A stretch of 64,000 nt of DNA from positions 620,001-684,000 of the forward strand of contig NZ_JAAOIR010000002.1 of NCBI RefSeq assembly GCF_011440375.1, given 5' to 3'. The notes under the pieces were generated by a model that saw only the letters and a program-made list of their open reading frames with translations, did not search any database and was not told where the DNA came from. The stretch is from Halorubellus sp. JP-L1 (GTDB taxonomy: Archaea > Halobacteriota > Halobacteria > Halobacteriales > Natrialbaceae). A program made the translations under genes and the position numbers. Numbering within the stretch: the first letter of the stretch is position 1; every line of letters starts with the position of its first letter. This document shows positions 1 to 64,000 of this stretch, in pieces.

Positions 1-1721
1 TGCTCGCCGCGCTCGCGCCGGTCGAGGCAGCGGCCGGCGAGGACCTGCGCGGGGCGCTCGGCGACCTCGGCGTCCCGGTCGCCGCGGAGACGCTCGTCCG
101 CGCCGGCTACGGCGCTGGCGTCCTCGTGGCACTCGCTGGCTTCCTCGCGGGCTGGGTCGTCGGGCTGTCCGTGTTCGTGCTCGCGCCAGTCGCGCTCGCG
201 GTCGTCGTCGCCGTCGCGCACGGCGTCCACGAACTCCCGGGCATGCTCGTCGCGGTCCGGAAGCGGCGCGCGCTCGGGCGAGCGCCCGACCTCGTCGCCC
301 GGATCGCACTTCGATTGCACGTCGAACCGGCCCTGGAGCCCGCGGTGGCGTTCGCCGCGGACGCGACGGACGACCCGCTCGCTGACGCCCTCGGCGCGCA
401 CGCCCGGCGCAGCGGCCGCCTCGACCGGGCGCTCGCCGCGTTCGCGGACGCGCACGCCGACGCCGCACCGGGCCTCCGGAGGGCGTGTCACCTGCTCGCG
501 AGCGCGCCCGACGCGCCAGACGGCGACCGCGGGCGCCGCATCGATCGCGCGTTCACCGCGGTCCTCGACGGCACCCGCGACCGCCTCCGCACGTACACCA
601 CGGGACTCAGCGGCCCCGTGAACGCGCTGTACGCGTTCGGCGTCCTCCTCCCGCTCGCGCTCGTCGCCGTTCTCCCCGCCGCCGGCGCCGTCGGCCTCCC
701 CGCCACGCTCCCGCTCGTCGTCGCCGTCTACGACGTCGCGCTCCCGCTCGTCCTCCTTGGGGCGACGGCGTGGGTGCTCGCGAACCGGCCCGTGGCGTTC
801 CCGCCGCCGCGCGTCCCCCGCGACCACCCGGCCGTCCCGACGCGACGGTGGCCGGCCCTCGTCGTCGGCGCACTTGCCGGCGCGACCGTCGCCGGCGGCG
901 TCCTCGCGCTCGCCGACGGGGCCGTCGTCGAACTCCCCGTCACCGAACTCGTCCCGCGATGGGTCGCGCCGATCCTCGGTGTCGCGGTCGGCGTCGGCGT
1001 CGCCAGCCATCGCCTCGCCGCGGCCGCGGGCGACGTCCGGGACCGCGCGCTCGCCGTCGAGGACGGCCTCGTCGACGCGGCGTACGCGGTCGGGCGACGG
1101 GTCGCGGACGGGGACGCCGTCGAGGACGCGCTCGCGGCCGGCGCGGACGTCCCCGGCGCGACCGGCGAGGCGTTCGCGGACGCGCTCGGCGTCCAGCGCC
1201 GCCTCGGCGTCGGCCCCCGCGACGCGTTCCTCGGCGAGCACGGCGCGGTCGCTGCGCTCCCGAGTCAGCGTACCCGCGCCGTCGTCGACCTGCTCGCGCT
1301 CGCCGCCGCCCAGGGCGCACCCGCGGGCGAGGCGGTCGTCGCGGTCGCTGACCACCTCGAGGACCTCGCCGCCGTCGAGCGCGCGTGTCGCGACGACCTC
1401 GCCGCGGTCACGGGCACGCTCCGGTCGACGGGACGCGGGTTCGGGCCGCTCGTCGGCGGCGCCACCGTCTCGCTCGCCGGGAGCCTCGCCGCACCGGGCT
1501 CGCTCCTCGGCGACGCACCGAGCACGGGCATCGACCCGACCGCACTGGGCCTCGCCGTCGGCGCGTACGTCCTCGTGCTCGCCGCCATCCTCGCCGTGCT
1601 CGCCGTCGTCCTCGAAGCCGGCCTGGACCGCGTCGCCGTCGGCCGCGAGGTCGCCGCCGCAATCCCGACGGCGGGCGTCTCGTTCACAGCCGGCGTCGTC
1701 CTCACGAACGCACTCGTCTGA
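1..1721 (+). CDS. TadC/GspF-like type II/IV secretion membrane protein (5' partial)
   Basis: The frame is open from base 3 through the window edge, so the gene starts upstream; the GTG at 126 is an internal valine. About 570 residues are visible. They form two similar halves, each a soluble helical region (residues near 50-180 and 330-430, counted from 126) flanked by long hydrophobic stretches, which is the layout of tandem T2SSF/TadC domains. Such proteins form the inner-membrane platform that works with a VirB11/GspE-type ATPase in archaeal type IV pili. The ATPase gene would be expected just upstream, outside the window. The four overlapping downstream genes probably belong to the same machine. 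The family call rests on topology and context rather than on a sharp motif. Confidence 0.72.
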   Translation, partial: LAALAPVEAAAGEDLRGALGDLGVPVAAETLVRAGYGAGVLVALAGFLAGWVVGLSVFVLAPVALAVVVAVAHGVHELPGMLVAVRKRRALGRAPDLVARIALRLHVEPALEPAVAFAADATDDPLADALGAHARRSGRLDRALAAFADAHADAAPGLRRACHLLASAPDAPDGDRGRRIDRAFTAVLDGTRDRLRTYTTGLSGPVNALYAFGVLLPLALVAVLPAAGAVGLPATLPLVVAVYDVALPLVLLGATAWVLANRPVAFPPPRVPRDHPAVPTRRWPALVVGALAGATVAGGVLALADGAVVELPVTELVPRWVAPILGVAVGVGVASHRLAAAAGDVRDRALAVEDGLVDAAYAVGRRVADGDAVEDALAAGADVPGATGEAFADALGVQRRLGVGPRDAFLGEHGAVAALPSQRTRAVVDLLALAAAQGAPAGEAVVAVADHLEDLAAVERACRDDLAAVTGTLRSTGRGFGPLVGGATVSLAGSLAAPGSLLGDAPSTGIDPTALGLAVGAYVLVLAAILAVLAVVLEAGLDRVAVGREVAAAIPTAGVSFTAGVVLTNALV

Positions 1722-1811
1722 GATCGGACGCGACGGGTCGACCGCGAGCGTCGCGCGGACGCGTCGAGAGGCCGCCGAGGGTTCAAGTACGGAGCCGCGG
1801 CGACGCCCTGC

Positions 1812-2288
1812 ATGTTCGACGTGCCGCTATCCGCGACGTACTGCTTCCTGGGGCTCGCCGCCGCGAGCCTCGTCGTGGTCGGCGTCGCCGCCGACCTACC
1901 GACGCGACCGCCGCCGGACGCTCGCGCAGCGGCGAACTCCGTGGACGCGCTCGCCGCGAGCGACTACCCCGGGACCGCGACCCATCCCCTCGAGGCTTCG
2001 AGCGTCCGCGTGACGCCACGCAGTCTCGGGCTCCGCACCGACGCGGGCGCGACCCACGCCCGGTTCGCGTTCGGGCCGGTGACGCCCGTCGACGCGGACT
2101 CGCGACTCGGTGCGGTCGCCCGCGGCACGCCACCGAGCGAGGCGTTCGAGTCGCCGCGAGCGCTCGCGGCGATGGCCGAAGCGACCCGCGAGGACGCCGG
2201 CGACGCCACGTGGCGGTCGGCTCGCGACGAGATCGTCGTCCGCCGCGTCAACTGGGGTGACGTGCATGTCACGCTCGTCCTCACCTGA
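1812..2288 (+). CDS. DUF7283-like membrane-anchored protein
   Basis: A 158-residue protein with one N-terminal membrane segment (residues about 7-28) and an otherwise external domain. I recognise it as the haloarchaeal DUF7283 type, always found beside TadC-like genes. The start context MFDVPL followed by a hydrophobic helix and LPTRPPPDA is typical of the family. Function is unknown. By position it may be a minor pseudopilin or assembly protein of a type IV pilus-like apparatus. Its 3' end overlaps the next gene by 23 bp, so the genes are very likely cotranscribed. ATG 1812 is the only sensible start. Confidence 0.72.
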   Translation: MFDVPLSATYCFLGLAAASLVVVGVAADLPTRPPPDARAAANSVDALAASDYPGTATHPLEASSVRVTPRSLGLRTDAGATHARFAFGPVTPVDADSRLGAVARGTPPSEAFESPRALAAMAEATREDAGDATWRSARDEIVVRRVNWGDVHVTLVLT

Positions 2289-2724
2289 GTCGACGCCCCG
2301 GGCGTCGCCGCCTGGACAGTCGACGACCCGGCGATCGCGGACCGGCGACGACCGCGCGCAGACCGGGCCACTGCCGGCGCTCGCGGCGACCGTCGTCGTC
2401 GGCGCGGCGCTCGCGCTGTACGCGGGCGGCCTCTACGACGCCTTCCCGTCGCCGAGTGATCCGCGAGTGGCGGAGCCAACGCTCGAGCGCGCCAGCGCCA
2501 CGCTCGCGGAGGATGGCGTCCTCGACCCCGGAGACCTCTCGGACGCCCTCTCGAGCGCACCGGCGGGCTACGACGTCGCGGTGTCGTTGTCCGCGGCGGG
2601 CGACCGCTGGCGCGTCGGGCCCGCCAGTCCGCCGGACGCCGCGACCGCGAGCGAGCCCGTGAGCGTCCGCGTCGCCCCCGGCGTGGTCGCCACGGGCCGC
2701 CTCCGCGTGGAGGTCTGGCAGTGA
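2266..2724 (+). CDS. DUF7285-like pilin/TadE-type protein
   Basis: A 152-residue protein. The first 30 residues are polar and rich in Ser, Thr and Arg. They are followed by DRAQTGPLPALAATVVVGAA, a charged-then-hydrophobic junction like those in archaeal TadE/pilin-like proteins, with the helix at about residues 33-53. The remainder is a small external domain. ATG 2266 lies inside the end of the preceding gene (23 bp overlap); a later in-frame start would remove the polar leader. The stop overlaps the GTG of the next gene by 4 bp. No function is established; I infer a structural component of the same secretion/pilus module. The family number is from memory. Confidence 0.65.
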   Translation: MSRSSSPESTPRASPPGQSTTRRSRTGDDRAQTGPLPALAATVVVGAALALYAGGLYDAFPSPSDPRVAEPTLERASATLAEDGVLDPGDLSDALSSAPAGYDVAVSLSAAGDRWRVGPASPPDAATASEPVSVRVAPGVVATGRLRVEVWQ

Positions 2725-3719
2725 CTCGCGCACGCGCCGGCGGCCTCGGCGTCGGGGCAGGAGCGACGTCGCCGCGAGTCGACCGCGGGTTGAGCACGAC
2801 GCTCGACGTGACGCTCTGCCTCCTCCTGGTGTCTGCCGCCGTCGCCGTGCTCGCCGCGGCCGGCCCACCGCCGGACCGCCACGACCCCGCGAGCGCGAAC
2901 GCCGCCGCCGATCGGCTCGCGACCACGACCGTCACCGTCGAATACGCGCTCCAAGACGCTCACGCGGACGACCCGGTCGCACGCCGCGGTCCGGACGCGC
3001 GCGGCGCAGAGGGTGGTGAGCGGGCCGAGGGTGCCGGCCGCGGCGAGGGTGCCGGCCGCGGCGAGCGCTCGGTGCAGGGGACGACGGCGGCGCTCCTCGC
3101 CCGTGCGGCGGTCGCGGACGTCGCCGTCGACGCGAGCGAATCGGCTGCCGGCCCCAGCGTAGAGGGGTCGTTCGAGCAGGCGGTCGTCGAGCGAGCCGAG
3201 CGCGTGCTCGCGGGCATGGACGCTCGCGCGAACGTCACTGCGACGTACGCGCCGGCGCCTGGGAGCGGCGTCAGGGGCCGCACGACGGTCGGGCCGACGG
3301 CGCCGCCGGGCGTCGACGTCGCGGTCGCTCGCGTTCGGGTCCCCGTCGGCCCGGGGCCGCGACCGACCGAGCGTCGGGACGTGGCGCGCGAGGGCGGCTA
3401 TCGCGCGCTCGCGGAGGTGGTTGCGGCCGCGACGATGGCCACGGTCGCGCCGCCCGCTCGCGCGCGCTGGGGACTGCGCGACGGCGCGACCAGAGCGGCC
3501 GTCGCGGGGCGGTACGGACGCCTCGGGGACGCACTCGGCGTCGACGTGGACGGTGCGCTCGAAGGTGGCCGCGTCGGTAGCGCGAACGACCTGCTCGCTC
3601 GCGCGCTCGCCGACCTGTTCGTGGCTGCGTTCCGCGACCGCCACGACGCGCCGAGCGCGGCCGCGAGCGAGGCGGATCCGCGAACCGTCACGATCACCGT
3701 CCGGACGTGGTCGCCGTGA
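2721..3719 (+). CDS. DUF7284-like exported/membrane-anchored protein
   Basis: A 332-residue protein starting with GTG inside a GTGA overlap with the previous stop. After a polar leader comes a hydrophobic segment around residues 28-48 (RGLSTTLDVTLCLLLVSAAV), the hallmark I associate with DUF7284. The rest looks extracellular. It carries a low-complexity patch near residues 93-116 (EGAGRGEGAGRGE) encoded by an exact 18-bp direct repeat at 3027-3062. Its stop is again overlapped by a GTGA start of the next gene. Translational coupling suggests fixed stoichiometry with its neighbours. The role is unknown; by context it is a pilus-like or secretion component. Confidence 0.65.
   Translation: MTRARAGGLGVGAGATSPRVDRGLSTTLDVTLCLLLVSAAVAVLAAAGPPPDRHDPASANAAADRLATTTVTVEYALQDAHADDPVARRGPDARGAEGGERAEGAGRGEGAGRGERSVQGTTAALLARAAVADVAVDASESAAGPSVEGSFEQAVVERAERVLAGMDARANVTATYAPAPGSGVRGRTTVGPTAPPGVDVAVARVRVPVGPGPRPTERRDVAREGGYRALAEVVAAATMATVAPPARARWGLRDGATRAAVAGRYGRLGDALGVDVDGALEGGRVGSANDLLARALADLFVAAFRDRHDAPSAAASEADPRTVTITVRTWSP
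3027..3062. repeat. 18-bp in-frame direct repeat, two copies
   Basis: The unit gagggtgccggccgcggc occurs twice head to tail, encoding two copies of EGAGRG inside the DUF7284-like gene. The copies are identical at nucleotide level, so the duplication is recent. The length is a multiple of three and keeps the frame. Confidence 0.85.
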
Positions 3720-6700
3720 GGCTCGCCGAGGACGACCGCGCCCGCGTGCCGTTCGCGCTCGTCGGCGCGCTCCTGCTCGTCACCGCCGCGTCCGTCGCCG
3801 CCGTCGTCTCCCGGCCGACGCCGTCTCCGGGGCCGCCGGACGCCGAGGTCGCCGCCGAGCGCGCGACCGCGAGCGCCCGCACCGCCGTCCGGAGCGCCGT
3901 CGCGACCGCACTCGAACGCGGCGCGGCGAACCCGGTCGTTTCGCCCGCGGACGCGCCGTACGGGCGCGTCCTGAACGACAGCACGCCGTACCGGGACGCG
4001 CTCCGCGCCAGGGCGTACGTCCGCGTGCAGCGAGCGCTCTCGGCGACGACGGTCCGGGTCGGCGACGCGACCGCGACGCTCTCCGTCGCACCCGTCGAGG
4101 ACCCATCGGACCTCCGCGCCGGCAAGCGCGACGTCGCGCTCGAGGGACACGGGAACGCGACCGTCGGCGTCGTCGTGCGGAACGTCACGCTCGTCGTCCG
4201 CGTCGACGACCGCGTCGTCGAACGCGACGTCCGCGAGATCGAGACGACGGTCGCGTCGCCCGCGCTCGTCCTCCACGACCGCGTCGCGGACTACGACGCG
4301 CGCCTCGACCGGCGAGCGACGGCCGGTCCCGGGTTCGGCCGGCAGTTCGCCGCGCGCCTCTACGGGATCGCGTACGCTCGCGGGGTTGCCCAGTACGCCG
4401 GTGCGCCCGTCGGGAACGTCCTCGCGACGCGGCACGTCGCGGTCGCCGCGAACGGCGCGGCGCTCGCCGCCCAGCGCGGCTCGCTCGGCACCGTCGACGC
4501 GGCTGGCGTGCGCGCGCACCGGCGGGCCATCGCTCGCGTCGGCGTCCGCGAGGTGACCAAGCAGTGGGCGGCGCCCGGCGTCGACCCGGAGACGTACCTC
4601 GACGCCGTCCTCGGCGACCACCCCGGCGGGTCGTTCTCGTCGACGGGAGCGAGCGTTCCGAGCGTTCCGTCGGGCGACACCGGGCACGACGACGAGCTCT
4701 CGGTGTCGGTCGGGGAGACCGCGGACGACGCGTTCGCGGACCTGTTGGCGGGTCGCGACGGGCAGAGCCTCGCGGACGCCGTCGCGTCGGCGTACGACGC
4801 GCGCCTGCGTCGAGAGGTCCAGGTGCAGACGATCGAGCACGCGCGAACGCCGACGATTCGACCGCCCGGAGTCGGGTGGACGCGAGAGGGAACGACCAGG
4901 AGTCGCGACGTCACCGTCGCGGACGGCACCGCCGCCCTCCCCGCTCCCGGGCCGCGGGCGACGCGCGTCGACGCCGCGACCAGGGTCGTGACCGTCGAGC
5001 GGACGTACCGGACGCGGTGGACGCTGGCGAACGAGACGACCACGACGACCACGACGACGACCGAGCGTGCTCGCGTCGGCGTCGCCGTTCACGCCGAACA
5101 CCACCCGCCGGAGGCGGTCGAGAATTCGGTGCCGTCCGCGTTCGACTCGCCGAGCGCGCTGGACCCGAACCTCGTCGACGTCGCCGAGGCGGGCGCGAAC
5201 GTCCTCGCCGCCGACGACGCGGACGCGATCGCGGTACGTGCCGCGACCGGCAGCCCACCGACCGGGTCCACGTCGCTCCAGGGCGCGACGACGAACCGGA
5301 CGCGCCAGTTCGTCTACCGGGACGTCGCCGCGCTCCGCGAGGGCGTCCGGAACCTCTCCGTCGAGGTCGAGCGAGGGAGCGTCCTGACCGGCGATCCGCC
5401 CACGGTGGCGTTGCTCGCTGCGGTCCGCGAGCGCCGAGCCGAACTCGCGCCCGTTCCCGACGAGTACGACGCTGTCGCCGGCGTCGCGAGCGTCGCCGCG
5501 CAGCGCGCGTACCTCGCGCACGTCGAACGGCGACTCGAGGCGCGCGTTCGCGCCGACCGGAGCGTGCTCTCGCGGACGAAGGGCGCGGTCCGGTCGGCGG
5601 TCGGTGACGTCACGGATCGCGCAGTCGGCGGGCTCGCGGGCGTCCAGCGCGCGATCGATCACCGCGGCGACGGTCGTCCAGCGAACGTCGAGAATCACCT
5701 CGTCGGGGACGTCGACGTCGCCGTCGGCGGGTCGCCGTCGTACCTCGTCGTCGACGCTGTCGACGCCGACCGCGTGCCGAGCGTCGCGCGCGCCGGTAGC
5801 GTCCACGTACTCGCCGCGCGGAACCTGAACGTGTTCACGATCCCCTCGGGCGACGCGACGAGTCGCGTCACGGACGCGGTCGCGCCGGACGGCGACGGGA
5901 CCGGCCTCCGCGCCGGCGTCCGCCAGCTAGAGCGCGCGACGGACGTCGACGGCGCGAACCGGACCGACGAACTGAGCGCGCGAGCGGGTCGACTCCGGGC
6001 GTCGGTCTCGGAGTCGGTCGCGGCGACCCGGCGGACGCTCGCGAACGCGCTCGCGGACCGGACGTCGCTCGACGCCGAGGCGGCGAGCGCGGCCGTCGCG
6101 GACGCGTTCGAGACGTATCCGTCGACGACCGCGCGAGCGTCGGCGATCGTCGACGGCGACGTCACTGACCGCGTCGTGGACGCGGCCGCCGCGCGAGCGG
6201 ACCGCTCGGATGCGCGGTTCCGGGACGCGACGCGAGCGCACGTCGACACCGCGCTCCGGCGGGCACGGGCGTCGAGTGCAGTCCGACCGTCGGACGACGT
6301 CGTCGCCGCGCTTCGCGGGTACCTCGACAAGAAGGCGGGCGACGTCGCGGAGAACGCCACCCGGCAGTTCGTCGGCGGCGCGCTCAACAGCACGAACGCG
6401 TCGTTCCTCGGCGTCCCGCTCGCACCCGCACCGGGGTACTGGTACGCGACCGGGAACGTCTGGGTCGTCAGCGTCCGCGGCACGTACCCGACGTTCGCCG
6501 TCCGCGCGCGGAACGCAACCACGGGCCGCCTCGGGGCGACGACGTACGTCCGCGACGGGAGCGTCGTCGCGCTCGACGTCGACGGCGACGGCGTCGACGA
6601 CCGCCTCGGGTACGCCGACCGCGTCACCGCGCGAGCGACCGTCCCCGTCGGCGTCGTCGTCCCGCCCGGGAAGAACGGCGTCGGCGACCGGAACTTCGTG

Positions 6701-7222
6701 ATGTTCGAGGACTCCCCGGGCTGGCCGTGTCCCGTCCCCGCACGTCGGCCCGGTGCGGTCGACGACACCGCGTCCGACCGGAACGCGACCGACGGGGAGT
6801 CGGCGGGGGCGGACGGCGAGTGCGGACCGGCGCGTGCGGCGAGCGTGGAGGATGAACGAGTGGGCGCGGCAAGCGTGGGAGACGGTAGCGCGAGCGCGGC
6901 GAGTGTGGAGGAGATTTGTACCCGCGGGCGAAACGACCGGACATGTTCCACGACCAGCGCCACGACGTCGACGGCCTCACGGTCGCCGACCTCCGCGCCG
7001 AGTACGCCCAAGACCTCGCCGCCGTCGTCGACGAGCACGGCGTCGACGCCGTGGTCGACGCCACCGACCTCGACCGCGACGTCGTCGCGCGCGTCGGCGA
7101 CGCCGACCTCCCCGCGGACTTCACGCTCTCGGACGCCGCGAGCGTCCTCTCGCTCCGCGACGGCGTCGCCGACCCCGACACCGTCGTCGAGATCGCGTGC
7201 GACCACCTCCTCCTCGGGATGA
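3716..7222 (+). CDS. DUF7286-like large membrane-anchored protein with an aberrant C-terminal tail
   Basis: A protein of about 1168 residues. I chose GTG 3716 because it forms a GTGA overlap with the preceding stop, as at 2721. An N-terminal membrane helix (about residues 10-32, RVPFALVGALLLV) precedes a very large, mostly extracytoplasmic region. The DUF7286 homologues I remember end soon after the motif EDSPGWP, here at about residue 1000. This gene then continues through a degenerate repeat (AASVEDE, AASVGDG, AASVEE) and over 280 bp of the next gene in another frame. The tail beyond base 6943 has Ser/Thr/Pro/Arg-rich shadow-like composition, so the true stop may have been lost by a small indel. 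A TGA at 6853-6855 lies in another frame of the tail. Confidence 0.68.
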   Translation: MRLAEDDRARVPFALVGALLLVTAASVAAVVSRPTPSPGPPDAEVAAERATASARTAVRSAVATALERGAANPVVSPADAPYGRVLNDSTPYRDALRARAYVRVQRALSATTVRVGDATATLSVAPVEDPSDLRAGKRDVALEGHGNATVGVVVRNVTLVVRVDDRVVERDVREIETTVASPALVLHDRVADYDARLDRRATAGPGFGRQFAARLYGIAYARGVAQYAGAPVGNVLATRHVAVAANGAALAAQRGSLGTVDAAGVRAHRRAIARVGVREVTKQWAAPGVDPETYLDAVLGDHPGGSFSSTGASVPSVPSGDTGHDDELSVSVGETADDAFADLLAGRDGQSLADAVASAYDARLRREVQVQTIEHARTPTIRPPGVGWTREGTTRSRDVTVADGTAALPAPGPRATRVDAATRVVTVERTYRTRWTLANETTTTTTTTTERARVGVAVHAEHHPPEAVENSVPSAFDSPSALDPNLVDVAEAGANVLAADDADAIAVRAATGSPPTGSTSLQGATTNRTRQFVYRDVAALREGVRNLSVEVERGSVLTGDPPTVALLAAVRERRAELAPVPDEYDAVAGVASVAAQRAYLAHVERRLEARVRADRSVLSRTKGAVRSAVGDVTDRAVGGLAGVQRAIDHRGDGRPANVENHLVGDVDVAVGGSPSYLVVDAVDADRVPSVARAGSVHVLAARNLNVFTIPSGDATSRVTDAVAPDGDGTGLRAGVRQLERATDVDGANRTDELSARAGRLRASVSESVAATRRTLANALADRTSLDAEAASAAVADAFETYPSTTARASAIVDGDVTDRVVDAAAARADRSDARFRDATRAHVDTALRRARASSAVRPSDDVVAALRGYLDKKAGDVAENATRQFVGGALNSTNASFLGVPLAPAPGYWYATGNVWVVSVRGTYPTFAVRARNATTGRLGATTYVRDGSVVALDVDGDGVDDRLGYADRVTARATVPVGVVVPPGKNGVGDRNFVMFEDSPGWPCPVPARRPGAVDDTASDRNATDGESAGADGECGPARAASVEDERVGAASVGDGSASAASVEEICTRGRNDRTCSTTSATTSTASRSPTSAPSTPKTSPPSSTSTASTPWSTPPTSTATSSRASATPTSPRTSRSRTPRASSRSATASPTPTPSSRSRATTSSSG
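6911..6920 (+). promoter_or_regulatory. TATA-like box for the DUF5791 gene
   Basis: The AT-rich sequence gagatttgta is centred about 27 nt before ATG 6943 in otherwise GC-rich DNA, the spacing of a leaderless archaeal promoter. It lies inside the 3' extension of the DUF7286-like gene, which supports an independent downstream transcription unit. Confidence 0.5.
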
Positions 7223-7374
7223 CGACCGGCGTCATGGACGTCGACGCGGTCGCGAGCGAGCTCGCGATCGACCTCGACGCGAAGGAGGTCCAGCAGAAGA
7301 TCGAGCGCCGCGCACCGATGACGTTCGACGAGTTCGTCCACGTCCAGCACGTCATCGCCAGCCGGCAGCGGTAA
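6943..7374 (+). CDS. DUF5791 family protein
   Basis: A 143-residue acidic soluble protein without membrane segments, matching the haloarchaeal DUF5791 family (start MFHDQRHDVDGLTVADLRAE). It is predicted to be helical, with the body built of LRDGVADPDTVVEIACDHLL-type segments and a C-terminal MTFDEFVHVQHVI. I chose ATG 6943 because the family begins MF and a promoter-like box sits 27 nt upstream; a start at 6916 would add nine residues. No function is known. Its last 11 codons and stop are part of a threefold 48-bp tandem duplication running into the intergenic region. Confidence 0.8.
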   Translation: MFHDQRHDVDGLTVADLRAEYAQDLAAVVDEHGVDAVVDATDLDRDVVARVGDADLPADFTLSDAASVLSLRDGVADPDTVVEIACDHLLLGMTTGVMDVDAVASELAIDLDAKEVQQKIERRAPMTFDEFVHVQHVIASRQR

Positions 7375-7472
7375 CGGTCGTCAGTCAGGGGCCAGCACGT
7401 CATCGCCAGCCGGCAGCGGTAACGGTCGTCAGTCAGGGTCCAGCACGTCATCGCCAGCCGGCAGCGGTAACG
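7344..7472. repeat. 48-bp tandem repeat that copies the 3' end and stop codon of the upstream gene
   Basis: Copies start at 7344, 7392 and 7440; the third is truncated after about 33 bp. Each begins ccagcacgtcatcgccagcc and includes the codons for IASRQR plus TAA. The first copy is the genuine gene end, and the other two are downstream non-coding duplicates. Copies are almost identical, pointing to a recent slippage or duplication event. Confidence 0.93.
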
Positions 7473-7593
7473 CGTCCTGAACTGGATGCGACGACTGCCG
7501 TGCGCCGGCCGTCCCGACAGCGACCCTGGCCACGGGCCGGAGTGCCGGCGATGAGGCGGGGGGTTGAAGGCTCCGCTCGCCCGACGGACGAGT

Positions 7594-8490
7594 ATGCGAA
7601 TCGTCGTCCTCGGCTGTGGCTACGTCGGCATCGAACTCGGTCGACAGCTCGTCGACCGCGGGCACGACGTCGTCGGCGTCCGGCGGTCGACCGGCGGCGT
7701 CGACGCCATCGAGCACGCGGGGTTCGACGGCGTCCGCGGGGACCTGACGGACCCGGACGACGTCGCGGACCTCCCGGACGCGGACGCGCTCGTGTTCGCC
7801 GCGTCCTCCGGCGGTCGCGGCGCCGACGCCGCGCGCGAGGTGTACGTCGACGGCCTGCAGACCGCGCTCGGCGAGTACGCAACGCGCGAGGACGCCCCGC
7901 GGCGAATCGTCTACACGTCCAGTACGGGCGTGTTCGGCGACCACGACGGCGACTGGGTGGACGAGACGACGCCGATCGGGCCGACGACGGCGAAGACGCG
8001 CGTCCTCGCGAGCGCCGAAGCGGTCGCGCTCGCCGCCGACCGCCTCTACGGCATCGACGGCACGGTCGCGCGGTTCGCCGGCCTCTACGGTCCCGACCGC
8101 TATCGGCTGTCGCGGTACGTCGACGGCCCCGTCACCGAGGGGTACCTGAACATGGTGCATCGGGACGACGCCGCCGGCGCCGTCCGGTACCTCCTCGAGA
8201 CCGACCGCGGTCGCGGCGACGTCGTCCACGTCGCAGACGACGAACCGGTCGCGAAGTGGACGTTCGCGGACTGGCTCGCCGACGAGTGCGGGGAGTCGGC
8301 GCCGGAGAAGGTGACGACGAGCGAGCGCCTCGCCGACGGCGACCTGTCGGCGGCCGCCGAGCGCCGCATCCGCGCGGAGAAGCGCGTCGACAACGCGCGC
8401 CTCCGCGACCTCGGGTACGAGTTCCGGTTCCCGACGTTCCGCGAAGGGTACGAACGCGCCGTCGACGATTACCGCCACGGCGACGCCTGA
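7594..8490 (+). CDS. SDR family NAD(P)-dependent oxidoreductase/epimerase (YeeZ-like)
   Basis: A 298-residue Rossmann protein. The N-terminus MRIVVLGCGYVGIELGRQL has the GxGxxG dinucleotide-binding signature of extended or atypical SDRs. VYTSSTGVFGDHDG corresponds to the central SDR strand with catalytic Ser/Thr. The usual YxxxK is replaced by PTTAKTR, as in the SDR_a5/YeeZ subgroup. The substrate cannot be predicted; a nucleoside-diphosphate sugar or other epimerase/reductase role is possible. ATG 7594 puts the nucleotide-binding strand at the N-terminus as expected, so an upstream start is less likely. It is flanked by repeat DNA and appears to be a single-gene unit. Confidence 0.82.
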   Translation: MRIVVLGCGYVGIELGRQLVDRGHDVVGVRRSTGGVDAIEHAGFDGVRGDLTDPDDVADLPDADALVFAASSGGRGADAAREVYVDGLQTALGEYATREDAPRRIVYTSSTGVFGDHDGDWVDETTPIGPTTAKTRVLASAEAVALAADRLYGIDGTVARFAGLYGPDRYRLSRYVDGPVTEGYLNMVHRDDAAGAVRYLLETDRGRGDVVHVADDEPVAKWTFADWLADECGESAPEKVTTSERLADGDLSAAAERRIRAEKRVDNARLRDLGYEFRFPTFREGYERAVDDYRHGDA

Positions 8491-8589
8491 AACGGGTTCG
8501 ACGGGGTCGATTGGGGCGTTTGACGGCCACGAGACGGCGATTCGCCCGATGGGGGAACCTTCTTTGCCTCCGGCCCAATGTGGTCGGGC

Positions 8590-9732
8590 ATGGGAATGCG
8601 GTTGCAGGTGTCGCCGCCCACCGATCTCCCGCGTCCGCTGGGCGACGACACCGGGGTGGCTGTCGTCGCGGCCGTTGTCGTCGTGCTCGCGACGGTCGGG
8701 GCGCTCGCGTGGTGGTGGAAGCGACGCCAGCACCCGGCACGGCGCCTGAAGCGTGCACTCGCGGGGACGGACGACGTCTCGATCTTGATGCATCCGAACC
8801 CGGATCCGGACGCGATGGCGTGCGCGATGGCTGCCGCCACGATCGCTCGAAGCGTCGATTCGACGCCAGTCCTCCAGTACCCGGGGTCGATACGGCACCA
8901 GGAGAATCGCGCGTTCCGGACCGTCCTCGACCTCGACCTGGAGCGCATCGAGACGCGCGGCGACCTCCACGAGGACGTCGTCCTCGTCGACCACAACCTG
9001 GCGCGCGGGTTCCAGGGCGCGGAGGGCGTCGACCCGATCGCGGTCGTCGACCATCACCCCGGCGAAGGCACCGGTGACGTCACGGACGTCCGCCCGGAGG
9101 TCGGCGCGTGCTCGTCGATGTTCGTCGAGTACTTCCAGGAGCTCGATGCGACCGTCGGCGCGGACGACGACCTCTCCGTGTCGCCGGAGCTCGCGACCGG
9201 GCTCGTGTACGGCATACAGTCGGACACGAACCACCTCACGAAGGGGTGCTCGGAGCACGAGTTCGAGGCGAGCGCGTACCTGTATCCCGCGCTGAACGAG
9301 GACCTCCTGGATCGGATCGCGAACCCGCAGGTCCCGATCGAGGTCCTGGAGACGAAGGCGAAGGCGATCATGAACCACGAGGTCGAGGGGTCGTACGCGG
9401 TCTGCGACCTCGGTGACGTTCCGAACGTCGACGCGATCCCGCAGGCGGCGGACGAACTCACGCACCGGGAGAGCGTGAGTGCCGTCGTCGTGTTCGGGAA
9501 CTACGACGGCCTCGTTCACGTGTCCGGGCGGTCTCGCGACGACCGCGTCCACATGGGCGAGGCGTTGCAGGCCGCGATCGAGGGGATTCCGATGGCCGAA
9601 GCCGGCGGGCACGCTCGAATGGGTGGCGGGCAACTCTCGCTCGACCACATGAACGGGATCGGGCCGAGCGACGGCGTGAGTCGAACGGAGTTCTCGCAGC
9701 GACTGTTCCGGGCGATGGAGGGCGACTACTGA
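8590..9732 (+). CDS. Membrane-anchored DHH/DHHA1 phosphoesterase
   Basis: A protein of about 380 residues. A membrane helix (about residues 21-43, ending WWW) is followed by a cytoplasmic DHH phosphoesterase. Motif I is HPNPDPDAM (about 68-76), a second Asp motif is VVLVDHN, the DHH motif is VVDHH (about 152-156), and a DHHA1 domain ends with AGGHARMGGG. Relatives include RecJ-like nucleases, NrnA and GdpP-type cyclic dinucleotide phosphodiesterases. A single anchor and no GGDEF/PAS domain argue against true GdpP, so nano-RNA or oligonucleotide phosphoesterase activity is likely. The T-rich box near 8558-8568 fits a leaderless start at 8590, but ATG 8578 is also possible. Confidence 0.82.
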   Translation: MGMRLQVSPPTDLPRPLGDDTGVAVVAAVVVVLATVGALAWWWKRRQHPARRLKRALAGTDDVSILMHPNPDPDAMACAMAAATIARSVDSTPVLQYPGSIRHQENRAFRTVLDLDLERIETRGDLHEDVVLVDHNLARGFQGAEGVDPIAVVDHHPGEGTGDVTDVRPEVGACSSMFVEYFQELDATVGADDDLSVSPELATGLVYGIQSDTNHLTKGCSEHEFEASAYLYPALNEDLLDRIANPQVPIEVLETKAKAIMNHEVEGSYAVCDLGDVPNVDAIPQAADELTHRESVSAVVVFGNYDGLVHVSGRSRDDRVHMGEALQAAIEGIPMAEAGGHARMGGGQLSLDHMNGIGPSDGVSRTEFSQRLFRAMEGDY

Positions 9733-9758
9733 CGGTTTTCTTCGGCGACTACTGACGG
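9721..9758. repeat. 23-bp direct repeat duplicating the 3' end of the DHH gene
   Basis: The 15-bp sequence ggcgactactgacgg, which encodes the last residues GDY plus the TGA stop, occurs at 9721-9735 and again at 9744-9758. The spacer is gttttctt-like and T-rich. The second copy is outside the gene. Confidence 0.9.
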
Positions 9759-9809
9759 CGCTGGGAGGGACTATCGAGGCACTCGGAGGGGGTCCGGGTT
9801 CGAGTTCGG

Positions 9810-11081
9810 TCAGGCGCCGACGCGCGGGACGAACTGTCCGGTCTCGCGGTAGACGCCGCCGAGGAGGACGACCGCCGCGGCCGCGGGGAGTGCGGCGCAG
9901 GCGAGGTAGATGGGGCCGAATCCGACGACGTCGACGAGCGGGAGCGTGACGATCGGGCCGAAGCCACCGCCGATGTCGCCGAAGACGTTGTTCGTGCCGA
10001 CGGCGCGTCCCATGCGCTCTTCGGGGACGAGGTCGGCGAGGAGCGCCATGAGCGGGCCGCTCGTGCCGCCCTGGCCGACGCCGACGCAGACGCAGGCGAC
10101 GGCGAGCGTCGCGACCGAATCGGCTGCGGCGAGCAGCACGAACCCGATCGCGGTCGCGGCGAGGAAGACGAGGAGAGTCGGGACGCGGGAGCCCCGGCGG
10201 TCGCTGACGTACCCGCCGACGTACATCGAGAGACCCGCGGCGACGACGGTGATACCCATGAAGATGCCCGAGGAGCCCTGTGCGTCGAACCCGAGGACGT
10301 GGAGGGTGTTCTCGTCGAGGAAGAGGACGAGCGTCGCGAACAGCGCGCCGATGTAGACGAAGAGGACGGCGAAGTTCACGAGCCCGACCGTGAGTGCGGG
10401 GAGGCTCGTGTCGACGTCCCAGGGTTTCGCGGACGTCCCCTGGCCGGGATCGACGTGGGTCTCGGGGACGGTCGCGTACGCGACGGCACTCGCGATGAAC
10501 GCGAACGCGGTGGCGACGACGAACGCGGTGACGGTCCCCGCGAGCTCGCTCACGATGCCGCCGACGACGACGCCCGTCGGGAATCCGAACAGGACGCCGC
10601 CGCGGATGAGCCCCATGTTCGCGCCGCGGGAGTCGGCGTCGCTGACGTCGGCGGCGATCGTGTACGCGGTCGCGAACACGAGCGCGCTCCCGACGCCCCA
10701 GAGAATGCGTGCGAGCATGAACCAGCCCTCGGGGAACGGGGCGAGCATCGCGACGACGTACCCGAACGTCGCGAACCCCTGGACGAGCATCCCGACGACG
10801 AACGGCGTCCGCGTCCCGATCCGGTCGACGAGCGCGCCCGCGGGTGCGTTCGCGAACAGCCGCGAGAACCGGTTCGCGCTCAAGATGAGGCCGACGAGGA
10901 ACGGCGAGAACCCGAGGACTTCGCCGAGGTTCGGGAGGATCGGGTAGATGACGCCGCCGCCGAACCCGATGAAGAACGTGCTCGCGATGACGGCGGCGAC
11001 GACGACGCCGTCGCCGGACGCGCCGACGCGAGCGGCGAGTCGACTGACGGCGTCGTCGACGACGCCGCGGAGCGCGCTCAC
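9810..11081 (-). CDS. MFS transporter
   Basis: A protein of about 423 residues with 12 predicted membrane segments in two six-helix halves. The loop after helix 2 holds AGALVDRIGTRTPF, the MFS motif A (GxxxDRxGxR), and a second copy occurs as YVGGYVSDRRGSR between helices 8 and 9. It is probably a drug/H+ antiporter or a multidrug-type exporter; the substrate is not predictable. I prefer the GTG at 11081 (MSALRGVVDDAV) because upstream in-frame sequence is Arg-rich and not haloarchaeal in character. It converges on the DHH gene and diverges from the aldo/keto reductase gene. Confidence 0.85.
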   Translation of the reverse strand: MSALRGVVDDAVSRLAARVGASGDGVVVAAVIASTFFIGFGGGVIYPILPNLGEVLGFSPFLVGLILSANRFSRLFANAPAGALVDRIGTRTPFVVGMLVQGFATFGYVVAMLAPFPEGWFMLARILWGVGSALVFATAYTIAADVSDADSRGANMGLIRGGVLFGFPTGVVVGGIVSELAGTVTAFVVATAFAFIASAVAYATVPETHVDPGQGTSAKPWDVDTSLPALTVGLVNFAVLFVYIGALFATLVLFLDENTLHVLGFDAQGSSGIFMGITVVAAGLSMYVGGYVSDRRGSRVPTLLVFLAATAIGFVLLAAADSVATLAVACVCVGVGQGGTSGPLMALLADLVPEERMGRAVGTNNVFGDIGGGFGPIVTLPLVDVVGFGPIYLACAALPAAAAVVLLGGVYRETGQFVPRVGA

Positions 11082-11233
11082 GGTCGCCCTCCCATTGCAG
11101 CCGCGGTCACTGCCTGAAGTACGAGAGTCGGGTTCATGACGGTTGTGAACTGCGAAGGCGACGAGGAGTCGCCGTGGGCGGCACGTGGTGGTCGAACGCG
11201 GGCCTTTTGTCCGCGCCACGATTCTCTACGACT

Positions 11234-12328
11234 ATGGTTACAGCCACGGCGTCGTGGGACTACCGGGACCGTCACACGGACGCGTTCGGGCGGACGTACT
11301 TCCGGCGGTTCGGGGACGGCGTCGTCTCCAGCGTCGGCCTCGGGACGTACCTCGGCGAGCCGACGGACGCGGTCGACGACGACTATCGCGAGGCGATCGC
11401 CGAGGCCGTCGAGAGCGGCGTCAGCGTGCTCGACACCGCGCGGAACTATCGCGCGCAGCGCAGCGAGCGCGTCGTCGGGGAGGCGCTCGCGGACGCGGAC
11501 GTCGACCGGGAGGCGGTGCTGGTCGCGTCGAAGTGCGGGTTCGTGCCGTTCGACGGCGCTCGCCCCGACGACCCCGGCGCGTACGTCCGCGAGGAGTTCG
11601 TCGAGGACGGGCCGCTGGCGCGCGAGGATCTCGTCGCCGGCCAGCACGCCATGACGCCCGCGTTCGTCGACCACCAGCTCGACCGGTCGCTCGAGTGCCT
11701 GGACCTCGACGTCCTCGACCTCTACTACCTCCACAATCCCGAGGTCCAGCTCGCCGAGCACGACCGCGATGCCGTGTACGACGCCGTCGAGGACGCGTTC
11801 GTCGCGCTGGAGGAACGCGTCGCCGCGGGCGACCTCCGGCACTACGGCGTCGCAACCTGGGAGTGCTTCCGCGTCCCGCGCGACCACCCGAAGTACCTCT
11901 CGCTCGCCGAAGTCGTCTCTCGCGCCCGGAGCGCGGCCGACCGCGCCGGGAACGCCGCGACGTCGTTCCGCGCCGTCCAACTGCCGTTCAACGTGCTGAT
12001 GGCCGACGCGTTCACGGAGAAGAGCCAGTCGAGCGCGGACGGCGACGTCAGCGTCCTCGAACTCGCGAACACCGCGGGCCTGGACGTGTTCACGTCCGCG
12101 TCGCTCATGCAGGGCGACCTCGCCAGCGCGGACGCGATCCCGGATTCGGTCGCGTCGAAGCTCGACGGCGACACGCCCGCCCAGCGCGCCATCAACTTCG
12201 CGCGGTCCGCGCCCGGCGTCACGAGCGCGCTCGTCGGCGCGTCCTCGCCCGCGCACGTCGCGGAGAACGTCGCCGCCGGCACGTTCGATCCCCTCGGCGC
12301 GGACGCGTTCGACGCCACGTTCGAGTGA
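11234..12328 (+). CDS. Aldo/keto reductase
   Basis: A 364-residue TIM-barrel NAD(P)H oxidoreductase. Catalytic-tetrad candidates are Asp and Tyr in SVLDTARNYRAQRSE, Lys in VLVASKCGFV and His in LDLYYLHNPE. The C-terminal APGVTSALVGASSPAHV is the cofactor-binding segment of the family. The insertion after the Lys strand and the MADAFTEKS segment place it with the haloarchaeal AKRs of unassigned substrate. ATG 11234 follows promoter-like DNA, while an upstream frame extension lacks family similarity. It converges on a small zinc-finger gene with only 9 bp between stops. Confidence 0.87.
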   Translation: MVTATASWDYRDRHTDAFGRTYFRRFGDGVVSSVGLGTYLGEPTDAVDDDYREAIAEAVESGVSVLDTARNYRAQRSERVVGEALADADVDREAVLVASKCGFVPFDGARPDDPGAYVREEFVEDGPLAREDLVAGQHAMTPAFVDHQLDRSLECLDLDVLDLYYLHNPEVQLAEHDRDAVYDAVEDAFVALEERVAAGDLRHYGVATWECFRVPRDHPKYLSLAEVVSRARSAADRAGNAATSFRAVQLPFNVLMADAFTEKSQSSADGDVSVLELANTAGLDVFTSASLMQGDLASADAIPDSVASKLDGDTPAQRAINFARSAPGVTSALVGASSPAHVAENVAAGTFDPLGADAFDATFE

Positions 12329-12337
12329 CCGGCCGCC

Positions 12338-12505
12338 TCAGAGTTCCTTCCACTCGCCGCCGCACTCCTCGCAGACCCGGACCGTCCCGATCTCGTCCGG
12401 GTCGTTCTTCGACCCGAGCTTCTTCTCGCAGTCGCTACAGTTCAGTCGCTCGTACGTGTCCTTGTACAGCGACCCGTCGCGGAGTGCCTTCCTGACCGAT
12501 TTCAT
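12338..12505 (-). CDS. HVO_0758-type zinc finger micro-protein
   Basis: A 55-residue protein with two CxxC knuckles: CSDCEKKL near residues 24-27 and CEECGGEW near 47-50. That makes one treble-clef or zinc-ribbon-like zinc site, and the start MKSVRKALRDGSLYKDTYER matches the HVO_0758 family of haloarchaeal micro-proteins. The family is conserved but its function is unknown; small haloarchaeal zinc-finger proteins have been linked to stress and biofilm phenotypes. The gene has its own promoter-like box (12528-12536) and is leaderless. It was found by codon pattern and the Cys motifs despite its size. Confidence 0.87.
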   Translation of the reverse strand: MKSVRKALRDGSLYKDTYERLNCSDCEKKLGSKNDPDEIGTVRVCEECGGEWKEL

Positions 12506-12527
12506 GTCACGCACTACGAAACCCCGC

Positions 12528-12536
12528 GGATAAAAG
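12528..12536 (-). promoter_or_regulatory. TATA-like box for the HVO_0758-type gene
   Basis: On the minus strand it reads cttttatcc, 23 to 31 nt before ATG 12505, the spacing expected for a leaderless haloarchaeal transcript. Confidence 0.6.
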
Positions 12537-12665
12537 CCTGCGGTGAAATGGACGGTATCTGATGGAACGCCTGACGGCCGATACCGGGACGACCATTCGC
12601 GACGCCGCCCGAATCCGGCGTTTCGGTTCGAAACCCGTAAGCACCGGAGTCTCGAACACCAAGTC

Positions 12666-13877
12666 GTGACAGAGGGACGGACGAAACTGTTCGGCGCGAT
12701 GCTAGCGATGGTGTTCCTCGTGAACTTCCCGCGCGTCGCGTTCGCGCCGATGCTCGACACGCTCGCCGCCGCGTTCGACGTCACGTCCCAGGGAAAGGTC
12801 GGCCTCATCGCGACGCTCGTCTGGCTCGGGAGCGCGCTCCCGCGGATCCCGACCGGGTGGGTGCTGACGCGCGTCCCGCGGCATCGCGTCATCCTCGCGA
12901 CCGGCGTCGTCCTCGCGGTCGCGGCGACGTTCACGACGTTCGCGTGGTCGCTTCCGTCCGTGTACGTCGGCTCGCTCCTCATGGGGCTCGCCAGCGGCGC
13001 GTACTTCATGGCCGCGAACCCGCTCGTCAGCGAGCTGTTCCCCGAGCGCGTCGGGCGCGCGGTCGGCATCCACGGCACCGCCAGTCAGACCGCGGCCGTC
13101 GCCGCCCCGCTGTTCGTCGGTGCAGTCCTCGCCGCCGCGTGGCTCGTCGTCCCGTTCGCGCGCTGGCGGCTCGTGTTCGCGTTCATCGCCGCGCTCGCCG
13201 CCGCTACGACCACCGTCTTCTACGTCGTCTCGCGCCGCGTCGACCTGCCGGACGCCGGGGACGCCGACCGAGACCTGTTCGCGGCCGCACGCGCACAGTG
13301 GCCGCTGATCCTCGCGGGCGTCGTCTTCCTCGGGTTCACGGGGTTCGTCTGGAACGGCGTCTTCAACTTCTACGTCCAGTACCTCGACGTCGTCAAGGAC
13401 GTCCCCCGGTCGACCGGGCGCGTGCTCCTCACCGTCCTGTTCGCGGCGGGCGTCCCCGCGTTCTGGGCGACCGGCCGCCTCATGGACCGCCTCCCGCACG
13501 TCTCCGTCATCCTCGCCGTCCTCGCGGGCATCGCAACGATGCTCGCGGTACTCACGGTCACCTCGGGGCTGTACGCGCTCGTCGCGGTGTCGGTCGTCTT
13601 CGGGTTCGTCGTCCACGCTTCGTTCCCCGCGATGGACGTCTACCTCCTGGACGCACTCCCCGACGAGCACCGCTCGAGTGCGTACGCGCTCTACTCTGGC
13701 GTCATGATGATCGGGCAGGCGACGGGGAGCGTCGCCGTCGGCACGATGCGAGACCTTGCCATCCCGTTCACGGCCATCTTCCAGGGGTTCGCGCTCGCAC
13801 TCGGCGGTCTCGTCCTCGCGCTCGTCGCGCTGCACGCCGTCGGGCGACTGCCGACGAGCGCGCGCGCCGTCCGCTGA
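12666..13877 (+). CDS. MFS transporter
   Basis: A 403-residue protein with 12 predicted membrane helices. Motif A is degenerate (PRIPTGWVLTRVPRHR), and ATGRLMDRLPH is its counterpart between helices 8 and 9. The closest types I recognise are nitrate/nitrite- or cyanate-like MFS carriers, but no substrate residues can be assigned. GTG 12666 gives the start MTEGRTKLFGAML, which places the first helix directly after a short cytoplasmic tail; an earlier start would add an Arg-rich unsupported extension. The gene is followed by a 27-bp tandem repeat before the next gene. Confidence 0.83.
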   Translation: MTEGRTKLFGAMLAMVFLVNFPRVAFAPMLDTLAAAFDVTSQGKVGLIATLVWLGSALPRIPTGWVLTRVPRHRVILATGVVLAVAATFTTFAWSLPSVYVGSLLMGLASGAYFMAANPLVSELFPERVGRAVGIHGTASQTAAVAAPLFVGAVLAAAWLVVPFARWRLVFAFIAALAAATTTVFYVVSRRVDLPDAGDADRDLFAAARAQWPLILAGVVFLGFTGFVWNGVFNFYVQYLDVVKDVPRSTGRVLLTVLFAAGVPAFWATGRLMDRLPHVSVILAVLAGIATMLAVLTVTSGLYALVAVSVVFGFVVHASFPAMDVYLLDALPDEHRSSAYALYSGVMMIGQATGSVAVGTMRDLAIPFTAIFQGFALALGGLVLALVALHAVGRLPTSARAVR

Positions 13878-13909
13878 GCGAGCGATCCGTCGTCGCGCAG
13901 ACGCGCGGG

Positions 13910-13980
13910 GTTCCGTCATCGCGTCGGCGACCGGCCGTTCCGTCATCGCGTCGGCGACCGGCCGTTCCGTCATCGCGTCG
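13910..13980. repeat. 27-bp tandem repeat, 2.6 copies
   Basis: Copies start at 13910, 13937 and 13964. Each begins gttccgtcatcgcgtcg, and full units continue with gcgaccggcc. They lie between a transporter stop (13877) and the next ATG (14012), immediately upstream of an AT-rich element attatacgac that may be the promoter of the next gene. Confidence 0.93.
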
Positions 13981-14011
13981 ATTATACGACTCCACGCCTC
14001 ACGTTCGGTCG

Positions 14012-15109
14012 ATGGAGTACGTGCAGGAGCGCGTGACGACCCTCCACGACTACGGGGACGCCGATCCGGTCGCGCCGACGGAGCGCGCGGCGGTCGTGGT
14101 GCCGATGACCGAGCGCGAGTACGCGGGCCTGGCGCCCGAGCGAACGCTCTCGGCGCTCGAGGCGGTCGACCCGGCGCGCGTCGTCGTGCCACTGTCGGCC
14201 TCGTCCGAGCGCGTCGCGGACTTCCACGACTGGCTCGATTCGTTCGACCTGGACGTCGACCTCCTCTGGTGCTCGAGTCCGGAGGTCGAGGACGCGCTCG
14301 CCGAGCACGGCCTCGGCGGGCCCGCGGGGAAGGGACGGGACGTCTGGCTCGCGCTCGGGTACGCCGCGGACGCCGCCGAGTTCGTGGTGTGCCACGACGC
14401 GGACGCGAAGACGTACAGCGAGCGCCACGTCCCGAAACTGCTCGCGCCGCTCGGCGACGAGTACGCGTTCGCGAAGGGCTACTACGCTCGCGTCGAGAAC
14501 CGCCAGCTGTACGGGCGACTGTTCCGGCTGTTCGTCCGCCCGCTCGTTCGCGCGCTCGACGACGCGACCGACCACGCGTTCGTCGACTACCTCGGCGCGT
14601 TCCGGTACGCGCTCGCCGGCGAGTTCGCCATGGACGCCGACCTCGCACGCGAAGTCCGCGCGCAACGCGAGTTCGGGCTCGAGGTCGGGACGCTCGCCGA
14701 CGCCTACGCCCACGCCGGCTTCGAACGCAGCGCGCAGGTCGACCTCGGCCGGCACGAGCACGACCACCGCGCCGTCACCGGCCCCACCGGCCTCTCCGAC
14801 ATGAGCGAGCAAGTCGGGCGCGCGCTGTTCAACGCCCTCGCCGACCACGGCGTCGACGTGGACTACACCGCGCTCCGCGACGCCTACCGCGACACCGCAG
14901 ACGCACTCGTCGACCAGTACGCCGCCGACGCCGCCTTCAACGACTTCGACTACGACGCACCCGGCGAACGCGACCAAGTCGAAGCGTACGCACCCGCCGT
15001 ACGGCCCCCCGACCGCGACGACCGCCTCCCAGCGTGGCACGACGTCGACCTCCACCCCGAAACCATCCTCGACGCCAGCCACCGCGCGCTTCAACGCGTC
15101 ACCGACTGA
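14012..15109 (+). CDS. GpgS-like glycosyltransferase (glucosyl- or mannosyl-3-phosphoglycerate synthase family)
   Basis: A 365-residue cytoplasmic GT-A enzyme. It contains GPAGKGRDVW (about 103-112), as in GT81/GpgS-type enzymes, and the metal-binding motif CHDADAKTY with HDAD at 128-131. Family members transfer glucose or mannose from a nucleotide sugar to 3-phosphoglycerate or related acceptors, a route to glucosylglycerate or mannosylglycerate solutes. The haloarchaeal branch is not well characterised, so donor and acceptor are uncertain. ATG 14012 follows an attatacg promoter-like element by about 27 nt. The convergent lipoprotein gene ends 6 bp downstream. Confidence 0.75.
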   Translation: MEYVQERVTTLHDYGDADPVAPTERAAVVVPMTEREYAGLAPERTLSALEAVDPARVVVPLSASSERVADFHDWLDSFDLDVDLLWCSSPEVEDALAEHGLGGPAGKGRDVWLALGYAADAAEFVVCHDADAKTYSERHVPKLLAPLGDEYAFAKGYYARVENRQLYGRLFRLFVRPLVRALDDATDHAFVDYLGAFRYALAGEFAMDADLAREVRAQREFGLEVGTLADAYAHAGFERSAQVDLGRHEHDHRAVTGPTGLSDMSEQVGRALFNALADHGVDVDYTALRDAYRDTADALVDQYAADAAFNDFDYDAPGERDQVEAYAPAVRPPDRDDRLPAWHDVDLHPETILDASHRALQRVTD

Positions 15110-15115
15110 CCCGCC

Positions 15116-15718
15116 TCACTCCCTGGACTCGGTCAGTTCGACTGGGATCGCGTGCCCCTCCGACCGCGACACGCCCCAGTAGACGAAACGGTACCGCCCT
15201 GGGTCCAGTTCGCTGCAGACGCCGTACTGCGGGAGCGAGTCGTACGCCTTCGTCAGGCCGGCCGCGGAGAACGTGAGCGTCCATTCGAAACCCTCACCGG
15301 GGTCGTGCGAGACGGTCTTGTCGAGGTGCCCGCTGGTTCCGTCCTCGACACCGAAGACAGTGCGCCACCGCTCGCCGTCCCACCGCTGGACGTCGAACTT
15401 CTTCTTCACTCCAGATGCACGCTCGTCGTCGGTGACGTTCGTCAATGCGAAGGTGACGTCGTCGCCGACCGCGACCTCGTCGGTGCTGGCGCCGAGTTCG
15501 AACCCGTGCATCGGACCCGGCCCCTTCGCGCTCCAGTACGGGTCGAGTGGCTCGAAGCGCGCCGGACAGTCGGTGCTCGCGACGACGTCTGTCCGCGAGA
15601 AGTTCGTCGGCGTCGCCTCCATCGACGTCGAGGACCTGGACTGACAGCCAGCGATGGCGACCGCGAGGCTCCCGCTGACTGCCGCGAGCATACGCCGTCG
15701 GTTTCTGGACACTCTCAT
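15116..15718 (-). CDS. Putative lipoprotein with an Ig-like domain
   Basis: A 200-residue protein. The signal sequence SRNRRRMLAAVSGSLAVAIAGC has an Arg-rich n-region and a lipobox-like AGC with Cys25, consistent with a Tat-exported lipoprotein as is usual in haloarchaea. After a Ser/Thr linker there is a beta-rich domain with FALTNVTDD, a central Trp pair and a C-terminal ELDPGRYRFVYWG. This resembles bacterial Ig-like/BsuPI-type modules with a Cys pair (C50, and a Cys near residue 168). It probably sits on the outer face of the cell membrane; the ligand is unknown. It is divergent from the DUF7109-like gene. Confidence 0.7.
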   Translation of the reverse strand: MRVSRNRRRMLAAVSGSLAVAIAGCQSRSSTSMEATPTNFSRTDVVASTDCPARFEPLDPYWSAKGPGPMHGFELGASTDEVAVGDDVTFALTNVTDDERASGVKKKFDVQRWDGERWRTVFGVEDGTSGHLDKTVSHDPGEGFEWTLTFSAAGLTKAYDSLPQYGVCSELDPGRYRFVYWGVSRSEGHAIPVELTESRE

Positions 15719-15804
15719 TCAAATCACCGTCGGCTACAAGTGCCTTCTGTCGACAACGCCACACTCCCCGAACGGTTTTGTCGTCGGCGCGCGCTCGCAC
15801 GAAC

Positions 15805-16359
15805 GTGACCGATAGCGACCACGCCGGGGGTGGCGAGAGCGAGGAAGCCGAGAGCCACGGACTCGACCCGGACGAGCTCGCGGGCGTCCTCGAGCTGTTC
15901 GGCGCACTCACCGAATCCGAGTTCAAGCAAGCGGTGAAGGAGGTCGCGTTCCGCGCCGGCCGCGACGTCGACGACGCGACCGTCGCCGAGCGCGTGAACG
16001 CCGCCGCCGCGTCCTTCCACGTCGTCCGCGTCGAACCGGACGCCGTCGAACACGTCGTCCCCGCGTTCGACGGTACCGAGGCGGCGTACGTCGCCGGGCC
16101 GCGCGCGTGGCCGACCGAACCCGAGCACGCCGAGGACCTCCCGCACATCCTCGACGTCCGCGCTCGCGACGTCGACCGGAGCGCGCTCGCCGGCCGCGTC
16201 CGCCAGCAACTCCGCACAACCGTCGAGCAAGCAGCGGCACGCGGCGACGCCGACCGCCTCCACGACGTCCTCGACGTCACGTACGACGTCGAGACGTGGG
16301 CGGACGTCGACCTCGCCGACACCCGCGGCCTCGTCGACGGCGCGCTCGCGAACCTCTAA
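15805..16359 (+). CDS. DUF7109-like conserved haloarchaeal protein
   Basis: A 184-residue acidic cytoplasmic protein starting at GTG 15805 (MTDSDHAGGGES). The conserved block is LDPDELAGVLELFGALTESE followed by FKQAVKEVAFRAG, and it is helical throughout. I associate it with DUF7109 by memory of the family. It has no catalytic motif, membrane segment or metal site. A TTG 27 bp further upstream is possible but unlikely. It precedes the phosphoribosyltransferase gene by 73 bp, where that gene has its own promoter-like box, so it is probably transcribed alone. Function is unknown. Confidence 0.72.
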   Translation: MTDSDHAGGGESEEAESHGLDPDELAGVLELFGALTESEFKQAVKEVAFRAGRDVDDATVAERVNAAAASFHVVRVEPDAVEHVVPAFDGTEAAYVAGPRAWPTEPEHAEDLPHILDVRARDVDRSALAGRVRQQLRTTVEQAAARGDADRLHDVLDVTYDVETWADVDLADTRGLVDGALANL

Positions 16360-16400
16360 GCGCGAGTCCGCGACGCATCCAGTTCGCGCGCGACACTAAA

Positions 16401-16410
16401 CCGTTAAGTG
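16401..16410 (+). promoter_or_regulatory. TATA-like box for the phosphoribosyltransferase gene
   Basis: The sequence ccgttaagtg lies 23 to 32 nt upstream of ATG 16433. It is the strongest AT-rich element in the intergenic gap and is spaced for a leaderless transcript. Confidence 0.55.
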
Positions 16411-16432
16411 CCGACGAACGGGAGTTCGCTCC

Positions 16433-17128
16433 ATGAGCGACCTGCCGGAGGACTTCAAGTGCACCATCACCAACTGGGAGTACATCTACTCGCTGTGCCG
16501 GGACGTCTCGAACGACGTCAAGCGCGACGAGTTCGAACCGGACGTCGTCGTCGCGCTCGCACGCGGCGGCTGGTTCGCGGGGCGCTGCATCTGTGACTTC
16601 CTCGGGCTCGACGACCTGGCGAGCCTGAAGATGGAGCACTACGTCGGGACCGCCGAGAAAGCCGACGAACCGCAGGTCCGCTATCCGATGCCGGAGGGCT
16701 CGGTCGAAGGAAAGGACGTCCTCATCATCGACGACATCGCGGACACCGGCGGGTCCATCCGGCGCGCCGAAGAGTACGTGACCGAGCGCGACGCGGGCGA
16801 GGTGCGGACGGCGACGCTCCAGCTCCTCGACACGAGCGAGTTCGAGCCCGACTACGTCGGCGAGAACCTCGAGGAGTGGGCGTGGATGGTGTATCCCTGG
16901 AACTTCATCGAGGACATGATCGACGTTATCTCGGGCGTGATGGAGCGCGCGGACGAGGACGCGTTCTCGAAGGCGGACGTCCGGCACTACCTCTCGGAGT
17001 ACCACGACGTCGAACGCATCGAGATGGAGATCGCGCAACCGAACCGCCTGAGCGAGGTGCTCACGGAGATGGAGCGCCGCGGCGTCGTCGAGCACGCCGC
17101 CCCTGGGTCGTGGCAACTCGCCGACTGA
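16433..17128 (+). CDS. Phosphoribosyltransferase (purine-salvage type I fold)
   Basis: A 231-residue protein with a type I PRTase fold. The PRPP-binding loop is VLIIDDIADTGGS (about residues 97-109). The front strand DVVVALARGGWFAGRCICDF (about 37-56) carries the pyrophosphate-binding region. A C-terminal extension of about 70 residues ends with a winged-helix-like EVLTEMERRGVVEHAAPGSW. Homologues are annotated as hypoxanthine/xanthine-guanine phosphoribosyltransferase-like. Placement directly upstream of MTA phosphorylase, which releases adenine, fits purine salvage. The exact base cannot be read from the sequence. The pair is separated by 45 bp and is likely one operon. Confidence 0.85.
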   Translation: MSDLPEDFKCTITNWEYIYSLCRDVSNDVKRDEFEPDVVVALARGGWFAGRCICDFLGLDDLASLKMEHYVGTAEKADEPQVRYPMPEGSVEGKDVLIIDDIADTGGSIRRAEEYVTERDAGEVRTATLQLLDTSEFEPDYVGENLEEWAWMVYPWNFIEDMIDVISGVMERADEDAFSKADVRHYLSEYHDVERIEMEIAQPNRLSEVLTEMERRGVVEHAAPGSWQLAD

Positions 17129-17173
17129 GCGCGACTCGCAAGGATTACACCGGCTGCGAGGGAACCCGGTGGT

Positions 17174-18028
17174 ATGTCCATCGGCATCATCGGCGGCAGC
17201 GGCATCTACGAGGCGCTGCCCCTGGAGAACGTCGAGAAGCGGAGCGTGACCACGCCGTTCGGCGACCCGAGCGACGACCTGACAGTCGGGGAACTCCACG
17301 GGAAGGAAGTCGTCTTCCTGCCGCGGCACGGTCCCGACCACCAGCATACGCCGACGAACGCGCCGTACCGGGCGAACGTCTACGCGCTGAAGGCCGCTGG
17401 CGTCGACCGCGTCATTTCGACGAACGCCGTCGGGAGTCTCCGCGAGGACCTGCCGCCGCGGAGCCTCCTGGTCCCCGACCAGATTTTCGACCGGACGAGT
17501 CACCGCGAGCACACGTTCTTCGGTGACGGCATGGTCGTCCACATGGGGTTCGCGGACCCCTACGATCCCGCACTCAAGTCCCACCTCGCGGAGGCCGCCG
17601 AGCGCGCGGACCACGACGCCGACGTCGAGGAGGACGGGACGTACGTCTGCATCGAGGGCCCGCAGTACTCGACGCGCGCCGAGAGCGAGTTCTACCGCGA
17701 GCAGGGCTGGGACGTCGTCGGCATGACTGCCGTTCCGGAGGCGAAGCTCGCTCGCGAGGCCGAACTCGCGTACGCGACCGTCACCGGCGTCACCGACTAC
17801 GACGTCTGGAAGCAGGACAACGAGGTCACGCTCCAGGAGGTCCTGGAGAACGCGGAGGCGAACCAGGAGTCGATCAACGCGGTCGTCGAGGAGGCCGTTC
17901 GGACGATGCCGGAGGACTTCGAGAGCGACGCCTGGTCGGCGCTCGAGGGCACGATCAACACGCCGACCGAGGCGATCCCGAGCGAGACGCGCGAGCGCGT
18001 CGAGTTGCTCGCTGACGACTACCTCTAG
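17174..18028 (+). CDS. mtnP: S-methyl-5'-thioadenosine phosphorylase
   Basis: A 284-residue member of the purine nucleoside phosphorylase family. Signatures are IIGGSGIY at the N-terminus (phosphate loop), LPRHGPDHQHTPT, STNAVGSL, the PNP/MTAP signature CIEGPQYSTRAES (about 160-172), and GMTAVPEAKLAREAE with Asp-containing VTGVTDYD for the purine N7. It cleaves methylthioadenosine from polyamine or SAM metabolism to adenine and methylthioribose-1-phosphate. It has the normal length for archaeal MTAP. It lies 45 bp after the phosphoribosyltransferase, which could recycle the base. It converges on a small zinc-finger gene. Confidence 0.93.
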   Translation: MSIGIIGGSGIYEALPLENVEKRSVTTPFGDPSDDLTVGELHGKEVVFLPRHGPDHQHTPTNAPYRANVYALKAAGVDRVISTNAVGSLREDLPPRSLLVPDQIFDRTSHREHTFFGDGMVVHMGFADPYDPALKSHLAEAAERADHDADVEEDGTYVCIEGPQYSTRAESEFYREQGWDVVGMTAVPEAKLAREAELAYATVTGVTDYDVWKQDNEVTLQEVLENAEANQESINAVVEEAVRTMPEDFESDAWSALEGTINTPTEAIPSETRERVELLADDYL

Positions 18029-18058
18029 TCCGAGCGAACCTGGCGGGAAGTCACCGCG

Positions 18059-18262
18059 TCAGTCGCGGAGCGTGACGGTGCGGATGCGGACCTTCCCGCA
18101 GCTGGGGCAGAGGTGGCGGTAGTCGATGCGACGGCCGTTCGTGCTCGCCCGCCAGTTGCCCTCGTCGTCGACGTACCCGCACTCGGGGCAGATCGCCTCC
18201 TCGTCCGCGTACCGCGAGTTCAGTCGGTCGATGACCGACGAGCCCCCTTTGCTTCGAGACAT
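18059..18262 (-). CDS. HVO_0649-type zinc finger micro-protein
   Basis: A 67-residue protein with two CxxC knuckles: ICPECGYVDDEGNW (Cys25/Cys28) and LCPSCGKVRIRTV (Cys52/Cys55). They form one zinc site around a short beta hairpin. The Arg-rich segment between them (ASTNGRRIDYRH) could contact nucleic acid. The sequence matches the HVO_0649 haloarchaeal micro-protein family, whose function is not known. ATG 18262 is 23 nt from a TATA-like box on the same strand, so it is transcribed separately from the smc-scpA operon upstream. Confidence 0.86.
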   Translation of the reverse strand: MSRSKGGSSVIDRLNSRYADEEAICPECGYVDDEGNWRASTNGRRIDYRHLCPSCGKVRIRTVTLRD

Positions 18263-18284
18263 GCGCTGGAACTTCGGCGCCCAC

Positions 18285-18293
18285 GAACATAAG
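18285..18293 (-). promoter_or_regulatory. TATA-like box for the HVO_0649-type gene
   Basis: It reads cttatgttc on the minus strand, 23 to 31 nt before ATG 18262. Confidence 0.55.
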
Positions 18294-18378
18294 TCATGCC
18301 ATGGTGTAGCATGACAAGGTGGTGGGGTCTGTAGCTCCCGGCGCGAGTCAGCGGAATCCCATCCAGAGAAAACCCAGG

Positions 18379-19482
18379 TCAGTCCGCGGCCGCGCTCTCT
18401 CTCGCCGTCGCCGCGTTCGGGTCCTGCACCCACAGGTCGCCGAACAGCTCGTCCTGCTGGAGTCGAACCGTCCCGCGATGACTCATGAAGAGGACCGCGA
18501 GGAACGTCTGCACGCGAGAGCCGTACGCCGCCGCAACCTCCTTGAACAGGACCTCGTCGCGACCCGCGTCGTAGTGCTCGCGCAACGTCGTCTCCACGTC
18601 CTCGATCACGGACTCGATGTCCTCCTCGTGAGTCGTCCCCGTCACGTCCGCCTCCGTCGGCTCGTCGTCCACGCGGAGGTCGTCCGCCGACCGATAGTCG
18701 AGCGTCTGCTCGCCGCGACCGTACCCCGACGGCGAGTCGCTCGTGTCGTACTCGCGCTGGCGCTTCCACCACGACCCGCGCTCGGCTTCCCGGAGCTCGC
18801 GCACGAGCTCGTCGAGCGTCTCCGGCGTCCCGCGCGCGTTCTTCCGGTCCAATCGCCGCTCCATCTCGTCCTCCAGCGCCGCCACCGGATCGAACTCGCT
18901 CGGCTGCTCGCCGTCCGCCATCCCACCGGCGGGAGCGTCCGCGAACGGCTCCTCCCACGGCGCGAGCTCGTCCTCGTCGTCGTCGTCGCTCCCGTGCAGG
19001 AGCTCGTCGCCCTTCATCCGCACGAGCACGCTCGCGTAGAACAGCGCCCGCCCCGACGTCCGCAAGTCCGCGTGGTCGAGCGCGTCCAGGAACTTGTCCG
19101 TCACCGTCACCACGTCGATGTCCCACGGGTCGATCTCGCCGTTCTCCGCGAGATTCACGAGCACCTCGACGGGTTCGACCTCCTCGTCGTCGCCCTCGGC
19201 CACGTCGTCCTCGTCCGGCAGCACCTCGTCCATCGTCTCCGTCGCAGCGTCGGCCGCCTCGGCCGCGTCCGGGTACGGGTCCTCGCCATCGCCGTCTTCG
19301 CCGGCAACGTCTTCATCCGACCCATCGTCGTCGAGCGCGTCGTCGCCGAACGGCGAGTCCTCCTCACCCGGCGGGTCTCGGTCCTCGTGCCCCGCGATGT
19401 CGAGCATCGACGCCGGGTCCGCTTCGCCACCGTCCGACCGAACCTCCTCCCCGCCGCCGTTCCCCGCCGACCCCTCAGTCAT
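18379..19482 (-). CDS. scpA: Segregation and condensation protein A (kleisin)
   Basis: A 367-residue kleisin. The first 100 residues are an extremely acidic, probably disordered extension that is unusual outside haloarchaea. The canonical N-terminal kleisin domain follows: VEVLVNLAENGEIDPWDIDV (about 105-124) and VTDKFLDALDHADL. The C-terminal winged helix (VLFKEVAAAYGSRVQTFLAV and after) would bind the Smc head. ATG 19482 overlaps the smc stop by 8 bp, indicating translational coupling. ScpA bridges the two Smc heads in chromosome organisation and segregation. No scpB gene is visible in the window. Confidence 0.93.
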   Translation of the reverse strand: MTEGSAGNGGGEEVRSDGGEADPASMLDIAGHEDRDPPGEEDSPFGDDALDDDGSDEDVAGEDGDGEDPYPDAAEAADAATETMDEVLPDEDDVAEGDDEEVEPVEVLVNLAENGEIDPWDIDVVTVTDKFLDALDHADLRTSGRALFYASVLVRMKGDELLHGSDDDDEDELAPWEEPFADAPAGGMADGEQPSEFDPVAALEDEMERRLDRKNARGTPETLDELVRELREAERGSWWKRQREYDTSDSPSGYGRGEQTLDYRSADDLRVDDEPTEADVTGTTHEEDIESVIEDVETTLREHYDAGRDEVLFKEVAAAYGSRVQTFLAVLFMSHRGTVRLQQDELFGDLWVQDPNAATARESAAAD

Positions 19483-22400
19483 CCGCCGGCACCCCCTCTC
19501 CACCGGCGAGGTCGATGCCAGTCACCGCCGACACGTTGTCGTCCTGCATCGTCACGCCGATCGCGCGCTCCGACCGGTCGAGCATCGCGGAGCGATGCGA
19601 CACCACGACGAACTGCGCGTCGCCCGCGAGCTCGTCGACCATCTGCCCGACGCGCTCGGCGTTCGCCGCGTCCAGGAACGCGTCAACCTCGTCCAGCGCG
19701 TAGAACGGCGCCGGGTTGTGCCGCTGGATCGCGAAGATGAACGCCAGCGCCGTCAGGGACTTCTCGCCGCCGCTCATCGCGTCCAGGCGCTGGATCGGCT
19801 TGTCCCCCGGCTGGGCCTTCATCGTCAACCCGCCGTCGAACGGATCCTCCTCGTCCTCCAGGTGAAGCGTCCCCGTCCCGTTCGAGAGCCGCTCGAAGAT
19901 GTCCGTGAACTGCTCGTTGATCGCCTCGTAGGAGGACATGAACGTCTCCCTCTTCTGGGCCTCGTAGGACTCGATGCGCTCGGTGATGCCGTCGCGCTCC
20001 TCGACGAGCGTCTCCTTGCCGTCGAGGAGCGTCTCCAGGTCCTCCTTCACCTCGTCGTACTCGTCGATCGCGAGCTGGTTCACGGGCTCCATCGCCTCCA
20101 TGTCCGCCTCGAAACACGCCACCATCTCCACGACGACGTCGTGCTCCGGGACGTCCTCGGCGTCGTACTCGCCGACCTCCGCCTCCAGGCTCTCGACCTC
20201 CCACTCGAGGTCGTCGCGCTCGCCCTCCAATCCCTCGAGCGTCGAGGCGACCGCGTCCACCTCCTGCTGTTGCTCGTCGCGAGCCTGGCGCGCAGCCTTC
20301 GCCTCCTCGCGGAGCTCCTCGCGCTCCTCTTTCAGCTCAGTCAGCTCGTCCTCGAGCTCGAGGACCTTCCGGCGCTTCTCCTCGAGGACCGCCTCCTTCT
20401 CCTCGATGTCGTCCTCGAGGTCAGCGATGCGGTCCTCGTGCTCGGCCTTGCGCTCCTGGGCGTCCTCGATGTCGTCGTGGAGGTCCTCGATCGCGTCCTC
20501 CGCGTACTCCTTCTGCAACGTCAGGTCGTTCAGGGAGCCGTCGATGTCGCTCACGCGCGCCTCCAGGTCGTCGATCTCCGCCTCGACGTCCTCCATCTCC
20601 GCCGTCAACTCCGGCACGCGCGAATCCGCGAGCTCGTCCTCGAGCTCGTCGATGTCCGCCTCGATCTCCGCGATCGCGTCCTGCTTCTCGCCGACTGCGG
20701 CCTCGATCTCCTGCATCTCCTCGTCGACGTCCTCGCGCTCCGCGACCAGTTCCTCGCGGCGCTCCTCGAGCGACTCGACGCGTTCGCGCGCGGACTCCAG
20801 CTCGTTCTCGACGCGGTCGATGTCGCTCTGGACGTCCCGGACCGCGTCCGTCGCGTCCGTCTTCCGGTCGCGCGCGTCGTCCAATCGCTCGTCGATACCC
20901 CGGAGTTCCTCGCGGAGGTCCTCGCGCTGCTCCTGGAGTTCCGTGATCTGCTGGGCGACCCGCTCCAGTTCGCCGCGCCCGGACTTCGCGAACGAGTACC
21001 GCGACCCCGAGGACGACCCGCCGGTCATCGCCCCGGACTTCTCGACGAGGTCGCCGTCGAGCGTCACCAGCCGGAACTCGCCCTGGAGGTCTCGCGCCGT
21101 CTCCAGATCCTCGACGACGAGCGTGTCGCCGACGACGTAACTGAAGATACCCGTGTATTCCGCGTCGAAGTCCAGCAGGTTGTACGCGAAGTCGACGACG
21201 CCCGGCACGTCCGGCGGACTCGGCAGCGACCGGTCGTGCATGTCCGTCATCGGCAGGAAGGTCGCACGCCCGGCGTTCCGGGACTTGAGGTGCTCGATGC
21301 ACTGCTGGCCGACGACGTCGTCGTCCACGACCACGTTCGCCATCCGGCCGCCCGCGGCCGTCTCGCACGCCTGCGCGTACTCGCCGCCGACGCTCCCGAG
21401 CTGCGCGACCGTCCCGTGCACGCCCTCGATGGCCGAGTTCAGGATCGTCGTCACCGACCGCCCGTAGGACGAATCGCCCGATGCCTCCGCGTTCGCCTCC
21501 AGCTCCGCGTACTCCTGTTGCTTTCGCTGCAGTTCGTCCTCCACGTCCTCGATGTCGCCCTGGACCGCCTGCTTCTCGCGCTTGAGGTCGTCGACGACGC
21601 CCTCGATCGAGAGCGCGTTCTTGCGCGCCTTCTCGAGTTCGGCCTGGAGGTCCTCGCGCTCGGCCTCCAGTTCGGGAATCTCCGCCTCCGCGGCCTCGAC
21701 GTCGTCTTCGACCTCGCTTATCTCGTTCGAGCGTCGACGCGCCTCGTCCAGCAACCGGTCCTGTTCGCGCTGGAGCTCGTTCTTCTCGTCCCTGGCCGCC
21801 TCCAGGGCCTCCTTGCGCTCCTGGAGCTGGCCCTTCAGTTCGTCGTACTCCGTGTCGATCGCGTCGATCTCCGCTTGCAAGTCCGCGAGCGCCGCGCGCT
21901 TCTCCTGGACGTCCGCCTTCACCGAGGACTTCTCGACCTTGTACTCCTTGATCTCGCTCTCGAGGTCCTCGATCTCCTCCTGCTTCTTGTCTACCTGCAC
22001 GAACGCCTGCCGTCGGTCCGCCTCCGCGGACTCGATCGCGTCCTCGCTCGAGGATACCTTCTCCTCCAGGAGCTCGATGTCGTTCTGGATCGAATTGATG
22101 TCGCTCTTGATCTGGAGCTGCTCGTCCTCGCCCTTCCGCTCGATCTCGCGGTTCAACTCCTCGAGGTCGTCCTCGAGACGCATCACCTTCCCCTGGCGCT
22201 CGTCGAGCTCGCGCTCCAACTCCGCGAGCTCCCGTTGCTTGCGTTCGATGCGCTCGATCACGGACTCGAGGGCCTCGCGTTTGTCCTCGAGTTCCGCGGC
22301 CTTCAGGTAGCCCTCGTACTCCTCCATCTCGCGACGGAGTCTGCGGTACCGGAGCGCCTCGCGCCGTTCGTCCGCGAGCTGGTCGAGGCGGTCGCGCTTG

Positions 22401-23050
22401 TCGTCGATGCGGATTTCCGCCTCCTCGATGCGCTCCCGGACCGTCTCCAACTCCTCTAGGGCGTCCTCCTTCTTCGCGTCGAACTCCGCGACGCCCGCGA
22501 TCTCGTCGATGATCTCGCGGCGCGCGAACGGCGTCATGTTGATGATCTCCGTCACGTCGCCCTGCATGACGACGTTGTAGCCCTCCGGCGCGACGCCGGC
22601 CTGGGCAAGCAAGTCCTGGATGTCGGAGAGGTTCACGGAGCGGCCGTTCAGGTAGTAGTACGAGTAGTAGTTGTCCTCGGTCTGCTTGACGCGACGCTTC
22701 ACGGAGATCTCGTCGACGTCGCCGACGTCGTCGGTGCCGGCGGCGTTCTCGACCTGCGAGCGCGACAGGCGGTCCTCGTCGTTCGCGAGCACGACCTCGA
22801 CGATCGCCTCCTTCGGCCCGCCGGCCTCGTCGCCGTCGGCGTGCCCGGGGTTGTAGATGAGGTCAGTGAGTTTCTCCGCGCGAATCCCTCGCGTCCGCGC
22901 GAGGCCGAGCGCGAACAGGACGGCGTCGATGATGTTCGACTTGCCACTCCCGTTCGGGCCGGTGACGACTGTGAAGTCCTCGTAGAAGGGAATCCGGGTC
23001 TTGCGCCCGAAGCTCTTGAAGTTCTCGAGGACGAGTTCCTTGATGTGCAT
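19475..23050 (-). CDS. smc: Chromosome segregation protein Smc
   Basis: A full-length, 1191-residue SMC ATPase. The Walker A is GPNGSGKS (31-38). Two long coiled coils (about 170-500 and 680-1020) are separated by a hinge domain (about 515-670) containing the Gly-rich MTGGSSSGSRYSF just after it. The C-terminal head has the ABC signature MSGGE (1092-1096, Met in place of the usual Leu) and Walker B FYALDEVDAFLD (about 1117-1128). The protein dimerises at the hinge and with ScpA entraps DNA. It is the middle gene of a three-gene operon, 31 bp after the DUF7518-like gene and overlapping scpA by 8 bp. Confidence 0.97.
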   Translation of the reverse strand: MHIKELVLENFKSFGRKTRIPFYEDFTVVTGPNGSGKSNIIDAVLFALGLARTRGIRAEKLTDLIYNPGHADGDEAGGPKEAIVEVVLANDEDRLSRSQVENAAGTDDVGDVDEISVKRRVKQTEDNYYSYYYLNGRSVNLSDIQDLLAQAGVAPEGYNVVMQGDVTEIINMTPFARREIIDEIAGVAEFDAKKEDALEELETVRERIEEAEIRIDDKRDRLDQLADERREALRYRRLRREMEEYEGYLKAAELEDKREALESVIERIERKQRELAELERELDERQGKVMRLEDDLEELNREIERKGEDEQLQIKSDINSIQNDIELLEEKVSSSEDAIESAEADRRQAFVQVDKKQEEIEDLESEIKEYKVEKSSVKADVQEKRAALADLQAEIDAIDTEYDELKGQLQERKEALEAARDEKNELQREQDRLLDEARRRSNEISEVEDDVEAAEAEIPELEAEREDLQAELEKARKNALSIEGVVDDLKREKQAVQGDIEDVEDELQRKQQEYAELEANAEASGDSSYGRSVTTILNSAIEGVHGTVAQLGSVGGEYAQACETAAGGRMANVVVDDDVVGQQCIEHLKSRNAGRATFLPMTDMHDRSLPSPPDVPGVVDFAYNLLDFDAEYTGIFSYVVGDTLVVEDLETARDLQGEFRLVTLDGDLVEKSGAMTGGSSSGSRYSFAKSGRGELERVAQQITELQEQREDLREELRGIDERLDDARDRKTDATDAVRDVQSDIDRVENELESARERVESLEERREELVAEREDVDEEMQEIEAAVGEKQDAIAEIEADIDELEDELADSRVPELTAEMEDVEAEIDDLEARVSDIDGSLNDLTLQKEYAEDAIEDLHDDIEDAQERKAEHEDRIADLEDDIEEKEAVLEEKRRKVLELEDELTELKEEREELREEAKAARQARDEQQQEVDAVASTLEGLEGERDDLEWEVESLEAEVGEYDAEDVPEHDVVVEMVACFEADMEAMEPVNQLAIDEYDEVKEDLETLLDGKETLVEERDGITERIESYEAQKRETFMSSYEAINEQFTDIFERLSNGTGTLHLEDEEDPFDGGLTMKAQPGDKPIQRLDAMSGGEKSLTALAFIFAIQRHNPAPFYALDEVDAFLDAANAERVGQMVDELAGDAQFVVVSHRSAMLDRSERAIGVTMQDDNVSAVTGIDLAGGEGVPADD

Positions 23051-23081
23051 CGTGTGTGCGATTCCGGCAGGGAGTCCGGCG

Positions 23082-23477
23082 TCAGGCGACGATGATGTCG
23101 TCTCCGAGGTCGGAGTCCTCCGAGTCGTCGGCCGCTTCGCTCTCCCCGCTTTTGTCTCCTTCGACTACGTCCTGGGTCGCTTCCTTCGTCGCTTCGGCGA
23201 CGTCGTCCTGCCCGGCTTCGGGCGTGACGATCTCGGTGTCGGTCGCCTCGCTCTCGGGGATGTCGCCGCGCGCGGTGGTCTGTGCGCTGCTCTCGCCCTG
23301 GGCGAGTTCGACGTTGGGGTCGGCGTCCTCGACCGCCGTCTGCGGGTCGGCGTCCAGTTCCGCTTCGAGGATGCGGACGCGCTCTTTCGTCTCGACTAAC
23401 TCTTCGGTCAGTCCACGGACGGTGGATTCGAGTTCCGCGACGGTGGCCTCGAGTTCCTCGACACGATTCGTAGGCAT
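23082..23477 (-). CDS. DUF7518-like coiled-coil protein, smc-linked
   Basis: A 131-residue protein. Residues 1-45 form a leucine-zipper-like coiled coil (NRVEELEATVAELESTVRGL and following heptads). The remainder is an acidic, low-complexity, probably disordered tail that ends with the short hydrophobic motif DLGDDIIVA. It matches what I recall as DUF7518, found next to smc in haloarchaea. The first gene of the operon, it starts 31 bp before smc and has a promoter-like box 24 nt upstream of its ATG. It could be an accessory or regulator of the Smc-ScpA complex; that is inference from position only. Confidence 0.76.
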   Translation of the reverse strand: MPTNRVEELEATVAELESTVRGLTEELVETKERVRILEAELDADPQTAVEDADPNVELAQGESSAQTTARGDIPESEATDTEIVTPEAGQDDVAEATKEATQDVVEGDKSGESEAADDSEDSDLGDDIIVA

Positions 23478-23500
23478 GTTCAGTACGCGCGGGCGGAGTC

Positions 23501-23510
23501 TCTTAATGGT
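23501..23510 (-). promoter_or_regulatory. TATA-like box for the DUF7518-smc-scpA operon
   Basis: It reads accattaaga on the minus strand, 24 to 33 nt before ATG 23477. It is the only AT-rich element in the region and is spaced for a leaderless operon transcript. Confidence 0.6.
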
Positions 23511-23755
23511 ACGCAAGACACGTGTAAGGAATCTGCGACTAGTCGGCGACTGGTCGCCTCCCGGACGCTGGCTAGCGCTCCCGACCGGGTGCGACGCACG
23601 ATACCACGCCACGCGACCCCGCGTTTAAATATCGCCCGGCCGCTCACGGCCTGTGCTGGCAGACCGACGCAGACCACGGTGAAGCCGTCGATTGCTGAAA
23701 GCGAATTTTGACCGTGGGGCACCCTTAGGCCCACGTCCGTCGTAGCACAGCGTGC

Positions 23756-24499
23756 ATGCAACGCAAAGCACTCGCCGCCGTCGCCGTCGCCACACTGCTC
23801 GTGGTCGCGTCCGTCGGCGTCGTCGCAATCGGAACCGGCAACGACGCCTCCCAGGAGGCCCAGAACGCCCAGCAAGACTCGGAGACCATCTCGGTGTCGG
23901 CCACCGGGTCGGCCGGCGCCAGCCCCGACGAGGGCGTCGTTCGCGTCAGCGTCCGCGCCGAAGCGAACGACTCCGAGAGCGTCCGGTCGTCGCTCGCCGA
24001 CGACGCCGCAGCGCTCCGGAGCGCCCTCGACGAACTCGGCGTCTCCTACGAGACCACTCGGTACTCGATCGAGAGCGTTCATCCCCGCGAGCGCGAACGC
24101 CAACCCGACGCCCCCGAGTACCGTGGCGTACACGCGTTCGAAGTGACCGTCGACGACCCCGACCGCGTCGGCGCCGTCATCGACGCCGCCGCGAACGCCA
24201 GCGCTGAGATCGACGGCGTCCAGCTCACGCTCTCGGACGAACGCCGCGAGGAACTCCGGAACGCCGCCATCGAGGACGCCATGGGCGACGCCTCCACGCA
24301 AGCGACGACGATCGCCGCCAGCGCGAACCTCACCGTCACCGGCGTCGCGAGCGTCGACGCCACCCAGGGCAACTATCAGCCCGTCGCGTACCAGACCGAA
24401 GCCGCAGCAGGCGGGGACGCCGCGCAGGATACCGTCATCGACAGCGGCGAGGTCACCGTCACGTACGACGTTCGCGTGACGTACAACGCGACCAGCTGA
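23756..24499 (+). CDS. SIMPL (DUF541) domain secreted protein
   Basis: A 247-residue protein. An N-terminal signal or anchor helix (about residues 4-26, AVAVATLLVVASVGVVAI) precedes a SIMPL/DUF541 domain. This begins ETISVSATGSAGASPDEGVV, runs through VSVRAEANDSESV and LSDERREELRNAAIEDAMGD, and ends with strand VTVTYDVRVTYNATS. The family forms oligomeric periplasmic or surface proteins; roles in stress tolerance and polyamine-related functions have been suggested in bacteria, but none is known in haloarchaea. It probably lies on the external face of the membrane. It converges on the GT4 gene with 52 bp between the stops. Confidence 0.88.
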   Translation: MQRKALAAVAVATLLVVASVGVVAIGTGNDASQEAQNAQQDSETISVSATGSAGASPDEGVVRVSVRAEANDSESVRSSLADDAAALRSALDELGVSYETTRYSIESVHPRERERQPDAPEYRGVHAFEVTVDDPDRVGAVIDAAANASAEIDGVQLTLSDERREELRNAAIEDAMGDASTQATTIAASANLTVTGVASVDATQGNYQPVAYQTEAAAGGDAAQDTVIDSGEVTVTYDVRVTYNATS

Positions 24500-24551
24500 T
24501 CGGCCACGCCGATTCGAAGCGACCCGCTGGTACCGGCGCGCGTTCGCGCGC

Positions 24552-25634
24552 TCAGAAGAGGCCGGTGGCCGCGATCTCGTCGCGGTAACACTGGAGGTAC
24601 GTCTCGAGGACGGCGTCGTGGTCGTACGCGTCGAACGCCGGGTCGTAGTCGAGTCGCTCGAGCGACGCGGCGTCGCGGATGGCGGCGGCGAGCTCCTGTT
24701 CGCTCGTCGTCCGGAACCCGCGGTCGCGGTTCCCGCCCGGTTCGAGGTAGTGCTCGACGAGCTCGTGCGCGCTCGACCCGGCGTGGTACTCGACGATGCC
24801 GACGCAGCCGGAGGCGAGCGCCCACAGGAGTTCTTCGGCGAACAGGCACTCGTCGGCGGTCTGCGCGAACACGTGCGCGCCCCGGTAGACGGCGACGCGT
24901 TGGTCGCGCGAGCACTCGCCGAGCCACGTGATGCGGTCGTCGATCCGGAGGTCTCGCGCCTGCCGCTCGTAGCTCTCTCGTTCGGGGCCGTCGCCGATCA
25001 CCGCGGCCGTCCAGTCGGTCTGCCGGAGCTCCGCGAGCGCGAGCAGGAGCGACTCGAGGTTGGCGTCCTCGTCGAGTGTGCGCGCGTACACGACGTCCGC
25101 GACCTGTCGCGGCTCCGTTCCGCGGATCGCGTCCACGTCGACGCTGTTCGGGACGACCTCGACCGCGTCGCTCCCGAGGTCGACGTGCTCGCGGACCGCC
25201 GTCTCGACGAGTTCGGAGGGGACGAGGACGCGATCGGAGCGCGCGAGCGCCTTCCGCTCGGTTCGCCCGTACCGCTCGACGTCGCCGTACCACTCCGTCA
25301 CGAGGGGTGCGCGCGCCAGTCGCGCCCCCTTCTTCGCTGCCGGCACCTGGCTCGCTGGCGTCCCGGCCGCATGAACGACGTCCGGGCGCTCGCGAGGCAC
25401 GCGCGTCGGCAGCGCCCACCGGAACGACCGCTTCGCGTCGACGTCGCCGACCACTGCCCGGTACGTGACGTCGTTCTCCACCCACGAGCCGTCCTGGCTC
25501 GTCCACCACTTCGCGCACAGGACGACGACGTCGTGCCCACGCCCAGCGAGCCGCTCCGCGAGCCCCCGCACCCGCAGCGTCTCCGGCGACGTGCGGTGAA
25601 AAGCCGTCTCCAACGCGACGAACACGACGCGCAT
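24552..25634 (-). CDS. Glycosyltransferase family 4
   Basis: A 360-residue GT-B enzyme. The N-terminal domain begins MRVVFVALETAFHRTSPETL with the variant GRGHDVVVLCAKWW. The C-terminal nucleotide-sugar domain contains VVPNSVDVDAI, YARTLDEDANLESLLLALAE, VIGDGPERESYER and the E-x7-E-type segment (ECLFAEELLWALASGCVGIV). It would transfer a sugar in cell-surface glycan or glycolipid assembly; the substrate is not predictable. ATG 25634 places the Rossmann strand at the start, and the TATA-like box lies 23 to 31 nt upstream. No other glycan genes are adjacent, and hairpin-rich non-coding DNA lies upstream. Confidence 0.85.
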   Translation of the reverse strand: MRVVFVALETAFHRTSPETLRVRGLAERLAGRGHDVVVLCAKWWTSQDGSWVENDVTYRAVVGDVDAKRSFRWALPTRVPRERPDVVHAAGTPASQVPAAKKGARLARAPLVTEWYGDVERYGRTERKALARSDRVLVPSELVETAVREHVDLGSDAVEVVPNSVDVDAIRGTEPRQVADVVYARTLDEDANLESLLLALAELRQTDWTAAVIGDGPERESYERQARDLRIDDRITWLGECSRDQRVAVYRGAHVFAQTADECLFAEELLWALASGCVGIVEYHAGSSAHELVEHYLEPGGNRDRGFRTTSEQELAAAIRDAASLERLDYDPAFDAYDHDAVLETYLQCYRDEIAATGLF

Positions 25635-25656
25635 ACACACTCCCGACAGAGGACAG

Positions 25657-25665
25657 CTATTAAAC
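25657..25665 (-). promoter_or_regulatory. TATA-like box for the GT4 gene
   Basis: It reads gtttaatag on the minus strand, 23 to 31 nt before ATG 25634, a good leaderless promoter match. Confidence 0.6.
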
Positions 25666-25671
25666 ACCACC

Positions 25672-25718
25672 TTTTTTCGGCGTCGGGTGGCCCTTCGAGC
25701 CACCACTCCTCGAAAAAA
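25672..25718. repeat. Composite nested inverted repeat
   Basis: The outer arms are ttttttcg (25672-25679) and cgaaaaaa (25711-25718). The inner arms are ggtggc (25686-25691) and gccacc (25699-25704) around the loop ccttcga. The nested stems would form a cruciform or RNA hairpin directly upstream of the GT4 promoter. Confidence 0.75.
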
Positions 25719-26091
25719 CGTGGGCGAAAAAGGCCGAGCGCTCCCTTCGGTCGCGCTCGGTGAGTGCGCTGGACGACACCGCAACCGCATCCGCCAGCGC
25801 GACCGCATCTACCACCGCGACTGCACTGCGACCACAACGCACCGCAACAGTATCGCACCGCGACAGGACTGTACCGTGCCTCACCCTCCCCAGCCGACTC
25901 CCGAGGCGGCTCCCTTCGGCTCGCGGCCGTTGGCCGCTCGCCATCGAGGCGACTGCGTCGCCTCGCTTCGGTCGCCGCCGCGCTCGCCCCTCGCACGCGG
26001 TCGTCGCCGCGCCGCCGCGAGGCGGGGCGGCGACGGCCCGCGCGCCAGCCGGCACTCGAACGCTCGACTCGACCAACCAGCCGGGCCGCGA

Positions 26092-26119
26092 GCAGCGCGC
26101 GCAGAACTGCGCGCGCTGC
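26092..26119. repeat. Perfect 13-bp inverted repeat with a 2-nt centre
   Basis: The arms gcagcgcgcgcag and ctgcgcgcgctgc are exact reverse complements separated by aa. This could be a protein-binding palindrome or a very stable hairpin. Confidence 0.88.
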
Positions 26120-26144
26120 GAGCAGGGGGAGGGCAGGGCGCGGT

Positions 26145-26280
26145 GCGGTAGCGGAGCGGTGCGGACGCGGTGCGGATGCGGCGGCGGAGCGGTCGCGGTG
26201 TGGTAGCGGAGCGGTGCGGTAGCGGAGCGGTGCGGACGCGGTGCGGATGCGGCGGCGGAGCGGTCGCGGTGCGGTCGCCG
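26145..26280. repeat. 71-bp tandem repeat, about 1.9 copies
   Basis: The unit starting gcggtagcggagcggtgcgg occurs at 26145 and 26216 with near identity over about 56 bp. Shorter internal repeats of gcggagcggt and gcggtgcgg make it a compound minisatellite. Confidence 0.85.
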
Positions 26281-26554
26281 TCGGGTGGGACTGAAAGGGG
26301 CGGCACGTTCGCCCGTCGTCGCGACGGAAGGACCGCAGGCGCGAACGCGCCGGGGCTTTCTGCGTGTTCGGGGCGGTAAAGGTGTCGTTGGTGAACGAGC
26401 ACGGCGCGGATTCCTCCGTGCTTGTGGTATCGGATGGCGAACTGGCCAGCGCGTTCTGGCTGTTCGCGGTGGGGTTGCCGTTCGGCGATTCGATGCGTTC
26501 GGAATCGGGTTCGAGGGGTCAAGTTCAAGCGTCGGGGCGCCCAACCCGAGATAG

Positions 26555-27838
26555 ATGCGGCTCGACGAGTACATCGACGGGCTGGAGCCCGAGAGCGAGG
26601 AGGCGAAGCGTCGTCGGCTCGCGGAGGAGAAGTCCTACGAGATCACGGAGTACCTGGAGGACTTCGAGCGGGCGTTCGAGGAGAGCGTGCAGGGCGGGGA
26701 TCTGTTCGGGTCGACGTCGCCGTCGGTGTTCGTTGGGCGGTCGGGGTATCCGGACGTGTCGACGGGGCTCCTCTCGCCGGTGGCGGGGGACGTCGACCCG
26801 GAGAGCCTGGTGACGGACGCGTCGTGGTACGGGGCGGTCGGGATCGACGACGTGGTGCAGCGCCGGAGTTCGCTCCTGAACTCGAATCGGCGCGCGGACG
26901 TTCGCGACGCGGGGTCGCTGTCGGATTCGGAGAGCGTCCACGATGCCTGGAGTGGGTTCCTCGGGACGCAGCGCGAGGTCGCGATCGCGGGCGATCCCGT
27001 GGACGTCGAGATCGGGCTGGACGGCACGCCGGAGCTGGATCTCTCCGGTGGCGAGATCTCCGCGCCGCGGGGGCCGAGGGCGAAGGCGAATCGCGCGGAG
27101 CTCGCGGAGAACCCGTACGTTCCCAGGCCAGTGAAGAAGACGCTGGAGGACGACGACTGGCAGGCTCAGGGTGCGATGACGTACCTCTATCGGCGGGGGT
27201 TCGACGTGTACGAGATCAACAACATCCTGTCGGCGGGTGCGCTCGGGCGCGGCGAGGACCGCCGGCTGGTGCCGACGCGCTGGTCGATCACGGCGGTCGA
27301 CGACACCGTCGGGCAGTACCTCCGCGGGCAGCTTCGCGGGACGCAGGGCATCGACCGGGTGGAGGTGCACGAGAACGAGTTCATGGGGAACCGCTACTGG
27401 GTGGTGCTCGCGCCCGGCACGTGGGAGTTCGAGCTCGTGGAGATGAAGGCCCCCGGCAGCATCTGGAACCAGGGGGCGGGCGAGGTCTGGATGGGGTCGG
27501 CGCGCGAGGGGTTCGAGGGCCGCACTGGGTACGTCGAGGAGACCGCCGGCGCGTACTACGCGAGCCGGCTCGGCGTCCTCGAGCACCTCGTCGAGCGCGG
27601 CCGGCAGGCGAAGTGCCTCGTGCTCCGCGAGGTCAGCGACGACTACTGGGCGCCCGTCGGCGTCTGGCAGGTCCGGGAGTCGGTGCGGAACGCGTTCGAC
27701 GACGAACCCGGGGAGGCGGAGGACTTCGCGACCGCGGTCGACGCCATCGAGACGCACCTCCCGGTGTCGATGAACCGACTCCGACGGAAGTCCAGCATGG
27801 TGTCGGGCCTCCAGTCGTCGCTCGCCGACTGGACGTGA
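26555..27838 (+). CDS. nreA: DNA repair protein NreA
   Basis: A 427-residue archaeal Nre family protein. The start MRLDEYIDGLEPE, the block VFVGRSGYPDVSTGLLSPV (about 59-77), SSLLNSNRR (about 104-112), GAMTYLYRRGFDVYEINNIL (about 207-226) and RRLVPTRWSITAVDDTVG are all characteristic. The C-terminus QSSLADWT resembles a PCNA-interacting PIP box, as known for haloarchaeal NreA. In Haloferax, NreA acts with UvrABC-dependent repair of mitomycin C damage. Here it is a single-gene unit with a promoter-like gttcaag about 28 nt upstream. No zinc-finger Cys cluster is present, so it is NreA and not NreB. Confidence 0.93.
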   Translation: MRLDEYIDGLEPESEEAKRRRLAEEKSYEITEYLEDFERAFEESVQGGDLFGSTSPSVFVGRSGYPDVSTGLLSPVAGDVDPESLVTDASWYGAVGIDDVVQRRSSLLNSNRRADVRDAGSLSDSESVHDAWSGFLGTQREVAIAGDPVDVEIGLDGTPELDLSGGEISAPRGPRAKANRAELAENPYVPRPVKKTLEDDDWQAQGAMTYLYRRGFDVYEINNILSAGALGRGEDRRLVPTRWSITAVDDTVGQYLRGQLRGTQGIDRVEVHENEFMGNRYWVVLAPGTWEFELVEMKAPGSIWNQGAGEVWMGSAREGFEGRTGYVEETAGAYYASRLGVLEHLVERGRQAKCLVLREVSDDYWAPVGVWQVRESVRNAFDDEPGEAEDFATAVDAIETHLPVSMNRLRRKSSMVSGLQSSLADWT

Positions 27839-27929
27839 CCTCGTCAGTCGAGTCGTCGCCGGTCACGACCACGCGGTGACCGGTGACCGCCCCGACAATT
27901 CTTGAGGGGGCCGTGCGAACACCGCAGGC

Positions 27930-28205
27930 ATGTCACTGCACGCGACGTTCCCGCTCCAGGTCCCGGGCGGGCCGGAACTCCTGGTCCTCACACTCGTCCT
28001 CCTCCCGCTCCTGATTCTCGCACTCATCGGCGTCGTGCTCGTGCGACGCATCCTCGACCTCCCGGACCCGAGTCGCGTCAACGAACTCGAGCGCGAGATC
28101 GTCGCGTTGCGCGAACGCGTCGCCGAACTCGAAGGCGAGACCGACGACGCGCTCGAAGCCGGCGACGCGCTCGGAGCCGACGACGAGGAAAACGAGCGCG
28201 CCTGA
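27930..28205 (+). CDS. Small membrane protein with a coiled-coil tail
   Basis: A 91-residue protein. One membrane helix (about residues 16-39, LLVLTLVLLPLLILALIGVV) is followed by VRRILDLPDPSRV and a short coiled coil (NELEREIVALRERVAELEGE), then an acidic tail. The topology is N-out/C-in by the positive-inside rule. It does not match a family of known function, though similar haloarchaeal proteins are common. It has a plausible leaderless promoter (aattcttgag, about 30 nt upstream) and converges on the DUF302 gene with 10 bp between stops. Confidence 0.72.
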   Translation: MSLHATFPLQVPGGPELLVLTLVLLPLLILALIGVVLVRRILDLPDPSRVNELEREIVALRERVAELEGETDDALEAGDALGADDEENERA

Positions 28206-28215
28206 CCGTAGCGGC

Positions 28216-28677
28216 CTATTCGACGTCCAGGATCTCGCCGTCGAGGTTCGCCATCGCCGCCGCGACGTACTCGCCGGTCTCGTCGACGATCGCCTGCCAG
28301 TCCGCGTCGTCGGGCGCGATGCCGACGAGGCGCGCGATCCGCATGATGGAGACGTGATAGACGAACTGGACGCCGGGTTCGTCCTGCCAGACGACGACGT
28401 TACACGGGAAGAGGCCGCCGATCTGCTTCGTCACGTCCAGGGCTTCGTCCGCGACCGCGGGGTTGCACGCGCCGAGGACGTAGTACGGGTCGCGGTCCGC
28501 GTCCACCTTCTCGTTCAGGAGGTCGCTCGGCGAGAACTCGACGGGGACGCCGAATCCGGCGTCGACGAACGCCTCGCGCACGTGTTCGACGGCCGCGTCG
28601 TGCTCCATCTCGAGGACGGCGCGCTTCGTGCCGACGTCCGAGTCCGCGATCTTCGTGGGGTCGATGGGGAGTGTCAT
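28216..28677 (-). CDS. DUF302 domain protein
   Basis: A 153-residue protein with one DUF302 domain: EHVREAFVDAGFGVPVEFSP, the central YYVLGACNPAVADEALD (about 64-80) with the conserved Ala-Cys-Asn-Pro, and LFPCNVVVWQ (about 88-97). The second Cys with CN motif is typical. The domain is a small alpha/beta fold; the conserved Cys residues could bind a ligand or take part in redox or sulfur chemistry, but function is unknown. ATG 28677 is preferred over the GTG one codon earlier. It converges on the small membrane protein. Confidence 0.88.
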   Translation of the reverse strand: MTLPIDPTKIADSDVGTKRAVLEMEHDAAVEHVREAFVDAGFGVPVEFSPSDLLNEKVDADRDPYYVLGACNPAVADEALDVTKQIGGLFPCNVVVWQDEPGVQFVYHVSIMRIARLVGIAPDDADWQAIVDETGEYVAAAMANLDGEILDVE

Positions 28678-28760
28678 CACCTATGCGTCCGCGCCCAGGG
28701 CTGAAAAGCGTACGCCGGTTTCGAGTCGCGGGCGCGCATCCGGGGACCCCCAGTAGTCCG

Positions 28761-29468
28761 TCAGATCGGGAGCGGGAGCCAGCGGAGCCACCCGAGGACG
28801 GTGTCTATCGGGATGATGGGGTCGTGGATGACGAGCCAGTCGAGGAAGACGAGACCGACGCCGTGCGCGACGACGCTCGGCAGGAGCGAGTCGGACTTGT
28901 AGTCGACCGCGCCGAAGAGGACGTCCGTCGGCCCGGAGAGCAGGATCTCGATCGGCGGCTTCGTCGCGTGATGGATCGCGTACACTACGGGGCTGATGAA
29001 CGCCGCCTTGATGCCGAAGCGTTCGCCGACGCCGACGCACAGCAAGCCGCGGTAGTACGTCTCGACGGCGAGGACGAGCGCGAACTGCTTGACGGCGTGG
29101 GCCGCGAACGCGATGGGGTCGCGTAGCTCCGCGGCCGTCCCCCACATCGGGTAGAACGCGCGGATCGAGGGGAGCGACGACCCGACGAGATAGAACGGGA
29201 GGACGAACAGCGCCAACAGCGCGGCGTTCCTGACCGCTCGCCGATCGACGCGATACCCGAGGTCGCGGCCGTACGTCGCGGCGAGCGCCATCGGGCCGAC
29301 GAAGAAGATGAGGCCGTCGACGACGACGCGCTCGTCCAGCCCCGGCGGCGAGTACCGCATCCAGAGGAGCGTCAGCACGAACCCCCACAGGAGCGACTTC
29401 GCGGTCCACGAAAGCGACCGCCACGCGTCGACGACGCGCTCCACGGACCCGCGAACGCTCGTGCTCAT
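28761..29468 (-). CDS. CPBP-family intramembrane protein with a modified active site
   Basis: A 235-residue protein with about 6 to 7 membrane segments. The CPBP/ABI motif pattern is present but altered. The EExxxR motif is VETYYR (135-140), lacking the first Glu. The FxxxH motif is YAIHH (163-167), retaining His. The third motif HxxxN has His202 but Leu206. Family members cleave membrane substrates or act in bacteriocin immunity and prenyl-protein processing. With one of two catalytic acids missing, activity is uncertain and the gene may encode a non-proteolytic relative. It is followed by the DUF302 gene 83 bp away. Confidence 0.75.
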   Translation of the reverse strand: MSTSVRGSVERVVDAWRSLSWTAKSLLWGFVLTLLWMRYSPPGLDERVVVDGLIFFVGPMALAATYGRDLGYRVDRRAVRNAALLALFVLPFYLVGSSLPSIRAFYPMWGTAAELRDPIAFAAHAVKQFALVLAVETYYRGLLCVGVGERFGIKAAFISPVVYAIHHATKPPIEILLSGPTDVLFGAVDYKSDSLLPSVVAHGVGLVFLDWLVIHDPIIPIDTVLGWLRWLPLPI

Positions 29469-29545
29469 CGACGCGAGCGAACGCTACCGCCAGCCGCGAA
29501 ATCCATCACGAGCACGATTCCAGAGAGCCGAATGCGAGCACGGCG

Positions 29546-29836
29546 TTACTCGTCGGCGGTCGCGACCGGGCCGTGCCCGGCCGCGTTCCGGACGGCTTCG
29601 ACGAACGTCTGCCGCGTGTCGAAGTACGTCGTGTCCACGTCCTCGAGGAGCGATTCGAGCGACTGCGGACCGTCCGGCGTCCGCACCTCGCTGTCGCCCT
29701 CGAGTTCGAGGATGCGACTTCGCTGCTGGGGGTACTTGAGTCGCGAGGCGACGCGCGCTATCGGCGCACCCTCGACGGACGCTCCCGTGCCGAGTTCGAC
29801 GGCGGGTTCTTCCTCCGCTTCCTCGTCGTCTGCCAT
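29546..29836 (-). CDS. DUF5789 family protein
   Basis: A 96-residue acidic protein. It has a low-complexity N-terminus (ADDEEAEEEPAVELGTG), then a conserved domain VEGAPIARVASRLKYPQQRS, TPDGPQSLESLLEDVDTTYF and TRQTFVEAVRNAAG. This matches the haloarchaeal DUF5789 family, whose pattern PIARVASRLxYP and D-TYF suggests a small helical protein, possibly nucleic-acid-binding. No function is known. ATG 29836 gives the expected family length; longer upstream reading frames are Arg-rich and spurious. It is divergent from the DUF7139 gene. Confidence 0.82.
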   Translation of the reverse strand: MADDEEAEEEPAVELGTGASVEGAPIARVASRLKYPQQRSRILELEGDSEVRTPDGPQSLESLLEDVDTTYFDTRQTFVEAVRNAAGHGPVATADE

Positions 29837-29951
29837 GGCTGGCGCTTTGCGAGCGCCGCGATTCAACCTTTCGCTTCGCCGACCGCTGCGGACGCCGCGG
29901 CAGTCGCTTGTCTGACGTAGCCTTTTGTTGGAGGCGCTACAAGGGGCGCGC

Positions 29952-30959
29952 ATGACGAGTCTCGCGGACGCGTACGAGGACACCGTCGGAGAGGTGGGGA
30001 GCGTCCGCCGACTGTACGCCGGCACCGGCCTGTTCGTCGTCGGCGTCCTCCTGACGCTCGTCGGCGTCGTCGTCGGCGGCACGAACGTCCTCGCGAGCGT
30101 CGGCATCGGCGTGTTCGAGGCGCGGAAGATCGCGGGCGTCCTCGGCGGCCTCGGCGTCCCCGCGGTGCTCTCGGGCGTGTTCACGGTGCTGCCCGCGAGT
30201 CAGCGAGTCCGTGGCGCGGCCGCGATCGGCGCGAGCGTCTGCGTGTTCGGCGTCGCGCTGTTCTGGCACGCGTACCCGACGTACTGGGTGACGTCGACCG
30301 CCGACACCGACCTGACGCTCGTCGTCGCCGCCGTCTACGTCTTCGGCGCGTTCACGAGCATCTGGACGCTGTTCACGGCGATCGTGAACTTCAAGACCCG
30401 GAACGACCCCGGCGGCACGATCGAACTCCGCATCACGAAGGAAGGCGAGACGCGCGTCGTCGAGGTCGACGAGACGACCGCCGAAGCCGTCCGCGAGAAC
30501 GAGGCCGTCTCGACGGCCGACCTCGGGAGCGGCGTCGGGATGCTCGGCGGACAACCAGACGGCGACGTCGAAACCCAGACCGGCGGTGGGAAACCGACCG
30601 CAGCCGCCCAGTTGTCGGCCGGGTCGAAGCCTTCTTCGCGTGCGTCGCGCTCGACCAACTCGAAGCGCGACGCCGGCCGGTCGGCCGCGGCGAGCGACGG
30701 CGGTGCGACGACGCAGGACATCACATCGCCGATGGACGACGGCGACTCGTCGGCGAGCTACACGGGCGACGGCTACGACGCCGAAGTACTCGAGGACGAA
30801 CCCGCGGACCCGGCGACGAACCACGCGGACCGCTACTGCGGGAACTGCGAGCACTTCGACTACGTGCAGACGAACCAGGGCATCCAGCCGTACTGCGGGT
30901 ACCACGACGAACAGATGGACGACATGGAAGCCTGCGACGCCTGGAACCCGAACAACTAG
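29952..30959 (+). CDS. DUF7139-like membrane protein with a zinc-knuckle tail
   Basis: A 335-residue protein. Four membrane helices (roughly residues 24-46, 59-83, 87-109 and 119-142) are followed by a long hydrophilic, Ser/Thr/Asp-rich linker (about 180-285). The C-terminal CGNCEHFDYVQ and YCGYHDEQMDDMEACDAW contain four Cys and one His, a likely zinc site. The family fits haloarchaeal DUF7139. The tail is cytoplasmic by topology. It may be a sensor or scaffold, with the role unknown. Start ATG 29952 lies about 30 nt from a ccttttgttg box. Confidence 0.78.
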   Translation: MTSLADAYEDTVGEVGSVRRLYAGTGLFVVGVLLTLVGVVVGGTNVLASVGIGVFEARKIAGVLGGLGVPAVLSGVFTVLPASQRVRGAAAIGASVCVFGVALFWHAYPTYWVTSTADTDLTLVVAAVYVFGAFTSIWTLFTAIVNFKTRNDPGGTIELRITKEGETRVVEVDETTAEAVRENEAVSTADLGSGVGMLGGQPDGDVETQTGGGKPTAAAQLSAGSKPSSRASRSTNSKRDAGRSAAASDGGATTQDITSPMDDGDSSASYTGDGYDAEVLEDEPADPATNHADRYCGNCEHFDYVQTNQGIQPYCGYHDEQMDDMEACDAWNPNN

Positions 30960-30974
30960 GACGCCGGTCCGCGG

Positions 30975-31430
30975 TCACGCAGCCGAGTCTCTGATCCTCG
31001 CGAGCGTTTCGACCATCCTGTCGTAGAGACTGCCCTTCCAGAAGCACTGCTCGCAGTCGCGACACCGCCATACCGGCGTCTCGGCGGGGTCGGGCGCGTA
31101 CTCGCGAGTGGATCCGGTCTCCGGGACGCGATCCAGACGGCCGTTGCAGCGCCCGCAGCGCTCGGGGTCGTCGGTCGGCGTCAGGTCGACGCTGGCGGCC
31201 GCGAGTTCGCGGAGTTGCGCGCGAGGGTCGCGCTCGTGGAGGAGGATACCGTCGGTCGCGGCGGCGAGGTCGCGGTCGCGCGTCACGACCGTCCGATTCT
31301 CCTCGTTCGCGAGCGCGGCGGTCTCGTCGTCGGCCTCGACGCCGTGGTCGAGGACGAACGCGGTGTCGTGCCCGCAGAGGCGTAGGTACGCGCGGAGCCC
31401 GCCGCACATTGCGTCGAGGAGCAAGCGCAT
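30975..31430 (-). CDS. Mut7-C RNase domain protein (PIN-like with zinc ribbon)
   Basis: A 151-residue protein. Residues 1-80 are a PIN-like Mut7-C nuclease domain with acidic residues in LLLDAMCGGL and VVTRDRDLA. Residues 92-135 form a zinc ribbon: CGRCNGRLD and CRDCEQCFWKG. Mut7-C proteins are thought to be RNases; archaeal substrates are unknown. It is the last gene of the apparent operon DUF5788-polX-Mut7-C, 34 bp after polX, which hints at a role in nucleic-acid repair or quality control. ATG 31430 gives an intact MRLLLDAM start. Confidence 0.88.
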   Translation of the reverse strand: MRLLLDAMCGGLRAYLRLCGHDTAFVLDHGVEADDETAALANEENRTVVTRDRDLAAATDGILLHERDPRAQLRELAAASVDLTPTDDPERCGRCNGRLDRVPETGSTREYAPDPAETPVWRCRDCEQCFWKGSLYDRMVETLARIRDSAA

Positions 31431-31464
31431 GCTGTTCGCGTTCGTGGTCTCGGTTCGTCGCCGC

Positions 31465-33216
31465 TCAATGCAGGAACTCGCGGAGCGCGTCCTCGTCGTA
31501 CGTATTCAGGACGTCGTCGGGTTCCGCCCAGCCGCGGCGGGCGGTGTGGACGCCGTACGTGACGTTCGCGTACGACGCAGGTCGGTGCGCGTCGGTGTTG
31601 ATCGAGACCGTCGCGCCGGCCTCGACCGCGGCCTGGACGCTGCTCCCGGAGAGGTCGAGCCGGCTCGGGTTCGCGTTCACCTCCAGCGCCACGCCCTCGC
31701 TCGCCGCGACCTCCGCGAGCCGGTTCGCATCCACGTCCAGGCCCTCGCGCTGGTTCAAGAGGCGTCCCGTCGGGTGTCCGAGGACGTCGACGCTGGGGTG
31801 CGTCATCGCCGCACAGAGCCGGTCGGTCGCCTCGTCGCCAGGCATGTCGAGCTTCGAGTGCGGTGACGCGACCACGACGTCGAGCTCGGCGAGCACGTCG
31901 TCGGCGACCGAGATGCCGCCGTCGGCGTCGACGTTCGCCTCCACGCCCGAGAGCGCCGTGATGCCGTCGACGTCGTCGGTCACCGCCTCCACCTCGGCGG
32001 CGAGGTCGAGGAGGTCGTCGTCGGGGACGCCCATCCCGCCGACGACGCCCGGACCGACCGCGTGGTCCGTGACGGCGACGAACTCGTGACCGAACGACTT
32101 CGCGCCCTCGACCATCTCGCGGACCGAGAACGCGCCGTCGCTCGCGTCCGTGTGCGTGTGGAGGTCCCCGCGGACGTCCGCCTCCGTCAGGAGGGTCGGG
32201 AGGTCGTCGTCGACCGCGGCCTCGACTTCGCCGCGGCCCTCCCGCAACTCCGGCGGCACCAGCGGGAGGTCGAGCGCGTCGTACATCGACGCCTCCGTCT
32301 CCCCGCCGATGCGTTCGCCGACGCGCTGGCCGTCCTCGGCGTCCACGACGTCGCTGACGTCGAACGCGCCGTACTCGTTGAGCTTCACGCCGTGCTCGAT
32401 GGCGTAGTTCCGGAGCTTCACGTTGTGGTCCTTGCTCCCCGTGAAGTACTGGAGCGCGCTCCCGAACTCGTTCGGGACGACGACGCGCAGGTCCACGCGC
32501 ATCCCGTCCATCCAGACCGACGCCTTCTGTTCCCCAGCCTCGATCACCGAGTCCGCCGCCTCCCAGTCCGCGAACGCGTCGACGACCGCTTGCCCGCGCT
32601 CGCTCGCCGCGAGCACGTCCACGTCGCCGATGGTCGCCCGCCACCGCCGCACCGACCCCGCCGCCTCCGCCTCGTCGACGGCGTCGAGGTCGCTCACCCA
32701 CGCCCGGACGCGCTCCGCGACCGGCCGGGCGTCACCGAGGAGCTCTCGCTGGCCGGCCTCGCGCGCGAACGGGACGTTCTCGAGGATGTTCCCCTCGGTC
32801 TTCGCGCCGAACCCCTTCACCTCCTGGATGCGGTCCGCCTCGGCCGCCGCCTCCAGTTCGTCGAGGTCCGTCACGCCCAGTTCCTCGTACAGCGTCCCGA
32901 CCGTCTTCGGGCCGACGCCCTCGACGCGCAAGAGCGCCCGCATGTCCACCGGGTAGCGCTCGCGCATCTCCTCGAGTTCCTCGATCGCGCCCGTCTCGTG
33001 GAACTCCACGATCTTCGACGCGATCGCCTCGCCCACGTCGTCCAGTTCCATCAGGGCGTCCTCGCCCTCGTCGGCGAGCGCCTCGAGCGCGCCCGGGTAC
33101 TCGCGGACGCTCTCGACCGCGCGCCGGTAGACGTTCGGCTTGTACTCGACGCCGTCGGCGTCGAGGAGGTTCGCGTACGCTTCCAGTTCGTCGGCGACGT
33201 CTTGCTTGAGTGCCAT
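31465..33216 (-). CDS. polX: DNA polymerase X family with PHP domain
   Basis: A 583-residue protein of normal PolX length. The N-terminal pol-beta-type domain has two HhH segments (ELDDVGEAIASKI and RVEGVGPKTVGTLY), the nucleotidyltransferase motif GSVRRWRATIGDVDV (187-201) with Asp198 and Asp200, and the third acid in MRVDLRV (about 239-245). The C-terminal PHP domain has metal ligands in DLHTHTDASDG (351-361), VAVTDHAVG, GVEANVD, VVVASPHSKLD, DVLGHPTGRLLN and SINTDAH. It fills short gaps and has 3'-5' exonuclease or AP-end-processing activity in base excision repair. It lies 21 bp after DUF5788. Confidence 0.95.
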   Translation of the reverse strand: MALKQDVADELEAYANLLDADGVEYKPNVYRRAVESVREYPGALEALADEGEDALMELDDVGEAIASKIVEFHETGAIEELEEMRERYPVDMRALLRVEGVGPKTVGTLYEELGVTDLDELEAAAEADRIQEVKGFGAKTEGNILENVPFAREAGQRELLGDARPVAERVRAWVSDLDAVDEAEAAGSVRRWRATIGDVDVLAASERGQAVVDAFADWEAADSVIEAGEQKASVWMDGMRVDLRVVVPNEFGSALQYFTGSKDHNVKLRNYAIEHGVKLNEYGAFDVSDVVDAEDGQRVGERIGGETEASMYDALDLPLVPPELREGRGEVEAAVDDDLPTLLTEADVRGDLHTHTDASDGAFSVREMVEGAKSFGHEFVAVTDHAVGPGVVGGMGVPDDDLLDLAAEVEAVTDDVDGITALSGVEANVDADGGISVADDVLAELDVVVASPHSKLDMPGDEATDRLCAAMTHPSVDVLGHPTGRLLNQREGLDVDANRLAEVAASEGVALEVNANPSRLDLSGSSVQAAVEAGATVSINTDAHRPASYANVTYGVHTARRGWAEPDDVLNTYDEDALREFLH

Positions 33217-33237
33217 GAGTCGATGAGTGCGTCGTCG

Positions 33238-33678
33238 TCACGGGCCGGTTCGCGGCCCGTCCTCGTCGTGCCCGAGCGCCTGCTGGAGGAAGTTCATCCA
33301 GCGCTTCCGGTCGGCCGCCTGCTTCGCCTCGACCTCCCGCTCTATGTCCGTCGGGCCGATGCTCTCCAGCGCGTTCAGCGCGCGGTCCAGGCCGATGATC
33401 GCACCGACGACGGCCTCCCCCTCCTCGAAGGAGAGGTCGGGGTCGTCCTCGAGGCGCTGCTTGCGCTGGAGGCGCTCCCGGCGGAGGTTCTTCTTCGCCT
33501 CCTGGACGCGCTCGCGGTCCTCGGCGGGCACCGCGTCCACGCGCTTGGTCTCGAACACGAACGACTGGAGGTCCAGTTCCTCGCCCTGCACGTCGATCGT
33601 CTCGGGAATGTCCGCGCCGACCGTCGCGCTCTCGCGCTCGATCCGCTCCAGGAGTTGCTTGCGCTCGTACCCCTTCAC
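33238..33678 (-). CDS. DUF5788 family protein
   Basis: A 146-residue cytoplasmic protein with start MKGYERKQLLERIERESATV (GTG 33678, preferred over a TTG 27 bp upstream). It shows the conserved IPETIDVQGEELDLQSFVFE and a helical region KKNLRRERLQRKQRL. The core around FEEGEAVVGAIIGLDRALNA matches DUF5788, a haloarchaeal family usually next to polX. Charge and helicity suggest an accessory or nucleic-acid-associated protein, but no function is known. The gene leads an operon with polX and the Mut7-C RNase. Upstream is a 33-bp tandem repeat. Confidence 0.84.
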   Translation of the reverse strand: MKGYERKQLLERIERESATVGADIPETIDVQGEELDLQSFVFETKRVDAVPAEDRERVQEAKKNLRRERLQRKQRLEDDPDLSFEEGEAVVGAIIGLDRALNALESIGPTDIEREVEAKQAADRKRWMNFLQQALGHDEDGPRTGP

Positions 33679-33714
33679 GGCCGACGCTCGGGCGGCCAGC
33701 GTCAAAACGATGCG

Positions 33715-33813
33715 GGTCGAATCGACTGCGAGCGCCAGAGCGGTGGGGGTCGAATCGACTGCGAGCGCGAGCGCGGTGGGGGTCGAACCGACTGCAGCGA
33801 GAGAGCGGTCGGG
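33715..33813. repeat. 33-bp tandem repeat, three copies
   Basis: Units start at 33715, 33748 and 33781, each beginning ggtcgaa(t/c)cgactgc. The third diverges slightly. They are intergenic between the DUF5788 gene start and the glycerate kinase gene end, so they may lie in the upstream region of the DUF5788-polX operon. Confidence 0.9.
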
Positions 33814-33860
33814 TCGCAGTCGCCGGTCGCTGCCGTGACGATGCAGCGGTCGCCGGCGGG

Positions 33861-35282
33861 TCAGGTCGGCGCGACGACGATGACGCGGAGGTCGTTGACG
33901 TTCGTCCCGGTCGCATCCGAGTGGAGCAGTCCGCCGTCCACGCGCTGGTCGTCGGAGACGCGCTCGAAGAACCCGGTGGCGTCGTCGTCGGCGAGCGCGC
34001 GCCGCGCTCCGGCGAGCGCGTCCGCGTCCGCGAGCGCGTCGCCGGCGAGCACTGCGCCAGCGGCCTCGGACGAGCCGTCTCGGCCGTCGGTGTCGACCGC
34101 CGCGACCGCGACCTCGACGCCGTCGGGTAGCGACGGTCCCTCCGCGAGCGCGATCGCCGCGCCGAGCACGAACGCCTGGTTCGGGCCGCCCGTGCCGTCG
34201 CCCGTGACCGTCACCGTCGTCTCGCCAGCTGAGAGGACTACTCCGGGAGCCGTCACCGGCTCGTCGGTGGCCGCGACCTCGCGCGCGATCGCGGCGTGCA
34301 CGCGACCCGCCGGCGACGCCTCGCCGTCGACCGTCGTCGAGAGCACGCGCGACGCCAGACCCCGGTCCTCGGCGGCCGCCCTGACGCCCGCCACCGCCGT
34401 CCGCGCGGACGCGACGACGTGATAGCCCGCGTCGTCGAACGCTGCGTCGTCCGGCCCCGGCGTCTCAGTGTGGTCGCCGCGCTCGCCCGCCGCGAGGTGC
34501 GCGCGAACCGCCGGCGCGGCGACGTCGTACCGCGAGAGCACGTCGAGTGCGTCCGCGTACGTCGACCCGTCCGGTGCCGTCGGCCCGCTCCCGATGGTCG
34601 CCGGGTCGTCGCCGACCACGTCCGACACCGCGACCGTCACCACGCGCGCCGGCGACGCCGCGACCGCCAGCCGACCGCCCTTCAGCGTCGAGACGTGCTT
34701 GCGGACCGCGTTCACCTCCCCGATGCTCGCCCCCGCGTCCAGCAGGTCGCGCGTTACCGACCGGAGCGCGTCCAGGTCGACGCCGTCCACGGGCGCGGGC
34801 AGGAGCGCGCTCGCCCCGCCAGAAACCACCGCGAGCACGAGCGTCGACGCGTCCGCCGCCACCGCCCGCTCCCGGACCGCCGACGCCGCCGCCACCCCGC
34901 GCTCGCTCGGCAACGGATGGTCGCCGACCCGCACCGACACCGGCCCCGCGTCCACGCCCTCGGTGGGTTCGTCGACGGCCACCACGCCGCCCTCGACGCG
35001 CCCGTCGAGCGCGTCCACGAGCGCCGCCGCCACCCGGTCGCTGCCCTTCCCGCCGCCGAGGACCAGCACGCGCTCGACGCCCGCCAGCGAGTACCGTTCG
35101 CCATCGACCACGAGCGTCGCGTCGTCGGACTCCTCGTCGTCGACCGCACCGTCGTCGACCGCGACGGCGTCCCGCGTCGCCCGCGCCGGGTCGGCTCGCC
35201 GGACGCCAGCCGACAGGCACGCTACCGCCGACTCGACGACCGCCGGGAGCGACTCCGAGTCCGAACCGACGACCTCGAACAC
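33861..35282 (-). CDS. Glycerate 2-kinase (GckA/MOFRL family)
   Basis: A 473-residue GckA-type kinase. The N-terminal domain has VLVLGGGKGSDRVAAALVDA (about 73-92), DHPLPSERG and VVSGGASALLPAP (about 149-161), the class II glycerate kinase signature, followed by KHVSTLKGGRLA. The C-terminal MOFRL domain contains SAGETTVTVTGDGTGGPNQ and VAAVDTDGRDGSSEAAGA. It phosphorylates D-glycerate to 2-phosphoglycerate for glycolysis or the haloarchaeal sugar and glycerol pathways. Cytoplasmic and of usual length, it starts 3 bp after the upstream SDR gene, so the two are likely cotranscribed and the SDR may supply or consume a related substrate. Confidence 0.92.
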   Translation of the reverse strand: MFEVVGSDSESLPAVVESAVACLSAGVRRADPARATRDAVAVDDGAVDDEESDDATLVVDGERYSLAGVERVLVLGGGKGSDRVAAALVDALDGRVEGGVVAVDEPTEGVDAGPVSVRVGDHPLPSERGVAAASAVRERAVAADASTLVLAVVSGGASALLPAPVDGVDLDALRSVTRDLLDAGASIGEVNAVRKHVSTLKGGRLAVAASPARVVTVAVSDVVGDDPATIGSGPTAPDGSTYADALDVLSRYDVAAPAVRAHLAAGERGDHTETPGPDDAAFDDAGYHVVASARTAVAGVRAAAEDRGLASRVLSTTVDGEASPAGRVHAAIAREVAATDEPVTAPGVVLSAGETTVTVTGDGTGGPNQAFVLGAAIALAEGPSLPDGVEVAVAAVDTDGRDGSSEAAGAVLAGDALADADALAGARRALADDDATGFFERVSDDQRVDGGLLHSDATGTNVNDLRVIVVAPT

Positions 35283-35285
35283 GAC

Positions 35286-36173
35286 TCAGGCGAACAGTCG
35301 ACGCGCCAGCGAGAACAACCGATCGCGCACGCGCTTGGGGACGAACTGCGCCAGCCCCGCGTACTTCGCGACCGGACCGACCGGGTACCGCGGCGCCGGG
35401 TCCGTCGCACTCGCCGCGTTCACGATCGCGTCCGCGACCACGGTCGGACCGATCGACGCCGGCCCGAAGCCGCCCATCGACGCCGCGTCGTCGTAGAGCT
35501 CGTAGATGTCCTCGTACGCGCCCGATCGCTGCGCCGTCGACGCCAGCTCGTCGTCCGCGCGATCGTAGAACTCCGAGTCGACCGGCCCCGGCGCGACCAC
35601 GACGACGTCCACGCCGAACTCCTCGACCTCCGCACGGAGCGCGTCGCTCATCGACTCCACCGCGGCCTTCGACCCCGCGTACGCTCCCGATCCCGGGAGC
35701 GAGAGCTCGCCGACGACGCTCGACACGTTCACGATCGTCCCGTCGCAGGCCTCGCGCATGTGCGGGAGGACGGCGCGAGCGAGCCGATGCGGCCCGAACG
35801 CGTTCACGTCGAACTGGCGCTCGACGGACTCGGTCGTCACGTCCTCGAGCGGCCCGAACTGCGCGAACCCCGCGTTGTTCACGACGCAATCCACCTGCCC
35901 TTGCTCGTCGATCACGCGATCGACGACCGCCTCGACTTGCTCGCCGTCAGTCACGTCCAGTTCCGCCGTCCGACAGCCGGCGTCGGCGAGGTCCGCGACG
36001 TCCGCTTCATCTCGTGCCGTCGCGTACACGACCCAGTCCTCCGCGAGGAACCGCGCCGCCGTCGCCTGCCCGATCCCCGAGGACGACCCGGTCACGATGC
36101 AGACGTCCTTGTGCCGCGTCTCCACGCCAGCCGCGTCGTCGGCGGTCGCCGGCGACTCGTCCGCGTCGGTCAT
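35286..36173 (-). CDS. SDR family oxidoreductase (classical)
   Basis: A 295-residue classical SDR. Signatures are CIVTGSSSGIGQATAARFL (TGxxxGIG cofactor loop, about 22-40), VVNNAGFAQFG (NNAG), VNVSSVVGEL with catalytic Ser, and the YxxxK pair in GSGAYAGSKAAVESMSDAL. The C-terminal 80 residues are longer than a minimal SDR and end RDRLFSLARRLFA, an amphipathic tail that may touch membranes. The substrate is unknown, perhaps a lipid or steroid-like alcohol by analogy with the tail. ATG 36173 follows a cttacgtac-type box. The gene sits 3 bp before glycerate kinase. Confidence 0.86.
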   Translation of the reverse strand: MTDADESPATADDAAGVETRHKDVCIVTGSSSGIGQATAARFLAEDWVVYATARDEADVADLADAGCRTAELDVTDGEQVEAVVDRVIDEQGQVDCVVNNAGFAQFGPLEDVTTESVERQFDVNAFGPHRLARAVLPHMREACDGTIVNVSSVVGELSLPGSGAYAGSKAAVESMSDALRAEVEEFGVDVVVVAPGPVDSEFYDRADDELASTAQRSGAYEDIYELYDDAASMGGFGPASIGPTVVADAIVNAASATDPAPRYPVGPVAKYAGLAQFVPKRVRDRLFSLARRLFA

Positions 36174-36374
36174 GCTCCGGCGTTCGACCGGCGGGTACGT
36201 AAGTGTCACCGGTTCCCAGCCGCCCACACCACTCCCGAGGGTCCAAATACGAAGCCGCGGCCACCCGTCGCCGTCACCTGACAGTCGCCGCGCGTCGGTC
36301 CAGGCGGGAGCGCGACCCGCCGACGCGCACACGTCCACGGGTCGCCTGCTCGCCACCACCGCGACAGTCCGCGT

Positions 36375-36414
36375 TCACTCGACGGTCGCGTGTTAACAGT
36401 CACTCGACGGTCGC
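36375..36414. repeat. 25-bp direct repeat duplicating the 3' end of the endonuclease V gene
   Basis: The 15-bp sequence tcactcgacggtcgc occurs at 36375-36389 and 36400-36414. On the minus strand it encodes the last residues ATVE plus the TGA stop. The copy at 36375 lies beyond the stop in non-coding DNA. Confidence 0.9.
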
Positions 36415-37146
36415 TTTCGCCTCGTCGGCGTACGCGTCAGCGAGCCGCGTCGGCTCCGGGAGCTTGTACCCCGCCGTCGACGCGAGCACCGCGTCCGCCG
36501 CGGTCGACGCACTCACGCGATGTCCGGGGCTCACCCAGAGCGGATTGATCGATTGCGCGCCCGACGCGTACTGGCGGGACTGGACCGCGTACCCGATCAC
36601 CTCGCCGTCGGGCGCGGTCACGTCCGCGTTCGCCAGCACCGGCACGCGCTCGCCGTCCGCGAGCCCGTCGACGTCGCCGTCGGGCGTCCCACAGAGCAAG
36701 TTCTTCGCCACCCCGATCGCCGGCACGTCGAACACGACGCCCATGTGCGTCGCGATGCCGGCCTCCCGGAAGTGGATGCGGCCGCTCCCGTCGAAGAAGA
36801 GGAGCTCCGGCTCCGACTCCAGCTGGGAGAGCGCGTCCACGATCGGGCCGCCCTCGCGGTACGAGAGGAGCCCGGGGATGTAGGGAATCTCGAGTGGCGT
36901 CACCGCGAACGTGCGCTCGACGACGACGTCGCCGCGGACGCAGACGACCGCGGACACCGCCCGGTCGTCGAGGAACGCCTGATCGACGCCCGCGACCAAC
37001 GGCCCCTCTGGCCGCCCGACGCGCGCCGCGTCGAACGCGAAGTCGTCGACGAACGTCGCCGCTTCCGCGACGGCGCGCTGCTGGGCTTCCATCTCCTCGC
37101 GGGACGCGTCCGCGTCCGGCAGGAACTCGGGGCGAACGACGTCCAT
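36400..37146 (-). CDS. nfi: Endonuclease V
   Basis: A 248-residue endonuclease V. GPLVAGVDQAF (about 49-59) contains the catalytic Asp. Further motifs are YIPGLLSYREGGPIVDALSQ (about 89-108), with the conserved PYIPG wedge and Glu, ELLFFDGSGRIHFREAG with an active-site Asp, and FDVPAIGVAKNLL with the conserved Lys. It incises DNA or RNA 3' to inosine after adenine deamination. ATG 37146 overlaps the rhomboid stop by 1 nt (TGATG), so it is translationally coupled to an apparently unrelated gene. An extra copy of its 3' end follows the stop. Confidence 0.93.
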   Translation of the reverse strand: MDVVRPEFLPDADASREEMEAQQRAVAEAATFVDDFAFDAARVGRPEGPLVAGVDQAFLDDRAVSAVVCVRGDVVVERTFAVTPLEIPYIPGLLSYREGGPIVDALSQLESEPELLFFDGSGRIHFREAGIATHMGVVFDVPAIGVAKNLLCGTPDGDVDGLADGERVPVLANADVTAPDGEVIGYAVQSRQYASGAQSINPLWVSPGHRVSASTAADAVLASTAGYKLPEPTRLADAYADEAKATVE

Positions 37147-38075
37147 CAGAACCGACGACGACCACCGGGGCCGCCCGGACCGCCCGGGCCGCCGGGACCA
37201 CCGGGGCCGCCGCCCATGCCGATGCTCTGGGGGCGCCGAACCCGCCCCTCGATGTGCTTGCCGTACGCGAGCCCGAGCAGGAGCCCGATGAGGTGCGCGC
37301 CCTGGGCCGTGCCACCGGCACCGATGCCGCCACCGATGATGGCGAGCGTCGAGATGAGCGCGTAGAAGATCGTGATCGCCCAGATCGGGACGGGGAGCAC
37401 GAACCAGATGTATACCTTCAAGTCCGGCGCGAGAACCGTCAGCACGCCGAGTATCGCGAGTGCCGCGCCGCTCGCACCGAGGACGCCCGCGAACTCGCCC
37501 GGCGCCATCACCATCGCCAGCCCGATCTGGCCGAGTCCCGCGAGCATCCCCGTTCCGAGGAACAGGAGCGTGAAGTCCCTGGAGCCGACGATGTCCTCGA
37601 CCAGTCGGCCGAAGAAGAATATCACGATGGCGTTCCCCGCGATGTGCCCGAGGCTCGGCGGCGGGGAGTGCGCGAAGATCGACGTCACCCACGTCCACAC
37701 GTACTCGGGGTGGTCCGAGGACAGGATGAACACGTCGAGGTACACCCCTTGCCCGACGAAGTTGAACACCATCCACTGCATCATCCACGTGATGAACATC
37801 AGTGCCAGGAACACGTACGTCATGTTCCCGCGGAAGTACGAGAGCGCGCCACCGGGCCCGAAGAGCGTGAACGAAGGCAGCGACCAACCGTCGCTCTCGG
37901 CCTGCACCGAGTCGTCGAACCCGCTATCGAACACGCCCTTGGGGTCGTTCCACTCCGTCAACCCCGGACAGTCGTGCTTCTCCGGCAAGCGGTGTTCGCC
38001 GCAGTACGTGCTCCCGCAGTGAGAACACTCGTACGGCATGTTCTCGTGCTTGCCGCACTCGTCGCATTTCGCCAT
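37146..38075 (-). CDS. Rhomboid protease with an AN1-type zinc finger
   Basis: A 309-residue intramembrane serine protease. Residues 4-36 are an AN1-like zinc finger (C4, C7, C17, C20, C25, H28, H34, C36). After a linker come six membrane segments with the rhomboid hallmarks HIAGNAIVIFFFG (His144 and Asn148 region), GVLGASGAAL with nucleophile Ser202, and QGAHLIGLLLG with catalytic His261. A collagen-like (GGP) repeat tail, GGPGGPGGPGG, ends the protein. Haloarchaeal homologues with this finger are known; the best studied is RhoII of Haloferax, linked to cell-surface glycosylation. Substrates here are unknown. Confidence 0.92.
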   Translation of the reverse strand: MAKCDECGKHENMPYECSHCGSTYCGEHRLPEKHDCPGLTEWNDPKGVFDSGFDDSVQAESDGWSLPSFTLFGPGGALSYFRGNMTYVFLALMFITWMMQWMVFNFVGQGVYLDVFILSSDHPEYVWTWVTSIFAHSPPPSLGHIAGNAIVIFFFGRLVEDIVGSRDFTLLFLGTGMLAGLGQIGLAMVMAPGEFAGVLGASGAALAILGVLTVLAPDLKVYIWFVLPVPIWAITIFYALISTLAIIGGGIGAGGTAQGAHLIGLLLGLAYGKHIEGRVRRPQSIGMGGGPGGPGGPGGPGGPGGRRRF

Positions 38076-38140
38076 TGGCGGCGCCTACGGGAGGGTGGGT
38101 CAAGGGGCTTTGGGTGACCCCGCGGCGGTTACGCGACCGG

Positions 38141-39148
38141 TTAGAAGAGCCCTTCGTCGTCGTCGAGGAGTTTCGCGGGGCCGCCGACCTCCCAGATCGT
38201 GGTCTTGACGCCGGTCTCCGCGACGGCTTCTTTGACGCGTTCGACGTGGTCGGCGGTCGTGTTGACGTACACCGATGCGCCGGTGTCAGTCGAGAACCAG
38301 ACCGGGACCGAGTCGACGTCGTCGTCGTCCTCGTACCCGTTCTCGCGGAGGTTCCGGACTTTGTCGAACACGGAGAGCGTCGCGGGCTTCCAGTACACCC
38401 AGCCCTCGGGGCCGGTCATCGTCGTCGCGGCGAGACTCAGCGAGTCGTGTTCGGCGATGTGCCCGACGCGCTCGAGGTCGTTCTCGTGGAGGGCGTCCTT
38501 GCAGTCCTGGAGTTGCTCGTGGACGTGCGCCATCCGGTCGCCGAACATGTGGCTGCGTTCGGCCTCCGCGTGCGCGTCGTCGGTCTCCTTGTACGCGGGA
38601 ACGAGCGCGACGACGGTCTTGAGTTCGCTCTCGAGGTCGGTCGGGATGCGGTGACTCCGACAGTCCTGGTCGTTCATCCCGGCGCTCAGGTAGGAGAATC
38701 CGCCGGTGACGGCGCGTGCCGCGCTCGCGGAGCCGACGCGAGCGATCGTGGAGATGTCCTCGATGGTCGCGTCGAGTTCGGCGGCGTCGGCGAGTGCGCG
38801 AGCGGCGGCGGCGAAGCCAGACGAGGAGGATCCGAGGCCGACGTTCGACGGGAACGAGTTCTCGCTCTCAAGTCTGACGGGGTAGACGGTGTGGGCGGCG
38901 TCGCTCATCGACCGCGCCTTCTCGACGACGCGTTCCACGCGGTCGAACGCCGAGCCATCTAGTTCCTCGCCGTCGACGATATAGGTGTCCTCGTCGTAGT
39001 CCATGGAGAACTCGACGGTGGTCTTCGTGTGACTCGGCGCCGTGCAGACGCTGATGGAGTCGTGGTAGGGGAGTCGTTCGATGTCGTCGCGCATCCCGTG
39101 GTACTTGACGAGGCCCTGGATCGGGTGCGCCATCGCGGTTGCTTTCAT
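38141..39148 (-). CDS. mvaD: Phosphomevalonate decarboxylase (haloarchaeal mevalonate pathway)
   Basis: A 335-residue GHMP-fold enzyme. The start MKATAMAHPIQGLVKYHGM contains the conserved Lys-Tyr. The ATP loop is PSNVGLGSSSSGFAAAARAL (about 101-120), with a diagnostic decarboxylase-like Ser-rich stretch, and GFSYLSAGMNDQD carries a substrate-binding region. In Haloferax volcanii the homologue decarboxylates phosphomevalonate to isopentenyl phosphate, then isopentenyl phosphate kinase finishes the pathway; this is established for the family. It supplies isoprenoids for archaeal lipids. It is a single gene with a good promoter (39171-39180) and is divergent from nth. Confidence 0.92.
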   Translation of the reverse strand: MKATAMAHPIQGLVKYHGMRDDIERLPYHDSISVCTAPSHTKTTVEFSMDYDEDTYIVDGEELDGSAFDRVERVVEKARSMSDAAHTVYPVRLESENSFPSNVGLGSSSSGFAAAARALADAAELDATIEDISTIARVGSASAARAVTGGFSYLSAGMNDQDCRSHRIPTDLESELKTVVALVPAYKETDDAHAEAERSHMFGDRMAHVHEQLQDCKDALHENDLERVGHIAEHDSLSLAATTMTGPEGWVYWKPATLSVFDKVRNLRENGYEDDDDVDSVPVWFSTDTGASVYVNTTADHVERVKEAVAETGVKTTIWEVGGPAKLLDDDEGLF

Positions 39149-39170
39149 ACCACTACGGGAGACGACGGCC

Positions 39171-39180
39171 CGCTTAAAAC
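39171..39180 (-). promoter_or_regulatory. TATA-like box for mvaD
   Basis: It reads gttttaagcg on the minus strand, 23 to 32 nt before ATG 39148, one of the clearest leaderless promoters in the window. Confidence 0.65.
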
Positions 39181-39283
39181 CCACGGCGACGCGGCGGCGG
39201 CGGTCCTCGCTCCCCCCTCTCGTCCGCTCTCGCGCGGTTCCGGAACCGAACGCCTGAAACCGCGGCGTTTCGACGAAGCGAGT

Positions 39284-39967
39284 ATGGGAACCCCACTGGA
39301 TTCGCGACGGGCGCAGGCCGAGACGGTCGTCGAGCGCCTCCACGAGGAGTACCCCGACTCGACGATCTCGCTGAACTACGCGTCGCGTCTGGAGCTCCTC
39401 GTCGCGGTCGTGCTGTCCGCGCAGTGCACGGACGAGCGCGTGAACGACGTCACCGAGGATCTCTTCGAGACCTACCAGCGTCCCGAGGACTACGCGAACG
39501 CGAGCGAGGACGAGCTCGCGGACGCGATCTACGGTATTACGTTCCACAACAGCAAGGCGGGCTACCTGAAGGGGATCGGCGAGCAGTTGCTCGCGGAGCA
39601 CGACGGGGGGGTCCCCGACGAGATGAGTGCGCTCACGGACCTCCCGGGCGTGGGTCGGAAGACGGCGAACGTCGTCCTCCAGCACGGCCACGACGTCGTT
39701 GAGGGGATCGTCGTCGACACGCACGTCCAGCGACTGTCGCGTCGCCTCGGTCTCACGGAGGCGGAGCGACCGGAAGCCATCGAGCGGGACCTGCTGGACG
39801 TCGTCCCCGAGAGCGAGTGGCAGCAGTTCACGCACCTCCTCATCGACCACGGGCGCGCCGTCTGCGGCGCTCGGACTGCGGAGTGCGGCGAGTGCGTGCT
39901 CGCGGACGTCTGTCCCTCGGAGCAGGGCGACAGCGAGATTGACCTGGCGAGCGGCGACCCCTGGTAG
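39284..39967 (+). CDS. nth: Endonuclease III
   Basis: A 227-residue DNA glycosylase/AP lyase. The HhH motif is LPGVGRKTANVVL with the catalytic Lys126, and Asp145 lies in VVDTHVQRLSRRLGL. The 4Fe-4S cluster motif Cys194-x6-Cys201-x2-Cys204-x5-Cys210 (CGARTAECGECVLADVC) is intact. It removes oxidised pyrimidines and cuts at AP sites in base excision repair. The first helix is normal, and ATG 39284 is the best start since the upstream frame is Arg-rich. It lies next to other repair genes in this part of the window. Confidence 0.96.
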   Translation: MGTPLDSRRAQAETVVERLHEEYPDSTISLNYASRLELLVAVVLSAQCTDERVNDVTEDLFETYQRPEDYANASEDELADAIYGITFHNSKAGYLKGIGEQLLAEHDGGVPDEMSALTDLPGVGRKTANVVLQHGHDVVEGIVVDTHVQRLSRRLGLTEAERPEAIERDLLDVVPESEWQQFTHLLIDHGRAVCGARTAECGECVLADVCPSEQGDSEIDLASGDPW

Positions 39968-40055
39968 CTGGGGCTCGCGGCCTCGGCGGCGTCTCTCTCG
40001 TTCGGCCAATCCGATTTGGCGCCGCACCTACGCACGTCCAGTGGCAAGTTCGCGC

Positions 40056-40358
40056 ATGGCACACACGGACCGCGAGGTCGACGAGGAGACGCACGACGAA
40101 ACCACTGGCGACGAGGACACGACCGAGGAAGCGGAGCGGGACGCCGAGCAACACGTCGAGTTGTCGCCAGAGGAGCGGACGAACGTGCCGACGGAGGAAC
40201 TCGTGGACGTCGACGACGCGCACGACGAGGCCGTCGAGGAGGAGGAAGTGGAGAACGAGCCGGGGAACCGAACGAACACGGAGAAGCTCAACGACGAGGC
40301 GCGCGAGCAGAACAACCACGACAACGCGCCCGACGAGATGCCGAACCGCCAGAAGTAG
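40056..40358 (+). CDS. Acidic, probably disordered small protein
   Basis: A 100-residue protein dominated by Glu, Asp, Asn and Thr (for example DEETHDETTGDEDTTEEAER, and the end NRTNTEKLNDEAREQNNHDN). There is no hydrophobic core, Cys, membrane segment or motif. It is likely intrinsically disordered and possibly a ribosome- or chromatin-associated protein, or simply a haloadapted hypothetical. ATG 40056 follows gcgcatgg after a gap. It converges on the DUF7321 gene, with a short hairpin gccag-aa-ctggc at 40363-40374 between them that could be a terminator. I do not recognise the family. Confidence 0.62.
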   Translation: MAHTDREVDEETHDETTGDEDTTEEAERDAEQHVELSPEERTNVPTEELVDVDDAHDEAVEEEEVENEPGNRTNTEKLNDEAREQNNHDNAPDEMPNRQK

Positions 40359-40398
40359 CGGCCAGAACTGGCGCGAAACCCGACGGTCGCGAGCGCCT

Positions 40399-40881
40399 CT
40401 AGATGATGGTGTACCATCGCAGGTACCGGGCGACGCCGACGAGGTACGCGAGAATCCAGAAGAAGACGTACCCGAAGACGCCGACGCGGAGGCGCGTCCG
40501 CCACTTCCCCATGTGCTCGTGGAGTTCGTCGATCGAGACGTCCTGGTCTGGGTCGTCGTAGAGGTCCGCGGCGCGCTTGGCCTGGAAGATGCGGACGATC
40601 CCCCAGAGGCCGAACAGGAGCATCGCGTACGCCTGCAGGCCGAAGAACGCGTGGAGGGCGGTGAGGCTACTCAGGTTCTCGATCAGTCGCGGAGCCATCC
40701 ACGTGACCACGGGGACCGTGTTCAGGACGAGGCCGGTGACGACGAACTTCAGGTGGTGCGTGAGGACGTCCCACGTCACGACCGGCTGGTTGATGATGTA
40801 CCAAGCGCCGTAGACGTAGAACGGGAAGCTGGCGGTGACGACGAGGACGACGACCGTCGCAACCACCACGTCTTCGACCAT
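40399..40881 (-). CDS. DUF7321-like membrane protein (bc-complex neighbour)
   Basis: A 160-residue protein with four membrane segments (roughly residues 6-28, 44-66, 79-101 and 133-153). It contains His and Asn residues in helix 2 (LTHHLKFVVTGLVLN) that could bind haem or a quinone, though this is not shown. I recognise it as the DUF7321 type that sits beside the cytochrome bc cluster in many haloarchaea. Divergent from DUF7319, it is part of the same locus but likely separately transcribed. A stable hairpin ccggcc-ttgc-ggccgg overlaps its start region. Function is unknown; an accessory or assembly role is possible. Confidence 0.76.
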   Translation of the reverse strand: MVEDVVVATVVVLVVTASFPFYVYGAWYIINQPVVTWDVLTHHLKFVVTGLVLNTVPVVTWMAPRLIENLSSLTALHAFFGLQAYAMLLFGLWGIVRIFQAKRAADLYDDPDQDVSIDELHEHMGKWRTRLRVGVFGYVFFWILAYLVGVARYLRWYTII

Positions 40882-40940
40882 GCCCGGCCCTTGCGGCCGG
40901 GGTGTCCTAAAGGACGCGTTCCCGGACGCCCGCGGTCGGA

Positions 40941-40950
40941 AAGGGTAAAC
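40941..40950 (+). promoter_or_regulatory. TATA-like box for the DUF7319 gene
   Basis: The sequence aagggtaaac lies 25 to 34 nt upstream of ATG 40975 and is divergent from the DUF7321 promoter region. Confidence 0.5.
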
Positions 40951-40974
40951 CGGCGTGGGCCGAACTAACGCGCG

Positions 40975-41994
40975 ATGAACGACTCCCGACCGTCGTCCGC
41001 CGACGACCCCGACTCCGGGAGCGAACGCGACGACGCCGAGCCCTCCGAGGACGTCGCGCCCTCGGACGACGCCGACCCCTCCGAAGACGCGCTCTCGGAC
41101 GCGGAATTGCGGGCGCGCGTAGAGGAGAAGTACGACTTCGACGACTTCGGGCCCGGGGACATGGCGGAGATGACGCCCGACGAGTGGGACGTGGCGTTCG
41201 ATGCCGAGTCCTGGATCACGGGCGAAGAACTGCTCGACCGCGTCGCGGCCGACCTCGAGCGACGCGTCGCGTACCGGGACGTGTTCGCGGTGGTCGAACG
41301 CCGGACGGTAGAGGGCGTCGACGCCGTGCTCGCGTTCTCCGACGAGGGATACGCGCTCGTTCGCGAGGACGGGAGCGTCGAGGGATTCGGGACGGTGCTC
41401 CGGGACGTGAAGCCGACGGTCGCGCTCTGCTCGATGGAGTCCTACGACGTCGAGGAACCTCCCGCGGACGCCGTCCTGCCGAGTCCGGGCGACGTTCCGG
41501 AGGGCAGCGGCGAACTCGGGAACCTCATGCTGCAAGTCATCGCTGGCGTCCTCGGGCTCTCGGGGCTCGTGCTCCTCGTCGGTGCCGTCGTCGCACCCGG
41601 TGCGACCGGAACGAGCGAACTCGGACGGGGTCTGATGGTCGTGTTCGGCCTGCTGTTCCTCGCGGCCACGTTCGTCCTGTTCTTCACCGTCGCGAACGCC
41701 AGGCTCTCCGACAAGTTCCGCGCAGAGGAGTACCGCGAGCGACTGCGTGCAGTCGGCCTCGAGGACGGCGAACGGCCGTCGTTCCTCCCGACGGAGGACG
41801 GCGGGACGGCCGTCGACGCCGACCGCTCGACCCAGGACGCGACCGCCGCCACGGACGGCGCGACCTCGGTCGACGCCGACCGAACGCACCCCGCGGACGG
41901 TCGGGACGAAGAACGACCCGGAGTGGACGACGCTACCGAGCGGAACGACGCCGGTGAAACGACGGGCGACGAAGGCTCGAACCCGAGCACGTGA
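40975..41994 (+). CDS. DUF7319-like protein with two C-terminal membrane helices
   Basis: A 339-residue protein. An acidic disordered N-terminus (1-45) precedes a folded domain with KYDFDDFGPGDMAEMTPDEW (about 52-71) and a WITGEELLDRVAADLERRVA region (about 80-99). Two membrane helices follow (about 185-210 and 221-244), then an acidic tail. It matches the DUF7319 family next to bc-complex genes. A four-helix or hairpin insertion in the membrane with soluble domains on the cytoplasmic side is likely. Function is unknown. It lies 55 bp before the halocyanin gene, which has its own promoter box, so it may be only partly cotranscribed. Confidence 0.76.
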   Translation: MNDSRPSSADDPDSGSERDDAEPSEDVAPSDDADPSEDALSDAELRARVEEKYDFDDFGPGDMAEMTPDEWDVAFDAESWITGEELLDRVAADLERRVAYRDVFAVVERRTVEGVDAVLAFSDEGYALVREDGSVEGFGTVLRDVKPTVALCSMESYDVEEPPADAVLPSPGDVPEGSGELGNLMLQVIAGVLGLSGLVLLVGAVVAPGATGTSELGRGLMVVFGLLFLAATFVLFFTVANARLSDKFRAEEYRERLRAVGLEDGERPSFLPTEDGGTAVDADRSTQDATAATDGATSVDADRTHPADGRDEERPGVDDATERNDAGETTGDEGSNPST

Positions 41995-42020
41995 GGCCCC
42001 CGAGACGCCCGCATCGGTGG

Positions 42021-42030
42021 GTTTAAGCAA
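42021..42030 (+). promoter_or_regulatory. TATA-like box for the bc-complex operon
   Basis: The sequence gtttaagcaa is centred about 26 nt before ATG 42050. It would drive the operon halocyanin-DUF7318-Rieske-cytochrome b-subunit IV-DUF7315-DUF7314. Confidence 0.65.
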
Positions 42031-42049
42031 CGCCAATCCTGACCTACGG

Positions 42050-42739
42050 ATGTATATGAAAAGGCGGGACTTTCTGAGAACTGCCAGCGGCGTTACTGGG
42101 GCCGCCGCGGCAGCCGGCGCGGCGTCCGCTGGTGCTGCCGCCGACGATACACGGCAGTCCGGTGTGGCCAACAACACGACGACGGAGGGGACGCCGGACG
42201 GTACCGGTACCACCAACGGTACCGAGACTGGCGGTGCGAACGAGACCACCGGCGGCGGCGGAGCGTCCGGCCCCACCGAAGAGGTCATCGTCGGCCCCGA
42301 CGGCGACCTCGTGTACGACCCGGCCGACCTCACGATCGCGAACGGGACGACCGTGAACTTCGTGTGGGAGTCGGACGACCACAACATCGTCGTCGACAGC
42401 CAGCCCGACGGCGCGGGCTGGGAGGGTACGGAAGGACCGGACTCGAAGACGTACGACACCGGCCACGAGTACTCGCACACGTTCACGACGAACGGCGAGT
42501 ACGCGTACTTCTGTCAGCCCCACGTCGGTGCCGGGATGGAAGCGACGATCACCGTTCAGGACAGCGTCGACACCGGAGGCGGTGGCGGCGAACAGAACCC
42601 CGAGCACATGGGCGTGCCGTTCCAGGCGCACTTCGTCGGCCTGGCGACCATCCTCGCCATCATTAGCTCCCTCCTCTACACGTTCTACACGCTCAAGTAC
42701 GGCGAATCCGCACACACTGCGGCCCCGAACAAGAAATAA
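42050..42739 (+). CDS. Halocyanin, membrane-anchored blue copper protein (bc-complex partner)
   Basis: A 229-residue protein with a Tat signal (KRRDFLRTAS, residues 4-13). After a Thr/Gly/Asn linker comes a plastocyanin-like domain with type-1 copper ligands His111 (in SDDHNIVV), Cys155 and His158 (YFCQPH) and Met163 (GAGM). A C-terminal membrane helix (about 195-214) anchors it on the outer face. It carries electrons in haloarchaeal respiration, presumably from the Rieske protein to the terminal oxidase. It is the first gene of the operon, with the leaderless start at 42050 favoured by TATA spacing. It is paralogous to the gene at 53875. Confidence 0.9.
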   Translation: MYMKRRDFLRTASGVTGAAAAAGAASAGAAADDTRQSGVANNTTTEGTPDGTGTTNGTETGGANETTGGGGASGPTEEVIVGPDGDLVYDPADLTIANGTTVNFVWESDDHNIVVDSQPDGAGWEGTEGPDSKTYDTGHEYSHTFTTNGEYAYFCQPHVGAGMEATITVQDSVDTGGGGGEQNPEHMGVPFQAHFVGLATILAIISSLLYTFYTLKYGESAHTAAPNKK

Positions 42740-42741
42740 CG

Positions 42742-43128
42742 ATGTCGACCAAAGGAAGCAACTACGGCGACATTCATCGCTACGAGCCGGCCCAGGAGAG
42801 CACCGCTGCCGCGGTCGCCATCGTCCTCCTCACCGTCATAGAGGTCGTGTTCGTCGGCCTGTTCACGTACGGTCTCATCGCCGGCTGGGGACTCGACGCA
42901 GTCGGCAACATGTACCTCGGCACGATCCTCGCCATCATCTTCGTGGACTTGGCGTTCATCCTCCTGCTGTACCGCAAGGAGTTCCTCCCGGACGTCATGA
43001 TCGTCAAGAAGCGCCGGCGGAAGTGGGAGGACCTCTACGTCCGCGAGGAGGACGTCGACGGCGAACAGTTCGGCGGTGACGCCATCGAGACACTGAAACG
43101 GGCAGTATACCCGTACTACAAGCGATAA
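42742..43128 (+). CDS. DUF7318-like two-helix membrane protein
   Basis: A 128-residue protein with two membrane helices (about 21-44 and 56-76) and a cytoplasmic basic segment IVKKRRRKWEDLYV, then an acidic C-terminus. It begins 2 bp after the halocyanin stop and ends 2 bp before the Rieske start, so it is embedded in the bc operon. The DUF7318 family is specific to this locus in haloarchaea. It is a candidate supernumerary subunit of the complex, comparable in position to small single- or two-helix subunits in b6f and bc1 complexes; this is inference. No cofactor ligands (no Cys, one His near the N-terminus) are seen. Confidence 0.78.
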   Translation: MSTKGSNYGDIHRYEPAQESTAAAVAIVLLTVIEVVFVGLFTYGLIAGWGLDAVGNMYLGTILAIIFVDLAFILLLYRKEFLPDVMIVKKRRRKWEDLYVREEDVDGEQFGGDAIETLKRAVYPYYKR

Positions 43129-43130
43129 TC

Positions 43131-43979
43131 ATGCCACTGGACGAAGACAAGTATCCGGTCGAATCGGACCGTCGGCGGTTCGTCAAAGGCGTCGTCGGCG
43201 GCGCCGCCCTCGCGGGCGTGACGACGGCGAGCGCAGCCGCGGTCAACAGCGCCACCGCGCCGACTGGCGCCGGTGGTGGAGCGACGACGTTCTACGCCGT
43301 CGAGAACACCGACGGCCCCGCACCGCGCGGGATGCCCCAGATTCCCATCGAGATAGACGACGAAGGCTACCTGAAGGGTGCGTGGCCGGAGTACGAGGAA
43401 GGCGACGACGCCGCCGTCACGGAGAACTACGGCGGGTCGGACGTGACGTACTCCTCGGCGTGGTTCCAGTACTGTGGCGTGCAGACGTACTCCGGCGTCT
43501 ACCCGGACGCCGACCAGGACAACTACTTCCGGTACTCGTCGTCGGGCTACGACTGGCACAGCGACGTGGGCGGCGACCGGATACACGTCGACGACTTCGC
43601 GGAACTCGGCGAGGACTGGCGGGAGTGGAACACGTCGTTCGGGACGCGATCGAACGGGAAGCCCGCTTCCGGGACGTGGCGGTCGCAGGACCTGTCGCCC
43701 CAGGAGACGATGCCGATCCAGGTCATCCGCTCGGAGAACGTCCTCGAACTGGCCGAAGAGGACCCGTGGATCGAGGCGTCGACCGCGCAAGGCTGCATCG
43801 CGTGGCTGAACAAGTGCACGCACTTCTGTTGCGTGCCCGGCTTCAAGACCCTCGAGGGGTCGGCGAAGTTCGGTGCGGCGGACCAGATCTACTGCCAGTG
43901 TCATCAGTCGGTCTACGACCCGTTCAGTATCGTGCGGAAGTCGTTCGTCGCACTCCCGCGACCGGAGCAGGAGGACTGA
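43131..43979 (+). CDS. Rieske iron-sulfur subunit of the cytochrome bc complex
   Basis: A 282-residue protein. The Tat-type N-terminus DRRRFVKGVVGGAALAG acts as signal anchor. The Rieske domain at the C-terminus contains CTHFCC (229-234) and CQCH (255-258), which supply the two Cys and two His ligands of the 2Fe-2S cluster. The position normally Gly in CTHxGC is Cys here, giving adjacent Cys residues. About 120 residues between the membrane helix and the cluster form an unusually large insertion compared with standard Rieske proteins. It transfers electrons from quinol to halocyanin. It is the third gene of the operon. Confidence 0.93.
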   Translation: MPLDEDKYPVESDRRRFVKGVVGGAALAGVTTASAAAVNSATAPTGAGGGATTFYAVENTDGPAPRGMPQIPIEIDDEGYLKGAWPEYEEGDDAAVTENYGGSDVTYSSAWFQYCGVQTYSGVYPDADQDNYFRYSSSGYDWHSDVGGDRIHVDDFAELGEDWREWNTSFGTRSNGKPASGTWRSQDLSPQETMPIQVIRSENVLELAEEDPWIEASTAQGCIAWLNKCTHFCCVPGFKTLEGSAKFGAADQIYCQCHQSVYDPFSIVRKSFVALPRPEQED

Positions 43980-43983
43980 CAGC

Positions 43984-44778
43984 ATGAGCTTGGAGAAGAA
44001 AGACGAATACGACCATAGCGGCTGGATGCAGAAGAAGGACCTGACGCCCGTGGAGAAGGGCTACCTGATGGTCCTGGTCTGGCTCGACCGGCGACTCCGC
44101 ATCGTCGACTACCTGGAGCTGCTCGAGGACCTCTACTACAAGGTCAACATGCAGATGCCGAAGAGTCACACCGAACAGTACAATCTCGACAACAAGTTCT
44201 GGTACTGGTACCCGCTGTACGCGCTCGGGTCGTTCTCGACGATCGCGTACGTCGTCGCGGCACTCTCGGGGGCGCTGCTCGGGTTCTACTACGCGCCGGC
44301 GACGACCGGTGACCCCTCCGGGGCGTACAACCAGATCGTGTTCATCATGACCGACCTGAACTTCGGGTTCATGCTCCGTTCGATCCATCGCTGGTCGGCG
44401 CAGGTCATGGTCGCGGCAGTGTTCCTCCACATGCTCCGCGTGTACTTCACGGGGGCGTACAAGGAACCGCGCGAACTCAACTGGATCCTCGGCATCGTCC
44501 TCATCTCGCTGACGATGGTGTTCGGGTACACGGGCTACCTGCTGCCGTGGGACCAGCTGGCGTTCTGGGCGGGCCAGATCGGCGTCGAGATGTCGCTGTC
44601 AGTACCGCTTGCCGGCGAGTGGGTCGCCCAGCTCATGTTCGGCGGGTTCACGTTGACACAGTCGACCTTGCAGCGCATGTACATCCTGCACGTCTTCCTG
44701 TTGCCGTTCGTGGTGACGACGCTCATCGCGGTCCACATCGGCATCGTCTGGATGCAGGGCATCGCGGAACCACACTAA
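43984..44778 (+). CDS. Cytochrome b6-like subunit of the bc complex
   Basis: A 264-residue protein with four core membrane helices. The first two haem ligands are in HRWSAQVMVAAVFLH (H-x13-H), and the second pair lies in HVFLLPFVVTTLIAVH (H-x14-H). The x14 spacing in the fourth helix is the cytochrome b6 type, whereas mitochondrial cytochrome b has x13. The N-terminal 60-residue cytoplasmic extension is longer than in b6. It binds two haems b and forms the quinol and quinone sites with the next gene product. It starts 4 bp after the Rieske stop. Confidence 0.94.
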   Translation: MSLEKKDEYDHSGWMQKKDLTPVEKGYLMVLVWLDRRLRIVDYLELLEDLYYKVNMQMPKSHTEQYNLDNKFWYWYPLYALGSFSTIAYVVAALSGALLGFYYAPATTGDPSGAYNQIVFIMTDLNFGFMLRSIHRWSAQVMVAAVFLHMLRVYFTGAYKEPRELNWILGIVLISLTMVFGYTGYLLPWDQLAFWAGQIGVEMSLSVPLAGEWVAQLMFGGFTLTQSTLQRMYILHVFLLPFVVTTLIAVHIGIVWMQGIAEPH

Positions 44779-44782
44779 TACC

Positions 44783-45550
44783 ATGTCAGAAAACAACGAC
44801 GAGGAACCCATGGCCGACGGCGGTAGTGGCACCGGCATCGTCGCGCCGGACGACGAGACCCCGACGTGGCGCGAGCGCAAGGAGCGCACGCAGGGGCTGT
44901 CCCGGTTGACGTACGAGTACTTCGAGCGCGCGCGTCGCGAGGATCAGGATCTCCGCCAGGAGTCCGATTACGTCGAGCGGGACGTGCTCGCGTTCCCGGC
45001 GTGGCCCCACGAGATGATCCGGAACCTGTCCCTGACGAGTTTCTTCGTCGGGATGATCCTGTTCCTGTCGGCGACGCTCCCGCCGCACATTGGGCCGCCA
45101 GCGAATCCGAATAGTACGCCGGCGGTCATCCTGCCGGACTGGTACCTCTACTGGTCGTTCGGGCTGTTGAAGCTCGGCCCGCTGAACCCCGACCTGTCGC
45201 TACTTGGTGGGTCGAAGCTGCTGGCGGACCGGACGTACGGCGTGATCGCGAACCTCGTCGTCGTCGGCGTCATCGCGATCGTCCCGTTCCTGAACAAGGG
45301 GAGTGCGCGCCGGCCCGTCGAGCAGCCGTTCTGGGCTGCGGTCGGGATGTTCGGCGTGACGTTCGCGTTCACGATCAGTATGCTCTCGATCAAGAACCTG
45401 CTCCCGATGGACTCGAACCTCCTGCTGGACGTGACGTTCCTGCTGCCGATCGTTGCGGGGACGATCACGTACGCGGTGCTTCGGTCGATGCAGGAGGGGT
45501 ACATGTACGACCTGAACCGGCGGTACTATCGGCTGCGGCCGCCGAAGTAA
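44783..45550 (+). CDS. Subunit IV-like (C-terminal cytochrome b) protein of the bc complex
   Basis: A 255-residue protein. A cytoplasmic N-terminal region of about 85 residues precedes four predicted membrane segments, one more than the three of plant subunit IV. The Qo-site motif is PDWYLYW (about 119-125), equivalent to PEWY in bc1 and PEWY/PDWY in b6f. It starts 4 bp after the cytochrome b6-like stop, so cytochrome b is split as in b6f. With the Rieske and halocyanin it completes a quinol:halocyanin oxidoreductase that pumps or translocates protons across the membrane. Confidence 0.93.
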   Translation: MSENNDEEPMADGGSGTGIVAPDDETPTWRERKERTQGLSRLTYEYFERARREDQDLRQESDYVERDVLAFPAWPHEMIRNLSLTSFFVGMILFLSATLPPHIGPPANPNSTPAVILPDWYLYWSFGLLKLGPLNPDLSLLGGSKLLADRTYGVIANLVVVGVIAIVPFLNKGSARRPVEQPFWAAVGMFGVTFAFTISMLSIKNLLPMDSNLLLDVTFLLPIVAGTITYAVLRSMQEGYMYDLNRRYYRLRPPK

Positions 45551-45570
45551 CCCGGTATTTCCTTGTTTCG

Positions 45571-45885
45571 ATGACGGACGATGACTCGGTAGACGGTGGT
45601 TCTCGTGGGTCTCGCGAGGTCGAGGTGCCGATGCGGGTGTACAAGACGGTGACGGTGTTCGCGACGTTGATCGCGATGGTCGCGGTCATCCTCGGGTTCG
45701 TGGCGCTTGACGCGGCGACGAACCGAGCGCAGGCGGCGGCGTCGGACGTGAACGTCGTGCTGGCGCTCGCTGGCCTCGGGAGTATCGTCCTGGGTGCGTT
45801 CGTGTACGCGTTCTCGACGCGCTTTCGCACTCGGGGAATGGGAAAGTCTAAAGACGAATCCGACGAAGGTTCAGGTAATGGCTGA
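45571..45885 (+). CDS. DUF7315-like membrane protein
   Basis: A 104-residue protein. A short acidic N-terminus precedes two membrane helices (about 28-48 and 61-82) and a charged Lys/Asp/Glu tail. The family matches DUF7315, unique to haloarchaeal bc loci. It lies 20 bp after the subunit IV gene and overlaps the next gene by 8 bp, so it is cotranscribed and probably coupled. There are no cofactor ligands. It may be a structural subunit or assembly factor of the complex; unknown function. Confidence 0.76.
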   Translation: MTDDDSVDGGSRGSREVEVPMRVYKTVTVFATLIAMVAVILGFVALDAATNRAQAAASDVNVVLALAGLGSIVLGAFVYAFSTRFRTRGMGKSKDESDEGSGNG

Positions 45886-46135
45886 CGAATTCGCCAAAGG
45901 CACGGCCATCCTCACCGGCGTCGGCCTGGTCTGGATGGTGCTCGCCGGCTGGTACAAGACGCCGTCGTTCGAGGGTGCACAGCTCACGGGCGCGCCACCG
46001 GGTGACCCCGGGATGTGGGGCGAGATGGCGCTCGTCCTGGAGAGCGGGCTGCGCTGGTTCATCATCATCGGCGTCTTGACGTTCTGGATCGTGATTCCGG
46101 CGGCCGAGCAGACGCGCGAGCACTTCGCGAGCTAG
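45878..46135 (+). CDS. DUF7314-like membrane protein
   Basis: An 85-residue protein with two membrane segments (about 8-24 and 57-77) separated by a loop containing YKTPSFEGAQLTGAPPGDPG. ATG 45878 overlaps the preceding stop by 8 bp. It matches DUF7314, found only beside bc genes. The last gene of the operon, it is followed by 489 bp without a gene that hold a 20-bp tandem repeat. No catalytic motif is present; it is a likely small accessory subunit of the respiratory complex. Confidence 0.76.
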   Translation: MADEFAKGTAILTGVGLVWMVLAGWYKTPSFEGAQLTGAPPGDPGMWGEMALVLESGLRWFIIIGVLTFWIVIPAAEQTREHFAS

Positions 46136-46624
46136 CGGTCTCGTTCTCTCCCGTTCTCGACGCCGTGGAGCCGCTGGTGTCCGCGCGCGAGACGGCGATT
46201 GTGTCTCCAGTTGAACGATGGCTGTGGAGGGGAGGTGGTTTCGCGTCGGAGGTGGTTGCGTGAGGCGGTGTGTGGGGCGTCGGGTGTGTCGAACGCGGCG
46301 TGGGACGTCGGGGTTGGCCGGCGTCGAACGCCCTGGCGTGTCCGTGGTCGGGGCGGGGGAAGCTGGGTGGTGACGTGGCCGTGTTTCTCTGAGAGTGGTC
46401 GTGCAGCTTGCGGTGACGTGCGGGGTCGCTATCGTCGACTGGTCGGCCGGTGTCTCGTTCGGGAGGACGGAGTCTCGTTCGGGAGGACGGAGTCTCGTTC
46501 GGGAGGACGGAGTCTCGTTCGGGAGGACGGAGTCTCGTTCGGGAGGACGGAGTCTCGTTCGGGAGGCCGAACGGGGTTGCTAGTGGCGTCGATGGCGGCG
46601 TGAAAACGTGCTGTGAACGGCCGG
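46136..46624. other. Gene-free interval with a 20-bp x 6 tandem array
   Basis: Between two convergent genes, with no credible coding frame. The array at 46451-46570 dominates the second half. The first half (46136-46440) contains moderately GC-rich, non-repetitive DNA in which I saw no gene or clear promoter. Confidence 0.65.
46451..46570. repeat. 20-bp tandem repeat, six copies
   Basis: The unit agtctcgttcgggaggacgg occurs at 46451, 46471, 46491, 46511, 46531 and 46551. The first copy differs in one base and the last ends gggaggccga. Copies two to five are identical. The period is not a multiple of three, so it is not coding, and there are no spacers, so it is not a CRISPR array. Confidence 0.97.
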
Positions 46625-47086
46625 TCAGAGGATCTGGGAGAGGGTGTCGACGAAGAGCGCGAACTCGTTCACGAGCTGGAAGGTGGCGTACGCGAGGACG
46701 AGGAGGGACGCGACGAGTGCGCCCTTCGGTCGGCGGACGTGGTCGTCCTTGCGGATGTCGACGGCGCGGGTCTCGAACTCGAAGAAGTCCGTGAGGAACA
46801 GTCCGAGGACGAGCATGGTGAGGACGACGCCGCCGTGGGGGGCGTACGTGGCGTAGTAGAACGTCGTGAGGATGAGTGCAATCGTGGTCGCGGCGTGCAG
46901 TGGGTGCCTGGACGCGGTCGTTGCGTCCTCGTCGTCGGCTTCGTTGACGTTACGCTTGTAGGCGAGGATGCGGGTCGCCATGTTCGCGAGCACGAGCACG
47001 ACCAGCAGGTACTTGAAGAGGACGACGCCGAGGACCTCGGTGGTGAGGATGGCGTCGAGGGGTCCGAACATCGTCGCTGGGTCCAT
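46625..47086 (-). CDS. DUF7313-like membrane protein
   Basis: A 153-residue protein with four membrane segments (about 18-41, 66-85, 88-108 and 125-147). The loop FFEFETRAVDIRKDDHVRRP lies on the cytoplasmic side. It matches DUF7313, the next family in the numbered series from this locus, so it belongs to the bc neighbourhood even though it is on the opposite strand and convergent with the operon. It has a promoter-like cactaatgg about 27 nt upstream. The family has no function; a role linked to respiration or membrane assembly is inferred from conservation of position. Confidence 0.76.
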   Translation of the reverse strand: MDPATMFGPLDAILTTEVLGVVLFKYLLVVLVLANMATRILAYKRNVNEADDEDATTASRHPLHAATTIALILTTFYYATYAPHGGVVLTMLVLGLFLTDFFEFETRAVDIRKDDHVRRPKGALVASLLVLAYATFQLVNEFALFVDTLSQIL

Positions 47087-47110
47087 AGGTGGACCTGTGT
47101 GGACGAGCCA

Positions 47111-47893
47111 TTAGTGTTTTTCCAATGCGTGCGGCCACGGCCCGGTGCTCTGGGGGGTGATCGCGAGCGTGAGCGGGTCGTCCGTGGTGACGTCGACGGT
47201 CGCTTCGCGCCCGACGGTGGTGACGTGGCGGTCGTCGATGCGGAGGGAGACGTCGCCTTCGTCGCGTTCGACGGTGAGGGAGACGTCGTCGTCGGGGACG
47301 ATCCAGTCGTCGGCGTTCGTGGCGAACGGCGCGATCGGGACGGCTGCGAGGACGCCCGTGTGTGGGGCGAGGACGTGGCTGCCGGCGGCGCGCGCGTATC
47401 CCTGTGATCCGACGGGGGTGGCGAGGACGACGCCGTCGGCGCGGAACCGGCCGACGATGCGGTCGGTCGCGGTGAGCGTGTACTCGCTGATGCGTGCGGG
47501 TTCGCTCGTGACGAGGGTGACGTCGGCGAGTGCGCGAACCGGCTCGATGGTCTCGGTGGCGACGGCGAGCGTCGTCCGGGTCGTGGTCTCGTAGGTGTCG
47601 GCGACGAGGGCGGCGATGGCGGCGGCGGCGTCCCGGTGGGGGACGCCGTGCGTGCCGTGGTCGGTGTCGATGGGGAGGACGGGCGCGTCGACGCGGGCGC
47701 GAACGCACTCGTAGAGCGAGCGTTCGCCGCGGGCGACGACGGCGTCGACGTCGGCGGTGGCGAGCGCGCGGGCGTCGTCGACGAGCGCGGTGGCGTCGTC
47801 GACGGCGGCGGCGAGCGCGCTGACGTCGGGCGCGGTGGCGTCGGCGACGTCGACGATGCCGACGACCGTGGACGCCCTCTTGGAGTCGTCCAT
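47111..47893 (-). CDS. ATP-NAD kinase-like protein lacking the GGDG motif
   Basis: A 260-residue protein of NAD kinase/diacylglycerol kinase fold. The C-terminal half has the NAD kinase signature DGVVLATPVGSQGYARAAGS (about 153-172), corresponding to the DG(x)4TPTGSTAY block, and the downstream beta-sandwich. The N-terminal GGDGT loop that binds ATP in true NAD kinases is absent; the equivalent segment reads VVARGERSLYECVRA. It therefore either uses a modified phosphate site or is a non-catalytic NAD(P)-binding relative. It has a good leaderless promoter. A separate canonical NAD kinase would be expected elsewhere in the genome. Confidence 0.77.
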   Translation of the reverse strand: MDDSKRASTVVGIVDVADATAPDVSALAAAVDDATALVDDARALATADVDAVVARGERSLYECVRARVDAPVLPIDTDHGTHGVPHRDAAAAIAALVADTYETTTRTTLAVATETIEPVRALADVTLVTSEPARISEYTLTATDRIVGRFRADGVVLATPVGSQGYARAAGSHVLAPHTGVLAAVPIAPFATNADDWIVPDDDVSLTVERDEGDVSLRIDDRHVTTVGREATVDVTTDDPLTLAITPQSTGPWPHALEKH

Positions 47894-47913
47894 ACCCGGC
47901 GTTGCGGTGGGGC

Positions 47914-47923
47914 GAGTAAAAAC
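47914..47923 (-). promoter_or_regulatory. TATA-like box for the NAD kinase-like gene
   Basis: It reads gtttttactc on the minus strand, 21 to 30 nt before ATG 47893. Confidence 0.6.
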
Positions 47924-48013
47924 CCTGCCTGTCTCGATGGCGTGCCGTCGGGGGGTGCCGGCCGCGGTCGCCCGGGGCCGAGTCGGTGCGTCGCGTGGTC
48001 GGTCCTCGGTGCG

Positions 48014-49336
48014 TCAGTCGTCGTACGGCCAGTCGCCGGTGACTTGCATGCCTTCGGCGAGGTCTTCGTCCCGGAGTTGGTCGGCGATTTCTCCGGGGTC
48101 GCGGTGGGGGATGGTGGTGTCGGCGTCGGCGAGGGCGACGACGAGTTCGGTGAGTACGATGGCCTGTTCGCGGAGGTCGCGCTGCTCGAGTTTGTCGAGG
48201 GTGTCGGCGTGCGTGTGCCCCCAGCCGCGGCCGTCGCCGGTGGTCTTCCCGTAGGCGTGCGTGCCGGGGACGCCCCACTGGGTGAACGGCCAGTGGTCGC
48301 TGTGCGGGCCGAGTTCGGGCGTGACGTACGCGGGCTGGTCGAGGCGGTCTGCGACGTCCTCGACGACGGCTTCGAGTTCGTCGAACCCGTGCGCGTAGAA
48401 CCCGAGCGTGCGGCCCTGACAGATCCCGTCGAGGTTGCAGACCGCGGCGACGTCTGCGAGGTCGGTCTCGTTCGCGAGGTGGGTCGAGCCGACGAGGCCG
48501 ACCTCTTCGGCGCCGAAGCAGACGACGTGGACGCGCGTGTCGAGTTCGCTCTCGCGTGCGGCGAGTGCCTTCGTCACCTCGACGACGCCGGCGGTCCCGG
48601 CGCCGTTGTCCATCGCGCCTTCGGCGATGTCGTGCGCGTCGACGTGGCTCGTCAGGAGGACTTCGTCGTCGGTGTCGGGGCCGAGCGTGGCGTGGACGTT
48701 CTGGCTGGTGGCGTCGTCGAGGGTTGCGTCGACGGATACCTCGACGAGGTCGCCGTCGGCGCGGCGAGCGATGCGCGCGCCGGCTTCGGCGGAGACGCCG
48801 ACGGCGGGGATTTCGCCGACGGGGTCGGCTTCGGTGCCGACGCTTCCCGTCGGCGGGAGGCAGCCCTCGACGTGGTTCTGGTAGAGGAACGCTGCGGCAC
48901 CGGCTTCGACGGCGTGATAGTATTTCTCGCGCCGGTGGAGGTAGCGGTCGTACCACTCGGGGACGTCCGAGCGCGCGAGCACGACCTTCCCCTCGAGGTC
49001 TGCCGTCTCGAAGTCCCGCGGGAGGCCGTGGCCGAGGTCGACGAGTTCGCCCGAGACGGTTCCGGCTGGCGAGCGCGGGAGCGCGAGGGCCTGGTGTTGT
49101 TCGTCGTAGCGTTCGCCGCTCGCGTCGACGTGGCTGTCGCCGCGCTTCCAGCCCTGGATGGGGAACTCGGCGAGGTGTGCGTCGCGCGCGCCGGCGTCGG
49201 CGAGTGCGTCCCGCGTCGCCGCCGCTGCCGTCCGCTCTCCGTCGCTGCCGGCCATGCGGTCGCCGACGTCGACGAGCGTCTCCAGGTGATTCCAGCCCGC
49301 GTCGCTGGTGAACGTCGCACCGATCCAGTCTGTCAT
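48014..49336 (-). CDS. M28 family metallopeptidase (PA-domain containing)
   Basis: A 440-residue protein. Zinc ligands are spread over SHVDAHDIAEGAMDNGAGTA (about 230-249, His and bridging Asp), FGAEEVGLVGS (about 275-285, Glu-Glu), NLDGI and HSDHWPFTQ plus a C-terminal GWGHTHADT. A PA-like insert (about 95-185) lies between the first helical region and the catalytic domain. No signal peptide is seen, so it acts in the cytoplasm as an aminopeptidase or carboxypeptidase-like enzyme. It is of usual length for haloarchaeal M28. It is divergent from the E1 alpha gene. Confidence 0.9.
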   Translation of the reverse strand: MTDWIGATFTSDAGWNHLETLVDVGDRMAGSDGERTAAAATRDALADAGARDAHLAEFPIQGWKRGDSHVDASGERYDEQHQALALPRSPAGTVSGELVDLGHGLPRDFETADLEGKVVLARSDVPEWYDRYLHRREKYYHAVEAGAAAFLYQNHVEGCLPPTGSVGTEADPVGEIPAVGVSAEAGARIARRADGDLVEVSVDATLDDATSQNVHATLGPDTDDEVLLTSHVDAHDIAEGAMDNGAGTAGVVEVTKALAARESELDTRVHVVCFGAEEVGLVGSTHLANETDLADVAAVCNLDGICQGRTLGFYAHGFDELEAVVEDVADRLDQPAYVTPELGPHSDHWPFTQWGVPGTHAYGKTTGDGRGWGHTHADTLDKLEQRDLREQAIVLTELVVALADADTTIPHRDPGEIADQLRDEDLAEGMQVTGDWPYDD

Positions 49337-49504
49337 TGGCTCTCAGGAATCGACGCGCGGTGTTAGGATTTCGGGTTTGCGAACCCGTCGCTCGATTCGA
49401 CGATTCGTCACCGTCCCCGTGTCGTAGGGCGGAGTTACTCCGTCGAATCTACGGTCAGTTTAAGTGAGTGGTTTCGATTCGACGGCGGACGGAGAGTGGG
49501 GCGA

Positions 49505-49514
49505 TTCTTTATTA
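49505..49514 (+). promoter_or_regulatory. TATA-like box for the E1 alpha gene
   Basis: The sequence ttctttatta lies 42 to 51 nt upstream of ATG 49556, so a transcript would have a short leader (about 15 to 20 nt). A second candidate, cagtttaag, is at 49456-49464. Confidence 0.5.
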
Positions 49515-49555
49515 CTGATGCGGGCGTCTGTCCGATAGACCCTCAGGTGTCCTCT

Positions 49556-50617
49556 ATGTCGAAGGCCGATAACATCGTTCGCGTCATGTCTCCGGGCGGC
49601 TCCCAGATCGACGACCACTCCGTCTCCGCCGAGCGAGCACGCTCGCTCTACGAGACGATGGTACTCGCCCGGACATTCGACGAGAAAGCCGTGAGCCTCC
49701 ACCGACAGGGCCGGATAGGGACGTACGCGCCGATGGCTGGCCAGGAGGCGGCCCAGGTCGGCGCCGCGGCGGCAATGCCCGACCGGGACTACCTGTTCCC
49801 GACGTACCGCGACCACGCGATGTACCTCCAGCGGGGCCTCGACCTCCGCGAGGTGCTCCTGCACCTCTCGGGCGACGGGAACTACATCGACCGCGAGGAC
49901 CCCGCGGACCTGACGACGTTCCCCCCGACGATCCCCATCGCCACCCAGTTACCGCACGCCGTCGGCGTCGGGATGGCGGCGAAGTACAAGGGCGACGACG
50001 TCGCGTCGCTCGTGTCGTTCGGCGACGGCGCGACCTCGGAAGGGGACTTCCACGAGGCACTGAACTTCGCGGGCGTGTTCGAGACGCCGACGGTGTTCTT
50101 CTGTCAGAACAACGGCTACGCGATCTCGGTGCCGCGCGAGCGCCAGACGGCGAGCGCGACCATCGCCCAGAAGGCCCAGGCGTACGGGTTCGATGGCGTG
50201 CGCGTCGACGGAAACGACGTGTTCGCGGTGTACGACGTCGTCACTGAGGCCCTGGAGAAGGCGCGGAACGGCGGTGGGCCGACGCTCATCGAGGCGGTGA
50301 CGTACCGGAAGGGCGCGCACACGACGACGGACGACCCCTCGAAGTACCGGGACGAGGCGGACGCGGAGGACTGGCGGCTCGAGGACCCCCTGGATCGCGC
50401 TCGCACGTACCTCGGCGAGGAGTTCGAGTGGTCGGAGACGGACGAGGCGGCGACCCAGGAGTGGGCGACGGAGACGGTCAAGGAGGCGGTGACGGCGGCC
50501 GAGGAGCACACGGGTTACGACGCTGGCGAGATGTTCGAGAACGTGTTCGCGGAGATGCCCGCGCACCTCCGCGAGCAGCGCCGCGACCTCGTCGCCGACC
50601 CGCAGGTCGAGCGGTAG
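49556..50617 (+). CDS. 2-oxoacid dehydrogenase E1 component, alpha subunit (orphan)
   Basis: A 353-residue thiamine-diphosphate enzyme subunit. The ThDP motif is FGDGATSEGDFHEALNFAGV (155-174) through to the terminal Asn-Asn (185-186). TYAPMAGQEAAQ and PTYRDHAMYLQRG (about 82-94) are characteristic of E1 alpha of pyruvate or branched-chain oxoacid dehydrogenase. It cannot work without an E1 beta chain, yet no beta, E2 or E3 gene lies nearby; the next gene is on the other strand. Haloarchaea carry several oxoacid dehydrogenase operons of mostly undefined substrate, so this chain may pair with a beta subunit encoded elsewhere. ATG 49556 gives the family N-terminus. Confidence 0.88.
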   Translation: MSKADNIVRVMSPGGSQIDDHSVSAERARSLYETMVLARTFDEKAVSLHRQGRIGTYAPMAGQEAAQVGAAAAMPDRDYLFPTYRDHAMYLQRGLDLREVLLHLSGDGNYIDREDPADLTTFPPTIPIATQLPHAVGVGMAAKYKGDDVASLVSFGDGATSEGDFHEALNFAGVFETPTVFFCQNNGYAISVPRERQTASATIAQKAQAYGFDGVRVDGNDVFAVYDVVTEALEKARNGGGPTLIEAVTYRKGAHTTTDDPSKYRDEADAEDWRLEDPLDRARTYLGEEFEWSETDEAATQEWATETVKEAVTAAEEHTGYDAGEMFENVFAEMPAHLREQRRDLVADPQVER

Positions 50618-50630
50618 CCGGCGGGTCGAC

Positions 50631-50963
50631 TCAGAGGAGTTCTTCTTCGCGCAGTCCCGCCAGGACGTCGTCGACGAGCGCGGACGCCGTCTCGTAGGGG
50701 AACTCGTGGTGTGGTTCGAGGCGGACGGCGAGTTCCATCGCGGTGAACCGTCGGTCGTCGACGACGACGCGCTCCGCGTGGGGGGCGTCGACACCGGCGG
50801 CGACCTCGAGTGGGTCCGCGACGGGGAACGCGACGTCCGCGAGGACGTCCTGTAAGCGCTCGCGGATGGCGGCTTCGTCGGTGGGTGCGTCGTCCGTCAC
50901 TGTCGGTGCGTCTTCGGTTTCGGTCGATGCGTCGTCCGTCACGGTCGGTGCGTCTTCGGTCAC
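50631..50963 (-). CDS. MTH865-like family protein
   Basis: A 110-residue protein starting with GTG 50963. The first 30 residues are an acidic Thr/Asp-rich repeat in which a 42-bp unit is duplicated in frame (TVTDDASTETEDAP then TVTDDAPTDE). The folded part contains LQDVLADVAFPVADPLEV and FTAMELAVRLEPHHEFPYET, which match the MTH865 (PF07747) helical domain. The fold is EF-hand-like without calcium-binding residues; its role is unknown. Convergent with E1 alpha (gap 13 bp) and just downstream of the Lrp gene, it may be cotranscribed with lrp. Confidence 0.83.
   Translation of the reverse strand: MTEDAPTVTDDASTETEDAPTVTDDAPTDEAAIRERLQDVLADVAFPVADPLEVAAGVDAPHAERVVVDDRRFTAMELAVRLEPHHEFPYETASALVDDVLAGLREEELL
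50886..50960. repeat. 42-bp in-frame direct repeat in the MTH865-like gene
   Basis: The sequence tgcgtcgtccgtcac(t/g)gtc begins at 50886 and again at 50928, 42 bp apart, encoding a duplicated acidic 14-residue segment at the N-terminus. Confidence 0.85.
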
Positions 50964-50996
50964 GTTCGATGGCGGGCGGTGGTGAGGTGGGGTTCG

Positions 50997-51482
50997 TCAG
51001 TCGTCGGTGAGCGTCGCGAGCAGCGTGTCCATGCTGTAACTCGAGAGGCCGCGCGAGTCCTCGTGGATCTCGTCGATAACGTACGTGGAGTTGGTGCGTT
51101 CGACGGCGTCGACGGACTCGAAGTCGCGGATGAGGCGACCGACGTCGTCGCCGTCTGTGAGGCGCGCGATGGCGACGTAGTCGGTCTCGCCCATCGTGGA
51201 GAACAGTTGGGTGACGCCCTCGATGGCTTCGACGTCCTCGGCGACGTGCTCGTGGCTGCCGGAGTAGTCGGTGAGGACTTCGAGGATGACGGTGACGCCG
51301 AGGCCGAGGGCGTCGAGGTCGAGGTCGTAGCAGTCGTTCTCTATGACGCCGGCCTCGCGGAGGTTGTTGAGGCGGTAGTGGATCGTGGAGACGGGGATGC
51401 CGGTCTCCTCGTGGAGGCGCTCGGGGCTGCCGGTGCCGAGGTCGGCGATGGCCTTCAGGAGGCGCACGTCGCGGTCGTCCAT
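50997..51482 (-). CDS. Lrp/AsnC family transcriptional regulator
   Basis: A 161-residue regulator. The N-terminal winged helix (MDDRDVRLLKAIADLG then PERLHEETGIPVSTIHYRL) is an Lrp/AsnC HTH. The C-terminal RAM domain contains VTVILEVLTDYSG and STMGETDYVAIARL. Archaeal Lrp-like proteins respond to amino acids or other metabolites and control neighbouring genes. It is divergently transcribed from the EamA exporter gene 188 bp away, which is a typical arrangement for a regulator and its target exporter. Autoregulation is also likely. It is 33 bp upstream of the MTH865-like gene. Confidence 0.92.
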   Translation of the reverse strand: MDDRDVRLLKAIADLGTGSPERLHEETGIPVSTIHYRLNNLREAGVIENDCYDLDLDALGLGVTVILEVLTDYSGSHEHVAEDVEAIEGVTQLFSTMGETDYVAIARLTDGDDVGRLIRDFESVDAVERTNSTYVIDEIHEDSRGLSSYSMDTLLATLTDD

Positions 51483-51621
51483 GCCTCGACGCTCGGCCGC
51501 GGGGGTCTTCAGGCTTCCCGACGGCAGCGAGTTCGAATGGAATCCAGAATCCGGAAGAAGATTGTAGATTCGTCCAACGTTCTTCTCAGTAGCAATTCAC
51601 AATGTCGATTTTGAGACTCTG

Positions 51622-51640
51622 ATTGCAATAGCCTTTAATA
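51622..51640 (+). promoter_or_regulatory. Palindrome adjoining the TATA box of the EamA gene, candidate operator
   Basis: The palindrome attgcaat (51622-51629) is followed by gcc and the TATA-like tttaata (51634-51640), which lies 31 to 37 nt before ATG 51671. A factor bound to the palindrome would overlap the BRE/TATA region. The divergent Lrp gene product is the natural candidate. Confidence 0.5.
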
Positions 51641-51670
51641 CTGCCGTCGGCTGGCGTTGGATTGAAACCG

Positions 51671-52615
51671 ATGATTTCGCAGAAGTACTGGAGAGCTCTT
51701 CCAGACACGAGCCTCATGTTCGTATCGCTCGCCATCCTGTGGGGGACGTCGTTCGTCGCGATCGAGGTCGGCCTCCATCACGTCCCGGCGCTCGCGTTCG
51801 CCGCACTCCGCTACGACGTCGCCGGCGTCGTCGTGCTCGCGTACGCCGTCGCCGCAACCGACCGCTGGCGGCCGCGCACGCGAACGGAACTCGCGTCCGT
51901 CCTCGTCCCCGCCGTCTTCGTCTTCGGAGCGTACCCCGCACTCCTCTACGTCGGCGAGACGTACGTCTCCGGCGCGCTCGCGGCCGTCGTCGTCTCGCTC
52001 TCGCCAGTCCTCACCGCCGGGTTCGGGAGCGCACTCGACCTCGAGGAACCCCTGACCACGACCGGGCTCGTCGGGGTAGCGCTCGGCATCCTCGGCGTCG
52101 GCGTCGTCGTCAATCCCGCACCTGGCGTGCTCGACGGGAGCGTCGTCGGCGTCGGCCTCGTCCTTGCCGGCACCGCGTGCTTCGCACTCGGGAGCGTCCT
52201 CGCACGTCCCTTCGACGCCGGCCTCCCGAAACCCACCACGCAAGCGTGGGGGATGGTCGGCGGTGCCGTCGGCCTGCACGTCGCGAGCCTCGCCCGCGGC
52301 GAATCCCTCGCGGACGCGACGTGGACGACCGACGCCGTCGTCGCGCTCGCGTACCTCGCGCTCGCCTCCGGCGCAGTCGCGTTCCTCGTCTACTTCGAAC
52401 TCCTCGAACGCGTCGGCGCGACCGAGATCACGCTCGTCGCGTACCTCGAACCCGTCGTCGCCGCACTCGTCGGCTGGGCGATCTTCGGGAACGTCGTCGA
52501 CACCACGACCGCGCTCGGGTTCGCAGTCATCTTCCTCGGGTTCGCCGTCCTCAAACGCCACGCGCTCACGGACGTCCTCGCCGCCGCTCGACAGCGCGTC
52601 CGTACGCACGCCTGA
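51671..52615 (+). CDS. EamA/DMT family transporter
   Basis: A 314-residue protein with ten predicted membrane helices made of two EamA repeats (for example AILWGTSFVAIEVGLHHVPA in the first and the C-terminal repeat with TEITLVAYLEPVVAALVGW). The DMT superfamily exports amino acids, metabolites or drugs. Control by the divergent Lrp suggests an amino acid-related substrate; this is inference. ATG 51671 is preferred to a TTG 9 bp upstream. It is likely a monocistronic unit with a T-rich promoter. Confidence 0.9.
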   Translation: MISQKYWRALPDTSLMFVSLAILWGTSFVAIEVGLHHVPALAFAALRYDVAGVVVLAYAVAATDRWRPRTRTELASVLVPAVFVFGAYPALLYVGETYVSGALAAVVVSLSPVLTAGFGSALDLEEPLTTTGLVGVALGILGVGVVVNPAPGVLDGSVVGVGLVLAGTACFALGSVLARPFDAGLPKPTTQAWGMVGGAVGLHVASLARGESLADATWTTDAVVALAYLALASGAVAFLVYFELLERVGATEITLVAYLEPVVAALVGWAIFGNVVDTTTALGFAVIFLGFAVLKRHALTDVLAAARQRVRTHA

Positions 52616-52722
52616 ATCGACGCACTCACCCGGTACCGACGCCGACGCTCTCCCATCGCCGACTTCCGGCGACGTCGTCGTGGTTCTAACGGCTTTTGTA
52701 TGCGGCCGTTCGAGTGGCTGCC

Positions 52723-53778
52723 ATGACGGACTTTGCCTTCGACGAGTCGCTGCTCGTCGAACTGACGGAGACCCACGGCGTACCAGGCTACGAGGACGCG
52801 GTCCGCGACGTCGTTCGACGCGAGTTCGACGGCACCGTCGACGCCGTGCGGAGCGACGCGATGGGGAACCTCGTCGGCACCATCGAGGGCTCGGAGACGC
52901 CCGAGTACGAGGTCGTCGTCGCCGCGCACATGGACGAGATCGGGTTCATGGTGCGCAACGTCGACGAGGACGGGTTCGTGCAGATCGACGCGCTCGGCGG
53001 CTGGGACCCCGAGGTCCTGCGCGCGCAGCGCGTCGTCGTCCACACCGACGACGAGGCCCTCACGGGCGTCATCGGCTCCATCCCCCCGCACTCGGGCGGG
53101 TCCGACGACGACGACCGCGAGGTCCACGACGTCGACGTCGACCTCGGCCTGCCCGCCGACGAGGTCCGCGAGCGCGTGCACGTCGGCGACCGCGTCACCA
53201 CCACGCAGACGACCGCGGTCGTCGGCGACTGCGTCAACGGCAAGTCCGTCGACAACCGCGTGAGCGTGTTCGCGCTCTGCGAGCTCGCCGACCGACTCGA
53301 GGACCCGCCCGTGACCGTGCATCTCGCCGCCACGGTGCAGGAAGAGGTCGGACTCCGCGGTGCGGAGGCCATCGGCGTGGACCTGGCACCGGACCTCGCG
53401 CTCGCGCTCGACACGACCGTCGCGAACGACGTCCCCGAGACGGACGACGACAAGTACGTCACGCGCCTCGGCGACGGCGCCGGGATCAAGTTCAAGGACT
53501 CGAGCGTCCTCCCGAACCGGAAGGTCGTCGACCGCCTGCGCGCGGTCGCGGACGACGAGTCGATTCCCGTCCAGCACGAGGTCCTGCCCGCGGGCGGCAC
53601 CGACACGGGGAGCCTCCAGCGGTCCGCGGGCGCGACGCCCGTCGGCGCCATCTCGTTCCCGACGCGGTACCTCCACACGCCGACCGAGAGCGTGCACGGC
53701 GACGACGTCGCCGCCGCCATCGACCTCGCCGAGGGGTTCCTCGCGTCGGAGACCGGCGACCACGACTACACGCTGTAG
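52723..53778 (+). CDS. M42 family aminopeptidase/endo-glucanase-like peptidase
   Basis: A 351-residue protein. M42 metal ligands and motifs are VVVAAHMDEIGFMV (about 64-77, His and Asp), GKSVDNRVSV with the bridging Asp (about 178-187), TVQEEVGLRGA (about 212-222, Glu-Glu), LALDTTVAND and TRYLHTPTESVHGDD with the last His (about 325). It forms large tetrahedral aminopeptidase complexes (TET type) in archaea and trims peptides in the cytoplasm. It is of typical length. The start ATG 52723 is 24 nt from a cttttgta box. The orphan position next to the EamA gene gives no further clue. Confidence 0.92.
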   Translation: MTDFAFDESLLVELTETHGVPGYEDAVRDVVRREFDGTVDAVRSDAMGNLVGTIEGSETPEYEVVVAAHMDEIGFMVRNVDEDGFVQIDALGGWDPEVLRAQRVVVHTDDEALTGVIGSIPPHSGGSDDDDREVHDVDVDLGLPADEVRERVHVGDRVTTTQTTAVVGDCVNGKSVDNRVSVFALCELADRLEDPPVTVHLAATVQEEVGLRGAEAIGVDLAPDLALALDTTVANDVPETDDDKYVTRLGDGAGIKFKDSSVLPNRKVVDRLRAVADDESIPVQHEVLPAGGTDTGSLQRSAGATPVGAISFPTRYLHTPTESVHGDDVAAAIDLAEGFLASETGDHDYTL

Positions 53779-53874
53779 GCGTCCGCGAATCGTCGTCGAC
53801 GCGCGACCTTCGACGGCCGTCGACGACGTGTGCGAATCGAAGATTTCAGTACGGGGCTCTCCTAACGACCGGGT

Positions 53875-54459
53875 ATGGACGAAGACGCTACGGACGCACC
53901 TGTCTCGCGCCGGCAGTTCATGACGGCCGTCACGGGCGCGGCCGCGGCCGGCACCGCGGGCGTCGCCGGCGCACAGGAGGAGGAAACGACCGGCGAGGGC
54001 GGCGGTGGCGGTGGCGGCGGTGCGACCGAGGAGGTCGTCGTCGGTCCCGGCGGCGACCTCGTCTACGAGCCCGCCGATCTCGAGATCGCGGTCGGGACGA
54101 CCGTGAACTTCGTGTGGGAGTCCGACAACCACAACATCGTCGTCGAGAACCAGCCCGACGACGCGAACTGGGAGGGCACCGAGGGCGAAGCATCGGTGAC
54201 GTACGACACCGGCCACGAGTACTCGCATACCTTCGAGACGACCGGTACCTACGATTACTACTGTCAGCCCCACGTCGGCGCCGGCATGGAGGCGTCGATC
54301 GAGGTCGTCGAGAGCCTCGACACCGGCGGGTCGACGGGGCCCGTGCTCCCCGAAAGCGCGAAGACGCTCGCCGTGGCGACGACCGCCGCGATGCTCTCCG
54401 TACTCTCGCTCGCGTACTTCTTCATGCGGTACGGCGGCGACTTCGAGACGCCCGAGTGA
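53875..54459 (+). CDS. Halocyanin, membrane-anchored (second copy)
   Basis: A 194-residue protein. A Tat motif SRRQFMTAV (residues 11-19) and a Gly-rich linker precede a plastocyanin-like domain with His86 (SDNHNIVV), Cys130 and His133 (YCQPH) and Met138 (GAGM). A C-terminal helix (about 163-184) anchors it. It is closely related to the operonic halocyanin at 42050, with long near-identical segments around TTVNFVWESD and YDTGHEYSHTF, but its N-terminal and C-terminal regions differ. It stands alone, with a gatttcagta box about 30 nt upstream. It is probably an alternative electron carrier expressed under different conditions. Confidence 0.88.
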   Translation: MDEDATDAPVSRRQFMTAVTGAAAAGTAGVAGAQEEETTGEGGGGGGGGATEEVVVGPGGDLVYEPADLEIAVGTTVNFVWESDNHNIVVENQPDDANWEGTEGEASVTYDTGHEYSHTFETTGTYDYYCQPHVGAGMEASIEVVESLDTGGSTGPVLPESAKTLAVATTAAMLSVLSLAYFFMRYGGDFETPE

Positions 54460-54593
54460 CGACGCCCGGTCGCCACCTTCGAACGCGGCGTGCGGCCGTC
54501 TCCTCCACGGATCATCGCACTCGCGTTCTCTCGGAGCGATCTCGAGACGCCAAATCTCCGAACCGGCCGTGAGACGACCGCTACCGCCTGCGA

Positions 54594-56213
54594 CTACGAC
54601 GACCAGTAGCCTCGCGTCAGGAGGACGAGCACGGGGAAGATCTCGAGGCGACCGATCCACATCAGGACGACCATGAACACCTTCGCTTCGGCCGAGAAGT
54701 CGATGTAACTCCCCATCGGTCCGACGAGTTCCAGGCCGGGTCCGATGTTCCCGAGCGTCGCGGCGATGGCGGTCATCGCCTCGAGCACCGAGAGCGACTC
54801 GGGGCGACCGGCGAGCGTGGCGTCGACGACGAGCGCGATCGTCGCGACGAAGAAGATGACGAAGTACAGGAGCGTGAACGCGTAGATGCCACGGATGGCG
54901 CGCTCGTCGAGAGCCTTCCCGGCGAGGCGAACGGGCCGCACGGCGTCGGGGTGGACGGTCGTGAACAGCTCGCGGCGGAGGGACTTCACGATGACGACCC
55001 AACGTACGATCTTGATGCCACCACCCGTCGACCCCGCGGACCCGCCGACGAACATCGCGAACACGAGCAGATACTTCGCGGCGCCGCTCCACGCGTTGAA
55101 GTCCATGCTCGCGTACCCCGTCGTGGTGACGATGGAGACCGCCTGGAACGTCCCCTGACGGAGCGCGCCCTCGACGTCCCCGAATATCGGGAACGTGTGC
55201 GTGATCGGGCCCGCGGCGACGCCGTCGTAGTGCTGGGCGGCGGCGTCGGTCGTCGCCCCGGCGAGTCCCGGGTCGAGGTAGAGGATGCTCGCCGCGATCG
55301 CCGCGAGCGCGCCGATGACGCCCGCGTACGCCCTGAATTCGGCGTCCTCGATCAGCTTCCGTGGGTTCCCGCGCGTGACGTGCCAGAACAGCGCGAAGTT
55401 CACGCCCGCGGCGACCATGAACGGGATGATTAGCCACTGGACGACCGCCGAGAATGCCTCGATGCTCCTCGCTTCCGGCGAGAACCCGCCGGTCGACATC
55501 GTCGTGAACCCGTGCGCGATGGCGTTGTACGCCGTCATGTTCGGCGCCAGCCCGCCGACGTGCAGGCCGTACAGGAGCACCATCTCGAGGACGGTGATGC
55601 CGGCGTACGCCACCCAGAGCGCGCGCGCCGTCTCCGCGATCCGGGGCGTGAGCTTCTCGATGCCCGGCCCCGGCGCCTCCGCGTCCATCAACTGCGCACC
55701 GCCGACGGAGAGCTCCGGGAGGATCGCGACCGCGAGCACGACGATCCCCATCCCGCCGAGCCACTGCGTCATCTGGCGCCACATCATCAGCGCTCGCGTG
55801 TGGTCCTCGAACGAGAAGCTCCCGATGACGGTCGCGCCCGTCGTCGTGAACCCGCTCATCGACTCGAACAGCGCGTTCTCCGGACGCTGGAGGGTCGTCT
55901 CGGTCGCGTGCACGAGCGAGCCGTTCTGGATCGTCAGATGCTCCAGCATGTACGGCAGCGTGCCGACGAGCGACACGACGAACCACGTCGCCGCCACCAT
56001 CAGGAACCCCTCCCGCGCGCCGATGTCCGGGTCGTCGTCCAGTCGTTCGAGCGCACTCCCCAACCCGATCGCGACAGCGCCGGTGACGAGGAACGGCACG
56101 ATGCCGCGACCGCCGTAGACGAGCCCCGTCGCGACCGGGACGACGAACGCGACCGAGAGGTACTTGGTGACGCGACCGACGAGCGACGCGCTCGCACGCC
56201 AATCGACCTTCAT
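54594..56213 (-). CDS. trkH: Trk potassium transporter, membrane subunit TrkH
   Basis: A 539-residue SKT-family channel-like transporter. Four pore loops are visible: SGFTTTGATV, HGFTTMSTGGFS, VTTTGYASMDFN and ATLGNIGPGLELV. The N-terminal two helices and eight pore-flanking helices fit TrkH. It takes up K+ with gating by TrkA bound to its cytoplasmic face, essential for high internal potassium in haloarchaea. ATG 56213 gives the cytoplasmic MKVDWRASASL start; the gene begins 10 bp after trkA. Together they form a two-gene operon. Confidence 0.95.
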   Translation of the reverse strand: MKVDWRASASLVGRVTKYLSVAFVVPVATGLVYGGRGIVPFLVTGAVAIGLGSALERLDDDPDIGAREGFLMVAATWFVVSLVGTLPYMLEHLTIQNGSLVHATETTLQRPENALFESMSGFTTTGATVIGSFSFEDHTRALMMWRQMTQWLGGMGIVVLAVAILPELSVGGAQLMDAEAPGPGIEKLTPRIAETARALWVAYAGITVLEMVLLYGLHVGGLAPNMTAYNAIAHGFTTMSTGGFSPEARSIEAFSAVVQWLIIPFMVAAGVNFALFWHVTRGNPRKLIEDAEFRAYAGVIGALAAIAASILYLDPGLAGATTDAAAQHYDGVAAGPITHTFPIFGDVEGALRQGTFQAVSIVTTTGYASMDFNAWSGAAKYLLVFAMFVGGSAGSTGGGIKIVRWVVIVKSLRRELFTTVHPDAVRPVRLAGKALDERAIRGIYAFTLLYFVIFFVATIALVVDATLAGRPESLSVLEAMTAIAATLGNIGPGLELVGPMGSYIDFSAEAKVFMVVLMWIGRLEIFPVLVLLTRGYWSS

Positions 56214-56223
56214 GAGCCCGCGG

Positions 56224-57561
56224 TCATAGTTTCGATTCGACTTCGGCCAGGACCTCGGTGTCGATGAACACGACGACGTGATCGCCGGGCTCGACGACCG
56301 TATCCCCGCGCGGCGTGACGAACGCGTCGCCGCGCGTGATCGCCCCGACGACGACGCCACGCGGCAGGTCCGACGTCGCGTCGGCGATGGTGCGATTCGC
56401 GAGCAAGCTCTCCGCGCTGACCTCGATCTCGAGGACCTCCGCGCGGTCGTGCTCGAGTATCGCGACGTTCTGGGTGTGTTCCTCGCGCGTGAACCGCGTG
56501 ATCTCCTCCGCGGTCACCTCGCGCGGGTTCACCGCCACGTCGACGCCCACCGCCTCGAACACGTCCGTGTAGTCGCCGTCCTCGACGACCGCGACCGTCC
56601 GCTTCGCACCCAGTCGCTTCGCGAGCAGGGAGACGAGGAGGTTCTCCTCGTCGTTCGGGAGCGTCGCGACGACGAGGTCAGCGTCCGACACGTGCTCGCG
56701 CTCGAGGAACGCGATGTCCGTCGCGTCGTTCTCCAGGACGACGCTTTCCGCGAGGTCCTCCGCGAGCTCGCGCGCTCGCTCGGGGTCCCGCTCGATGATC
56801 CGCGGCGTCAACCCCTCCGACTGCAGGAGCTTCGCGGTCTGGTACCCGATCTCGCTCCCGCCGACGACGAACACGTCGTCGGAGTCCTCGAGTCCCGTCT
56901 CGGGCGTCACCTCCGCGGCGAACAGCCGACAGCTCTCCGGGCTCCCGATGACGACGACCCGGTCCCCGGTCTCGATTCGGGTGTCGCCGCGCGGGATCTC
57001 GACGTCGCCGTTCCGGAAGATGGCGGCGAACGTCAGCGAGTCGAAGCGATCCGCCGACGCCACCGTCTGGTTCGCGAGCGAACTGCCCTCGGGAATCTCG
57101 AACTCCGCCATCCTGACGCGGCCGTCCGAGAACGAGTCGACGTCCTGCGCGCCCGGCAAGCCCGCGATGCGGACGATCGTTTGTGCGGCCAGCAGGTCCG
57201 TGCACACCATGAAGTCGACGCCGAACGCTCCCTCCGCGCCTCGCCACGTCGTCAGGTAGTCGGTCTTGCGGACGCGAGCGACCGTGAACGCGTCCGAGAC
57301 GGTCTTCGCGGTCGCACACGAGACCATGTTCGTCTCGTCGCTGTCCGTGCTCGCGATGAACATGTCTGCGTTCTCGACGCCCGCCTCCTCGAGTACCGCC
57401 AGCGACGTGCCGTCGCCCTCGATCGCGAGCACGTCCAGGCGGTACGTGACCGCTTCGACGCGCTCCGGGTCGTTGTCGACGACCACCACGTCGTGCGCGT
57501 CGGCGAGACTCGCAGCGATGTTCGAACCGACCTCGCCGGCACCGACGACGACGACTCGCAC
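56224..57561 (-). CDS. trkA: Trk potassium transporter, NAD-binding subunit TrkA
   Basis: A 445-residue protein with two repeats of RCK-N (TrkA-N) plus RCK-C. The first nucleotide-binding loop is VVVGAGEVGSNIAASL (residues 4-19), and the second is VVGGSEIGYQTAKLL (about 229-243). Two TrkA-C domains end with IETGDRVVVIGS and VEPGDHVVVFID. It binds NAD+/NADH and ATP and gates TrkH. GTG 57561 is the start (MRVVVVGAG). It lies directly upstream of trkH in the same operon. Cytoplasmic. Confidence 0.95.
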   Translation of the reverse strand: MRVVVVGAGEVGSNIAASLADAHDVVVVDNDPERVEAVTYRLDVLAIEGDGTSLAVLEEAGVENADMFIASTDSDETNMVSCATAKTVSDAFTVARVRKTDYLTTWRGAEGAFGVDFMVCTDLLAAQTIVRIAGLPGAQDVDSFSDGRVRMAEFEIPEGSSLANQTVASADRFDSLTFAAIFRNGDVEIPRGDTRIETGDRVVVIGSPESCRLFAAEVTPETGLEDSDDVFVVGGSEIGYQTAKLLQSEGLTPRIIERDPERARELAEDLAESVVLENDATDIAFLEREHVSDADLVVATLPNDEENLLVSLLAKRLGAKRTVAVVEDGDYTDVFEAVGVDVAVNPREVTAEEITRFTREEHTQNVAILEHDRAEVLEIEVSAESLLANRTIADATSDLPRGVVVGAITRGDAFVTPRGDTVVEPGDHVVVFIDTEVLAEVESKL

Positions 57562-57663
57562 TACGCACTCACCTCAGTCATTGCCGGTGCCGACGAACGG
57601 CCGGAACAAGAGGGTTGTCATGCAGTCCGCCACTCGCGGCGTCGGCGAATTTGCTCCCGACGG

Positions 57664-58185
57664 TCAGTCGGGGGCGTCGGTGTCGACGTCCAGCGAGACG
57701 TCGCGACGGCTGCCCTCGAGGTCGGCGACGACGCGTTCGACGATGCGGGACGCTTCGTTCCGGATCTTCGGTTTCACCTTCTCGACGACCCAGGACAGCG
57801 AGACGAATCGCGGCAGGTCGACGCTGCCGACCGCCGCCGACTCCGCGTCGTACTCGACGAGGAACCGCACCTCGGTCGCGTCGTCCTCGCCCGCCGGTGG
57901 GTCGACGGACTCGACGAACCAGTGACCGGTGGCGTCGATGTCCTTCGTGATCCGCCAGTCGATGCGTGCCGGCGGGTCGACCGCGGTCACCTCCGACCGG
58001 GCGGTGTACGTGAGCTTCCACCACGCGAACCGGAGGTCGTAGCGCGTGCCGGGGCCGCCGTCGCCGCGCTGGTCGACGTGCGTGAGGTGCTCGGAGTACG
58101 CGGCGTACCCGGGGAAGTCGAGGAGGAACTCGTACACTCGCTGTCGGTCCGCGTAGACGACGGTCGTGACCTCGACTCGCTCCAC
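57664..58185 (-). CDS. SRPBCC (START-like) family protein
   Basis: A 173-residue protein. The typical helix-grip fold begins MERVEVTTVVYADRQRVYEFL (an RVYEFL cavity helix), followed by LDFPGYAAYSEHLTHVD, an antiparallel sheet (GTRYDLRFAWWKLTYTA) and a long C-terminal helix (EKVKPKIRNEASRIVERVVA). It belongs to the polyketide cyclase/dehydrase-like group with a hydrophobic ligand cavity. The ligand is unknown. The start GTG 58185 has an acgtttacc promoter-like box about 25 nt upstream. It is separate from the Trk operon. Confidence 0.86.
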   Translation of the reverse strand: MERVEVTTVVYADRQRVYEFLLDFPGYAAYSEHLTHVDQRGDGGPGTRYDLRFAWWKLTYTARSEVTAVDPPARIDWRITKDIDATGHWFVESVDPPAGEDDATEVRFLVEYDAESAAVGSVDLPRFVSLSWVVEKVKPKIRNEASRIVERVVADLEGSRRDVSLDVDTDAPD

Positions 58186-58310
58186 GCCGGTACTCGCGGC
58201 GGTTCGCTGGTAAACGTTTCGTCGTTCACGTCAGGTACCGGTCACCTCGACGGCGCCGTCCGATATCTCTCGCCCAGAAATAATTCGGCCAAATAGATCG
58301 TGACGGAAAG

Positions 58311-58320
58311 ATATATTTGG
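58311..58320 (+). promoter_or_regulatory. TATA-like box for the repeat-rich secreted protein
   Basis: The sequence atatatttgg lies 31 to 40 nt before ATG 58351 in unusually AT-rich DNA (58270-58350), a strong promoter candidate with perhaps a short leader. Confidence 0.6.
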
Positions 58321-58350
58321 GGCGGTGGAGAATAATTAGAATACGCTATT

Positions 58351-59724
58351 ATGGGGAATAAATACACTGGCGTGCTCGTGGCGTTCGTCGCCGTTCTCGC
58401 CGTCGCCGGTCCGGCGGTCGGCGCGGTCGGTGCGGCCAGCGGGGCCGGCGCCGCGGCGGGGGCGACGGACGCGACGTCGGTCGACCTCGCGTTGTCGGTG
58501 GAGACGGCGACGTCGTCCGTCGACCCTGGCGAGACCGTGACCGTCACATTCACCGTCGGGAACGCCGGCGGGAGCCCGGCGGCGAACGCGTCGCTCCAGC
58601 CGCGGTTCCCGCCGTCGTGGTCAGTCGAGAGTCACGAGGACGACGGCGCGGAGTTCGCCGAGCGCGGCGTCGGCTGGCGGTTCGCGGAACTCTCGAGCGG
58701 CGAGCAGCGGACGGTGTCGGTGACGATGTTGGTTCCCGCGGACTGGGACGGAGGCGACTTCACGCTCCGATCGCAGGTCGGTGACCGCGAACGCAACACC
58801 GCGAGCGCGGAGACGACCGTCGTCGTCGGCGACGGTGGCGACGGTGGAGATGGTGGCGACGGTGAAGACGGCGGTGGCGACGACGACGGCCTCGACGGCG
58901 GAGACGGCAGTGACGACGGTGGCGATGAGTCGACGGACGGTAGCGACGATGGATCGAAGGACGGCAGCGATAGCGAAGACGACTCCACCATCGAAGCTCC
59001 CGACGACGTCTCCGAGGATGGCTCGAACGATGATTCGACGGACGAGAACTCGAAGACGGACGGGTCCGAAACTGATGGCTCCGCGTCGGACGGGTCGGCG
59101 GACGATGGCGACGACGGGGGGCTGTCCAGCGGGTCCGGCGACGGGTCGAGCGATGACGCATCGAACGACGATGAGTCGAAGACGGACGGGTCGGAGAAGG
59201 ATGAGTCGAAGACGGACGGGTCGGAGAAGGATGAGTCGAAGACGGATGGGTCGGAGAAGGATGAGTCGAAGACGGATGGGTCGGAGAAGGATGAGTCGAA
59301 GACGGATGGGTCGGAGAAGGATGAGTCGAAGACGGATGGGTCGGAGAAGGATGAGTCGAAGACGGACGGCTCGAAGGACGATGGGTCGACGCAGTCTGGG
59401 TCGGACGACGGAACGTCGGCTGATGAAGCGGGCGACTCGAGCGGTGACGCGTCGAGCGGTGACGAATCGATCGAGGGTGGGTCGTACAGTGACGTAGCCG
59501 ACGGAACCCCAGAGGGGGCGTCCGGCGGTGATTCGACGGCGTCCGAACCGGACGTGAACGAGGTGCTCGGCGTCGGTGGGAACGACGAGACCGTCGACCT
59601 GCTGGCGCCGCTGGACTCGCTCTCGGCGCCCGTCGAGGACCCGCGGCGCCAGCACTTCGACGGCGTGTTCAGCCTGTTCTCCGTCGGGTCGATCGGCGTC
59701 CTCCTCGCACGACGGTTCCAGTGA
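58351..59724 (+). CDS. Secreted surface protein with CARDB-like domain and DESKTDGSEK repeats
   Basis: A 457-residue protein. A Sec-type signal peptide (about 1-30, VLVAFVAVLAVAGPAVGAVG) precedes a beta-sandwich CARDB/NEW3-like domain (about 40-155, SSVDPGETVTVTFTVGNAGG and SVTMLVPADWDGGDFTLR). Then comes a very acidic Gly/Asp/Ser-rich region (160-275) and a tandem decapeptide DESKTDGSEK block (about 274-343). A short hydrophobic segment near the end (GVFSLFSVGSIGVLLARRFQ) with a following Arg-Arg may anchor the protein. It is likely cell-surface attached, with a long disordered spacer like glycosylated S-layer-type stalks; Ser/Thr could carry O-glycans. There is no identifiable ligand or enzyme domain. 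Confidence 0.82.
   Translation: MGNKYTGVLVAFVAVLAVAGPAVGAVGAASGAGAAAGATDATSVDLALSVETATSSVDPGETVTVTFTVGNAGGSPAANASLQPRFPPSWSVESHEDDGAEFAERGVGWRFAELSSGEQRTVSVTMLVPADWDGGDFTLRSQVGDRERNTASAETTVVVGDGGDGGDGGDGEDGGGDDDGLDGGDGSDDGGDESTDGSDDGSKDGSDSEDDSTIEAPDDVSEDGSNDDSTDENSKTDGSETDGSASDGSADDGDDGGLSSGSGDGSSDDASNDDESKTDGSEKDESKTDGSEKDESKTDGSEKDESKTDGSEKDESKTDGSEKDESKTDGSEKDESKTDGSKDDGSTQSGSDDGTSADEAGDSSGDASSGDESIEGGSYSDVADGTPEGASGGDSTASEPDVNEVLGVGGNDETVDLLAPLDSLSAPVEDPRRQHFDGVFSLFSVGSIGVLLARRFQ
59171..59380. repeat. 30-bp in-frame tandem repeat, seven copies
   Basis: Units start at 59171 and every 30 bp to 59351, each beginning atgagtcgaagacgga(c/t)ggg. Most are nearly identical, and the last reads ggctcgaaggacg at its end. 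They encode DESKTDGSEK repeats. Confidence 0.97.
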
Positions 59725-59772
59725 CGGCCGCGTACCGATACCCTCTTCTCGTCGAACGTTTCAGCGTCGAGC

Positions 59773-60525
59773 ATGGAGTACGACGTCTGCGTCGTCGGCG
59801 GCGGCGTCGCCGGCCTTACCGCGAGCACGTTCGTCGCTCGCGGAGGTCTGGAGACGGTCGTCGTTGACGACGGGAACTCGATCCTGCAACGGAACGCGCA
59901 CCTGGAGAACTTCACGGGGTTCCCCCAGGGTGTGGACGCACGGCGGTTGCTGGAGCGAACGCGACGGCAGGCCGAGCACGCGGGCGTGACGTTCGTCGAC
60001 GGTCGCGTCACCGACGTCGTCGACGACAGCGGCGAGGACGACGATGCTACCGCGGAGTCGACGGCGTTCGCGGTGTCGGTCGACGACGGGTCGTCGTTCT
60101 CGGTTGAGCGCGTGATCGCGGCGTCGTGGAGCGACGCGAGCTACCTGCCGGCGGCGGTGGCGGCGGAGACGCGCGGGACGAAGGCGTTCGTCGAGGTGGA
60201 CGCCGACGGGCGGACGAGCGTGGGCGGGATCTACGCCGCGGGCCGGCTCGCCGACCAGTACCATCAGGCGATCGTCTGCGCGGGCCACGGTGCGACCGTC
60301 GGCGTGACCGTCGTCCACGACAGCGACGAAGCGTTCTACCACGACTGGGTCGTCCCCGAGGGCTACTTCACGGGTCGCGGGCGCGAGGTCCCGCCGGGCT
60401 GCGAGGAGATCGACGACGCCGAACGTCTGGAGCGAGACGCGGCTGCGCGCGAGGCGAACGCGACGTACACGGTCGCGCTCGACGACGATCCCGTGATGCA
60501 TCCGAGCGTTCGCGATACCGACTGA
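59773..60525 (+). CDS. Thioredoxin reductase-like flavoprotein, truncated form
   Basis: A 250-residue protein. The FAD-binding Rossmann motif is VCVVGGGVAGLTASTFVARG (about 5-24), and the FAD-binding GIYAAGRLADQYHQA appears near residue 157. Between these the central NADPH domain of thioredoxin reductase is mostly missing, and there is no CxxC redox pair. The C-terminal 70 residues are an unrelated, acidic extension. It may be a small FAD-dependent oxidoreductase using another partner or a regulatory flavoprotein. The structure is like the TrxR-like DUF or half-size TrxR relatives in haloarchaea. Confidence 0.76.
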   Translation: MEYDVCVVGGGVAGLTASTFVARGGLETVVVDDGNSILQRNAHLENFTGFPQGVDARRLLERTRRQAEHAGVTFVDGRVTDVVDDSGEDDDATAESTAFAVSVDDGSSFSVERVIAASWSDASYLPAAVAAETRGTKAFVEVDADGRTSVGGIYAAGRLADQYHQAIVCAGHGATVGVTVVHDSDEAFYHDWVVPEGYFTGRGREVPPGCEEIDDAERLERDAAAREANATYTVALDDDPVMHPSVRDTD

Positions 60526-60688
60526 CGGGTTCGGAATCGACGGCGCGTTCTCGGTCGCGGGTCGGCGTAGAACTCGGCGTGGCGATCCCGATGGCGGGTG
60601 GGGTCGTCGTGGCGGCGAGACGAGGTCGGTCGATTCGAGAGGGTCGACATCGGGTACGCTCTTGTGTGGGGGCCTCCAAGCACGGGGT

Positions 60689-61888
60689 ATGACTGCGGGC
60701 ACGGACGACGGGATGGCAGCTGCCGACGGGTCGCTCGCTGGGGTGAACGTCGCGCTCGGCGTCACTGGCTCGATCGCCGCGGTGAAGACGGTGGAGTTGG
60801 CGCACGAACTCCGGCGGGAGGGAGCGAGCGTGCGTGCGGTACTGACGGAGAGTGCGACGGGCATCCTGCACCCGTGGGCGGTGGAGTTCGCGACCGGGAA
60901 CGACGTCGTGACGGAGCTCACGGGCGGCGTCGAGCACGTCGCGCTCTGTGGGCGCGACGAGTGGGCGGACGTCCTCCTGGTTGCGCCGTCGACGGCGAAC
61001 ACGGTCGGGAAGATGGCGAGTGCGATCGATGACTCGACGGTGACGACGTGTGCGACGACCGCGCTCGGGGCGGGCGTGCCGGTCGTGGTGGCGCCCGCGA
61101 TGCACGAGCCGATGTACGACCACCCGGGCGTCCTCGACGCGATCGAGCGTCTGGAGTCGTGGGGGGTCTCGTTCGTCGACCCGCGCGTCGAGGAGGGGAA
61201 GGCGAAGGTGGCGTCCGAGGAGGCGATCGTGCTGGCGACGGCGCGCGCCGTCGGTGACCGGCCGCTCGCGGGCGAGCACGTCGTGGTGACGTCGGGAGCG
61301 ACCCGCGAGCTGGTGGATCCGGTGCGCGTGCTCACGAACCGGTCGTCGGGGCGGACGGGGCGTGCTGTCGCGAAGGCGGCGTACGTCGCGGGCGCGGACG
61401 TGACGCTCGTCCACTCGGACGGCGAGGTGCCGTACGCGGACGTGCTGGACGTGGAGACGGCGGCGGAGATGACCGAGGCGGTGCTGTCGGTCGCCGGGGG
61501 CGCGGACGCGCTCGTGTCGGTGGCAGCGATCTCGGACTACACGGTCGAGAGCGCGGACGAGAAGCTCCGGAGCGGGCAAGCGGACCTCGCGCTCTCCCTG
61601 GAGCCGACGGCGAAGCTCGTCGACGCGGTCCGGGACGCCCACCCGGATCTCCCGATCGTGGGGTTCAAAGCGGAGACGAGCGGTGACGACGCGGCGATGG
61701 TCGAGCAGGCGCGAGCGATCGCGGAGCGCGTCGGGATGGCGTTCGTGGTGGCGAACGACGCGAGCGTGATGGGCGAGTCGGCGACGCACGCGTTCCTCGT
61801 CCACGAGGAGGGGTACGCCGAGTTCGAGGGGTCGAAGGCCGCACTCGGCCGGGAGGTCGTCGCCGCGCTCGCCGAAGTCCTCGGCTAG
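60689..61888 (+). CDS. coaBC: Bifunctional phosphopantothenoylcysteine decarboxylase/phosphopantothenate-cysteine ligase
   Basis: A 399-residue protein with two domains. The CoaC part (1-190) has a flavin fold with GVTGSIAAVKTVELAHELR, VLLVAPSTANTVGKM and VVVAPAMHEPMYDHP, in which His replaces the usual Asn of PxMNxxM. The CoaB part (about 195-395) starts VVVTSGATRELVDPVRVLTN and includes VSVAAISDY and GFKAETSG. It is cytoplasmic and makes 4'-phosphopantetheine from phosphopantothenate and cysteine. It has the usual archaeal length. ATG 60689 fits the family start after a leader. It converges on the antiporter gene. Confidence 0.94.
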   Translation: MTAGTDDGMAAADGSLAGVNVALGVTGSIAAVKTVELAHELRREGASVRAVLTESATGILHPWAVEFATGNDVVTELTGGVEHVALCGRDEWADVLLVAPSTANTVGKMASAIDDSTVTTCATTALGAGVPVVVAPAMHEPMYDHPGVLDAIERLESWGVSFVDPRVEEGKAKVASEEAIVLATARAVGDRPLAGEHVVVTSGATRELVDPVRVLTNRSSGRTGRAVAKAAYVAGADVTLVHSDGEVPYADVLDVETAAEMTEAVLSVAGGADALVSVAAISDYTVESADEKLRSGQADLALSLEPTAKLVDAVRDAHPDLPIVGFKAETSGDDAAMVEQARAIAERVGMAFVVANDASVMGESATHAFLVHEEGYAEFEGSKAALGREVVAALAEVLG

Positions 61889-61962
61889 GATCGATCGGGC
61901 GTATTGGTGGTTCGAGGAAGCGGATTCTGCGGTCGGTTCGCGGAACGCAGACGGGGGTCGCC

Positions 61963-63723
61963 TCAGAGCAGTAGCGTCGCGAGGACGACGACCAGGACGG
62001 CGACGACGAGGACGACGCTGACCCCGATGCCCGTCCGCAGGTCGACCGATTCGCGACTCGCGACGGCGCCGAGGAACTCGTCGGGTCGGTCGACCGCCGC
62101 GGCCGTGCCGTCGGCCACTGCGACCGCGCCGCGGTCGACTGCGGCGTACAGTTCGGTGACGCCGACGACGAGGTAGCGCGTGCCGGACAGCGCGAGCGGG
62201 TTGTAGAGGTCGTCGACGTCGGGGACCCTCCCGAGTCCCTCGAGTGGCTTCTTGATGACGACGAACCCGAGCAGGCCGATGGTGGCGAGCGCGAGGCCTT
62301 CCACGACGTGGTCCACGGTGTAGGTGACGTAGGCGTGCGAGACGACTGCCTCGGAGGTGACGTCGAAGGGAAGCAACGCGAACAGCGCGGTGTCGAAGAC
62401 GCCGAAGCCGACGCAGAGCGCGGCGACGGATACCATCGCGACGGTCTGTCCCCGGTTGGCGTCGGGGACGGTTCCGTCGTACTCGCCGTTGAGGAACGCG
62501 TAGTAGCCGAACTTGATGAACGAGAGGAACGTCCCGACGCCGCCGGCGAGCAGGAGGATCTCGAGCGTGGTGAAGCCGCCGACCGCGAGCGGGCCCTTCG
62601 GGAAGTCGTAGTGACTGGCCGAGACGACGATTCCCTTGCTGACGAACCCGTTGAACAGCGGGAAGCCGGCGATCGAGAGTGCGGCGACGGAGAACGTCGC
62701 GGCCGTGATCGGCATCTCGCGGGCGAGTCCGCCGAGCTTCTTCAGGTCGGATTGCTTCGTCCGGTAGATGATGACGCCGGCGGTCATGAAGAGCAGTGCC
62801 TTGTAGAGGATGTGGTTGAAGACGTGCGCCATCGCGCCGGCTTGCGCGAGCGTCGACCCGATGCCGACGCCGGCGACCATGTAGCCGACCTGCGACTGGA
62901 TGTGGTACGATAGCAGGCGGCGCATGTCGTTCTGGAAGAGGGCGTACGTGGCGCCGAAGACGGCCATGATACCGCCCATGTACGCGATCGCGAGTTCGCC
63001 CTCGGGGAACGCGCGGTACATCCCGTAGACGCCGGTCTTCGTGGTGTACACGCAGAGGAAGACGCTCGCGGCGACGTGCGGACGCGGGTACGTATCGGGG
63101 AGCCACGCGTGGAGGCCGACGAACCCGACGTTGACGCCGATGCCGAGCGCGGCGAGGACGGGTGCGACCGCGCCAGCCATTCCACTGGGGGACGCGGTGA
63201 ACAGGAACGACCCGACCTCGACGTACTGCCAGACGACGGCGCCGAGCAGGAGCGTCCCGCCGACCCCGTGCAGGAGCGCGTACCGGTAGCCGGCGCGCAC
63301 GGCCCGACCGCGGTAGTGCCAGACGAGGAGCGTGCTGGTGACGGCCATCAGCTCCCAGAAGAACACGAGCGTCAGCCAGTCGCCGCCGAAGACGGCGCCG
63401 AGGCTGGTCGCGACGTACGAGAGCGCGAACGCCGTTTGGAGCGCCGACGCCTCGGTGTAGTACGAGTACAGCACCGCGATCGCGCCGATGAACCCGAAGA
63501 TGACGCCCATCAGGGTCGAGAACGGGTCGACGTTGAACAGGACGACGTCGAACCCGAACAGCAACACGTCGCCGTGCTGGCCGGCGTCGACCAGCCAGAC
63601 GTAGGGAACGACGACGGCGGTGGCGACGACGCCGAGCGCGTGCCCGACGCGTCGACCGACGAACGGGAGCAGTATCGCGGCGAGCGCCACGGGGAGGAAC
63701 GGCGGAACGAGGGGTTCGACCAT
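61963..63723 (-). CDS. Mrp/Mnh-type Na+/H+ antiporter proton-conducting subunit (MnhD/NuoL-like)
   Basis: A 586-residue protein with about 14 or more membrane helices plus a long C-terminal extension. The core matches the proton-pumping antiporter family: FWELMAVTSTLLVWH, HAWLPDTYPRPHVAASV (about 205-221, with the helix 7 Lys region), LLSYHIQSQVGYM and HILYKALLFMTAG with a conserved Lys. It lies in an operon with another antiporter-like gene (TAG/ATG adjacent at 63724-63721). The family contributes to Mrp-type Na+/H+ exchange or to complex I-like modules. The number of transmembrane helices and the long C-terminus are typical of MnhD-like haloarchaeal proteins. Confidence 0.86.
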   Translation of the reverse strand: MVEPLVPPFLPVALAAILLPFVGRRVGHALGVVATAVVVPYVWLVDAGQHGDVLLFGFDVVLFNVDPFSTLMGVIFGFIGAIAVLYSYYTEASALQTAFALSYVATSLGAVFGGDWLTLVFFWELMAVTSTLLVWHYRGRAVRAGYRYALLHGVGGTLLLGAVVWQYVEVGSFLFTASPSGMAGAVAPVLAALGIGVNVGFVGLHAWLPDTYPRPHVAASVFLCVYTTKTGVYGMYRAFPEGELAIAYMGGIMAVFGATYALFQNDMRRLLSYHIQSQVGYMVAGVGIGSTLAQAGAMAHVFNHILYKALLFMTAGVIIYRTKQSDLKKLGGLAREMPITAATFSVAALSIAGFPLFNGFVSKGIVVSASHYDFPKGPLAVGGFTTLEILLLAGGVGTFLSFIKFGYYAFLNGEYDGTVPDANRGQTVAMVSVAALCVGFGVFDTALFALLPFDVTSEAVVSHAYVTYTVDHVVEGLALATIGLLGFVVIKKPLEGLGRVPDVDDLYNPLALSGTRYLVVGVTELYAAVDRGAVAVADGTAAAVDRPDEFLGAVASRESVDLRTGIGVSVVLVVAVLVVVLATLLL

Positions 63724-64000
63724 CTACACGCTCACCCCCGTCACGGCTTCGACGACGAAGCGGACGATCTCGAGGAAGACCGCGGTGTCGGGGACGATCC
63801 CGAGGACGACCGAGCCGGCGGCGGCGAACAGTATCGGGCCGAGCATGAACCACGTGGACTCCTCGCCGTTCCACCGTCGATCCTCCCACGCGAGACTCGG
63901 GTCGTGCCCGTGGTCCGGGTCGATGTGCGCGGCCGCTTCCAGGCGGTCGCGCGGTCCCTGTCCCTCGTGGTCGTCGGCGAACCCGTGGTCGTCGCGCTCG
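63724..64000 (-). CDS. Proton-conducting antiporter-like subunit, 3' fragment (continues off the window)
   Basis: Only the last 91 codons are in the window; the start is beyond base 64000 on the minus strand. The C-terminal part has a hydrophilic His/Asp-rich loop (HEGQGPRDRLEAAAHIDPDH) and then a membrane segment LGPILFAAAGSVVLGIVPDT with end VVEAVTGVSV. This tail resembles the C-terminus of haloarchaeal MnhD/NuoM-like antiporter subunits. The stop (TAG) is directly adjacent to the ATG of the next gene, so the two are coupled. Identification rests on a short tail and on operon position. Confidence 0.65.
   Translation of the reverse strand, partial: ERDDHGFADDHEGQGPRDRLEAAAHIDPDHGHDPSLAWEDRRWNGEESTWFMLGPILFAAAGSVVLGIVPDTAVFLEIVRFVVEAVTGVSV

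Follow-up and report, generated by a model that had tools for sequence, protein, structure and literature searches.

A tandem array of 20-bp units lies just beyond the cytochrome bc operon of Halorubellus sp. JP-L1, and the question it raises is whether such a regular structure has a function or is a by-product of DNA replication. A preliminary description of the locus left three options: a protein-binding array, a phased structural element or a hypervariable minisatellite. Here, the array is read, with a probability of about 0.87, as a recent, lineage-specific minisatellite that originated by tandem duplication and that, as we infer, is neutral. Positions refer to the window, that is, the whole stretch of 64,000 nucleotides that was analysed. 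The features of the locus are the following.

45878..46135, + strand: DUF7314 gene, the last of the cytochrome bc operon (PF23996, 2.3e-33)
46136..46624, no strand: convergent intergenic gap of 489 bp, bounded by the stop codons of the DUF7314 and DUF7313 genes
46451..46570, no strand: tandem array of six head-to-tail 20-bp copies, from repeat finding and copy-by-copy comparison
46556..46573, no strand: hairpin CGTTCGG-GAGG-CCGAACG with a 7-bp stem, from the sequence and in both centroid folds
46625..47086, - strand: DUF7313 gene, the convergent neighbour (PF23995, 4.2e-48)

Structure of the array and of its gap

The array is present in the gap, which holds no called gene, and TRF places it at 46448-46566 with a period of 20, 5.9 copies, 98% match and a score of 231. 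When the gap was shuffled 500 times with its dinucleotides preserved, the best scores averaged 28 and the highest was 81, so the array is far above chance. The preliminary description spoke of six perfect-period repeats. The period is indeed perfect, but only four of the six copies are identical: copies 2-5 are exactly AGTCTCGTTCGGGAGGACGG, whereas copy 1 carries one mismatch (its first base) and copy 6 carries two. Similarity to the unit ends on either flank. The location after the bc operon was also confirmed, with Pfam matches to the N- and C-terminal parts of cytochrome b and to DUF7318, DUF7315 and DUF7314 upstream. Both flanking genes have their 3' ends towards the array, which is not at a promoter, and the genes beyond encode an NAD-kinase-like protein and an M28 peptidase.

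It had been suggested that a period near two helical turns would present all copies on one face of the DNA. At 10.5 bp per turn, each 20-bp copy steps back by about 34 degrees (about 170 over six), so the copies would leave a common face. Among noncoding arrays of the genome sample described below, 19/78 have periods within 1 bp of a multiple of 10 (30% expected) and 13/78 near a multiple of 10.5 (20% expected), which shows no preference for either spacing; a single array cannot by itself decide phasing.

Concerning composition, the + strand of the gap is G-rich and A-poor, a bias not confined to the array (G 0.45, C 0.23, A 0.10-0.11, T 0.22). The corresponding gap in Halorubellus salinus GX3, the sister genome from the same genus, is similarly skewed (G 0.42, A 0.10) despite having no sequence conservation. 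In the sampled part of the JP-L1 genome, an absolute GC skew of at least 0.30 was found in 5 of the 237 gaps of at least 150 bp, the focal gap among them. G-richness on one strand in both species could mean that the gap is transcribed or otherwise constrained.

Conservation of the locus and competing explanations

The unit is unique to this place: elsewhere in the JP-L1 genome it has a single match, with 3 mismatches. The search of other genomes that the preliminary description had proposed gave no match to the array in the 124 other genomes of the family. Plasmid records searched with the gap and viral contigs searched with the unit gave no match either. The convergent DUF7313/DUF7314 pair is itself kept at 18 of 28 DUF7313 loci, with a measurable gap (JP-L1 included), and none of the other 17 carries the array. 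H. salinus retains the gene pair, with coding flanks 86-88% identical, and the focal array is missing from its gap of 558 bp. The local alignment score between the two gaps was 31, at chance level when compared with 100 shuffles (mean 25, maximum 39), and the gap of H. salinus carries tandems of its own (25 bp x 2.3 and 24 bp x 2.5).

A head-to-tail unit within the range of about 10-100 bp (20 bp x 5.9, 98% match) that is locus-specific and missing at the orthologous place in relatives is what defines a minisatellite, and of the three original options it is the minisatellite, putatively variable in copy number, that the data support. In its short-unit, head-to-tail form the array resembles the prokaryotic minisatellites or VNTRs treated in the available text of a satellite survey (PMC6749651). 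In the gap between the converging genes, which would evolve fast and free of constraint, about 20 bp would have been duplicated in tandem, by slipped-strand synthesis or flap re-ligation in replication, and more slippage or unequal recombination would have brought the array to about six copies. The identity of the inner copies may reflect recent expansion or homogenisation of the copies. Yeast flap-endonuclease mutants build up such duplications. The replicative polymerases of one archaeon slip in vitro on a hairpin template with short direct repeats, according to the portion of PMC4134008 at hand, and in Haloquadratum walsbyi, as far as the accessible part of PMC3119063 goes, short direct repeats mediate deletions that change chromosome length; this is a haloarchaeal parallel, although the changes there are deletions and the focal array is an expansion. 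We infer the duplication mechanism and the copy-number instability of the array as well as its neutrality. Three observations count against a young minisatellite: its copy number is the highest among the noncoding arrays sampled, its four inner copies are identical, and one strand of the gap is rich in G in both species.

That last feature, together with the 7-bp hairpin in the last copy, would suit a structured noncoding RNA, a 3' UTR or a terminator element with functional repeats, which we consider quite improbable. The hairpin arises solely from the diverged last copy and the right flank, and the array region folds no better than shuffled sequence (z -0.59 and +1.88). Moreover, the Rfam search of 45500-47200 matched no family up to E 1, the terminator and promoter scan, which models bacterial types only, gave no terminator-like site in the region, and the sequence is not conserved.

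The exact head-to-tail copies close to an energy-metabolism operon might instead be clustered sites at which a protein regulating the bc operon or DUF7313 binds the DNA. This protein-binding option is very improbable and was rejected, as the unit is neither conserved in the sister or the family nor found at other genes, with no dispersed copy in the genome beyond the 3-mismatch hit. Furthermore, the array faces the gene ends of both neighbours and not a promoter, and the 20-bp unit is non-palindromic (best stem 3 bp). REP/BIME palindromes were discarded for the array as well, given this short stem and the lack of dispersed copies.

The genome is a draft in 5 contigs, and a false duplication in the assembly might be suspected. 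However, the array is short (120 bp), its edge copies differ from the core copies, and similar arrays are plentiful in the independently assembled sister genome, which makes an artefact highly improbable. Finally, iterons for replication or partition are direct repeats of similar length, about 20 bp, but these or a CRISPR remnant have a negligible probability: the copies have no intervening unique spacers, no rep gene is present among nine scanned neighbouring proteins, and the genome-wide initiator search with Cdc6_C gave five matches, on contigs C1, C3, C4 and C5, whereas C2, the contig of the window, had none. No sequence-specific function of the array is detectable.

Tandem arrays in the genome and in the sister species

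Of the 3.76 Mb of the genome, 744 kb, among them the window, were sampled for arrays with a TRF score of at least 50, with genes called by a home-made codon-score script and not by a standard program (the script missed DUF7315 in the window). The sample holds 82 noncoding arrays. The focal array is the 11th by score, and no other with a period of at least 10 has as many copies (5.9, followed by 5.6 and 5.5). Periods divisible by three make up 250/259 in coding arrays versus 36/81 in noncoding ones, as is expected from unselected duplication filtered by the reading frame. The top-scoring array of the window, a 30-bp x 7.3 repeat at 59170-59389, lies within a called gene. In the available text of the satellite survey, satellites are few in most archaea and the repeat lengths of Halobacteria are mainly multiples of three, that is, within genes (PMC6749651); in contrast, noncoding arrays not bound to three are common here.

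These arrays turn over rapidly. In the collinear 64 kb of H. salinus, none of the six noncoding arrays of the window is present in the corresponding gap, and none of the seven placed arrays of the sister is present in the window, a count that omits an eighth sister array (61775, flank unassigned) and a ninth beyond the aligned part. Array turnover thus outpaces the divergence of the two species.

Two other arrays of the window give some detail. The noncoding array at 7344-7472 has 2.7 copies in all of a unit that corresponds to the upstream gene's 3' end, stop codon included. The stretch that forms this unit is single-copy in the sister, so a local tandem duplication is directly visible at another gap. 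For the array at 13910-13980, the sister has one related stretch, which precedes a common TATA-like sequence (by eye).

Likewise, the tandem repeats of Borgs are described, in the part of PMC9879509 available, as recent, independently arisen, fast-changing and near-perfect arrays, some of which start inside gene ends, a situation comparable to the array at 7344-7472. Unlike the A-enriched units of Borgs, those studied here are GC-rich and belong to a haloarchaeal chromosome. Taken alone, the focal array matters little, beyond being a candidate marker for strain typing. The part worth keeping is the setting, a haloarchaeal genus rich in noncoding tandem arrays with fast turnover.

Array density and the NucS/EndoMS endonuclease

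The density of noncoding arrays was compared in an exploratory way, with one pipeline and 24 genomes, in 19 of which 5.6-21 kb of noncoding DNA was sampled. Per 10 kb of noncoding DNA, JP-L1 (G000) has 6.67 arrays and H. salinus (G001) has 6.48, and the other 22 genomes pooled have 52 arrays in 338.6 kb. Four of these (G011, G040, G043 and G060) nearly match Halorubellus (5.6-6.4 per 10 kb), and the remainder range from 0 to 4.8.

Three repair families were surveyed in 61 genomes, with MutS_V found in 61/61, NucS_C in 49/61 and IMS in 56/61. The lead on NucS emerged from looking at these three. The six lowest best-NucS scores (none, 24, 80, 94, 96 and 102 bits) belong to the six densest of the 24 genomes, and the 18 genomes with at least 104.6 bits have 0 to 4.8 arrays per 10 kb, a score cut picked after inspection of the data. 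Pooled, the low-NucS group has 138 arrays in 212.1 kb versus 27 in 297.1 kb in the high-NucS group, and for strong arrays (score of at least 100 and at least 2.5 copies) the counts are 50 versus 1. Per noncoding length, Halorubellus has about seven times as many noncoding arrays as the 18 relatives whose NucS match is strong. The Mann-Whitney test of density by NucS group gave p 1.5e-5 for all genomes and 2.7e-4 without Halorubellus, values that ignore relatedness and the three-family search. GC content is a weaker correlate of density (Spearman 0.37, p 0.07). The other two families were dropped as separators of array-rich and array-poor genomes: MutS_V count correlated poorly with array density (Spearman -0.28, p 0.19), and the DinB-type IMS domain is present in 24/24.

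The NucS/EndoMS genes of the genus lie at the following positions.

L186:1084-1872, strand not given: NucS/EndoMS of JP-L1
L187:1507-2805, strand not given: NucS/EndoMS of H. salinus

Among 12 aligned proteins, the Asn-Trp pair, which grips the flipped mismatched base, is kept in all ten from outside the genus, and both Halorubellus proteins have His-Pro, which aligns opposite the Asn-Trp of the solved EndoMS 5gke (E 5.1e-33). Tyr41, Asn76 and Trp77 are given as the residues that bind the mismatched base in the consulted portions of PMC7343888 and PMC6829318, and Asp165, Glu179 and Lys181 as catalytic in that of PMC7343888. Judging from the alignment, the Halorubellus enzyme seems to retain the catalytic Asp-Glu-Lys positions. 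A second NucS_C-type protein of the genus (L191, L193) is found also in G036, G052 and G057, so it is not a genus-specific replacement.

The array richness of the genome may be linked to a possible weakening of this DNA-repair enzyme. The broader proposal, in which NucS restrains tandem duplication in haloarchaea and the focal array is a symptom of lineage-wide noncoding duplication after the weakening or loss of NucS, is tentative and rather unlikely. G040 and G043, array-rich by the looser measure, retain Asn-Trp (the G043 assembly is 81% complete), and G040 has no strong array at all. G052, G025 and G006 are of intermediate density despite high NucS scores. The small size of the noncoding samples also weighs against the proposal. 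In addition, G011 and G060 have no good NucS match and also lack a second high-scoring MutS among the matches listed, so the effects of NucS and MutS are entangled there. The literature points both ways. The accessible text of PMC8228993 states that NucS does not correct short indels and that its loss leaves those of mycobacteria unraised, which counts against the link, whereas cleavage of flapped DNA by NucS, mentioned in the portion of PMC7343888 at hand, counts for it. In the parts of the literature available to our search, nothing was found that gives NucS a part in tandem duplication. If the link is true, the idea that a repair enzyme keeps tandem duplication in check could be tested on the natural variation among haloarchaea.

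Aside from the arrays, a hairpin family of the form GGAA-ACGGCGGCC-TGGC-GGCCGCCGT-AYGCT is dispersed in the genus, frequently as tandem copies with a spacing of about 45-70 bp, and shows matched changes on both sides of the stem. Examples are located as follows.

JP-L1: L045:3387-3534; L060:1732-1841 and 10759-10899; L062:18586-18747; L065:16946-17033; L070:8673-8847
H. salinus: L077, L080 and L085

With up to two mismatches, the pattern has 77 matches in JP-L1 and 58 in H. salinus (being a palindrome, it is partly counted on both strands). Among 35 other genomes, four have one match each and 31 have none. The family is REP/BIME-like and apparently genus-specific. In the two samples, all 25 perfect hairpins with a 9-bp stem and a 4-nt loop that are preceded by AA are noncoding, and 23 of them belong by eye to this GGAA family.
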